The position numbers and the translations under genes are program-made. The notes beneath the pieces were generated by a model, which did not search any database, had not been told where the DNA came from, and was given only the letters and a program-made list of their open reading frames with translations. A stretch of 26,129 bases of DNA from a virus. Numbering within the stretch: the stretch's first letter is position 1; each line of letters starts with the position of its first letter. This document shows positions 1 through 26,129 of this stretch, piece after piece. Where the stretch lies: the IMG/VR virus record IMGVR_UViG_3300008108_000460, positions 1 to 26,129 of that record. One strand, 5' to 3'.

Positions 1-444
1 TAATTCAATTTCTATTTCAGTATCAGGATGAAGACATCCTGTTGGAGATAAGGCAATGTATCTCTTAGAAGTTATTCCTTTACGGATAGCTTCTATCTGA
101 TAATCTCTTGGTTCAATTGTTTCCGACCCAGAGTACCATTTAATTGAAGAAAGAAATTTATCCACTTCTGCCGAATCATATGCTATGTTACTGAAATTCT
201 TTAAGAAAGAGTAACCATTTTCTTCGGCATATGATTCAATATAATGAGTCAATCCCTTATGGATTATATTCTTTCTCTTATCAAATAGATGTATCTTACC
301 GTCCCAGGCTCTTCTCTTAAATGCTGGCATGAATTTAGCACCAGGAACGTCAAAAGATAAACGATCATATAACTCTTGTGCTATTCCTGGTTCAGTTTCT
401 ACATGTACCCAAGTTTCATTTAATGATGTAAGTGTAATTTTCAT
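1..444 (-). CDS. uvsW: UvsW-like DNA helicase, N-terminal part, interrupted by an intein
   Basis: Reading down from the ATG at 444, 148 codons are visible before the window ends. UvsW is the T4 superfamily 2 helicase that drives fork regression, branch migration and the switch to recombination-dependent replication. The N-terminal domain (residues about 20-60, including a PAFKRRAWDGKIHLFD stretch) matches the T4 UvsW N-terminal DNA-binding domain. The helicase Q-motif is RDYQIEAI near residue 115. The Walker A loop starts as SPTG (residues 133-136) but continues with Cys137 and CLHPDTEIEIEL instead of SGKS. That is the pattern of an intein N-terminal splice block (Cys, hydrophobic residue, then Asp-Thr). 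The rest of intein and helicase lies outside the window. A TATAAATA late promoter sits just upstream, which fits T4, where uvsW is a late gene. The helicase call is strong; the intein call rests on 12 residues. Confidence 0.88.
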   Translation of the reverse strand, partial: MKITLTSLNETWVHVETEPGIAQELYDRLSFDVPGAKFMPAFKRRAWDGKIHLFDKRKNIIHKGLTHYIESYAEENGYSFLKNFSNIAYDSAEVDKFLSSIKWYSGSETIEPRDYQIEAIRKGITSKRYIALSPTGCLHPDTEIEIEL

Positions 445-460
445 AGTCAGTTGACTATGA

Positions 461-468
461 TATTTATA
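461..468 (-). promoter_or_regulatory. T4-type late promoter of uvsW
   Basis: The minus strand reads TATAAATA, the exact T4 late-promoter -10 consensus, 17 bp upstream of the uvsW ATG. It lies just past the stop codon of the preceding gene. No -35 element is expected for this class. Confidence 0.65.
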
Positions 469-470
469 TA

Positions 471-713
471 CTACTTTTTGTATCCAGAAGAATCGCCAAA
501 AACTCTTACATACAAATAGACAAGCTTCTTGACAAGATATGATACACCTAGCACACCCATTGCTTCGTAAAAGATAGCATCGACTTCTCTCTTAGAGAAT
601 ACAGTATCTTTTCCAGAAACCTTCAAACCAAGTTTCTGTGCTCGTCTTAGTTCGTTTTTAGTTTTCTGCTTGTTGATTGAATTTCTGTTTGAATTTTTCG
701 TATTCTTTGGCAT
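471..713 (-). CDS. Small unknown protein sharing a motif with its upstream neighbour
   Basis: An 80-residue basic protein of unknown function. The first ~20 residues are Asn/Lys-rich and low complexity. They are followed by NELRRAQKLGL, nearly identical to NELRRAQKVGL at the N-terminus of the 402-residue protein encoded just upstream. The coding DNA for this motif is a perfect 20-bp repeat. The start at 713 overlaps the 3' end of the upstream gene by about 56 bp in another frame. Only a weak purine stretch precedes it, so the true start may differ. The C-terminal half (VLGVSYLVKKLVYLYVRVFG) is hydrophobic and could touch a membrane. The gene looks like a short paralogous remnant whose original N-terminus was replaced by recombination. 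Confidence 0.55.
   Translation of the reverse strand: MPKNTKNSNRNSINKQKTKNELRRAQKLGLKVSGKDTVFSKREVDAIFYEAMGVLGVSYLVKKLVYLYVRVFGDSSGYKK
637..656. repeat. 20-bp direct repeat, copy 1
   Basis: TGTGCTCGTCTTAGTTCGTT occurs here and again, identically, at 1820-1839. On the minus strand it encodes NELRRAQ in two neighbouring genes. It is either a trace of duplication or a homology that drives local recombination. Confidence 0.9.
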
Positions 714-1866
714 AATACAAGCTTTTCTTGATTACATTTTCTGCCTCAGGCCAAGGTCTTTTTAATACGTCAAACGCATACATAGCAGCATAATCTGCTT
801 TTTGTAATATATATTTTTCTGCCTGTTCAAATCTACCTTTCAATATTTCTGTGGCATAATCATACGCCAATTCAGGATCTTGTGCAATTGCGTCTTCTCC
901 TTTCGGAAAACGACCTTTTAATACATATCTTGAATATCTATATGCAAGTAGAGAATCTTTTGCGATTCCATCTTCACCTTTTGGAAATGGACCATTCAAT
1001 GTATATCTTGCATAATTGTAAGACATTTCAGGATCTTTTGCAATAGACTCTTCGCCTTTTGGAAACGGTCCGTTCAAGATGTATTTTGAATACTTGTACG
1101 CTATTACTGGATCTTTTGCTAATATGTCTTCTCCAAATTTCGGTACTTTTCTTGTTTGTTTGTATTTGTTTACAACAAACTGCCACACAGAATCTATATT
1201 ATTTTTATCGACATCTATATATTGTTTGTTTTCAAATCGTCTCACAACTTTTGCTACAGTTGAATCAAGTATAACACCTTGTGTTGGTTCGTTGTCGTGA
1301 ATGATACCGTCGCCTGCATTATCAATAACAACTTTCACACCCAAAGTGTTTCTCAATACACTTGTCCATCTTCTTGGATTATCGTCTGCTGCAAAAAATG
1401 ATAGAAACCACCATATACCGCCGGATGTCTGAACTCTTGCATCGTCTTTTGCGTCTCTCAAAATACTTTTGTAATTGTCTTTAAACAGAATCTTTGCGTC
1501 GGCTTCTACGACATCATTTGTAACATTATCCAAAAATACAATATGTTCTTCTTTAGTATCTATTCTTATGATGTTGATAAATGGAGCTTCGTGTTGAAAA
1601 GGAAGTGTTACAGTATTCAAGTAATACTTTGCCGGATAAAAATACACACCAATTGGTGTGTAGTATTCAGATCTTGGATTGATTCCAACCTTAGGGATCT
1701 TGGTCATTGTTACACCATAAAGATCAAGATTTACTCCTTGATCTTCTAAGTTGTGTAAATAAGTTCTGGCTGCAGAATGTCCAAACTCTGCAGCCTTATT
1801 TACAGCCAGTCCAACTTTTTGTGCTCGTCTTAGTTCGTTGATGAAAGATTTGAAGTGTTTTTGCAT
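658..1866 (-). CDS. Unknown 402-residue phage protein with tandem YA..LKGRFPKGE repeats
   Basis: Function unknown. The first residues (MQKHFKSFINE) resemble the leader of T4 capsid-targeted proteins, which end in I-x-E, so packaging into the head is possible. A middle region (about residues 50-215) carries motifs such as VGINPRSEYYTP near the start and GDGIIHDNEPTQ near the end. I have an impression of having seen these in other phage proteins but cannot name the family. The C-terminal half (about 245-395) has five or six tandem repeats of about 25 residues with core LxGxFPKGExxIAKDPxxxYxYA. The last two units have decayed (FEQAE, WPEAE). The repeats look helical, TPR- or Sel1-like, but I do not assign them to either. 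The start at 1866 lies 18 bp beyond the uvsY stop. Confidence 0.75.
   Translation of the reverse strand: MQKHFKSFINELRRAQKVGLAVNKAAEFGHSAARTYLHNLEDQGVNLDLYGVTMTKIPKVGINPRSEYYTPIGVYFYPAKYYLNTVTLPFQHEAPFINIIRIDTKEEHIVFLDNVTNDVVEADAKILFKDNYKSILRDAKDDARVQTSGGIWWFLSFFAADDNPRRWTSVLRNTLGVKVVIDNAGDGIIHDNEPTQGVILDSTVAKVVRRFENKQYIDVDKNNIDSVWQFVVNKYKQTRKVPKFGEDILAKDPVIAYKYSKYILNGPFPKGEESIAKDPEMSYNYARYTLNGPFPKGEDGIAKDSLLAYRYSRYVLKGRFPKGEDAIAQDPELAYDYATEILKGRFEQAEKYILQKADYAAMYAFDVLKRPWPEAENVIKKSLYYAKEYEKFKQKFNQQAEN
1820..1839. repeat. 20-bp direct repeat, copy 2
   Basis: Identical to 637-656. It encodes the N-terminal NELRRAQ of the 402-residue protein on the minus strand. Confidence 0.9.
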
Positions 1867-1884
1867 ATAATTCTAAAGTATTTA

Positions 1885-2313
1885 TTAGAATTCACCTGCA
1901 TCAAACTTCAACATTTGTATAGCATTCTTGATTGAAAACTCACGTTGTTCTATGCCACGCAAGATTTTTTCTAAACAAAATATCTTTTCTTTTTGTGATT
2001 GTATATTGTAATTCAAATCAGACAATTCTTGATCTGCGTCTAGATACATATCAATATCTTGTCTCAAAACTTTAATATCGAAAGGTTTTTCATTATACAC
2101 CTCTTCAGGTGCTTTACCAGAATAATATTCCCACTTATCCTTTTTCAATTCAGCAAATTTCTTATTCATTTTATGAAGAAGAACCTTTTCAGAACGATAG
2201 ATATCCAAGAATCTCATGAGAATGTTTGGAGTTCTAGTCGCTTCTTCACCAAGCTTAAATCTATCAATCTTTAATTCTTGTTCGGCTAAGTCTTGTATTT
2301 CTTTATATTTCAT
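1885..2313 (-). CDS. uvsY: UvsY recombination mediator
   Basis: 142 residues, against 137 in T4. UvsY loads the UvsX recombinase onto ssDNA coated with gp32 during phage recombination and repair. Recognisable shared features are the YYSGKAPEE segment (T4 has YYSGRG), a D-x-D-x-Y-L-x-A-D-x-E-L-like segment near residue 90 (T4 LSADKDV), a helical heptad-rich C-terminal half, and the ending R-E-F-S-I-K-x-A-I-Q..F-x-A-G (T4 RGFAIKHIQDMRAFEAG). Its ATG overlaps the 3' end of the upstream exonuclease gene by 11 bp, so translation is probably coupled. Two genes separate it from uvsW, its usual neighbour in T4. Confidence 0.88.
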   Translation of the reverse strand: MKYKEIQDLAEQELKIDRFKLGEEATRTPNILMRFLDIYRSEKVLLHKMNKKFAELKKDKWEYYSGKAPEEVYNEKPFDIKVLRQDIDMYLDADQELSDLNYNIQSQKEKIFCLEKILRGIEQREFSIKNAIQMLKFDAGEF

Positions 2314-2974
2314 ATTTCAAATTTCCAAGATATTTGTCCATAATGTCTTTCAATGCTGTGTAATAATTAGATCTATTCACTTTAAAAATAATTGGTTGTG
2401 AATCATATGTACACATAAGGATTACAATTTGTTTTATTTTTATACCAGTCATTTCTTCAAACATCAAAGAATACGCTGTTCCTTGTACGAAATAATTTGT
2501 AATCCATTCTTCTTTCTTTTCTTTTCTGGAAGTTTTAAAGTCTATGATAGAAGGAATACCATCAAACTCCGCAATACAATCAGTTCTCCCGGCTAAACCA
2601 AGTGTATCCGAATACAATGAAGCTTCTTGTGTGTATATGTTATCTATTCTATCAAGAGTGTCCTGCATAGAAGAGAACATATATTTAGAATGAATAGTTG
2701 AGTAATCTAAAAATTTCGGATCATTATCTAAATATTTTTCAATAACATAATGAAGATTTTCGCCCAATGCGCAGGCATATTCAGAGATTTGTTTTGCATT
2801 TTCTTCACCAATAGATTTCTTCCAAGATTCTATAGATTCTTTAGAACATTGACCCAAGAGCGTCGTAATAGAAGGGTAGAATTTACCTTGTGGGGTAACA
2901 TAATACCTACGATTATTGATCTCTTGGGCCTCTAATCTAGGGAGATTAATCGTATTGTGTTTGAATGTTTTCAC
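2303..2974 (-). CDS. PD-(D/E)XK exonuclease, RecB/MGME1-like
   Basis: 223 residues. The core of the PD-(D/E)XK superfamily is visible: GLAGRTDCIAEFDG (catalytic Asp near 134) followed by PSIIDFKTSRK (Asp-x-Lys near 147-149). A C-terminal helix begins with a YFVQGTAYSLM segment (Gln-x-x-x-Tyr), typical of RecB-family and MGME1-like exonucleases. An early SITTLLG motif and a GENLHYVIEKYL helix, with its His, also match that family. It probably trims single-stranded ends during recombination or repair, which suits its position between phoH and uvsY. No T4 gene symbol applies. Confidence 0.8.
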   Translation of the reverse strand: MKTFKHNTINLPRLEAQEINNRRYYVTPQGKFYPSITTLLGQCSKESIESWKKSIGEENAKQISEYACALGENLHYVIEKYLDNDPKFLDYSTIHSKYMFSSMQDTLDRIDNIYTQEASLYSDTLGLAGRTDCIAEFDGIPSIIDFKTSRKEKKEEWITNYFVQGTAYSLMFEEMTGIKIKQIVILMCTYDSQPIIFKVNRSNYYTALKDIMDKYLGNLKYEI

Positions 2975-2994
2975 TTATATATTATATATTATTT

Positions 2995-3732
2995 TTATTC
3001 AGATAACAACTCATCCTCAACCTGAGATTTTGCGATGATAAATGATTTAACTATTCCTGAACGAACGATATCTTCTATACCAAATTCAATGATATCAAAT
3101 TCAGGCATCTTTTCAATAATCTTCATGAAATGCGGTAGACCTGAAATATCCCACTTAGATTTAATAAGATCGTTTTGTAACCAATCTCCACAAAAGAAAA
3201 TCTTAGTGTTCTTACCAACACGTGTTATAACTGTTTCTAATTCCTGTGCCGAACAATTTTGGAACTCATCTAGAATAATGAACGTATCATTAATTGTTGT
3301 TCCACGTAAGAAAGAAGTAGAACAAAATTCAACAATTCCTTTTGTTTTTAAGATTTCAAATGCATCTCCTCTACCAAATAATTCTGCGAAGATACCACGA
3401 TAAGGATCTTCATATACAGCCATCTTTTCTTTCAGAGTTCCTGGCAAAAATCCAACGTCTCTTGATGAAACAGTTGATCGAATAATCATTATTTTTGTTG
3501 GATGGTCGTTAGCAGTTCTATCTCTCTTTATTAATTCTGAGAGAGCCAAATACAATGATATATAAGTTTTACCAGTTCCCGCCGAACCACAAAGAACAAG
3601 ATTATAACCTTCTCCAAAAGCATCAAAGACATCTTGCTGAGCTTCTGTAATAGGTTGTATCTTTTTCAAAGAAAATGAATTATCTATTGTTGGTTCCAAA
3701 TTATTTTTGGAGTTTCTTGGTTTTCTTGACAT
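2995..3732 (-). CDS. phoH: PhoH-like ATPase
   Basis: 245 residues. Walker A is GSAGTGKT (residues 49-56). Walker B is IILDEFQN (about 152-159), the PhoH form of the motif (usually DEAQN). PITEAQQDVFDAF before Walker A matches the PhoH N-terminal Q-like motif, and RSTVSSRDVGFLPG is the family signature between the Walker motifs. PhoH proteins are ATPases/helicase-like enzymes of RNA or phosphate-stress biology, and their role in phages is unsettled. AAAGGA lies at good spacing before the ATG. The first 25 residues are a basic extension. Confidence 0.87.
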   Translation of the reverse strand: MSRKPRNSKNNLEPTIDNSFSLKKIQPITEAQQDVFDAFGEGYNLVLCGSAGTGKTYISLYLALSELIKRDRTANDHPTKIMIIRSTVSSRDVGFLPGTLKEKMAVYEDPYRGIFAELFGRGDAFEILKTKGIVEFCSTSFLRGTTINDTFIILDEFQNCSAQELETVITRVGKNTKIFFCGDWLQNDLIKSKWDISGLPHFMKIIEKMPEFDIIEFGIEDIVRSGIVKSFIIAKSQVEDELLSE

Positions 3733-3775
3733 TTGTATCCTTTCATCATAACCAAGATATCACAAGTTAAACAAG

Positions 3776-4051
3776 TTAAACTTCTCGTACAATTGATCTG
3801 GATCTCTCTACATTGCCTCTTGGGTGTGCTTCTTTAATTCTACCCAATACATATTTCTGAAAATCTGCAGGTGCTTTTGTGACTCCTAATCTTACAGGAT
3901 CACCTATACCTGGAGCCGTAACAGATTTCTTAACAGATAAGGATAGACATGAAGGACATGGTTGAGTTGTTGGTAGATCACAGTCATCCATTTTAACATT
4001 CTTCTCGAAAGAGTATTTACACTCATCACAATGATAATCATACATTGGCAT
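3776..4051 (-). CDS. FmdB-like zinc-ribbon protein
   Basis: 91 residues. It starts MPMYDYHCDECKYSFE and has a second knuckle CPSC near residue 33, so a C-x2-C...C-x2-C zinc ribbon fills the N-terminal half. This is the FmdB/CxxC-type putative regulatory protein family. The C-terminal half (APGIGDPVRLGVTKAPADFQ) is not zinc binding and looks extended. The start is supported by GAGG upstream and a perfect TATAAATA late promoter at 4072-4079. DNA or RNA binding is likely but not shown. Confidence 0.75.
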   Translation of the reverse strand: MPMYDYHCDECKYSFEKNVKMDDCDLPTTQPCPSCLSLSVKKSVTAPGIGDPVRLGVTKAPADFQKYVLGRIKEAHPRGNVERSRSIVREV

Positions 4052-4071
4052 ATAATCAATAACCTCATGTG

Positions 4072-4079
4072 TATTTATA
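4072..4079 (-). promoter_or_regulatory. T4-type late promoter
   Basis: TATAAATA on the minus strand, 20 bp before the FmdB-like ATG. It overlaps the T-tract of the terminator that closes the upstream gene, so transcription stop and late restart are packed into about 40 bp. Confidence 0.65.
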
Positions 4080-4080
4080 A

Positions 4081-4106
4081 AAATTGGAGGTCCTACTAGG
4101 ACCTCT
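4081..4106 (-). terminator. Rho-independent terminator after the CobS-like gene
   Basis: On the minus strand a GAGGTCC stem (4100-4106 with 4088-4094, extendable by one A-T pair) closes a small loop and is followed by CAATTTTT. Confidence 0.8.
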
Positions 4107-4129
4107 TAATTGTTTAAGAATTTATATTT

Positions 4130-5302
4130 TTAAAATAGAATATCCTCATCATCGAAGTTTGATGCTTTATTTGAATTTTGTGTTTCAGCTTCGATAGTAA
4201 TAGATTCATCGATTTTTTGATATAATGAATAGAAAGATTTTTTAGTATCAGAATCAAATCTTGAAGTACAATACTTAATAGATTTCATTCTAGTTCCACC
4301 TACGATAGCAAAGAATCTGATAATATGAATCAATCTTCTAGTTGTAATAATATCATCAATTCCTCCGACATCAAATGTATCACGAATAGTTTTTGCCCAT
4401 TCAACCAATTTATTCGCAAACTCAACACTGTCATTCGTTTTACAATTCAACGAATCAAGAATATTAGTTAGAATCTTGATTTCGATTTCTTTTGATGGAT
4501 ATTCATGTTCTACGTTCATAGCAAATCTATCGAGCAGAGCTTCGTTCAAAGTATTTGATCCGATATAACGTCCATCATCAGATGCCTTTCCTTTTGTATT
4601 TGCTGTTGCAATAATATTGAAACCTTGAACTGGATGAATAATAGTATTGGTCTTCTTTATATAAATTGGATTACCTTCAAGAATAGGTTGAAGACACATA
4701 ATTTTATGCGTCCCCAAATTAATTTCATCTAATAAAAGAATAGCGCCATGATTCATTGCTTCTACAACAGGACCATCTTGCCACACAGTTTCTCCATTAA
4801 CTAGACGATAACCTCCAATCAGATCATCTTCATCAGTAGATTCTGTAATATTAACACGAAATAATGGTTTTTTAGTTTGAGCACAAACTTCATATACCAT
4901 CTTAGTCTTACCATTACCAGATTCTCCAGAAATATAAATTGGAAAGAATGCTTTAGAAGAAACAATTTTTTTAACTAGAGAAAAATCACCGAATGCTACG
5001 AACTCAGGATCTTTAATTGGAATTAAATTGATGTCATGGATGTGTTCTACCTTTTTTTCTGATACGAGTGGTTTCTGTTTATCAGGAGAAGGTGGTCTCT
5101 TTAATTCAATGACACCAGAAGAATCGGATTGTACATTCGAATCAATTTTATATACTCCTCGCCTAATCTTATTAGAATCGGTAGTCATGAATTCTGTAAA
5201 TTGTTTTTTTAAAGAATACTTATCTGCTACGATAGTTAATTCCGGTCTAGTGAATGTAGTTTGTCCTGGATACTCATTTCTAATAGCTTCAATAAAGTTC
5301 AT
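4130..5302 (-). CDS. CobS/MoxR-like AAA+ ATPase
   Basis: 390 residues. A CobS-type N-terminal region (YPGQTTFTRPELTIVADKY) precedes a Pro/Lys-rich linker (65-90) and a AAA+ domain. Walker A is GESGNGKT (126-133) and Walker B is ILLLDEINLG (about 188-197). Between them is DEDDLIGGYRL, the MoxR/CobS-type segment, and after them a sensor-1 IIATANTKG. Phage proteins of this type are often labelled CobS, but no CobN-like chelatase subunit is present, so cobalamin synthesis is unlikely. It is divergently transcribed from a VWA/metallopeptidase-like gene. MoxR-type ATPases typically pair with VWA proteins as remodelling chaperones, so the two probably act together. AAGGAG and a sigma70-type promoter precede the ATG. 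Confidence 0.85.
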   Translation of the reverse strand: MNFIEAIRNEYPGQTTFTRPELTIVADKYSLKKQFTEFMTTDSNKIRRGVYKIDSNVQSDSSGVIELKRPPSPDKQKPLVSEKKVEHIHDINLIPIKDPEFVAFGDFSLVKKIVSSKAFFPIYISGESGNGKTKMVYEVCAQTKKPLFRVNITESTDEDDLIGGYRLVNGETVWQDGPVVEAMNHGAILLLDEINLGTHKIMCLQPILEGNPIYIKKTNTIIHPVQGFNIIATANTKGKASDDGRYIGSNTLNEALLDRFAMNVEHEYPSKEIEIKILTNILDSLNCKTNDSVEFANKLVEWAKTIRDTFDVGGIDDIITTRRLIHIIRFFAIVGGTRMKSIKYCTSRFDSDTKKSFYSLYQKIDESITIEAETQNSNKASNFDDEDILF

Positions 5303-5329
5303 ATATCTCCTTAAAATCCGTACATACTC

Positions 5330-5358
5330 ATTATAGCGTTTCCATTCAAATAAAGCAA
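5330..5358 (-). promoter_or_regulatory. Sigma70-type early promoter for the CobS-like gene
   Basis: On the minus strand, TTGCTT (5353-5358), a 17-bp spacer and TATAAT (5330-5335). The -10 ends 27 bp before the ATG, leaving room for AAGGAG. Confidence 0.75.
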
Positions 5359-5394
5359 CTCTACAAAATTAAAATATTTTAATTTTTGATGAGC

Positions 5395-5423
5395 TTGACT
5401 TTACCCGTCGGATACGGTATACT
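5395..5423 (+). promoter_or_regulatory. Sigma70-type early promoter P1
   Basis: TTGACT (5395-5400), a 17-bp spacer and TATACT (5418-5423). The predicted start site is about 5430, exactly on an ATG. Confidence 0.78.
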
Positions 5424-5429
5424 TAATGT

Positions 5430-5489
5430 ATGGAATCTGAGCTGAAGATCTCAAATTTATATTTCCTATTTGACATTCATCATGAATAA
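5430..5489 (+). CDS. Possible leaderless 19-residue peptide
   Basis: The ATG lies six bases after the -10 of promoter P1, so the transcript would begin at or next to the start codon. The frame gives MESELKISNLYFLFDIHHE and then TAA. It spans the -35 of the second promoter. It may be a true leader peptide for the VWA gene or a chance ORF. The argument for it is that other genes here have the same -10-to-ATG spacing. Confidence 0.3.
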   Translation: MESELKISNLYFLFDIHHE

Positions 5490-5497
5490 GGTATAAT
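5470..5497 (+). promoter_or_regulatory. Sigma70-type early promoter P2
   Basis: TTGACA (5470-5475), a 16-bp spacer and TATAAT (5492-5497). The VWA gene ATG is seven bases further on, so a transcript from P2 would be leaderless. Confidence 0.75.
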
Positions 5498-5504
5498 ATT
5501 AAAT

Positions 5505-7784
5505 ATGATTACAACTGTACAAGACAATGTAGCAAAATTAATGTCTATGGAAGATATAACAGTTATCCAGAAATCTGTGTCTACTGCATACTTCGATACT
5601 AAAAATAGAATATTGGTTATTCCAACATGGAACAATCTAACAGATATTGTTATAGAATCTCTTATTGGACATGAGATTGGTCATGCTCTATACACCGATT
5701 CAGATGCATATGTTAATGCTTGTAAACTTCGAGAACCTAATGAAGTGTTTCGTGATTATCTCAATATTATTGAAGATGCAAGAATTGAATCATTAGTTAA
5801 ACAAAAATATCCTGGTATGAAAAAGATCTTCTATTATGGATATAAACATATTATCGACAATAAGATTATTGAGATCGACGATGTAGAGGATCTTCCGATC
5901 ATCGATCGATTGAATGTGTATTTTAAATTTAATGGAATTATCCCATTAACGCTGTCAAAACGAGAAAATCTTTTCATTGAAAAGATTCAAGCAATTGATA
6001 ACTTTAAACAAGTTATAGATATTGCAATTGAATTATTTGATTCGGAAAAACATGAATCATTTGATGAACAACCATCTACTCGTCAGATCTTCTTCGAAAA
6101 CGAATCAGATACAAACGATACTAAGGAAAACCCAGAGAAGATTAACACAGAAACTGATTTCGATGGAATTCATAATAACTCAGAAAAACCAGAAAAACCT
6201 GATAACGGTGATTCCGGAAATAATGAAGAACAAGAATCAGTAAAAAAAGAGGAATCAGAATCCGATTCCAAAACGAAAAAAGAAACTAGTAATAAAATTG
6301 GTGGTTCGACTGGTTCTAAATCACAAGACGATAATGAACCGTCTAGATCTAAGACAAATAGAGATTTGGCTGAATCACTATCAAAATTAGTTGATACCAG
6401 TTCAATGTTACAGTATGTTGACATACCATCTCCAAATTTAAATAATATCATTTATCCATTTGAATCAATTAAAGTGGATTTTGAAAAATTTAATTTGCCG
6501 GATCTTTCAGCGGAAGATGATGATTTTGATTTAGATCGAAATAATCCGATCAAGAATTTTAATAAGAATCATAAAGCAAATATCTCATTACATAAACAAT
6601 TATTTGAAATGAGAAAAAAAGCTTTTCAATACAATAAGACTTTAACATTTAAGACTGGAAAATTAGATACAAACAAATTATATTCATACAAATATAATAA
6701 TGAGATTTTTAAGACTTCAGAAATCATTCCAAATGGAAAGAATAATGGATTAATTTTTATTATGGATCTATCTGGTTCTATGTATTCATATCTTTCAGGA
6801 GCTAAAGAAAAGGCTTTTGAATTGATATTATTCTGTAAACAATCAAATATTCCATTTGTTTTATATGGGTTTGTTGATACATTCAGAAATTCCGAAAATC
6901 CTATATATGGACGTAATAAACCCGCTCTTTTCGATCATTATGTTGGAAAAAATGAACATAGTTTAGGAATACATCCTAATTTTAAGTTGTATGAATTGTT
7001 AAGTTCTAGAATGAATTCATCAGATTTTAAAAAGATGTCTTCAATCTTTCTTAATTATATAGGGAAGTTGTCTGGACAACTTTCAATTGATCCAGCATCA
7101 ATTTCTGGTAAAACAATCACAAATATTGGAAATTATTCTTTAGGAGGAACACCATTAACAGAAACCCATTTATGTTTAGATTCACTGGTAAATAAATTTA
7201 GGAATGACACTCGCACACAAATTGTAAATGTGGTATATTTTACGGATGGCCAAGGAACAGAAACAAACTACATTAACAAAAATGGATCTTATAATAGGTT
7301 CAATTACTACAGTAGACCGAAAATCGTAATCCATGATCCAAAGACGAAGAAGAATTATGATTCTTCTCAAGAATCGATTCGCAATAGTCCATCTACTATT
7401 CTTAAGATAATTAAGCAGAGGATGACTGATGTTAATGTCATTAACTTTTTGATAACGAGTGATATTCTATGTGGTGTTTCAGCTGATTATTTTGATAAAT
7501 TAATGACAGATAATGGATATACTGAAAAATATATAAACATGACTTGGGAAAAGAAGCGGGAAGCGGAGATGGTTTTGAGATCTAAATATATTGTTATAGA
7601 AGATTCTAAAAGAGATTCATTTGATAATACATTCTTGTGTTCTGTTAATATGTTTAGAAAAAAGAAACAGCCTAAAATGGTAGATAAATCTATACAAGAA
7701 ACTATCGATACCTTCGTATTTTCTTCTAACTCTAAAAAGCAAATTAATACGATGATCTCAAAATTTATTGATTTGATTGTTTAA
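5505..7784 (+). CDS. VWA-domain protein with HExxH metallopeptidase-like N-terminus (CobT-like)
   Basis: 759 residues in three parts. Residues about 40-100 hold LIGHEIGHALYTD (HExxH, 56-60) and NIIEDARIE (Glu near 90), the zinc-site pattern of the CobT/VWA peptidase-like family. Residues about 185-300 are a charged, Ser/Glu/Lys-rich linker, probably disordered. The C-terminal half has a von Willebrand A domain: MIDAS DLSGS in FIMDLSGSM, a GGTPLTE threonine motif and a YFTDGQG aspartate. It is divergently paired with the CobS/MoxR-like ATPase, implying an ATPase plus VWA adaptor machine, as in other MoxR-VWA systems. The target is unknown. Two early promoters lie upstream, and only a distant AAGG could serve as ribosome-binding site. 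Confidence 0.83.
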   Translation: MITTVQDNVAKLMSMEDITVIQKSVSTAYFDTKNRILVIPTWNNLTDIVIESLIGHEIGHALYTDSDAYVNACKLREPNEVFRDYLNIIEDARIESLVKQKYPGMKKIFYYGYKHIIDNKIIEIDDVEDLPIIDRLNVYFKFNGIIPLTLSKRENLFIEKIQAIDNFKQVIDIAIELFDSEKHESFDEQPSTRQIFFENESDTNDTKENPEKINTETDFDGIHNNSEKPEKPDNGDSGNNEEQESVKKEESESDSKTKKETSNKIGGSTGSKSQDDNEPSRSKTNRDLAESLSKLVDTSSMLQYVDIPSPNLNNIIYPFESIKVDFEKFNLPDLSAEDDDFDLDRNNPIKNFNKNHKANISLHKQLFEMRKKAFQYNKTLTFKTGKLDTNKLYSYKYNNEIFKTSEIIPNGKNNGLIFIMDLSGSMYSYLSGAKEKAFELILFCKQSNIPFVLYGFVDTFRNSENPIYGRNKPALFDHYVGKNEHSLGIHPNFKLYELLSSRMNSSDFKKMSSIFLNYIGKLSGQLSIDPASISGKTITNIGNYSLGGTPLTETHLCLDSLVNKFRNDTRTQIVNVVYFTDGQGTETNYINKNGSYNRFNYYSRPKIVIHDPKTKKNYDSSQESIRNSPSTILKIIKQRMTDVNVINFLITSDILCGVSADYFDKLMTDNGYTEKYINMTWEKKREAEMVLRSKYIVIEDSKRDSFDNTFLCSVNMFRKKKQPKMVDKSIQETIDTFVFSSNSKKQINTMISKFIDLIV

Positions 7785-7798
7785 GGAAGATCTAAAAT

Positions 7799-7909
7799 AT
7801 GGTTACAATATTAAAGGGACTTGTGGGGTCGCATGCTTATGGATATGCGACTCCAGTAAATGCATTTTGTGTTAATTTTTTGAAAGATTGGTTTGAGGAA
7901 CATGAATAA
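7799..7909 (+). CDS. 36-residue ORF, possible remnant of a nucleotidyltransferase
   Basis: AAGGA precedes the ATG by 11 bases. The peptide contains LVGSHAYGYATP, which matches the N-terminal signature of the predicted nucleotidyltransferase family (GSxAYGxATPxSDxD). The catalytic Asp-x-Asp that should follow is missing, and the sequence runs straight into VNAFCVNFLKDWFEEHE. The likeliest reading is an internal deletion joining the two ends of a former enzyme gene. It may still be translated. Its stop overlaps the next start. Confidence 0.45.
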   Translation: MVTILKGLVGSHAYGYATPVNAFCVNFLKDWFEEHE

Positions 7910-8090
7910 TTATATTTTCTTATTAGAAAAAGATTTAACTTATGTTAAATCTTATGCAGAACAGAATGGTTTGAAGACGAGGATTGTCAATAGAGATAAT
8001 GTCCCGGTGTTATTGACATGCGAATATGACGGATCAAGGTTGAATCTGACTGTTATAGATGGAATCGTAAAGGAAATTGGTATTGGATAA
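7902..8090 (+). CDS. Small protein resembling I78-family peptidase inhibitors
   Basis: 62 residues from the ATG at 7902, with GAGG upstream. A TTG at 7893 is in frame but less likely. The sequence NGLKTRIVNRDNVPVLLTCE followed by SRLNLTVIDGIVKEIGIG has the layout of the I78 inhibitor fold: an R-[VI]-[VI] strand, a T-x-[DE]-Y segment, R-L-N-[LV], and a final D-x-G-x-V strand with closing Gly. I78 members inhibit serine proteases. Here it lies downstream of a putative metallopeptidase, so a protease-control role is possible. The assignment rests on pattern only. Confidence 0.5.
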   Translation: MNNYIFLLEKDLTYVKSYAEQNGLKTRIVNRDNVPVLLTCEYDGSRLNLTVIDGIVKEIGIG

Positions 8091-8091
8091 A

Positions 8092-8160
8092 CGAAAGAAT
8101 ATCTCCTTTGTTTTCAATAACTTGTGGCAAGTCATTGATTCAAAAGAGAATATTCTTTCG
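8092..8160. repeat. Nested stem-loop, copy 1 of a promoter-linked cassette
   Basis: The outer arms CGAAAGAATAT (8092-8102) and ATATTCTTTCG (8150-8160) pair perfectly. An inner imperfect palindrome is CAATAACTTG (8115-8124) with CAAGTCATTG (8128-8137). The right half and the following A-tract and TTGCTTCG recur at 13294-13326. A promoter follows immediately. This resembles the promoter(early)-stem-loop cassettes reported in T4-type phages. Confidence 0.75.
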
Positions 8161-8167
8161 AAAAAAT

Positions 8168-8196
8168 TTGCTTCGGTTGAATGGATAAGGTATACT
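8168..8196 (+). promoter_or_regulatory. Sigma70-type early promoter
   Basis: TTGCTT (8168-8173), a 17-bp spacer and TATACT (8191-8196). The next ATG starts six bases later, at the predicted start site. Confidence 0.72.
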
Positions 8197-8202
8197 TAAA
8201 GT

Positions 8203-8391
8203 ATGAAAACTGTATGGGTTGTTTACGAGTATTGGTATTCCAGTGTACACTCCACCTATTTGAAGACGGTTATTCGGGTCTTCGCCTCAAAAGAAGAGGC
8301 TGATGAATTTGCGAAAACTGAACAGATCTACTCGGATAGAATGAAGTTCAAACTTCATTATGAAGTTGTAGAAGTTCCGTTCGGTGTGTAA
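8203..8391 (+). CDS. Small unknown early protein, probably leaderless
   Basis: 62 residues, unknown function, acidic with many aromatics (WVVYEYWYSS). The middle reads VFASKEEADEFAKTE, a strand followed by a helix as in many small phage proteins. The ATG lies six bases after the -10 hexamer and no ribosome-binding site fits before it. No alternative in-frame ATG exists near the start, so this is the best example of leaderless expression here. The codon pattern and sharp ORF edges support a real gene. Confidence 0.65.
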   Translation: MKTVWVVYEYWYSSVHSTYLKTVIRVFASKEEADEFAKTEQIYSDRMKFKLHYEVVEVPFGV

Positions 8392-8411
8392 AAGTTTTTT
8401 TCTAAAAATGC

Positions 8412-8440
8412 TTGACATCAACCTCCATTAAAGGTATGAT
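8412..8440 (+). promoter_or_regulatory. Sigma70-type early promoter
   Basis: TTGACA (8412-8417), a 17-bp spacer and TATGAT (8435-8440). The predicted start site is about 8447. Confidence 0.75.
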
Positions 8441-8506
8441 TGAAGTATGGTAGAAAACTATTCTGATCAAAGTAGTGTGAAAGAACTAGTGTGCAAGGAA
8501 ATTAAC

Positions 8507-9247
8507 ATGCATAAAATTATAATTCCCGATATCCACCAAAATATAGATCGTTTGAATTCTATTCTTCAAACTCCTGAATGCCAGGAAGCACAAGAAATTA
8601 TTTTTCTTGGCGACTACTTTGATTCTTTTGATTATGATTTTTACACACCAGAAATGTGTAAGTTTCTAAACAATAACATTAATAATGAACGATATACCTT
8701 TCTTATCGGAAATCACGATATTCATTATATTAGTTCGAATACGAATTACAGATGTTCTGGTTGGTCTTTCCAAAAGCAATCTATTGTTGATAAATTTTTA
8801 GATAAACAAGTAATTCGAAAACTTCGTCCGTTCAAATATGAGATGATTCAAGATAAACATTTTTTATTCTCTCATGCTGGTTTGCATCCTTCATTTGTTC
8901 CATTTAATTTTTCTGATATGTTAAAAGACAATAATGTTTCTGACTGGTTCAATAATCTAGAACAGAGTACTATGGCTAAACTTATCAGTGGAATTAATGA
9001 TCCATTATTTGGTGCTGGAAAGGATCGTGGTGGATTTCAGAAAATCGGTGGAATCACTTGGTTGGATTGGAGAAATTTCGAATTAATCGAGAACTTAAAT
9101 CAAGTAGTCGGACACTCTTACAGAATAATGCCTGATATGATTAATAGTTTTGATGAATCATCGATAAATATTAATATCGATACGAATTTGAGAAATTATT
9201 TGAGGTTGAATTTGTATGATACAGTTCATTACGAATTTCTTTCGTGA
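8507..9247 (+). CDS. Calcineurin-like metallophosphoesterase
   Basis: 246 residues from this ATG. The metallophosphoesterase motifs are in order: PDIHQN (D-x-H) at the N-terminus, FLGDYFDS (GDxxD), LIGNHDIHY (GNHD), FSHAGLHP (xxHAG) and VVGHS (GHS). A binuclear-metal phosphatase or nucleotide phosphoesterase is expected, possibly acting on RNA ends or nucleotides in early infection. The start was chosen because GGAA lies six bases upstream and the fold begins at once (MHKIIIPD). An in-frame ATG at 8447, at the predicted transcription start, would add 20 residues with no domain meaning, but leaderless use cannot be excluded. Confidence 0.85.
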   Translation: MHKIIIPDIHQNIDRLNSILQTPECQEAQEIIFLGDYFDSFDYDFYTPEMCKFLNNNINNERYTFLIGNHDIHYISSNTNYRCSGWSFQKQSIVDKFLDKQVIRKLRPFKYEMIQDKHFLFSHAGLHPSFVPFNFSDMLKDNNVSDWFNNLEQSTMAKLISGINDPLFGAGKDRGGFQKIGGITWLDWRNFELIENLNQVVGHSYRIMPDMINSFDESSININIDTNLRNYLRLNLYDTVHYEFLS

Positions 9248-9293
9248 TATTGATTTAGAAATGATGGAATCCTTTAAGAAAGGAGAAGGTCCA

Positions 9294-9434
9294 ATGATAT
9301 GGATCACACATGAAGGAAGAACCTATTTCAATATTAATAAATTCATGAAATCTGAAAAAGGAAAACAAGTTATCTACGATCTTAAACTCTTTTCAGAAAG
9401 ACATAATTTGAGACCTTGGAGCGGAATATATTAG
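9294..9434 (+). CDS. Small unknown protein
   Basis: 46 residues from the ATG with a strong AGGAG eight bases upstream. The frame is open further up (ATGs at 9261 and 9216) but those lack a ribosome-binding site, and 9216 overlaps the phosphoesterase gene. The product (MIWITHEGRTYFNINKFMKS then a helical, basic end) is not recognised. Its stop codon touches the first base of the following tRNA. Confidence 0.5.
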   Translation: MIWITHEGRTYFNINKFMKSEKGKQVIYDLKLFSERHNLRPWSGIY

Positions 9435-9521
9435 GAGGATGCTGGGGTTGGCTCCCCACACAGTCTAGAAAACTGTAGTATCTCTAACTGGATAATAGTT
9501 CGATGCTATCATCCTCCTCCA
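9434..9521 (+). tRNA. tRNA-Ser(AGA), atypical D-arm
   Basis: The acceptor GGAGGAT pairs with ATCCTCC, followed by T and an encoded CCA. The anticodon arm is ACAGT-CTAGAAA-ACTGT, giving anticodon AGA. A long variable region of about 17 nt is typical of tRNA-Ser. The T-loop is TTCGATG with four of five stem pairs. The D-arm is unusual: a TGGGG/CCCCA stem with a six-base loop, no T at position 8 and no A at position 14. It may be functional, or a decayed or decoy tRNA. A34 in a serine tRNA is rare in bacteria. Confidence 0.65.
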
Positions 9522-9585
9522 CAAATAACCAGAAGGTGGGATTAATGGCGTCCATCCTTTAAAGAGTGAATCGAATCTTACTGGA

Positions 9586-9720
9586 TTGATTAATAAATTG
9601 GTAGATTATCTATTTGATTATCCAGGAGATTATGATTCTGAAGTTATATCTTATGGTAATTGGTTAATAGGTTTAACTATACGCAATGATCGATTTTGGG
9701 AAGAATATAATCGAAAATAA
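9586..9720 (+). pseudogene. ORF without a usable start codon between two tRNAs
   Basis: A frame open from about 9526 to the TAA at 9720 reads like real protein (VDYLFDYPGDYDSEV then WLIGLTIRNDRFWEEYNRK) but has no ATG or GTG. The TTG codons at 9586 and 9598 have no ribosome-binding site. An ATG at 9545 is one frame off and stops after five codons. It is best read as the 3' part of a gene whose 5' end was lost when the tRNA region was assembled. Confidence 0.4.
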
Positions 9721-9728
9721 TTAAAGAC

Positions 9729-9818
9729 GGAAAATTGGCAGAGTGGTATTGCACCTGATTGCTAATCAGTGGTCGTCCTGAAAGGGATACACAAGTTCGA
9801 ATCTTGTATTTTCCGCCA
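9729..9818 (+). tRNA. tRNA-Ser(GCT)
   Basis: Acceptor GGAAAAT/ATTTTCC, discriminator G and encoded CCA. The anticodon loop TTGCTAA gives GCT. A long variable arm (GTCGTCCTGAAAGGGATAC region) fits serine. The T-arm is ACAAG-TTCGAAT-CTTGT. All conserved positions seem present. Confidence 0.9.
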
Positions 9819-9846
9819 TTGCGTTTTTGTTGTAAATATACAATAA

Positions 9847-9911
9847 TAGTGAGGTAAAGCGTTCGACTGATAATCGAAAGACCGACGGTTCGATCCCTTC
9901 CTCGTCCACCA
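9847..9911 (+). tRNA. tRNA-Ile(GAT)-like gene lacking a D-arm
   Basis: The 3' two-thirds are clear: anticodon arm TTCGA-CTGATAA-TCGAA (anticodon GAT), T-loop TTCGATC, acceptor strand CTCGTCC, then A and CCA. The 5' part is not. Only about eight bases separate the candidate 5' acceptor strand (TAGTGAG, five pairs counting G-U) from the anticodon stem, so no D-arm can form. It is either a tRNA pseudogene or a D-armless tRNA. Confidence 0.55.
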
Positions 9912-9940
9912 AATTGAATAATAAGTAAAGGATAATAATC

Positions 9941-11002
9941 ATGAGTCTATTTGTTAAGAATGGAAGTAATTATCGAGTTACATCGAATGAGAATTTAGAT
10001 GTGCGAACGATGTTACCAGCAGGAACTTATAATGTTAAGTATGATACTATGAAGAATGAGTTTTCTTTGAATCATATTGAATCTTTTGACATTCCTAATA
10101 AATTGTATGGCGATCTAACAAAGAATCGTGATCGAATTCTGAATACATTCAACGATCGAGAATCTTCAACTGGTGTTATTTTGTGTGGTGAAAAGGGTTC
10201 GGGAAAATCTCTTCTAGCAAAAGCTATCTGTATTTCTGCAGCCGAACAAGGAATTCCGACTATCATCATTAATCAACCATGGTTTGGTGACACGTTTAAC
10301 ACTTTCGTTCAATCAATTAAACAATCTGCAATTATTTTCTTCGACGAATTCGAGAAAGTTTATTCGGGGAAAGAGGCTCAAGAAGCTATTCTAACACTTT
10401 TCGATGGTGTTTATCCAACCAAGAAAATGTTTATTTGTACTTGTAATGATAAATTCAAGATTGATTATAATATGAAAAATCGACCAGGAAGAATCTATTA
10501 CATGCTAGATTTTACTGGACTAGAAGTATCATTCGTTCGTGATTATTGTGAAGAAAATCTAATCAACAAGTCTAATATCAATTCAGTTTGTAATCTATCA
10601 ATGGCATTCAATAACTTCAATTTCGATATGTTGAAAGCTATTGTTGAAGAAATGAATCGATATGACGAAACAGCAAATGAAGTAATTAAGGTTATTAACA
10701 CCAAAATGGAATTCGTTTCTCCTTCTAAATATAAGATCGAGTTCACACCAAACCGTGAGTTGAATATCCAAGAAGGTAGCGTTGAGAAAATATATACTGG
10801 AAATCCTATTACTAATAATGTGCTACTAAATTATTATATTGTTGGGGATGATGGTGAGATGTATGGTCAAACCACTTTCTCGCCAAATGAAATTGTTGTG
10901 TTAGATCCTTCTGGAAAAATCGTCTATGTTAATTCTGCTGGCGATAAGTTGGTCTTGATCAAAGAAGAAACGAAATTAGTTATGCATAATTTCAAATTCT
11001 AA
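9941..11002 (+). CDS. AAA+ ATPase, unknown role
   Basis: 353 residues. Residues about 55-230 form an AAA+ core: Walker A GEKGSGKS (83-90), Walker B IIFFDEFEKV (about 131-140), sensor-1-like FICTCNDK, and an arginine-finger-like RPGR. A helical lid follows. The first 50 residues and last ~110 residues are predicted strand-rich, and the C-terminus (YYIVGDDGEMYGQTTFSPNE) may be a separate beta domain. The single-gene arrangement between tRNAs gives no partner. AAGGA precedes the ATG. A protein-remodelling ATPase is a fair guess, without a known substrate. Confidence 0.8.
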   Translation: MSLFVKNGSNYRVTSNENLDVRTMLPAGTYNVKYDTMKNEFSLNHIESFDIPNKLYGDLTKNRDRILNTFNDRESSTGVILCGEKGSGKSLLAKAICISAAEQGIPTIIINQPWFGDTFNTFVQSIKQSAIIFFDEFEKVYSGKEAQEAILTLFDGVYPTKKMFICTCNDKFKIDYNMKNRPGRIYYMLDFTGLEVSFVRDYCEENLINKSNINSVCNLSMAFNNFNFDMLKAIVEEMNRYDETANEVIKVINTKMEFVSPSKYKIEFTPNRELNIQEGSVEKIYTGNPITNNVLLNYYIVGDDGEMYGQTTFSPNEIVVLDPSGKIVYVNSAGDKLVLIKEETKLVMHNFKF

Positions 11003-11014
11003 TAAATAGAGGGT

Positions 11015-11089
11015 GCTGCGATAGCTCAATGGTACAGCAGCAGTTTAGTAAACTGCAGATTGACGGTTCGATCCCGTCTCGCAGCTCCA
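11015..11089 (+). tRNA. tRNA-Thr(AGT)
   Basis: A perfect seven-bp acceptor GCTGCGA/TCGCAGC, then T and CCA. The anticodon arm GCAGT-TTAGTAA-ACTGC gives AGT. The T-arm is GACGG-TTCGATC-CCGTC. The D-arm has one mismatch. An A34 threonine tRNA is uncommon in bacteria. Confidence 0.85.
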
Positions 11090-11096
11090 ACTTTGA

Positions 11097-11170
11097 TGGG
11101 GTGTAGCTTAATGGTAAAGCATCCGACTTTGACTCGGAGTATGGGAGTTCGATTCTCTCCACCCTAACCA
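11097..11170 (+). tRNA. tRNA-Gln(TTG)
   Basis: Acceptor TGGGGTG/CACCCTA (one G-T pair), then A and CCA. It starts with T, as glutamine tRNAs often do. The anticodon arm TCCGA-CTTTGAC-TCGGA gives TTG. The T-loop is TTCGATT. Confidence 0.9.
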
Positions 11171-11188
11171 CTTAATATAGAGAATAAT

Positions 11189-11758
11189 ATGAAATATCTT
11201 TTTTGTGATACAGAAACAAGCGGAATCGATCCATCTAAGCATGGAATTATCCAAATTGCTGGTTTAATTGACATTGATGGGGAAATCAAAGAATCTTTTG
11301 ATATTAAGATACAACCCTTTCCAAATCAATTGATCTCAAAAGAATCTATGAAGATCAATGGACTTACTGTAGAGGATCTTAAGACATTTCATAAACCACA
11401 AGAAGGTTACGCCTTATTGACTGAAATATTTTCGAAGTATATTTCTAAGTTTGATAAAACAGATAAGTTCTTTTTCGTTGGGTATAATTCAAATTTCGAT
11501 GATTCATTTCTAAGACAATTCTTTATTAATTCTGGAGATGAATATTATGGTTCTTGGATTTGGTGGCCGACAATTGATGTATCATCATTTGCTATGGAAT
11601 TTCTGAAAGAAGAGAGATCTAAATTTCCAAATTTCAAATTGGTAACTGTTGCAAAAGCTTTTGGTATCCCAGTTGATGAATCTAGATTGCATGAAGCAGT
11701 ATATGATTCAATTCTAACACGCTCGATATATCGAAAGATGATTCTTGGGATTGACTAA
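11189..11758 (+). CDS. DnaQ-like DEDDh 3'-5' exonuclease
   Basis: 189 residues, one domain. Exo I is FCDTETSGIDP (Asp7, Glu9). Exo II is VGYNSNFDDSFL (Asp near 106). Exo III is the ending RLHEAVYDSILTRSIY, with His and Asp spaced as in DEDDh enzymes. The length fits a stand-alone DnaQ-type exonuclease. It could degrade host nucleic acid or serve in proofreading or repair. It follows two tRNA genes closely, with GAGAAT as a weak ribosome-binding site. Confidence 0.85.
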   Translation: MKYLFCDTETSGIDPSKHGIIQIAGLIDIDGEIKESFDIKIQPFPNQLISKESMKINGLTVEDLKTFHKPQEGYALLTEIFSKYISKFDKTDKFFFVGYNSNFDDSFLRQFFINSGDEYYGSWIWWPTIDVSSFAMEFLKEERSKFPNFKLVTVAKAFGIPVDESRLHEAVYDSILTRSIYRKMILGID

Positions 11759-11779
11759 ATTGTAATTTTAAGTTAAAAT
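11751..11779 (+). promoter_or_regulatory. Sigma70-type promoter
   Basis: TTGACT (11751-11756), a 17-bp spacer and TAAAAT (11774-11779), overlapping the end of the exonuclease gene. It leads into the next gene, which has GGGAG before its ATG. Confidence 0.6.
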
Positions 11780-11796
11780 GAATATGGGAGAATACT

Positions 11797-12087
11797 ATGA
11801 TTAAAGTGAGTATTGATGGAAAGAATTACGTTCTTGATTTTGCTTATTCTATGGATAAGCGTGTAGGATCGAATTCCGGAAGGATCACCACAGCAATGTT
11901 ATTTGAAGATCTTGGAAATAAGAAAGATCAAAATTATTCCAAACCTGATTATATCGGTGTAGCAATGAAACATCCTAAGGATCGAGATGTTAAGGAAAAT
12001 GCGAGAAAGGCTGCAATTCGGAAGCTAGTCTCTCGGTTTGATTATGAAACTCGTTCATCTGTGTGGGCAGCTTATTTTGCACGATGA
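11797..12087 (+). CDS. Small unknown protein
   Basis: 96 residues, unknown. The order is a strand pair (MIKVSIDGKNYVLDFAYSMD), a charged middle, then a helical basic C-terminus (ENARKAAIRKLVSRF). No cysteine clusters or membrane segment. It has its own promoter and a clear GGGAG ribosome-binding site, which supports a real gene. It may be a small early host-interaction protein, but nothing in the sequence identifies a target. Confidence 0.65.
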   Translation: MIKVSIDGKNYVLDFAYSMDKRVGSNSGRITTAMLFEDLGNKKDQNYSKPDYIGVAMKHPKDRDVKENARKAAIRKLVSRFDYETRSSVWAAYFAR

Positions 12088-12116
12088 TAAATATTAAATA
12101 ATTTATGGAGAGATAG

Positions 12117-12620
12117 ATGACTGTTCTTGTTTTAAATTCACAATATTTGCCCATACAAACAACTTCGGTAAAGAAAGCTGTAAAATTGATTTATCGTGGT
12201 GTTGCTGTGGCAGAGAAGTACACAGAACAAGTATGGAAATCTATCTCTTCAGAAATGATTCTTCCGGCTGTTATTCGTCTAATCAATTTTCATAGATTAC
12301 CGAATAGATCTTATAAGTTATCTAAGAAGAATATTCTCATCAGAGATAGATATACTTGCCAATATTGTCAGGGAATCTTCTCTGAAAGAACTCTGACATT
12401 AGATCATGTTATTCCAAAATCAAAGGGTGGATCTTCTCGTTGGGAAAATTTAGTTGCCGCTTGTAGAAAGTGTAATTCTAAGAAAGCCGATAAGACACCC
12501 GAAGAAGCGTGCATGAGATTGTTGTCGAAACCAATGAAATTGACAGTCCACACTCACACAACAATATTGAGAAATAAAGGAGAATCAAGACCAGAGTGGT
12601 CTGAGTTCTTATTCAATTAA
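12117..12620 (+). CDS. HNH endonuclease
   Basis: 167 residues. The C-terminal half holds a complete McrA-like HNH: RDRYTCQYCQ (first zinc CxxC), LTLDHVIPKSKGG (catalytic DH), WENLVAACRKCNSKKAD (Asn plus second CxxC). The N-terminal half (VLNSQYLPIQTTSVKKAVKL) is the usual companion domain of this stand-alone family. Such genes may be homing-type mobile nucleases or nicking enzymes used in packaging or exclusion. The position in a tRNA-rich accessory region favours a mobile element. GGAGAG precedes the ATG. Confidence 0.88.
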   Translation: MTVLVLNSQYLPIQTTSVKKAVKLIYRGVAVAEKYTEQVWKSISSEMILPAVIRLINFHRLPNRSYKLSKKNILIRDRYTCQYCQGIFSERTLTLDHVIPKSKGGSSRWENLVAACRKCNSKKADKTPEEACMRLLSKPMKLTVHTHTTILRNKGESRPEWSEFLFN

Positions 12621-12631
12621 GGAATATATGT

Positions 12632-12925
12632 ATGAATAATTTTATAGAAGATCTTGATGTTTTTTGGAATATATTGAGATATATTGTAACGATTGGTGCA
12701 ATATTCTTATTTACTGTAAGTTTCTTGTATTCAGGAAAACAGGAATCATATTATATCTCTCAAGAATCTAATAGCAAAACGCAATTTTATTGTGTGTATG
12801 CGGATATTAATTGGAGGCCAGATCAACTAATTTATTGCTCAGGGAATATTGTTAATGTCTTGATGATTAAGAATGCAGTGTCTTCACAGACACAGAATGA
12901 TTCTTTAGAAAAGAAAGTCGATTAA
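12632..12925 (+). CDS. Small membrane protein
   Basis: 97 residues. One membrane segment (about residues 15-32, YIVTIGAIFLFTVSFLYS) follows an acidic N-terminus, so the C-terminal part is probably outside the inner membrane. That part has two cysteines (FYCVYAD and IYCSGN), which could form a disulphide in the periplasm. An uncleaved anchor is more likely than a signal peptide because no clear cleavage site follows. Function unknown; superinfection exclusion proteins often look like this, but there is no specific evidence. Confidence 0.65.
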   Translation: MNNFIEDLDVFWNILRYIVTIGAIFLFTVSFLYSGKQESYYISQESNSKTQFYCVYADINWRPDQLIYCSGNIVNVLMIKNAVSSQTQNDSLEKKVD

Positions 12926-12929
12926 CAAT

Positions 12930-13005
12930 AGTTCCATAACTCAATGGTTAGAGTGCTTACCTTATAAGCAAGTGGTTCTCGGTTCGAATCCGAGTGTGAC
13001 TACCA
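12930..13005 (+). tRNA. tRNA-Ile(TAT)
   Basis: Acceptor AGTTCCA/TGTGACT (one mismatch, one G-T), then A and CCA. The D-stem ACTC/GAGT is perfect. The anticodon loop CTTATAA gives TAT, with one mismatch in its stem. The T-arm is CTCGG-TTCGAAT-CCGAG. It would read ATA, a codon used in this AT-rich genome but rare in many hosts. Confidence 0.85.
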
Positions 13006-13008
13006 AAT

Positions 13009-13083
13009 GCCCCTATAGTTCAACGGAAAGAACACTAGTCTACGAAACTAAAGATCCAAGTTCAAGTCTTGGTAGGGGTTCCA
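13009..13083 (+). tRNA. tRNA-Arg(ACG)
   Basis: Acceptor GCCCCTA/TAGGGGT (first pair G-T), then T and CCA. The anticodon loop CTACGAA gives ACG. The T-arm is CCAAG-TTCAAGT-CTTGG. It starts four bases after the tRNA-Ile, so the two are co-transcribed. Confidence 0.87.
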
Positions 13084-13090
13084 AAATTAT

Positions 13091-13216
13091 ATGTTAAATG
13101 ATTTATACGAATTCTTATTTTGTCCAATACATGGAATACTTTCACCAAGAAATTGGTCAATGATTATTCCAAGTATGATGATGTGTGTATATTATCTTAA
13201 ACGGAAAATGTTGTAG
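13091..13216 (+). CDS. 41-residue hydrophobic small protein
   Basis: A short ORF starting seven bases after the tRNA-Arg and ending at the terminator. The peptide opens MLNDLYEFLFCPIHGILSP and continues through a hydrophobic, Met-rich stretch to a basic end YYLKRKML. The CPIHG motif plus one membrane-like segment suggests a tiny inner-membrane protein. There is no strong ribosome-binding site. Exact placement between the tRNA and the terminator, with no wasted sequence, supports it. Confidence 0.5.
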   Translation: MLNDLYEFLFCPIHGILSPRNWSMIIPSMMMCVYYLKRKML

Positions 13217-13217
13217 G

Positions 13218-13238
13218 GAGCCGAAAGGCTCATTTTTT
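13218..13238 (+). terminator. Rho-independent terminator after the tRNA cluster
   Basis: GAGCC-GAAA-GGCTC stem with a GNRA-type loop, followed by ATTTTTT. Confidence 0.9.
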
Positions 13239-13249
13239 GCATTTAAACT

Positions 13250-13310
13250 ATATTCTCTTTAGAATCAATGACTTGCGCCAAGTGATTGACAACAAAGAGA
13301 ATATTCTTTC
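13250..13310. repeat. Nested stem-loop, copy 2 of a promoter-linked cassette
   Basis: The outer arms ATATTCTCTTT (13250-13260) and AAAGAGAATAT (13294-13304) pair perfectly. The inner arms are CAATGACTTG (13266-13275) and CAAGTGATTG (13279-13288), with one mismatch. The right half matches copy 1 (8143-8160) and again runs into an A-tract and a TTGCTT promoter. Confidence 0.75.
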
Positions 13311-13318
13311 GAAAAAAC

Positions 13319-13347
13319 TTGCTTCGATTCTTTGAGTACGCTATAAT
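13319..13347 (+). promoter_or_regulatory. Sigma70-type early promoter
   Basis: TTGCTT (13319-13324), a 17-bp spacer and TATAAT (13342-13347), in the same arrangement behind a stem-loop as at 8168. It leaves a short leader containing AAGGA before the ATG at 13367. Confidence 0.78.
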
Positions 13348-13366
13348 GGTTCTATAAGGAAATCTG

Positions 13367-13504
13367 ATGATCACTGAAAAACAGTACCTCGAACAGATTG
13401 CTAAGGAAAACACCGAAGCTCTATCGAAGTATCTTGCGAATGGTGGTGGAGTCACTCAATGCAAGCCTGGGACTCCGAAGTCGAACAAGAAGTGGAAAAC
13501 GTAG
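13367..13504 (+). CDS. Small early protein, possibly frameshifted
   Basis: 45 residues with AAGGA six bases before the ATG and a strong promoter. It begins MITEKQYLEQIAKENTEALS, a helix, and ends basic (TPKSNKKWKT) at TAG. Right at the stop, the +1 frame carries on as protein-like sequence (SWDANISDRNRLSKGLSLND and on) to TAA at 13601. Either a one-base deletion has cut a gene of about 77 residues, or a +1 frameshift at the stop joins the two parts. The base composition is more GC-rich than the neighbours, as in the next gene. Confidence 0.6.
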   Translation: MITEKQYLEQIAKENTEALSKYLANGGGVTQCKPGTPKSNKKWKT

Positions 13505-13607
13505 TTGGGATGCGAATATTTCTGACCGGAATCGTCTTTCGAAAGGTTTGAGTCTGAACGATCTCCATGCGAAATTGCCTCGTCCTGATTCTTTTGTGTA
13601 AAATTTT

Positions 13608-13632
13608 TCGGTGATTCCTTGACAATCACCGA
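13608..13632. promoter_or_regulatory. Inverted repeat over the -35 region
   Basis: TCGGTGATT (13608-13616) and AATCACCGA (13624-13632) are a perfect nine-bp inverted repeat with a seven-base spacer that contains most of the TTGACA -35 element. It is not followed by a T-tract, so an operator fits better than a terminator. Confidence 0.6.
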
Positions 13633-13647
13633 CGCCTCTAGTATAAT
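13619..13647 (+). promoter_or_regulatory. Strong sigma70-type promoter
   Basis: TTGACA (13619-13624), a 17-bp spacer and TATAAT (13642-13647): a full consensus match. It drives the gene at 13687, which also has AAGGAAA before its ATG. Confidence 0.85.
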
Positions 13648-13686
13648 AGTTGAGTAGGGAAAATTCCCAGAAAAGGAAAATTAATT

Positions 13687-14178
13687 ATGGCTCGTGTTAA
13701 GGTTTCTCGTGAATTGGCTTTGAAGGCTTTTGTGGATTCTCTGATGGCAGCTTTCGTGGACACAAAGACGTTTAGTCGTGCGAACGTCGAACAGATTGGT
13801 AAGACTAATCCTATCGGTCAAACGATGTTCGCTTCCCAGGGTCAGGGTTATGGTAAGATGACTCGTATTGGTCAGGGACAGTACATGATTCCGGATGCTT
13901 GGATGACTGGTAAGTCGCCGTGGGAAGGTGTTGTTGAAATCGTCCCGGTTGCAACCACGAAAGCTCCAAAGGCTCCGAAGTCGACTGATTCTGCGCCAAA
14001 GACCAAGAAGGCGAAGACGCCGAAAATCGAGGAAGTTGAAGTTGCCGAACGAATTACTTCTTCCGTGAAGAAGAATATCCAGAAGGCGGCTTCAAAGAAA
14101 GAGTTGTTTGAGAAGGCGAAGGATCTTCTTGCGAAGAAGAAGCAGAAGACTTCTGTGGCGACTACTGAAACCGAATAA
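13687..14178 (+). CDS. Lys/Ala/Pro-rich early protein, possible nucleic-acid binder
   Basis: 163 residues, family not recognised. Residues 1-80 look folded: a helix (ELALKAFVDSLMAAF), then FSRANVEQIGK and a short GQGQYMIPDAWM strand, a layout possible for a winged-helix domain. Residues about 95-125 are a tail of KAPKAPKS and PKTKKAKTPK units, like histone H1 tails. The rest is a basic helix with repeated KK pairs. It has a perfect consensus promoter with an overlapping inverted repeat and its own terminator, so it is an independent, strongly expressed early unit. A role in coating DNA or redirecting host transcription is inference. GC content is clearly above the surrounding genes. Confidence 0.75.
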   Translation: MARVKVSRELALKAFVDSLMAAFVDTKTFSRANVEQIGKTNPIGQTMFASQGQGYGKMTRIGQGQYMIPDAWMTGKSPWEGVVEIVPVATTKAPKAPKSTDSAPKTKKAKTPKIEEVEVAERITSSVKKNIQKAASKKELFEKAKDLLAKKKQKTSVATTETE

Positions 14179-14193
14179 GTTTGTGTCTCATAA

Positions 14194-14217
14194 ATGGGGT
14201 GGAAACACCCCATTTTT
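14194..14217 (+). terminator. Rho-independent terminator
   Basis: ATGGGGTG-GAAA-CACCCCAT stem of eight pairs followed by TTTT. It closes the independent early unit. Confidence 0.92.
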
Positions 14218-14240
14218 CATTGTATAAGTAAAAGGTAACC

Positions 14241-15095
14241 ATGATTCTACTAGACTTAAATCAAATTGTTGTATCAAATATAATGCAACAAATTAATATA
14301 ACTAAGAACGATGAGATTGAAGAAGATTTCCTTCGACACATGATTCTCAATTCTATCCGATCAGTTAAGTCTAAGTTTGGCGATGATTACGGTGAACTCA
14401 TTCTATGTTCCGATTCTTTCAATTATTGGAGGAAAGATATCTTTCCTCAGTATAAAGCGAATAGAAAGAAATCACGTGATTCTTCCATCTTTGATTGGAA
14501 CGTTATCTTCAAAACAATTAATAAGATCAAAACAGAGATTCGTGAAAACTTCCCATACCATTATCTCGAGATTCCTACATGTGAAGCAGATGATGTAATT
14601 GCGACTCTGACTGAAAAATTTTCTTCTTCCGAGAAGATTCTAATTGTATCTGGAGATAAAGACTTCGTTCAATTACAAAAGTATCCTAATGTTTCGCAGT
14701 ATTCAACTATCATGAAATCATGGATTAAAGAACAGAATCCTAAGAGATATCTTCTTGAAAAGGTTTTGAATGGTGATTCTGGAGACGGTGTTCCTAATTT
14801 CTTATCTGATGATGATACTTTTGTGACAGAAGGTAAGAGACAGAGAAGATTAACCAAGAAGAAGATCGAACAAATTCTCTCTTGCGCAAAACCTGAGTCT
14901 ATCATGACTTCTTCAGAACTAGCTGGTTATATGCGTAATAAATATTTGATAGATTTTGATTGTATTCCAGAAGATCTGAAAGAAGAGATATTGGGCGAAT
15001 ACAGTAAACCGATCGAACCAACTTCCACACAAATATATAGATATTTGATGTCACATAAATTGTCGAATCTATTGAATAAAATTGGAGATTTTTAA
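14241..15095 (+). CDS. rnh: T4-type RNase H (5'-3' FEN-family exonuclease)
   Basis: 284 residues, against 305 in T4. It removes RNA primers and adjacent DNA from lagging-strand fragments. The FEN/5' nuclease motifs are in order: MILLDLNQ (first Asp), CSDSFNYWRKDIFPQYKANR, CEADDVIATL, VSGDKDFVQL and NGDSGDGVPN followed by a DDD cluster. All acidic metal ligands seem present. The C-terminal region matches the helical end that contacts gp32 in T4. It heads the replication cluster, and the next start follows its stop by one base. Confidence 0.9.
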   Translation: MILLDLNQIVVSNIMQQINITKNDEIEEDFLRHMILNSIRSVKSKFGDDYGELILCSDSFNYWRKDIFPQYKANRKKSRDSSIFDWNVIFKTINKIKTEIRENFPYHYLEIPTCEADDVIATLTEKFSSSEKILIVSGDKDFVQLQKYPNVSQYSTIMKSWIKEQNPKRYLLEKVLNGDSGDGVPNFLSDDDTFVTEGKRQRRLTKKKIEQILSCAKPESIMTSSELAGYMRNKYLIDFDCIPEDLKEEILGEYSKPIEPTSTQIYRYLMSHKLSNLLNKIGDF

Positions 15096-15096
15096 G

Positions 15097-15531
15097 ATGT
15101 ATCAGAAAGCAATTCCTGAAGTGCTAAGATTAGCAAATGATATTGAAGATCAAGAAGAGCGTGCTAAGTTCCTGAAGATTCATATGCGAGAATCGTTATA
15201 CAAGGTTCTCGCATGTTTTCATAATGAGAATATTGAATTTGATAAATTTAAAGATATCAAATACGCAACCAAACATAATAAAGCGGGTATCTCTGATTCA
15301 ACTCTAGATCATGAGATGAAACGATTATATATCTTTACGAAAGATAATCCACTTCCACTAGAACGTAAACGACAGAAGCTGGCACAGATTCTAGAGAGTA
15401 TGTATGCGGAAGAATCCGATTTGGTCTACAATAACATTATCCAAAAGAAGAATCCTTATAAGAATCTGAATAAGAACTTCATTAAGAAATACTTTCCACA
15501 AGTTCTAACCTACACGATAGTTAGAAAATAA
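15097..15531 (+). CDS. DUF6433-like T4-type phage protein
   Basis: 144 residues from the ATG one base after the rnh stop, with GGAG ten bases upstream (a TTG at 15082 is less likely). The layout resembles DUF6433 proteins of T4-like phages: a first helix, a segment of the type (S)LYKVLACFHNENIEFDKF (residues about 35-50), a middle with PLPLERKRQKLAQILE, and an ending YKNLNKNFIKKYFPQVL. Function unknown, but coupling to rnh and closeness to the clamp gene suggest a replication or late-transcription accessory. No T4 symbol assigned. Confidence 0.65.
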   Translation: MYQKAIPEVLRLANDIEDQEERAKFLKIHMRESLYKVLACFHNENIEFDKFKDIKYATKHNKAGISDSTLDHEMKRLYIFTKDNPLPLERKRQKLAQILESMYAEESDLVYNNIIQKKNPYKNLNKNFIKKYFPQVLTYTIVRK

Positions 15532-15533
15532 AC

Positions 15534-15562
15534 TTGATTACAAGTAGATAATATAGTATAAT
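15534..15562 (+). promoter_or_regulatory. Sigma70-type promoter for the sliding clamp
   Basis: TTGATT (15534-15539), a 17-bp spacer and TATAAT (15557-15562). AAGGTGA lies six bases before the ATG. Confidence 0.78.
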
Positions 15563-15580
15563 ATATAAAGGTGATTTAAT

Positions 15581-16270
15581 ATGAATACAAAAACAAAAAC
15601 ACAATTGACTCTTGATCCATTTACAGTCAAAGTCCTTACTAATTTTGCCAGCATCAATAATGGACTTGTAGTGAAGTCTGGTAACGAGATTCGAACTATG
15701 ACAGAAGGAAAGACTGTCTTGGCAGAAGCAACTCTTCCGGATACATTTCCTGTAGATTTTGCGATCTACGATCTTCGACAAATGTTGAATTTCGTTTCAA
15801 CTCTGTTCGATAAACCAACAATGGAATTCACTGGTGTTTCTGTAGAGATCACTAATGATAATGATAAGACTAAGATTTTCTATTGTAATCCAGATCTGAT
15901 CTCATCACCATCAAAGCGTATCACTATGCCATCTGAAGATATTACACTTCAGATGTCAGAAGAAACTCTCAAGAAGATCACCAAGTCTGCATCGATTCTA
16001 GGTGTCGATGATCTTAAGATTTCCTCTGTAGATAATATGATCGAACTTGAAGTTCTTGATAAGACGAATTCTTCTACAAATACCTGGTCTACAAAAACTT
16101 CAGGAATCAATAATTCTGAGTTTACTGTTTATTTGAAAATTTCTAATTTGAAGTTACTTGAAGGTGATTATCAAATTACAATTTCTAATAAGGGAATTAC
16201 TCGATTCAAGCATATGAATAATGATGTTCGTTATTACATTGCAGCAGAAGCTGATTCAAAGTTCAACTAA
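15581..16270 (+). CDS. 45: DNA polymerase sliding clamp gp45
   Basis: 229 residues, equal to T4 gp45 (228). It forms the trimeric ring that holds DNA polymerase on DNA and, in T4, also activates late transcription. Recognisable parts are LDPFTVKVLTNFASIN near the start, FAIYDLRQMLNFVSTL (about residues 63-78), a middle ending SKRITMPSE, and the closing DVRYYIAAEADSKF, which corresponds to the T4 end YYLALE. Order and spacing to gp44 and gp62 confirm it. It has its own promoter and a good ribosome-binding site. Confidence 0.93.
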   Translation: MNTKTKTQLTLDPFTVKVLTNFASINNGLVVKSGNEIRTMTEGKTVLAEATLPDTFPVDFAIYDLRQMLNFVSTLFDKPTMEFTGVSVEITNDNDKTKIFYCNPDLISSPSKRITMPSEDITLQMSEETLKKITKSASILGVDDLKISSVDNMIELEVLDKTNSSTNTWSTKTSGINNSEFTVYLKISNLKLLEGDYQITISNKGITRFKHMNNDVRYYIAAEADSKFN

Positions 16271-16273
16271 ACA

Positions 16274-16314
16274 TTTACTTTCTTGAGTTTGCGGCGGTAT
16301 AATAAAATATACCG
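16274..16314 (+). promoter_or_regulatory. Promoter with overlapping hairpin before gene 44
   Basis: TTTACT (16274-16279), an 18-bp spacer and TATAAT (16298-16303). A seven-bp inverted repeat CGGTATA (16295-16301) / TATACCG (16308-16314) covers the -10 and start region, so it could be a weak attenuator or an operator. Confidence 0.5.
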
Positions 16315-16337
16315 TCATTCATTTTTATGAGGATTAT

Positions 16338-17282
16338 ATGATTGAAAATACACTATGGGTAGAACGCTACAGACCACAGGTAATCGATGATTGTGTTCTT
16401 ACAGAAGATATTAAGAATTCATTCAAGAACTTTGTTAAGAATAAAGATATCCCCAACATGCTTCTTACTGGCAAACCTGGTATGGGGAAGACAACTATTG
16501 CTAAGGCAGCTTGTAATGAACTTGATTGTGATATCATGGTTATTAATGCATCTGCAGACGGAAACATAGATACACTAAGGAATAAGATTCAAGTCTTCGC
16601 TTCTGCGATTTCTCTTTCTGGTGGCCAGAAGATTGTTATTCTAGATGAAGCCGATTATATGTCGTCCGCAGTTCAGCCTGCACTGAGAAACTTCATGGAA
16701 GAGTTCTCTAAGAACTGTCGATTTATTCTTACTTGTAATTATAAGAAGAAGATTATTGAACCACTTATCTCAAGATTGACTGTTTTTGAATTCACTATTC
16801 CATCTTCTCAAAAATCTAAATTAGCAGCTCAAATGATGAAGAGAATTCAAGGTATTCTTGAAACTGAATCTGTTGAATTCGATAAGAAAGTTCTGGCTGA
16901 AATTATCATGAAGTTCTTTCCAGATTTCAGAAAGACAATCTCTGAGATCCAACGATATGTTATTGCAAATGGAAAGATTGATGTTGGCGCTCTTTCATCT
17001 ATTCAAGATGTTTCAATTCGTGATCTAGTCAATTCACTTCGTATGAAAGACTTTACTGGTATGAGGAAGTGGGTTAATGAGAATCTAGATTCTGAACCTA
17101 ATGTGATTGTTCGGTTGGTCTTTGATAATCTTGAAGCTTATCTTGAGCCGTCATCAATTCCTACAGCTATTGTAATTCTTGCAGATTACTCTTATAAGTC
17201 TGCGTTCGTTGCTGATCAGGAGATTTGCCTCACCGCAATGTTCATTAATATTATGTCAGAATGTTTATTCAAGAAGGTATAA
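16338..17282 (+). CDS. 44: Clamp loader ATPase subunit gp44
   Basis: 314 residues (T4: 319). It opens gp45 and loads it on primer-template DNA as a gp44/gp62 complex. It begins LWVERYRPQVIDDCV, the RFC-type box. Walker A is GKPGMGKT (45-52). Walker B is IVILDEAD (DEAD at 103-106). Sensor 1 is FILTCNYKKK, and PLISRLTVFEF is the arginine-finger (SRC-type) motif with Leu in place of Cys. ATGAGG lies before the ATG. It is directly coupled to gp62. Confidence 0.94.
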   Translation: MIENTLWVERYRPQVIDDCVLTEDIKNSFKNFVKNKDIPNMLLTGKPGMGKTTIAKAACNELDCDIMVINASADGNIDTLRNKIQVFASAISLSGGQKIVILDEADYMSSAVQPALRNFMEEFSKNCRFILTCNYKKKIIEPLISRLTVFEFTIPSSQKSKLAAQMMKRIQGILETESVEFDKKVLAEIIMKFFPDFRKTISEIQRYVIANGKIDVGALSSIQDVSIRDLVNSLRMKDFTGMRKWVNENLDSEPNVIVRLVFDNLEAYLEPSSIPTAIVILADYSYKSAFVADQEICLTAMFINIMSECLFKKV

Positions 17283-17283
17283 G

Positions 17284-17697
17284 ATGCCAAAGCTTGGTGA
17301 TATTCTTAATTCTATTAATGTAACAAAAGATACAGATCTTCTTGATGAATACAATAAAACTGATTATGTTCCATTTCTGATTAATAGAGGAATGTCTTTC
17401 TATCCAGAAACCATTCTTCATGCAAATTTTCTTAATTCTAATTCACACTTAGACCGAATTCTACAATATAAATACTTTCTGTATAGCGTCAAAAAGAAGA
17501 AGAGATTTTCTAAGTGGTTAAGTAATTCAAAACCACCAGAAAATATTCAGATTATATCTAAGTTTTATGGTATTTCTATAAACAAATCTAAAGAGATTGC
17601 TGATATGATTACTTCTGAAGATCTAGACAATATGAAAAAATATTTAGATACTGGTGGTACAAAGAGATCATCAAGAAAAGGCGAAAGTGATGAATGA
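17284..17697 (+). CDS. 62: Clamp loader small subunit gp62
   Basis: 137 residues from the ATG one base after the gene 44 stop, shorter than T4 gp62 (187). The start follows AAGG; an open frame further upstream only overlaps gene 44. Shared features with gp62 are FLINRGMSFYPETILHANFL (T4: ALSQFPECMPAVYAMNLI), then SHLDRILQYKYFL and KKKRFSKW (T4: RGKRYGKWAKL). The ending is basic (KRSSRKGES). It bridges the gp44 subunits on the clamp. The C-terminus seems trimmed compared with T4. Confidence 0.9.
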   Translation: MPKLGDILNSINVTKDTDLLDEYNKTDYVPFLINRGMSFYPETILHANFLNSNSHLDRILQYKYFLYSVKKKKRFSKWLSNSKPPENIQIISKFYGISINKSKEIADMITSEDLDNMKKYLDTGGTKRSSRKGESDE

Positions 17698-18151
17698 CAG
17701 AAACAATAATTGGGTTGAGACGTTTATAGAAGTTGAATTAGATAATCAAGAAGCATTTCTTCTTTGTAAAGAAACACTAACAAGAGTAGGTATCTCTTCG
17801 AATAAAGATAAGAAACTATATCAATCTTGCCACATTCTTCATAAGAAGGGTAAGTATTATCTCGTACATTTCAAAGAATTGTTTACTCTAGATAATAGAG
17901 CTTCTGGTCTTGATGAGACAGATCTTTCACGAAGAAATACTATCGCAAAGTTGCTACATGAGTGGGGGCTTTGTAATATTGTTGGGGCGGAATATGTAGG
18001 TGAGGATGTTGAAACTGGAAAGAAGATTTATCGATATCCAGAAAAGATGTCTGTATTCTGTTCACTGAATAAGATAAAGATTATTCCTTATGCAGATAAG
18101 GTTAATTGGGATCTTATTTCTAAATATACAATCGGTAAGAAATATAATTAA
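17690..18151 (+). CDS. regA: RegA translational repressor
   Basis: 153 residues from the ATG at 17690, overlapping the gp62 end by eight bases; AAAAGG precedes it. RegA binds start regions of early phage mRNAs and blocks translation. The core is nearly T4-like: KETLTRVGISSNKDKKLYQS, CHILHKKGKYYLVHFKELF, RRNTIAKLLHEWGL and a closing KYTIGKK. It has about 30 more residues than T4 RegA (122), partly from an N-terminal extension and partly from a VGEDVETGKKIYRYPE insertion before the last strands. The T4 order 45-44-62-regA is kept, but no polymerase gene follows. Confidence 0.93.
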   Translation: MNDRNNNWVETFIEVELDNQEAFLLCKETLTRVGISSNKDKKLYQSCHILHKKGKYYLVHFKELFTLDNRASGLDETDLSRRNTIAKLLHEWGLCNIVGAEYVGEDVETGKKIYRYPEKMSVFCSLNKIKIIPYADKVNWDLISKYTIGKKYN

Positions 18152-18171
18152 GGGAGGTCGACCTCCCTTAA
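18148..18171. terminator. 24-bp perfect palindrome between converging genes
   Basis: TTAAGGGAGGTC followed by its exact reverse complement. It contains the regA stop codon on plus and lies just after the stop of a minus-strand ORF. AT-rich flanks rather than pure T-tracts follow on both sides, so it probably works as a bidirectional terminator. Confidence 0.8.
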
Positions 18172-18174
18172 TTA

Positions 18175-18279
18175 TTATAATTCAGTTGGTGTTACCGAAC
18201 CAAAATCGTAAACATAATATTCTTCATCTTTGATGAATATCACACGATCACCATCAATAAATATTTCAACACCATGCAT
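18175..18279 (-). CDS. 34-residue small ORF
   Basis: Starts MHGVEIFIDGDRVIFIKDEE and ends at TAA next to the palindromic terminator. The pattern of alternating hydrophobic residues suggests a beta hairpin. The ATG overlaps the stop of the ACG-started ORF upstream, so it may be read by coupling. It might instead be the C-terminal piece of one longer gene broken by a frameshift. Small and unrecognised. Confidence 0.4.
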   Translation of the reverse strand: MHGVEIFIDGDRVIFIKDEEYYVYDFGSVTPTEL

Positions 18280-18442
18280 TGTCTGTTGTTAACCAACTTG
18301 GTTGTGTTTTTGGATCAACGTCTTCCCAAGATCCTTCTATAAGGTAAAGGAACAAATTGTCAATCTTTTGTTCCGTTACAAATTCATCTGCGTTTTCTAT
18401 TATAATCTTCTGGTATATCTCTTTGAAGTTTTCGAGGTTCGT
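18266..18442 (-). pseudogene. Tandem paralogue whose ATG has become ACG
   Basis: The frame begins (ACG) NLENFKEIYQKIIIENADE, matching MNLENFKEVYLKTISES of the gene just upstream, with the initiator codon changed from ATG to ACG. AAGGA is still at the right distance. 58 codons are open before TGA, against 107 residues in the paralogue, and similarity fades after the leader. Either ACG is used weakly or the gene has died. It ends by overlapping a 34-residue ORF. The leader fits the capsid-targeting pattern (ending I-I-E). Confidence 0.55.
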
Positions 18443-18451
18443 TTCTTTTCC

Positions 18452-18775
18452 TTAATTATTCTTCTTCCACAACTTATCTAATTTTGCAATGGCTATATTT
18501 TGAATTTGTTCAAAATCATCGTCTGGATGTAAATTATCTTCAAATGCAATTGCACTAATCCATTTATTCCATTCAGGATAATTCATAATAACTTCTTGGA
18601 ATTTACTTGGATCCTCATCAAATATATCTAACAACTTCTTTGCATCTTTTGTTAGATATTTTTCTTCATTGAGAATTTCTTCCACAATAGATCTGATCCA
18701 ATTCTTGAGATCTGAATCATCTGTCGATTCAGATATTGTCTTTAGATAAACTTCCTTGAAATTTTCTAGGTTCAT
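18452..18775 (-). CDS. Small virion-type protein with capsid-targeting-like leader
   Basis: 107 residues, unknown. It starts MNLENFKEVYLKTISE followed by S, which fits the T4 pattern of an amphipathic leader cleaved after (I/L)-x-E by the gp21 protease. The rest is acidic and mostly helical: SDLKNWIRSIVEEILNEEKY, then LDIFDEDPSKFQEVI and a final basic KLDKLWKKNN. It could be a head-core or internal protein delivered with the DNA. It follows the 361-residue gene by eight bases, so the two are co-expressed late. Confidence 0.65.
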   Translation of the reverse strand: MNLENFKEVYLKTISESTDDSDLKNWIRSIVEEILNEEKYLTKDAKKLLDIFDEDPSKFQEVIMNYPEWNKWISAIAFEDNLHPDDDFEQIQNIAIAKLDKLWKKNN

Positions 18776-18783
18776 ATTTCCTC

Positions 18784-19869
18784 TTACTTCGATTTTACAA
18801 TATAACCAAATTTTCCATCGACTCTATCAGTCTTATATCTTGTTCCAGATTCGATCAAAACATTTGTTGCTTTAGTATATACTTGAATTATAGTTCCATT
18901 CAACAACAAAGTGGCAAATCTGCTGAACTGTATATCTTCATTCGAATTTATTTCGGAAGCAACTGATTTGGCGATACCAGCAAGAACATGATAGAATGGC
19001 GGAGGAGTCTTTCCTAATCCTGGTTTAATTGAATCTCTTAACATTGTTAAATTCTTGGTAAGAGTTTGATTTGGATTCTTCTTCAAATCCATTACAATCT
19101 TCTTTTCTTTCTCAGAAAATTTGAAAGCAGAATTTAACTTATTTAACAATACTGCAAGTTCTAATGGAGATTGTTCTGCATCAACTTCAGTAATAATTCT
19201 TGCAATTTCAACAGCATCTTCAAATTCTTCAAACATATCTTTATCTTTGTAAGCTTTATAAATCTTATAAAGATTTGAATCTAAAGCATTTCCTGTATAA
19301 TCTCCATTAATCAATGCAATTGGTTGTAAGATCTCAGCAAAGTAATTTGTAATGCCGGTTTCAGATAGATTACCAATAGGAATTTGGATAGGATAATTAC
19401 TTTTATTTTCACTTTCTATTGCTTGTTTTGTTGCAATATATAAACCAGATTCTTTTCCAAAAGCAGAACCAACTTGATTTAATATATCATCAAAAGTCAA
19501 TCCTTCCATCTTCTTCAAGAAGTCAGATGGTTTTAAACCGGATTGTTCTTTTGCAGTTGCTTTCGATTTGTACTCAAAATAATTTGGATTAGAATTATCC
19601 CATTTAGTAGTTCTTGGTTTAATGTATTTTACGAATCTAACAGTATCACCTGATTCATTCTTAAACTCAACAACACCCAAGCCTGTTAAATTAGATAGAG
19701 GCTTGTTGACTGGAGTTGCATCAGTAACATCCCCCGCATCCTCTGGATTATCGAAAAATTCTACTTTTTGGAAAATGAGAACCTTTCCATCTTTATCTGT
19801 AAATGTTTCTCCTGGTTTTCTACCAGTTAGGCCTTGAGCTTCTGTGATAAAATCTGTAAATCGTAACAT
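18784..19869 (-). CDS. Putative internal or head protein with capsid-targeting-like leader
   Basis: 361 residues from the ATG at 19869, chosen because GAGG lies seven bases upstream (an in-frame ATG at 19893 has none). The first residues MLRFTDFITE then A match the T4 internal-protein leader (MKTYQEFIAE then A), which directs proteins into the prohead and is cut by gp21. The remaining ~350 residues, an alpha/beta mix with segments such as PRTTKWDNSNPNYFEYKSKA and SALASE-like helices near the end, belong to no family I recognise. A perfect late promoter lies 27 bp upstream. The protein may be packaged and injected with the genome. Confidence 0.7.
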   Translation of the reverse strand: MLRFTDFITEAQGLTGRKPGETFTDKDGKVLIFQKVEFFDNPEDAGDVTDATPVNKPLSNLTGLGVVEFKNESGDTVRFVKYIKPRTTKWDNSNPNYFEYKSKATAKEQSGLKPSDFLKKMEGLTFDDILNQVGSAFGKESGLYIATKQAIESENKSNYPIQIPIGNLSETGITNYFAEILQPIALINGDYTGNALDSNLYKIYKAYKDKDMFEEFEDAVEIARIITEVDAEQSPLELAVLLNKLNSAFKFSEKEKKIVMDLKKNPNQTLTKNLTMLRDSIKPGLGKTPPPFYHVLAGIAKSVASEINSNEDIQFSRFATLLLNGTIIQVYTKATNVLIESGTRYKTDRVDGKFGYIVKSK

Positions 19870-19895
19870 TAAATTGCCTCTAGATTCCCTCAATT

Positions 19896-19903
19896 TATTT
19901 ATA
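19896..19903 (-). promoter_or_regulatory. T4-type late promoter
   Basis: TATAAATA on the minus strand, 26 bp before the ATG at 19869, with a good ribosome-binding site between. It lies just past the stop of the tail-tube-fold gene. Confidence 0.68.
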
Positions 19904-19916
19904 TAAATTTAATTTT

Positions 19917-20438
19917 CTAATTAATACTTTCTATCTTATACATCGAATAATTGAGTGTGACATCAGTTGTAATTGGGGTTACATCTGTAATTGATGCATC
20001 GTAAGTTAATGGAGAAAGAGCAGTTGGATAAACATCAATAAATGTAACTTTCGCCACCGGATTGTATTTATTTGACAAGATTAAAAGTGTAGCATCTGAG
20101 TAGATATTTGCTTTGTTTGATAGATTTGGATTTGCTCTTGCAATAGAACGATAAGAATCTAGATTTTCTGGATGACCTATCTTGAATAACCAATTATAGA
20201 TTTCAATATAATTTGCAAGATTTTCTTGCACTATGAAATTCAAAACCAATGGATCGTAAGTTAACTTATCTCCAGGCAACTTTAAATCGAGTAATGGAGT
20301 TGGTTGTATAACTTCACCAAGTGTAACACCAGGAACATTTACGCTATAAGACCAATATTCAACATTTGGAAATTTATTGAATATAAGTTTAAATAAAGCT
20401 GGATTAGTTTGGTCTATCGATGAAGGATTAAATGCCAT
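19917..20438 (-). CDS. Tail-tube-fold protein (T4 gp19/gp54-like)
   Basis: 173 residues. The segment NKFPNVEYWSYSVNVPGVTL (residues 20-39), followed by a PTPLLDLKLPGDKLTYDPL stretch and FIVQENLANYIEIYNWL, is the signature of the T4-type tail tube/baseplate-tube family: a beta barrel with an N-terminal strand, then the loop and helix that pack between subunits. It is about the length of T4 gp19 (163). With only one copy visible it may be the tube itself, a tube initiator (gp54-like) or a paralogue. It shares a four-gene late cluster, and its start overlaps the previous gene by 11 bp. Confidence 0.75.
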   Translation of the reverse strand: MAFNPSSIDQTNPALFKLIFNKFPNVEYWSYSVNVPGVTLGEVIQPTPLLDLKLPGDKLTYDPLVLNFIVQENLANYIEIYNWLFKIGHPENLDSYRSIARANPNLSNKANIYSDATLLILSNKYNPVAKVTFIDVYPTALSPLTYDASITDVTPITTDVTLNYSMYKIESIN

Positions 20439-20700
20439 CTGATTCCTCTATTTCTATTACTAAATTATCTATTCCTCTCCATAATCTATGGAAAACCATT
20501 TTAGGAATTGATATTTGTTTTCCTTTAATTAATTCCTGGGGAAGCGAATTATCTAATTGTATCTTCCAACCGATTCCTTCTAGTATTTTAACTCTTCTAT
20601 CTTTCTTATCTCTATGCCAGATTAATTCGGAATCTTCAACATCTTTCGAGAAATGTCTTATGAAGGAATTATCTGATGTATTTTTTTGTGTGTAAGGCAC
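20428..20700 (-). CDS. Cupin-like small phage protein
   Basis: 90 residues from a GTG at 20700, preceded by GAGGTG at good distance. The central part (LIWHRDKKDRRVKILEGIGW, then LPQELIKGKQISIPKMVFHR, then IEIEES) has the strand-turn-strand order of small cupins: an early W-H-R-D, a gain-of-Gly strand, an I-P-K turn, and V-F-H-R with the second His. Metal binding through the two His is possible. A structural or head-tail role is likely because of its neighbours, but nothing fixes it. Confidence 0.6.
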   Translation of the reverse strand: MPYTQKNTSDNSFIRHFSKDVEDSELIWHRDKKDRRVKILEGIGWKIQLDNSLPQELIKGKQISIPKMVFHRLWRGIDNLVIEIEESDGI

Positions 20701-20752
20701 GAAACACCTCTAATACTCTTAGATATAATTGAATCTTTTCTTGTTTAGTCAT
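20669..20752 (-). CDS. Possible 27-residue ORF coupled to the upstream gene
   Basis: Its ATG overlaps the stop of the upstream gene as TAATG. The peptide is MTKQEKIQLYLRVLEVFRAL followed by a basic end. It fills the 51-bp gap and overlaps the GTG start of the cupin-like gene. It may be a real helix-forming peptide or a leader that sets translation of the next gene. Confidence 0.35.
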   Translation of the reverse strand: MTKQEKIQLYLRVLEVFRALHTKKYIR

Positions 20753-21273
20753 TACCAAAAGAATTTTCCTCCACCTTTCAGACCCAACTGTTTTGCGAAT
20801 GCAGGAATTCTACAAGCCCAATATCCTGCTTTTGTTTTATCTTTCTTTTCTGCACATTTATGTCTAGCAGCAAATGACTTTCTGGCCTCAGGATTATTGA
20901 TCTTTGCATTCAACCCAGAAGTATCACCAAATTGAACTTTAATTATATTACCTTTATCATTCTTTACAAAAACGTAGAATTTCTTCTTTCCGCCTCTCTT
21001 TGGCGAATTTAATTCTACTTCTCTATCTTCTTCAAGAGGAAGATCTAACGGGACAGATGATCCTTCATAAATTCCAAAAGTTCCCAGATCCGAATCAAGA
21101 ATCCATTCTTCTATTTCACTGAGATTTAGGTTATCTCTTCTTTCTCTTGCTTCAGAGATAAGATCGAAATGACCTTGCGATCCCCATCTAAAGATACATT
21201 CGTTTAGAGGAATAGAATTATTAACATGATAATATAACGCATTTTCTGAGATGTACTTCTTGAATGATTGCAT
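20752..21273 (-). CDS. Virion-associated protein with capsid-targeting-like leader and DUF5872-like C-terminus
   Basis: 173 residues. The leader MQSFKKYISE then N fits the T4 capsid-targeting pattern ending I-x-E. The middle is acidic. The last ~75 residues (KKKFYVFVKNDKGNIIKVQF, then NPEARKSFAARHKCAEKKDK, then TKAGYWACRIP) form a module seen at the ends of many T4-like head proteins: a hairpin, a basic helix with H-x-C, and a W-x-C, giving a likely C/H metal-binding site. The ending is Gly-rich and aromatic (KGGGKFFW). A late promoter lies upstream. A packaged DNA-binding head protein is the best guess. Confidence 0.7.
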   Translation of the reverse strand: MQSFKKYISENALYYHVNNSIPLNECIFRWGSQGHFDLISEARERRDNLNLSEIEEWILDSDLGTFGIYEGSSVPLDLPLEEDREVELNSPKRGGKKKFYVFVKNDKGNIIKVQFGDTSGLNAKINNPEARKSFAARHKCAEKKDKTKAGYWACRIPAFAKQLGLKGGGKFFW

Positions 21274-21279
21274 ATAGAA

Positions 21280-21296
21280 GTATTTATAATAAATAC
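21280..21296. promoter_or_regulatory. Palindromic divergent late promoter
   Basis: GTATTTAT-A-ATAAATAC is a perfect palindrome between two divergent genes. The minus strand reads an exact TATAAATA (21281-21288) and the plus strand AATAAATA, one base off. Both starts are close (21273 and 21302). Confidence 0.6.
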
Positions 21297-21301
21297 AAAT
21301 T

Positions 21302-21721
21302 ATGACACATTGGTTATATGAGAATAAAGGAATAGAAGATATTCCTGAAGGATATTTTGGATTTGTATATTTGATTACAAATACAAAAACAGGAAGAATG
21401 TATATTGGTAAGAAACAATTTAATTCTTACCGTTCAAAGAAAATAAAAGGCAAAACAAGAAAGAAAAGATTCGTTCTTGAATCTGATTGGAAAGATTATT
21501 GGGGATCTTGTGAAGAATTGAAAGAAGATATTAAGATTTTAGGAGAAGATTCTTTCAAGAGAGAGATTCTTAAATTATGCAAAACACGTGGTGACTTAAC
21601 TTATTCAGAAGTAGAATTTCAAATAAAAAAAGACGTCCTAACAGCTTTAGATTCTGAAGGACGTCGTTTATATTATAATTCAAATATAATGAGTAGATGG
21701 TTTTCTAAGTCAAAATCGTAA
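21302..21721 (+). CDS. GIY-YIG-type nuclease-like protein
   Basis: 139 residues. The N-terminal half starts GFVYLITNTKTGRMYIGKKQ, a GIY-YIG core (VYL...YIGK), with basic helix positions RSKKIKGKTRKK. A conserved-looking SDWKDYWGSCEELKEDI and a LTYSEVEFQ helix (with Glu) follow. This form of stand-alone GIY-YIG protein is common in T4-like phages and is often called a homing endonuclease, though some family members may be structural or repair enzymes. It lies on plus, alone among minus-strand late genes, ending with a 17-bp overlap to the radical SAM gene on the other strand. Confidence 0.75.
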   Translation: MTHWLYENKGIEDIPEGYFGFVYLITNTKTGRMYIGKKQFNSYRSKKIKGKTRKKRFVLESDWKDYWGSCEELKEDIKILGEDSFKREILKLCKTRGDLTYSEVEFQIKKDVLTALDSEGRRLYYNSNIMSRWFSKSKS

Positions 21722-22856
21722 ATTCATTTGAAATATATGCTTGTTTACCTTGTATCCATGTTGAAATCATAGCATGTTCGAGAAGTGTTAAACCAGGAAA
21801 CTTACTTAAAGGTAGAACCCCAGACTTAATATATTCTTGTTCGAAGAATTCAAACAATTTAAAATACATCTCACATAATTCAGTTTTATTTCTCCAATCA
21901 TATTTAATTCCAGTTCCAGGACATTGCCCTTTACACATAACAAAAAATCTACATCCTTTACAACCACCATATTCTTGTGGTGTATGATATAATGCGACTT
22001 GTCTTTCATATCCATATGTATTTGACTTGAAGAAATTTATTCCTTCTTTATTAGTTCTTCCGCAATTATGTCGATTTCCTTGACCATCTACAGCTCTTAC
22101 TGCTTGTGTTGTGTGTGGATCGCAAGCTTGGAATGTGCATGTTGCTTGTTGATCGTCGCCCAATAACATTCTCTTTATGTCATTAAACATATCAAATTTC
22201 ATATTCTTAAGAGTTGTTTCAAATTTAGCCATATCTAACATAATCTGTACATTCTCTTCTGACGTTAAACCAAACTGTTCTGTGATAGAATCATATTCAA
22301 CTTCAAGTACATGAAGTCTAACACTCATAATACCTTTTTCGTCAAGTTCTTTCAACCAGATTTTCAATTTATCTAGATTAGACGTATTGTATTTTGTTAA
22401 TGTTACAATTAACGAAGGAATAACACCACTATCTAACATCTTATCAATAGCATCTAGAGTCAATTTAGATTTTCTTCTTGTTTCTTCCAAAGAACCTGAC
22501 CACCTAGAATCATTCAATTCATCGGGACCATCTAATGATACACCAACCGAAACATTGTATTTCTTGAATAATTCAATATGTTCGTCTGTTATTAGAGTAC
22601 CATTAGTTTGAATACCATTTCTTCCATATTTTTGAAAACCAAATTTCCATAATTCTTCAATGGTTTTTATATCAGTAAGAAGTGGTTCTCCACCAAATAG
22701 AGCAAAATAATCTCCTTCTTTTTCGAGAGCCGAAATCATCTTATCTAAATCATATTCCTTATCTGGATAATTGCCAGCTTCTCTCATTGGATGCTCATAA
22801 CAATACGGACAACTTAGATTACATGTTATACCAACTGGACTAACTTCGATACTCAT
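21705..22856 (-). CDS. Radical SAM/SPASM enzyme
   Basis: 383 residues. C-x3-C-x2-C at 12-19 (TCNLSCPYCYE) binds the [4Fe-4S] cluster that cleaves SAM. FGGEPLL (about 53-59) is the SAM-binding GGEP motif, and VGVSLDGPDELND the typical strand-5 motif. The C-terminal 150 residues hold a SPASM-like cysteine set: RHNCGR, GGCKGCRFFVMC, KGQCPG and ELCEMYF, enough for one or two more clusters. SPASM enzymes mostly modify ribosomally made peptides or proteins (anSME, PqqE, RiPP maturases). It is the last gene of an operon with a DUF483/methyltransferase protein and a His-x-Asp repeat protein, so one of those, most likely the latter, may be its substrate. Confidence 0.88.
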   Translation of the reverse strand: MSIEVSPVGITCNLSCPYCYEHPMREAGNYPDKEYDLDKMISALEKEGDYFALFGGEPLLTDIKTIEELWKFGFQKYGRNGIQTNGTLITDEHIELFKKYNVSVGVSLDGPDELNDSRWSGSLEETRRKSKLTLDAIDKMLDSGVIPSLIVTLTKYNTSNLDKLKIWLKELDEKGIMSVRLHVLEVEYDSITEQFGLTSEENVQIMLDMAKFETTLKNMKFDMFNDIKRMLLGDDQQATCTFQACDPHTTQAVRAVDGQGNRHNCGRTNKEGINFFKSNTYGYERQVALYHTPQEYGGCKGCRFFVMCKGQCPGTGIKYDWRNKTELCEMYFKLFEFFEQEYIKSGVLPLSKFPGLTLLEHAMISTWIQGKQAYISNEFTILT

Positions 22857-23379
22857 GATACATTTCTTCTCCTGTCAAAAATTTATTTCTTATTTCATTG
22901 AACCACATAGTATAGTAATTTGAAACCGTATCTCTGAATATCCAAATTTTTGGTAACATATTCTTAACAGATTCCAAATCAGTCGAATTAGTTACTAAAC
23001 CATATAGATTGGAATTAAAGATATTGCACTTCAAATCGTTCGATATTATTTGGATATCTTCATCACTTAATCTTTGATTAGTGAAGAATATATCATTATT
23101 CAATAACATTGTTGGTAGAGAAGAATCAAATTTTTCTGACAAATATTTCTCAACAGTATCATATTGAATTGTCATGATAATCTTCAGATTAATTTTATAT
23201 GATTGTTTATTAATCATCCAATCTATCTTATTGATTAATGATGTTAAGAAATATTGATTTGGATTTGTTTTAAAGAAAATAAGAAGATTTATTTCATTCT
23301 TCTTAAATTTAGATATGCATCTCCATATATGGATGATATCGTTATATTGTAGTGAGTTATATTCAAATATTAGATTCAT
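22840..23379 (-). CDS. Unknown protein of the radical SAM operon
   Basis: 179 residues, not recognised. It is a mixed alpha/beta protein that begins with strands (MNLIFEYNSL, then INLLIFFKTN and INLKIIMTIQ). It continues through ISNDLKCNIFNSNLYGLVTN and ends with an aromatic, acidic helix (YYTMWFNEIRNKF). Lack of cysteine clusters argues against a second radical SAM enzyme. Its ATG shares four bases with the stop of the methyltransferase gene, and its end overlaps the radical SAM start by 17 bp. It is therefore translated with both and may be a substrate-binding or scaffold partner. Confidence 0.65.
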   Translation of the reverse strand: MNLIFEYNSLQYNDIIHIWRCISKFKKNEINLLIFFKTNPNQYFLTSLINKIDWMINKQSYKINLKIIMTIQYDTVEKYLSEKFDSSLPTMLLNNDIFFTNQRLSDEDIQIISNDLKCNIFNSNLYGLVTNSTDLESVKNMLPKIWIFRDTVSNYYTMWFNEIRNKFLTGEEMYHEYRS

Positions 23380-24806
23380 ATTATATTAAAAGATTTCTGT
23401 TTCTGTTTCATTACAAATTTACCAACATAAGCACAACAATTAATACCTTCTATTTTTGTTGTGTTTGAAAATTCAACATCAATACTGTTGAGATATTCAA
23501 CAAATCTACTCGATTCTGATTGCCAATCAGAATAATTATACAACAAAACAGTTGATTCGTTTTGAATTAACCAATCAATAAGGTGTCTTGAAGATTCTTC
23601 TAAAAATCTACCATACATTATTATTGATAGGTCTATGTTTTTTTGTAACCAATCTGCAGATTTATTGAAAATATTTTGATTATAAAATTCACCAAAAGAA
23701 ATATTTAAACCTATTCGATCAAATCTTTCTTTATCTAATTCAACACCATATATATCTTTAATATCAAATTGTTTAGATATTTTCTTCAGTAATTCCGCAT
23801 TACCGCAACCAAAATCTATAACATTCTTGAAAGATATTTGTGATTGTGTTAGTGCTTCAATAAGAATATTGTGACTATATTCCATAGATTCCAAAGAATA
23901 AAAACCATTATCTTTCCATAAATTATTTATGTTCAACGATCTCTTAAAGGATTTAGATTGCGTTATCTTTATTTTCGATTTATTAATATAAGGAAATGAA
24001 GTACCAGATGCTCCAAGTTCTGGGTATGAGAAACCTTCTCTTTTGACTTCATATAATTCAGCTGTTGCATCTGTTCTTGAGGATATCTTTAATATCGGCG
24101 ATTTTATTTCCGCAATTCCATGTAATGCAGACCAACTTACAGGCCAATCTAACATTTCTTCAATTACATCGATATCTTCATCATATCCTAAAGAACGACC
24201 AAATTCTAAATATTTTCTTCCCAATTCATATGTATGTTGACAATTAAAAGAACATGGAAGATGACTAACAGCTCTAATACCAATCCATCTTAGAAGAATA
24301 TTACATTCCTTTGGTCCAACAGTACCTGCTAAACTCATTGGATAAGTGGTATCTACGAATTGCTCATCTACCCAATATTTCTTGAAGAAATCCGTACAAC
24401 ATTTCGGATAACCTAATAATCTACCAATTTCTTCATCATTATTAGTATTCCAAGCAGATAACCAAGAATCAACATAATCCTTATGTAAGAGGACGCATCG
24501 AACTGTGTAATTATACTTATCCGTTGTAATCTGTGATGTATTACTATATTGATCGGTTGCTTTTGTTTTGATTAGAGGTATTAATCTAAATTCTGAAGAA
24601 GAAAGAGATATTTGTTTGTCTATGAAGTCAGAATGAGACATAGAAGTCAAATTGGCAGGTTTAATACCTACCAATACTAATTCTTGTTCTATGTTTTGGA
24701 ATGCTTGCGAAGCTTTCTGTATTTTGGGTTCCCAGAAACTTTTTGCTGGTTCACTAACCCAAATAATGCGTGTCCAATCGTGCAATAAAAAATTCAATCT
24801 ATTCAT
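23376..24806 (-). CDS. DUF483-like domain fused to a SAM methyltransferase
   Basis: 476 residues. The N-terminal ~250 contain LLGYPKCCTDFFKKYW (about 130-145), the LGYPxCC mark of DUF483-type proteins, then HLPCSFNCQHTYELGRKYLE with three more Cys/His positions. A metal or Fe-S site is likely. Residues about 330-470 are a Rossmann methyltransferase: motif I VIDFGCGNAELL, an acidic YGVELDKERF, and later LSIIMYGRFLEES. The fusion places a possible metal-binding substrate domain and a methyltransferase in one chain. Its ATG follows the stop of the His-x-Asp repeat gene by 12 bp. Together with the radical SAM gene it suggests peptide or protein modification. The substrate is not known. Confidence 0.78.
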   Translation of the reverse strand: MNRLNFLLHDWTRIIWVSEPAKSFWEPKIQKASQAFQNIEQELVLVGIKPANLTSMSHSDFIDKQISLSSSEFRLIPLIKTKATDQYSNTSQITTDKYNYTVRCVLLHKDYVDSWLSAWNTNNDEEIGRLLGYPKCCTDFFKKYWVDEQFVDTTYPMSLAGTVGPKECNILLRWIGIRAVSHLPCSFNCQHTYELGRKYLEFGRSLGYDEDIDVIEEMLDWPVSWSALHGIAEIKSPILKISSRTDATAELYEVKREGFSYPELGASGTSFPYINKSKIKITQSKSFKRSLNINNLWKDNGFYSLESMEYSHNILIEALTQSQISFKNVIDFGCGNAELLKKISKQFDIKDIYGVELDKERFDRIGLNISFGEFYNQNIFNKSADWLQKNIDLSIIMYGRFLEESSRHLIDWLIQNESTVLLYNYSDWQSESSRFVEYLNSIDVEFSNTTKIEGINCCAYVGKFVMKQKQKSFNII

Positions 24807-24818
24807 ATAGATTACTTA

Positions 24819-25406
24819 TTAAGCAGTAAAATCTCCATGTACAAATTGTGGATAATCTATATGTGTATCATAAAATGGAATCTCAATATCTGCATGTGTT
24901 GTTGATATATCAGAAAAATCTTGGTGAGATCCATTATTCAAATAAGAATCAACGTGAAATCCTGGAACAGTAGAGAAGTCATTATGATTTGTATATGAGT
25001 CCCCATGTGCCCCACTATCTGAATGTGATGAAGACAGATCTTCATGATCAGAATGACTACCATTATCGGTGTGCCCCTCATCTTGATGATAAGACACTTT
25101 ATATTTCTGCGATCCCGTCGAATATGTTGATGATATGCAAAGTTTAGAAGATTCTATCCAAATAGATCCATTGATAGAAGAATCGATTCCTGTTGGAGTT
25201 GATAAAGAATAATAATTTAATCTTCTTTCATAGTTAGAAGAATCGATATATCTTATGACTAAATCCGAATCCGTCCAAATTGAACCCGGAATCGCACCAC
25301 TTCTATAATCTCCGACTATACCAAGATATCTATATGTTTGAGCTGTAGCTGGGCTAAAATATAAATAATCTCCTTCAACCCATAACGATCCTGTTGTGAT
25401 TGCCAT
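24819..25406 (-). CDS. Fibre-like protein with 12 His-x-Asp motifs
   Basis: 195 residues. The N-terminal ~100 have three beta repeats beginning GS-[LI]-W-[VTI]-[ED]: GSLWVEGDYLYF, GSIWTDSDLVIRY and GSIWIESSKLCIS, as in adhesin or tail-fibre shafts. The C-terminal ~90 residues hold twelve H-x-D motifs (HQD, HTD, HSD, HED, HSD, HGD, HND, HVD, HQD, HAD, HID, HGD). They are 3-7 residues apart at first and 8-11 apart later, separated by small polar or aromatic residues. T4 fibre tips use H-x-H ladders to bind iron; H-x-D could do the same with other metals. As first gene of the operon with the modifying enzymes, it is the natural candidate substrate. Confidence 0.75.
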   Translation of the reverse strand: MAITTGSLWVEGDYLYFSPATAQTYRYLGIVGDYRSGAIPGSIWTDSDLVIRYIDSSNYERRLNYYSLSTPTGIDSSINGSIWIESSKLCISSTYSTGSQKYKVSYHQDEGHTDNGSHSDHEDLSSSHSDSGAHGDSYTNHNDFSTVPGFHVDSYLNNGSHQDFSDISTTHADIEIPFYDTHIDYPQFVHGDFTA

Positions 25407-25415
25407 ATACTATAT

Positions 25416-26099
25416 TTATGTTGCCCAGTAATTTGTTCCGACTGGAATTACCAATCTATATGAAGAACCAGAACCAGAAACCTTTCCTGTAAATACTGCT
25501 TGTCCAGAACTTCCTGGTGCAGATGTTCCAACACCAAGACTACTAAATTGTATGTTCTTTGTTGATGTGTAACTAGTCCAATTATTTTCTGTTAAGATAG
25601 TATATGCAACGGCTCCCATTGACCATCCACCAACTTTAAGATCAGTTCCGTCTAATCCAAAGTATACTGCATATGCCCCTGGTCTGTGGAAGGCCATAAA
25701 TGCTGCATTTGCTCCAGAGCCACCATAAACTTCAATACCACCTAATGAACCAGTGGATGTTGCTAAGGCAGTTGATTGAGAAGCACTAGCAACTATTCTA
25801 CCAGAGAATGACCCAGTTGTAGCTGTTACGCTTCCACCTGAAAGATTAGTTGCTGTTGTAGCTGTAGTTGCGTTTCCTGATAATGTAGCTGTAATTGTTC
25901 CAGCTGAGAAGTTACCAGAAGAGTCTCTTAACACAATTTGACTTGCACTATTAGTTGAAGAAGCTGTAATTGTAGCAGAGTTGGCTTGTCCAGATATAGT
26001 TGAAGCTTGGCCATTTATGTTCATTGTTTGGCCACTTATAAATGAAGCAACTTTTGCAGCTGTAGCAGATCGGAAATAATTATCTCCAAATTTAGCCAT
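25416..26099 (-). CDS. Tail-fibre-like protein (possibly extends beyond the window)
   Basis: 227 residues from the ATG at 26099. It is Ser/Thr/Gly/Ala-rich, with repeats of the form LxxxSGNFSAGTITATLSGN followed by ATTATTATNLSGG, typical of phage fibre shafts. The C-terminal ~60 (SLGVGTSAPGSSGQAVFTGK ... SSYRLVIPVGTNYWAT) look like a compact tip. The frame stays open upstream to the window edge (30 bases, no stop), so the true start may lie outside. At 26099 there is no clear ribosome-binding site. It is followed closely by the His-x-Asp gene. Confidence 0.78.
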   Translation of the reverse strand: MAKFGDNYFRSATAAKVASFISGQTMNINGQASTISGQANSATITASSTNSASQIVLRDSSGNFSAGTITATLSGNATTATTATNLSGGSVTATTGSFSGRIVASASQSTALATSTGSLGGIEVYGGSGANAAFMAFHRPGAYAVYFGLDGTDLKVGGWSMGAVAYTILTENNWTSYTSTKNIQFSSLGVGTSAPGSSGQAVFTGKVSGSGSSYRLVIPVGTNYWAT

Positions 26100-26129
26100 A
26101 ATATATGTTATCGTACCAGCACTAATATC

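What the first reader, a model, noticed from the sequence alone, without database searches (positions are those of the whole stretch)
1..60. Intein inserted in the Walker A loop of UvsW
The helicase reads ...IALSPTG and then CLHPDTEIEIEL where SGKS(T) is expected. Cys directly after the Gly, followed by D-T and alternating hydrophobics, is the standard N-terminal splice block. Inteins favour P-loops, so this would disrupt ATP binding until splicing and could make UvsW activity depend on splicing. I do not know of a reported intein in a UvsW gene.
Basis: partly seen in the sequence, partly recalled or inferred. Interest (0 to 1): 0.78.

Follow-up and report, generated by a model that had tools for sequence, protein, structure and literature searches.

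The report
Intein inside phage UvsW's ATP-binding loop
A phage DNA-repair helicase gene carries, exactly in the loop that binds ATP, a small parasitic protein segment predicted to cut itself out after translation; near-identical phages lack it and a more distant relative carries the same segment broken in two around a DNA-cutting gene.

Summary
The window is a whole 26,129-base virus record that stops 36 bases into the insert. A second record, L002, is identical to the window's last 287 bases and continues. It gives a 139-aa mini-intein running from Cys1 to THHN, then SGKS and the rest of UvsW. L001 has a 98%-identical uvsW without the insert, so the empty site is known to the codon. AlphaFold with a 19-row alignment gives a Hint fold (pLDDT 92.7). 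Its best PDB match is the VidaL intein (TM 0.83). All class-1 residues are present, and no endonuclease is inside. L081 has the homologous intein at the same site, but fractured: a 32-aa N-intein ORF, a reverse-strand Vsr-like endonuclease gene, and a C-intein/UvsW ORF. L157 carries a second UvsW intein of this fractured type at the neighbouring GK^T site. The UvsW intein is homologous to Walker A inteins of phage UvsX. I found no published UvsW intein in the library held, though key papers are not in it. This is a new host gene for a known kind of element. Caveats: splicing is predicted, not shown, and L002 carries a 5-bp frameshift at the DExH box. A regulatory role is untested.

The parts
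37..444 (-). uvsW 5' part: N-extein, 136 aa, ending ...ALSPTG (first half of Walker A / motif I)
   Evidence: 98% identical to the uninterrupted UvsW of L001
1..36 (-). first 12 codons of the intein (block A, CLHPDTEIEIEL); the record ends inside it. The remainder (codons 13-139) is known only from L002:288-668
   Evidence: (287 identical bases with L002)
37..48 (-). codons S-P-T-G; the intein lies between this Gly and Ser+1 of S-G-K-S
   Evidence: alignment with L001 and about 110 UvsW loci

Best explanation
The window ends inside a class-1 mini-intein (139 aa) inserted between Gly and Ser of the P-loop (SPTG^SGKS) of a T4-type UvsW helicase in an uncultured phage. The precursor cannot form a Walker A loop, because 139 residues separate G from SGK. 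The Hint domain is expected to activate Cys1 (N-S shift, helped by block-B His81), pass the acyl group to Ser+1 (the first Ser of SGKS), cyclise Asn139 with help from His138, and so restore an uninterrupted SPTGSGKS and active helicase. Steps shown: the insertion, its precise empty site, the complete catalytic residue set, the predicted Hint fold, and purifying selection. Steps inferred: that it splices, that splicing is spontaneous in cis, and that it spread by homing. The intein is homologous to the P-loop inteins of phage UvsX (VidaL type). At the same uvsW site in a related phage it exists as an atypical split intein interrupted by a Vsr-type homing-endonuclease gene. So this is a mobile-element insertion whose fractured form would need trans-splicing. 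It most likely persists because only precise loss restores the gene. A regulatory role is possible but unsupported.
For: L002 overlaps the window by 287 identical bases and gives the full insert followed by SGKS. L001 is the precise empty site at 98% identity. Cys1, the block B SxxH His81, block F Asp120, His138, Asn139 and Ser+1 are all present; H81, D120, H138 and N139 are invariant across 19 relatives. AlphaFold pLDDT is 92.7, pTM 0.84. Foldseek's top matches are inteins: VidaL 6vgv TM 0.83, then NpuDnaB, NpuDnaE and gp41-1. The profile of the intein and its phage relatives hits VidaL at 2.3e-46 and gp41-1 at 4.9e-15. L002 alone hits the atypical split intein CatC at 3.7e-4. L081 has the homologous split intein at the same site, 68% identical, dN/dS about 0.08 with dS saturated. 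The Vsr-like endonuclease in L081 scores TIGR00632 4.5e-4. The local uvsW allele swap (67-83% identity, inside flanks that are 98-100% identical) has the insertion site within it.
Against: The intein beyond residue 12 is not in the window itself. L002 carries a 5-bp deletion in the DExH box that would truncate UvsW; it may be an assembly error or a recent loss. Curated intein HMMs are not reached by this sequence alone: TIGR01445 scores 14.8 bits against a cut-off of 24.5, and Pfam gives no hit. The structure model used an alignment rich in UvsX inteins. No splicing experiment exists.
Confidence: 0.95

Rival explanations
1. A dead intein or dying gene: the insert no longer splices, or UvsW has been lost in this lineage, so the gene is on its way out.
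For: L002 has a 5-bp deletion (L001 positions 271-275 after the insertion, GACGA in GACGAGACTCAC) that shifts the frame at the DExH box. Some phages tolerate the loss of repair helicases (general knowledge).
Against: The intein keeps all catalytic residues and shows low dN/dS against L081 (0.225 over about 3.0, dS saturated). The rest of uvsW in L002 is 96-100% identical to the intact L001 gene with no other lesion. The deletion lies between two GAC copies in a short 4.7-kb contig, so an assembly slip is plausible.
Confidence: 0.12
2. The window strain's own copy is the split (fractured) form, with an endonuclease gene following just after the window edge, and only the L002 strain is contiguous.
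For: The related phage L081 is split at the same site after 32 N-intein residues. The window ends before the split position.
Against: The window's 36 intein bases and the next 251 bases are identical to L002, which is contiguous, while L001 differs at 11 sites over the same flank. L081 is only 54% identical in the N-extein.
Confidence: 0.06
3. Assembly chimera: an unrelated intein-bearing sequence joined onto uvsW.
For: Both records are metagenomic assemblies, and the window breaks at the insert.
Against: The two records overlap by 287 bases, an odd length for contigs of one assembly, so they are probably separate assemblies. The insert is in frame, is flanked on both sides by the same uvsW gene, and ends exactly where the empty site begins. 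An independent relative has the homologous insert at the same codon.
Confidence: 0.02

Closest known systems
VidaL intein (PDB 6vgv) and the phage UvsX/RecA Walker A inteins (L083 Salicola phage SCTP-2 gene 204; L086, L090, L091, L151-L155, L160, L163, L166, L167)
   Same: Insertion between G and SGKS of a P-loop, Cys1 ... HN^Ser+1, mini-intein of about 135-148 aa. Both contiguous and short-N split forms occur, the split lying after beta-2. Best fold match, TM 0.83.
   Different: Host protein is UvsW (SF2 helicase), not UvsX (RecA fold). Sequence identity is only 23-30%. The UvsW pair forms its own clade, and its placement relative to the UvsX inteins is unresolved.
Fractured genes with split inteins and Vsr-type homing endonucleases (Dassa et al. 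2009, known to me and cited in PMC11766414 and PMC7090010; the paper itself is not held)
   Same: L081 and L157 uvsW: N-intein ORF, endonuclease gene, C-intein/extein ORF. Endonucleases belong to one family (phrog_22677, 4e-13 to 8e-16; TIGR00632 vsr 4.5e-4 for L081). The same layout is seen here in UvsX (L153), gp41 (L093) and TerL (L096, L103).
   Different: The window/L002 copy is contiguous and has no endonuclease. In L081 the endonuclease runs on the opposite strand. I know of no earlier UvsW case.
AceL-TerL / GOS-TerL / Cat atypical split inteins (6dsl)
   Same: Short N-intein, Hint fold, phage host proteins, detectable sequence similarity (3.7e-4).
   Different: Those split after the first helix (S2 position, PMC13014065). 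L081 splits before it (VidaL-like S1), judging from the model's secondary structure.
P-loop inteins of terminase and other ATPases (for example mycobacteriophage TerL1-a, PMC5050341)
   Same: Insertion in Walker A of a DNA-handling ATPase. The classic site is K^T, which the second UvsW intein (L157) uses.
   Different: The window's intein is at G^SGKS, a few residues upstream in the loop.

Membership tests
Intein (class 1) | In-frame insertion in a conserved host protein with a precise empty site in relatives | tested here: met
   L002 against L001, codon-exact; about 110 uninterrupted UvsW loci
Intein (class 1) | N-terminal nucleophile, block B His, C-terminal His-Asn, +1 Cys/Ser/Thr | tested here: met
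   C1, H81 (SNNH), H138-N139, S+1
Intein (class 1) | Hint fold | tested here: met
   Predicted model pLDDT 92.7; Foldseek top hits are inteins
Intein (class 1) | Curated intein HMMs above cut-off | tested here: not met
   TIGR01445 14.8 bits (cut-off 24.5); no Pfam hit. Sensitivity limit: several clear phage homologues also miss these models. This is a detection threshold, not a defining property of inteins.
Intein (class 1) | Protein splicing activity | not testable with these tools
   Needs expression
Homing element (endonuclease-bearing intein) | Endonuclease in or beside the intein | tested here: not met
   The 139-aa L002 intein has none. The homologue L081 has a Vsr-like endonuclease between the halves.
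Split intein / fractured gene | Intein and host gene coded in two ORFs | tested here: not met
   L002 is contiguous. Met in L081 and L157. The window itself ends before the split point.
UvsW helicase (host protein) | UvsW_N domain and SF2 helicase domains in the gene without the insert | tested here: met
   UvsW_N, ResIII/DEAD and Helicase_C in the empty-site gene L001; L002 has a frameshift at motif II

The most novel reading that the evidence does not exclude
At one and the same uvsW codon, nature shows three states: empty (L001), contiguous mini-intein (window/L002) and the homologous intein fractured by a Vsr-type endonuclease gene (L081). The contiguous form carries a Met exactly where the fractured C-half starts. 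This would be a directly reconstructable case of a contiguous intein becoming an atypical split intein by endonuclease-gene insertion (or the reverse fusion), with uvsW alleles being swapped by homing among otherwise near-identical phages.
Probability: 0.55. Interest if true: 0.62.

Novelty: new member of a known kind. Interest (0 to 1): 0.5.

Why it matters
It adds UvsW, the phage helicase that dismantles R-loops and drives recombination-dependent replication, to the P-loop proteins colonised by inteins. It also shows two separate P-loop sites used in that one protein family. The same insertion exists empty, contiguous and split. That gives a natural series for testing how atypical split inteins (valued as protein-labelling tools) arise, and whether homing drives the local allele swap seen in uvsW. 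A contiguous 139-aa intein with a natural split sibling at 68% identity is also a practical starting pair for engineering.

Tried and rejected
A single-sequence AlphaFold model was useless (pLDDT 43.5) and was replaced by an alignment-based one. The pattern search of the window's own record only showed that the window is the whole record, so nothing lies beyond its edge. The scan of bacterial/archaeal genomes with the intein alignment found no relative. L082 is a spurious 20-residue hit. The tree of 27 phage inteins does not resolve whether the UvsW intein descends from UvsX inteins. PDB hits to beta-propeller designs ('Bagel') cover only about 40 residues, come from summed repeats, and were ignored. 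A group I intron as the cause of the split in L081 uvsW was rejected: Rfam finds an intron only in its gene 32. I considered the window's SegE-like GIY-YIG gene as a trans-acting homing enzyme for the endonuclease-less intein; there is no evidence, so it is kept as a lead only. The direction of change between L001 and the window could not be oriented with L170 as outgroup (5 sites with L001, 5 with the window, 4 with neither).

Full report
WHAT IS IN THE WINDOW. The record is complete at 26,129 bases, so nothing lies beyond its edge. On the minus strand, 444..1 encodes a protein that starts as T4-type UvsW (UvsW_N 1.1e-13; T4 UvsW 1rif/2oca) and reaches ALSPTG, the first half of motif I. It then reads CLHPDTEIEIEL and runs off the end. 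The 36 bases at 1-36 do not belong to UvsW. In about 110 other UvsW contigs the same position continues [A/G/S]SGKS, with two exceptions, L002 and L081. Sixty phage-database UvsW genes sampled evenly from 2,427 matches align in a single piece across the site.

THE CONTINUATION. L002 (IMG/VR 3300008110_005686) is identical to the window's last 287 bases, including the 36 insert bases. It gives a 139-residue insert, CLHPDTEIEIELTEEEFNFRNIKMKTTVTFEELYKLVKSG...DWIDFTVDAEHQSYILNGLTHHN, followed by SGKSLIIASLIRFYY.... L001 has a 98%-identical uvsW with SPTGSGKS uninterrupted, so the insertion is exact to the codon. An overlap of 287 bases is not what contigs of one assembly normally share, so I infer that the two records come from different assemblies.

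IT IS AN INTEIN. Cys1, His81 of an SxxH block B, Asp120 of block F, His138-Asn139 and Ser+1 are present, and His81, Asp120, His138 and Asn139 are invariant in 19 relatives. The alignment-based AlphaFold model has pLDDT 92.7 and pTM 0.84. Its best solved match is the VidaL intein (6vgv, TM 0.83, 2.0 A), followed by NpuDnaB, NpuDnaE, gp41-1, Mtu RecA and the Cat atypical intein. The profile hits VidaL at 2.3e-46 and gp41-1 at 4.9e-15; that profile is mostly UvsX inteins. The sequence alone is too divergent for the curated intein HMMs, which also miss several plain homologues. No endonuclease domain is present.

RELATIVES. L081 (61-kb contig) has the homologous intein at the same codon, but fractured. 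ORF 3336-3842 is UvsW-N plus a 32-aa N-intein (CLHPDTQIDVEL...PWDT). On the opposite strand, 3823-4884 encodes a Vsr-like endonuclease (TIGR00632, 4.5e-4; phrog_22677, 7.6e-16). ORF 4992-6410 (likely ATG at 5001) is the C-intein plus UvsW-C. Intein identity to L002 is 68% (116 aligned residues) and C-extein identity 69%; dN/dS is about 0.08 and 0.10, with dS saturated, so rough. The Met that starts the L081 C-half aligns with an internal Met (residue 24) of the contiguous intein. By the model's strands and helix, this split lies before the first helix, the S1 position of VidaL rather than the S2 position of AceL/GOS-TerL (PMC13014065). L157 (and its near-copy L159) is a different UvsW (UvsW_N 1.9e-4, phrog_16259 3.2e-15, phrog_16 3.8e-61) fractured in the same way at GAGK^T with a same-strand endonuclease. 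So the UvsW P-loop has two intein sites. The next relatives are UvsX Walker A inteins (GESG^C...HN^SGKS), both contiguous and split, including Salicola phage SCTP-2 gene 204. A tree keeps the UvsW pair together (99/95) but does not resolve its link to UvsX.

SIGNS OF MOBILITY. Window/L002 and L170 are mostly 98-100% identical for about 1.4-2 kb on either side. The uvsW gene itself, from about -450 to +900 around the insertion site, is only 67-83% identical. L170 has no intein. L001 shares the window's uvsW allele, lacks the intein, and differs from the window upstream only in a cluster at -142..-79 (11 changes in 64 nt; 0 of 100,000 random draws that tight) and, just downstream, at +9..+11. 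Local allele replacement with the insertion site inside the replaced tract is what homing with co-conversion predicts. Ordinary recombination can also make it, and the direction of gain or loss could not be settled.

HOW IT WORKS. Shown: position, exact empty site, catalytic residues, predicted fold, purifying selection. Inferred from the established class-1 mechanism: Cys1 thioester, transesterification to Ser+1, Asn139 cyclisation, and restoration of SPTGSGKS. Because 139 residues separate Gly from Ser-Gly-Lys, the precursor should not bind ATP, so UvsW activity waits for splicing. A regulatory use of that delay is not supported by anything here. The simpler reason for the site is that only a precise loss restores a critical loop, as argued for mobile elements in T4-type phages (PMC2988022).

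CAVEATS. The intein beyond codon 12 is read from L002. L002 carries a 5-bp deletion (GACGAGACTCAC to GACTCAC) in the DExH box, about 270 nt after the intein; the rest of the gene is clean, so an assembly slip or a very recent loss is likely. No UvsW intein turned up in the library searched, but that library lacks subscription papers and Dassa et al. 2009, so priority is not proven.

NOVELTY. New member of a known kind: a P-loop intein of the VidaL/UvsX type and, in L081 and L157, the known fractured-gene layout, in a host protein for which I found no earlier report. The empty, contiguous and fractured series at one codon is the most interesting part.

Noticed in passing
L157:1312-4272: A second UvsW-family helicase, fractured at GAGK^T by an atypical split intein with a same-strand Vsr-family endonuclease; a near-copy is L159.
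   Followed up: partly
L081:8028-10071: Gene 32 (ssDNA-binding protein) of the split-intein phage is interrupted by a group I intron (RF00028, 59.2 bits, 9254-9552) that also encodes a DUF7487 protein, a probable homing endonuclease.
   Followed up: partly
L170:1-8408 against window/L001/L002: uvsW alone is a divergent allele (67-83% identity) inside flanks that are 98-100% identical: a gene-sized allele swap among T4-like phages.
   Followed up: partly
L002:920-960: 5-bp deletion between two GAC copies in the DExH box of the intein-bearing uvsW; error or real loss not resolved.
   Followed up: partly
L001:1694-2329: A 211-aa gene (about 640 bp) downstream of uvsW is present in L001 and L170 and missing in L002; no convincing family found.
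   Followed up: no
window 21302-21721: SegE-family GIY-YIG endonuclease gene (PF19835, 1.1e-39). In T4 the free-standing SegE targets uvsW (PMC2988022), so it is a candidate, wholly untested, for mobilising uvsW alleles here.
   Followed up: no
window 12117-12620: HNH endonuclease gene (PF14279, 4.9e-18) near tRNA genes (11015-11167, 12930-13080).
   Followed up: no
window 21705-25406: Radical SAM protein with a Cys-rich C-terminus, a DUF483/methyltransferase protein, and a 195-aa protein with repeated H-x-D / H-S-D motifs lie together beside a tail-fibre-like gene; they could form a peptide- or fibre-modifying set.
   Followed up: no
window 658-1866: 402-aa protein with tandem repeats of about 26 residues (...AKDPE..Y.YA...L.G.FP.GED.I...); a similar repeat protein is at L081:1871-2887.
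   Followed up: no

Follow-up and report, generated by a model that had tools for sequence, protein, structure and literature searches.

The window analyzed here, by which we mean the whole 26,129-nt stretch of DNA, is a 26-kb fragment covering positions 1 to 26,129 of the IMG/VR virus record IMGVR_UViG_3300008108_000460. A preliminary description had placed four genes in one coupled minus-strand operon beside a tail-fiber-like gene. All four ORFs (4/4) are present where it located them, the spacings it gave are correct (a 12-bp gap, then overlaps of 4 bp and 17 bp), and the upstream neighbor does match PHROG tail/fiber families. The features, in the order in which the minus strand is read, are:

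25416..26129, minus strand: tail-fiber protein directly upstream of the operon (PHROG tail/fiber families), its 5' end beyond the window
24819..25406, minus strand: HxD-repeat protein, the proposed substrate and first operon gene (195 aa, 12 HxD)
25095..25406, minus strand: N-terminal domain of the repeat protein (aa 1-104), with three GS-x-W-[V/I]-[E/D/T] repeats
24831..25088, minus strand: repeat region of the same protein (aa 107-192), made of aromatic-x-Asp triplets
23376..24806, minus strand: DUF483 - class I methyltransferase fusion (476 aa; PF04467 above gathering score)
23943..24806, minus strand: DUF483 domain of the fusion (about aa 1-288; invariant P134, C136, C137, D152, G176 and C189)
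22840..23379, minus strand: protein of unknown function (179 aa)
21705..22856, minus strand: radical SAM/SPASM enzyme (383 aa; CNLSCPYC plus full 7-Cys SPASM motif)
21302..21721, plus strand: SegE-like GIY-YIG homing endonuclease (PF19835, E=1.1e-39)

The homing endonuclease gene is convergent with the radical SAM gene, overlapping its 3' end by 17 bp, and is not part of the system. The 179-aa protein has no Pfam, NCBIfam or convincing PHROG match, and in our context listings counterparts of 179-211 aa with a similar N-terminal sequence occupy the same place only in freshwater T4-like relatives, so it is probably an optional accessory. The upstream fiber ends in VIPVGTNYWAT (codons 25419-25451), a C-terminal tag common to module-adjoining fibers in unrelated phages; the tag pattern occurs in only 14 IMG/VR contigs, 10 of which have the enzyme in the record.

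Every one of the 12 His residues in the repeat protein has Asp at +2, which bears out the count of 12 H-x-D motifs reported before. When the whole protein was shuffled 20,000 times, HxD motifs averaged 1.2 and never exceeded 6, and the same number of shuffles of its 91-residue tail gave a mean of 1.8 and a maximum of 9. The triplets of the repeat region read HQD HTD HSD HED HSD HGD HND HVD YLN HQD FSD HAD FYD HID HGD, and each of its 14 Asp is preceded, two positions earlier, by an aromatic residue (12 His, 2 Phe). Aromatic-x-[Asp/Asn] describes the repeat better than His-x-Asp alone.

The enzymes and their association with repeat proteins

The identification of the last operon gene as a radical SAM/SPASM enzyme holds. 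Pfam Radical_SAM (PF04055) scores 64.2 bits against a cut-off of 29.5, and the CxxxCxxC cluster motif CNLSCPYC (C12, C16, C19) is invariant in 58 homologs, as are all seven cysteines (7/7) of the SPASM motif C245-x14-G260-x4-C265 ... C299-x2-C302-x5-C308-x3-C312 ... C328, which satisfies the 7-Cys definition CX9-15GX4C-gap-CX2CX5CX3C-gap-C. Profiles of the cyclophane-forming families AmcB (best E 3.2e-28), YhhB and FxsB match 58/58 enzymes, and those of GrrM and XyeB match 57/58. Scored against the curated AmcB, YhhB, GrrM/OscB, XyeB and FxsB models, the window enzyme reaches 38-71 bits and does not meet their cut-offs of 310-450. Its top profile match is the anaerobic sulfatase maturase (anSME), its best solved-structure relative is an anSME (4k36, E 2e-26), and DynA, the dynobactin enzyme, is also among the closest profiles. 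Profile similarity leaves the reaction of this enzyme undetermined.

The fusion of DUF483 to a methyltransferase was also correctly described. DUF483 (PF04467) scores 31.7 bits against a cut-off of 25, and its invariant residues were taken from 45- and 43-row alignments. The methyltransferase part falls under Pfam cut-offs, and is recognized by a PDB profile match (2.5e-9) and by a Rossmann fold with motif I DFGCGN, which meets the definition of a class I SAM methyltransferase; plantazolicin methyltransferases are nearest by both profile and fold. The AlphaFold2 model of the fusion has a pLDDT of 91.6, and that of a stand-alone DUF483 homolog a pLDDT of 93.0 and a pTM of 0.89. No structure in the PDB matches the DUF483 fold at E<=0.001 (best E 0.11, and 0.16 in viral structures), and a fold match to 2guk (TM 0.58 on 111 residues) was unconvincing, so no enzymatic role can be assigned.

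To gather relatives, IMG/VR and genome collections were scanned by alignment. The preliminary description had held that its reading would fail if the enzymes usually lacked such repeats or if H-x-D proteins usually lacked the enzymes, and neither is the case. An ORF with HxD or HxN repeats lies within 6.5 kb of the enzyme in 58 of 60 distinct enzyme clusters, and the two exceptions (L037 and L020) are truncated contigs, leaving repeats in 58/58 testable clusters. The repeat gene is usually adjacent to and upstream of the enzyme gene, with a 4-bp overlap between the two in 22/64 cases, and most enzyme loci include DUF483, as a rule in fusion with a methyltransferase. Among about 78 unrelated radical SAM control loci, none had an HxD-repeat neighbor; one control count of 8 (L150) came from an ordinary cellular ORF. 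In the reverse direction, 20 heterogeneous HxD proteins were picked out solely by DNA pattern; about 18 have the enzyme in the record, and the others are on fragments, one ending within the repeat gene (L272) and one of about 19 kb in which the enzyme is absent (L291). Many HxDx4 DNA-pattern matches were discarded as simple DNA repeats or for want of an in-frame ORF, and the homologous sequences in these counts are not phylogenetically independent. Two prophage loci in bacterial genomes (L329 and L330), found blind by enzyme profile, have phage-like surroundings and combine the enzyme with DUF483 and a repeat protein. The module is carried by many unrelated bacterial viruses.

An aromatic-x-[Asp/Asn] rule in the repeat regions

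Among 2,566 His in the repeat regions of 75 proteins, the residue at +2 is Asp for 91% and Asn for 5%. The same position is Asp or Asn for 98% of His, 46% of Phe, 36% of Tyr and 25% of Trp, and never for more than 10% of any non-aromatic residue. With HxD/N masked, F/Y/W-x-[D/N] still occurred 231 times where 53 were expected (z=27), an excess confined to a spacing of +2 (z -0.2 at +3), and aliphatic residues were depleted. The blind case L330 obeys the rule for W 17/18, H 32/32 and Y 18/26, and a single repeat protein uses WSD, YND and HSD interchangeably. In aligned homologs the motif His is conserved in 90%, with Phe and Tyr as its commonest replacements. Because many repeat-region Tyr break the rule (36% obey it overall, 2/17 in L057), Tyr may be only an occasional target.

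The repeat proteins themselves vary, from about 170 to 1,470 aa. At least two GS-x-W-[V/I]-[E/D/T] repeats are present in 33 of 68 non-redundant proteins; the remainder have other N-termini, often fiber-type, and some repeat proteins are collagen-type tail fibers.

The repeats follow a broader rule than His-x-Asp alone, and aromatic-x-[Asp/Asn] at +2 is the pattern that marks substrates of three-residue-cyclophane (triceptide) enzymes. These join Trp, Phe, Tyr or His at position i to the C-beta at i+2, with precedents in Trp-Asn/Asp (OscB), Tyr-Asp (YxdB) and His-Ala (HaaB) (PMC11002830). An adjacent candidate substrate with aromatic-X-X3 motifs in which X3 bears a C-beta hydrogen, as a triceptide system would need, is present here.

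Stapling of a tail adhesin as the proposed function

In the reading we favor, the module would be the phage's own machinery for maturing a protein of the virion tail. The substrate would be an adhesin-like protein composed of an N-terminal domain and a flexible aromatic-x-[Asp/Asn] region, mostly His-x-Asp. The SPASM radical SAM enzyme would cleave SAM reductively and take a hydrogen from the beta carbon of Asp or Asn, which would then be bonded to the ring of the aromatic two residues earlier. Three-residue cyclophane staples of -2.016 Da each, about 10 to 90 per protein, would convert the disordered chain into a rod or tip that is stiff, stable to heat and resistant to proteases, and that associates with the fiber encoded immediately upstream. 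DUF483, with its invariant Cys-Cys and Cys, would probably bind or present the substrate or tailor it further, and the optional methyltransferase would probably methylate the product.

Such stapling is, in our estimation, likely the best explanation of what can be read from sequence: the genes, which co-occur almost universally and lie among tail genes, the aromatic-x-[D/N] rule and the complete SPASM cluster motif. For no member is there any evidence from mass spectrometry or genetics. Its parts are inferred with differing confidence. That the repeat protein is the substrate of the enzyme is very probable, and a three-residue cyclophane is the bond that we would expect with good confidence. 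Stiffening and adsorption as the function is about an even call, and support for the roles of DUF483 and the methyltransferase is weak, none being proven. The earlier idea of a modified virion adhesin is supported, by comparative genomics alone, in co-occurrence and the repeat rule, but the modification itself is undemonstrated. Of the crosslinks, epimers or methylation once offered, crosslinking is favored because Phe, Tyr and Trp replace His with Asp/Asn kept at +2.

The repeat protein could be the substrate and yet undergo some other change, such as epimerization, C-beta hydroxylation or oxidation, a His N to C-beta bond, or methylation of His or Asp by the fused methyltransferase. We consider this unlikely, although anSME and DynA are among the closest profiles, most members carry a fused methyltransferase, and L057 and L081 encode a further protein in which an oxygenase-like HxD...H motif occurs. 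Epimerization or oxidation of a single residue would need no aromatic at i with D/N at i+2, and for this reason we judge both unlikely; Phe replaces His yet cannot form the dynobactin-like C-N bond; and the methyltransferase is missing from complete modules of Thermus phages, L081, L329 and L330.

Metals are commonly bound by His and Asp, and the tail tips of other phages include His-rich metal sites, so the HxD repeats might be a metal-binding (Zn/Fe/Ca) tail region, with the enzymes acting elsewhere or only maintaining the metal site. This is improbable. Metal binding alone was rejected because Phe, Tyr and Trp sit in register with His, even interchangeably within one protein, and it would have no need of a radical SAM enzyme, which nonetheless accompanies the repeats essentially throughout.

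The preliminary description knew of no such phage system, but an "rSAM module" has been noted in the Thermus phages Cumys and phiMa (Viruses 2024, 16:1410; PMC11437467). This is the same module, with radical SAM, DUF483 and a third gene, and its enzymes are 46-47% identical to that of the window. Its authors proposed DNA modification, pointing to cyanobacterial relatives near deazapurine genes, and their text does not mention the histidine repeats or tail nature of the third gene (PMC11437467). In Cumys, the neighbor of the enzyme and DUF483 genes codes for a repeat protein in which 54 HxD motifs occur. SPASM domains, for their part, are typical of peptide- and protein-modifying enzymes. The module lies within tail operons, and many phages couple its translation to that of the repeat gene; on these grounds DNA modification was rejected as its main role, and we hold this reading very improbable. 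The window ORFs scanned include no DNA-modification genes, but the window is only a 26-kb fragment. Finally, tail-fiber neighborhoods are gene-exchange hot spots, but a chance meeting there of low-complexity tail repeats and a functionally unlinked moron cassette is hardly credible given repeats in all testable clusters, gene overlaps, HxD tails carried by enzymes of the module, and two bacterial genomes in which the association was confirmed blind.

The pairing of an iron-sulfur enzyme with a tail protein of dozens of such triplets suggests a virus that chemically staples its own tail adhesin, which has not previously been described for a virus. The general form of the claim, that a widespread class of phages staples tail adhesins with a radical SAM enzyme and DUF483, placing dozens of His-Asp (also Phe/Tyr/Trp-Asp/Asn) cyclophanes in one virion protein to give a covalently stiffened rod unlike the beta-helical or collagen-like fibers known to date, seems to us somewhat more plausible than doubtful. 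If true, viruses harden their receptor-binding machinery by radical chemistry, and chemistry of the ribosomal-peptide type is seen for the first time on a virus particle; the reach of triceptide enzymes extends beyond small peptides to large structural proteins, with many crosslinks put processively into one chain; the orphan DUF483 family gains a function; and there is a mechanism for heat- and protease-stable adhesion in a module that occurs in Thermus phages. The isolated phages Cumys, phiMa and phiLo bring stapling within reach of mass spectrometry.

Related systems and variation among loci

A search of open-access papers on phage tails with radical SAM, RiPP or cyclophane chemistry returned nothing relevant. 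The triceptide systems (XncB, OscB, MscB, YxdB, HaaB, YhhB) share with the phage module a SPASM enzyme beside an aromatic-x-X-rich substrate and the i to i+2 rule, and Asp/Asn C-beta partners and His, Tyr, Trp and Phe rings all have precedents among them (PMC11002830). Their substrates, however, are small secreted peptides, whereas those of the phages are virion tail proteins of up to about 100 motifs that, given their size and the fiber-type N-termini of many, do not fit the definition of a short precursor peptide with a leader. The phage partner is DUF483(-methyltransferase), unlike in triceptide systems; no curated NCBIfam triceptide cut-off is reached by the window enzyme, and the crosslink is inferred only.

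The His-Xaa-Ser (HXS) system, HxsABCD, also pairs a His-x-X repeat protein with a radical SAM maturase, but its partner genes are different. Membership of this family was rejected (HxsB 42 bits against a cut-off of 370; Asp or Asn, not Ser, at +2), and no other Hxs model was among the matches shown for the tested genes. The anSMEs have the same SPASM architecture and a substrate motif unrelated to aromatic-x-Asp; identity as an anSME was likewise rejected (TIGR03942 83.4 bits against a cut-off of 349, no sulfatase seen). In T-even phages, the gene for the fiber gp37 is directly followed by that for gp38, an independent adhesin that caps the C-terminus of gp37. The gene order is alike, but this is analogy only: no sequence relation was seen, the repeat region here is aromatic-x-Asp rather than Gly-rich, and the phage module, unlike gp37/gp38, brings its own modifying enzymes.

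The module also differs from locus to locus. In Acidobacteria (L150), DUF483 adjoins a divergent radical SAM gene and repeats are absent. L057 has HxN instead of HxD repeats and Firmicutes modules carry extra oxygenase-like genes, so the final product may vary among loci.

The repeat protein and its operon

The four open reading frames of the operon, their spacing and their domains agree with the preliminary description, and the 26-kb window around them, an IMG/VR virus record, carries a clamp loader, a sliding clamp and recombination exonucleases, all T4-like genes for replication. The features discussed here are as follows.

25416-26129, minus strand: upstream fibre
25419-25451: tag VIPVGTNYWAT at the C-terminus of that fibre
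24819-25406, minus strand: repeat protein, the proposed substrate
23376-24806, minus strand: DUF483-methyltransferase fusion
22840-23379, minus strand: 179-aa protein
21705-22856, minus strand: radical SAM/SPASM enzyme

The repeat protein, the 195-aa product of the first gene, has three GSxW-type repeats followed by a His-rich motif region, with Asp at +2 from 12 of 12 His (20,000 shuffles gave a mean of 1.2 and a maximum of 6) and an aromatic residue at -2 from all 14 Asp of the repeat region. The enzyme has all seven cysteines of the SPASM motif in addition to CNLSCPYC, and the cysteines of both motifs are invariant across 58 homologues. The 179-aa protein was not seen in any module outside the freshwater T4-like group.

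The 3′ end of the enzyme gene overlaps by 17 bp a SegE-like GIY-YIG homing endonuclease gene (21302-21721), a convergent arrangement with similar counterparts in three relatives (L008, L018 and L020). The window also encodes five tRNAs (Ser, Thr, Gln, Ile and Arg; 9729-13083), a PhoH-like gene (2995-3732) and an ATPase with the PHROGs annotation porphyrin biosynthesis (phrog_249; 4130-5302).

Co-occurrence of enzyme and repeats

The same gene set was found by tblastn in annotated Thermus phages. In Cumys and phiMa the order is repeat protein (53-54 HxD), enzyme, then DUF483 without the methyltransferase; in phiLo the enzyme has its own C-terminal HxD tail and is followed downstream by two further repeat proteins with 72 and at least 45 HxD. 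Many further module loci came from alignment scans of bacterial genomes and IMG/VR; many of these are fragments, and they are related to one another in sequence; counts from pattern-based scans, which were not exhaustive, are minima.

An HxD/HxN-repeat ORF lies within 6.5 kb of the enzyme in 58 of 60 distinct enzyme clusters. The contigs of both exceptions are truncated. That of L020 ends before the expected position of the repeat gene, and L037 is similar to phiLo, whose repeat genes sit ~4.4 kb downstream. Such a neighbour was absent from all 78 loci that served as controls; their radical SAM enzymes are different ones, with identity below ~40% across short stretches and in most cases <30%. 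One of these loci, L150, has 8 motifs, but in an ordinary cellular ORF. Repeat and enzyme genes lie within ~70 bp of each other in 51 of 64 cases and overlap by 4 bp in 22. Two prophage-like loci (L329 and L330), recovered from bacterial genomes by the enzyme profile alone, contain both repeat protein and DUF483, and the enzyme is rare in the sampled groups around their hosts (1/399 and 3/398 genomes).

The reverse search used a DNA pattern, (HxDx)4, chosen without regard to the enzyme. It matched at least 120 stretches, and those among the matches listed were mostly out of frame or simple repeats; for ~18 of the 20 real heterogeneous repeat proteins among them, the record also includes the enzyme. 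The remaining two are L272, which is cut off within the repeat gene, and L291, a fragment of ~19 kb. Enzymes usually lacking repeats, or repeats usually lacking enzymes, would have refuted the proposed action of the operon on the repeat protein, and neither was encountered.

A C-terminal HxD tail with up to 24 motifs is found on many of the enzymes themselves (L002:7001-8449, L003:7001-8251, L322:853-2874), and one clade (L025-L036) carries, between enzyme and DUF483, an additional ORF of 118-132 aa with 4 HxD; these are possibly sites of self-modification or a recognition piece. Tandem radical SAM gene pairs lie 3′ of a single repeat protein at L222:10403-13316, L322 and L323. On the Acidobacteria contig L150 (5598-8185), DUF483 adjoins a divergent radical SAM gene, and aromatic-x-Asp repeats are absent; in cells, the pair may therefore act on other substrates.

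The motif rule and its predicted chemistry

Read from sequence, the repeat rule is aromatic-x-[Asp/Asn]. Across 75 non-redundant repeat proteins, 91% of His have Asp at +2 and 5% have Asn (L057 repeats have HxN in place of HxD), and within repeat regions D/N stands at +2 from 46% of Phe, 36% of Tyr and 25% of Trp, with every non-aromatic residue at or below 10%. When all Hx[D/N] were masked and the remainder shuffled, F/Y/W-x-[D/N] was counted 231 times where 53 would be expected (z=27); neither +3 nor +4 showed an excess, and aliphatics were depleted at the +2 spacing. The L330 prophage, left out of these statistics, has the motif at 32/32 H, 17/18 W and 18/26 Y. In aligned homologues (pairs not independent), conservation is 90% for the motif His, 94% for Asp/Asn and only 30% for the middle residue; where His is lost, Phe and Tyr most often take its place.

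Three-residue cyclophane enzymes, which are SPASM radical SAM proteins, form a bond between the ring of an aromatic residue (Trp, Phe, Tyr or His) at i and C-beta of i+2, with precedents for Asp and Asn partners and for His rings (PMC11002830). The AmcB, YhhB and FxsB models are matched by 58/58 enzymes and the GrrM and XyeB models by 57/58; the set also matches the anSME and DynA models. The window enzyme falls far below every curated cut-off of these models, and for that reason looks like a member of a separate family; among solved structures the relatives are anSME and, with weaker matches, ChlB and others. From the motif rule, the cyclophane precedent and the model matches, we infer, without biochemistry, that the enzyme would staple the aromatic-x-[Asp/Asn] triplets of the repeat protein.

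Bond type, extent of bond formation and biological effect are likewise inferences, and other chemistry at the same motif is a rival to stapling, as is metal binding by the repeats. A third rival, DNA modification by the module, was suggested when the Cumys/phiMa "rSAM module" was reported (PMC11437467), in a paper that does not mention the repeats. Among the open-access papers searched, we found no other that connects radical SAM or cyclophane chemistry to the tails of phages (subscription papers lay outside the search).

Tail fibres and partner proteins

The target of the putative stapling enzyme is inferred to be a tail protein. The ORF upstream of the window repeat gene has tail fibre matches, and at other loci the repeat region is joined to collagen-type tail fibres or other fibre-like N-termini. 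A common C-terminal tag, [VI]xPVG[TA][ND]x[WY]A[T], is frequent on fibres directly upstream of repeat genes; a non-exhaustive scan for its strict pattern matched only 14 contigs of IMG/VR, and the records of 10 of these also contain the enzyme. At the C-terminus of many repeat proteins stands HxDxPx[YFL][VI]GP or a similar sequence. A gp37/gp38-like arrangement, in which a modified tip would cap the fibre, is by analogy an attractive but untested idea. The tag of the upstream fibre recurs at fibre ends next to the module in phages that are unrelated, Thermus phages and a Chengkuizengella locus among them.

Every aligned homologue of the DUF483 domain keeps P134, C136, C137, D152, G176 and C189, and a confident model (pLDDT 93, pTM 0.89) matched no PDB or viral structure at E<=0.001. 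The methyltransferase, present in most modules and dispensable, has as its nearest solved relatives the plantazolicin methyltransferases, enzymes whose substrate is a ribosomal peptide. Firmicute-type modules have extra proteins with a WHxD...H...R pattern (L057:7157-7846, L057:11561-12751, L081:4164-5599) that seem to resemble Fe(II)/2-oxoglutarate oxygenases and might hydroxylate the same repeats; one is PHROG_1843 (unknown function).
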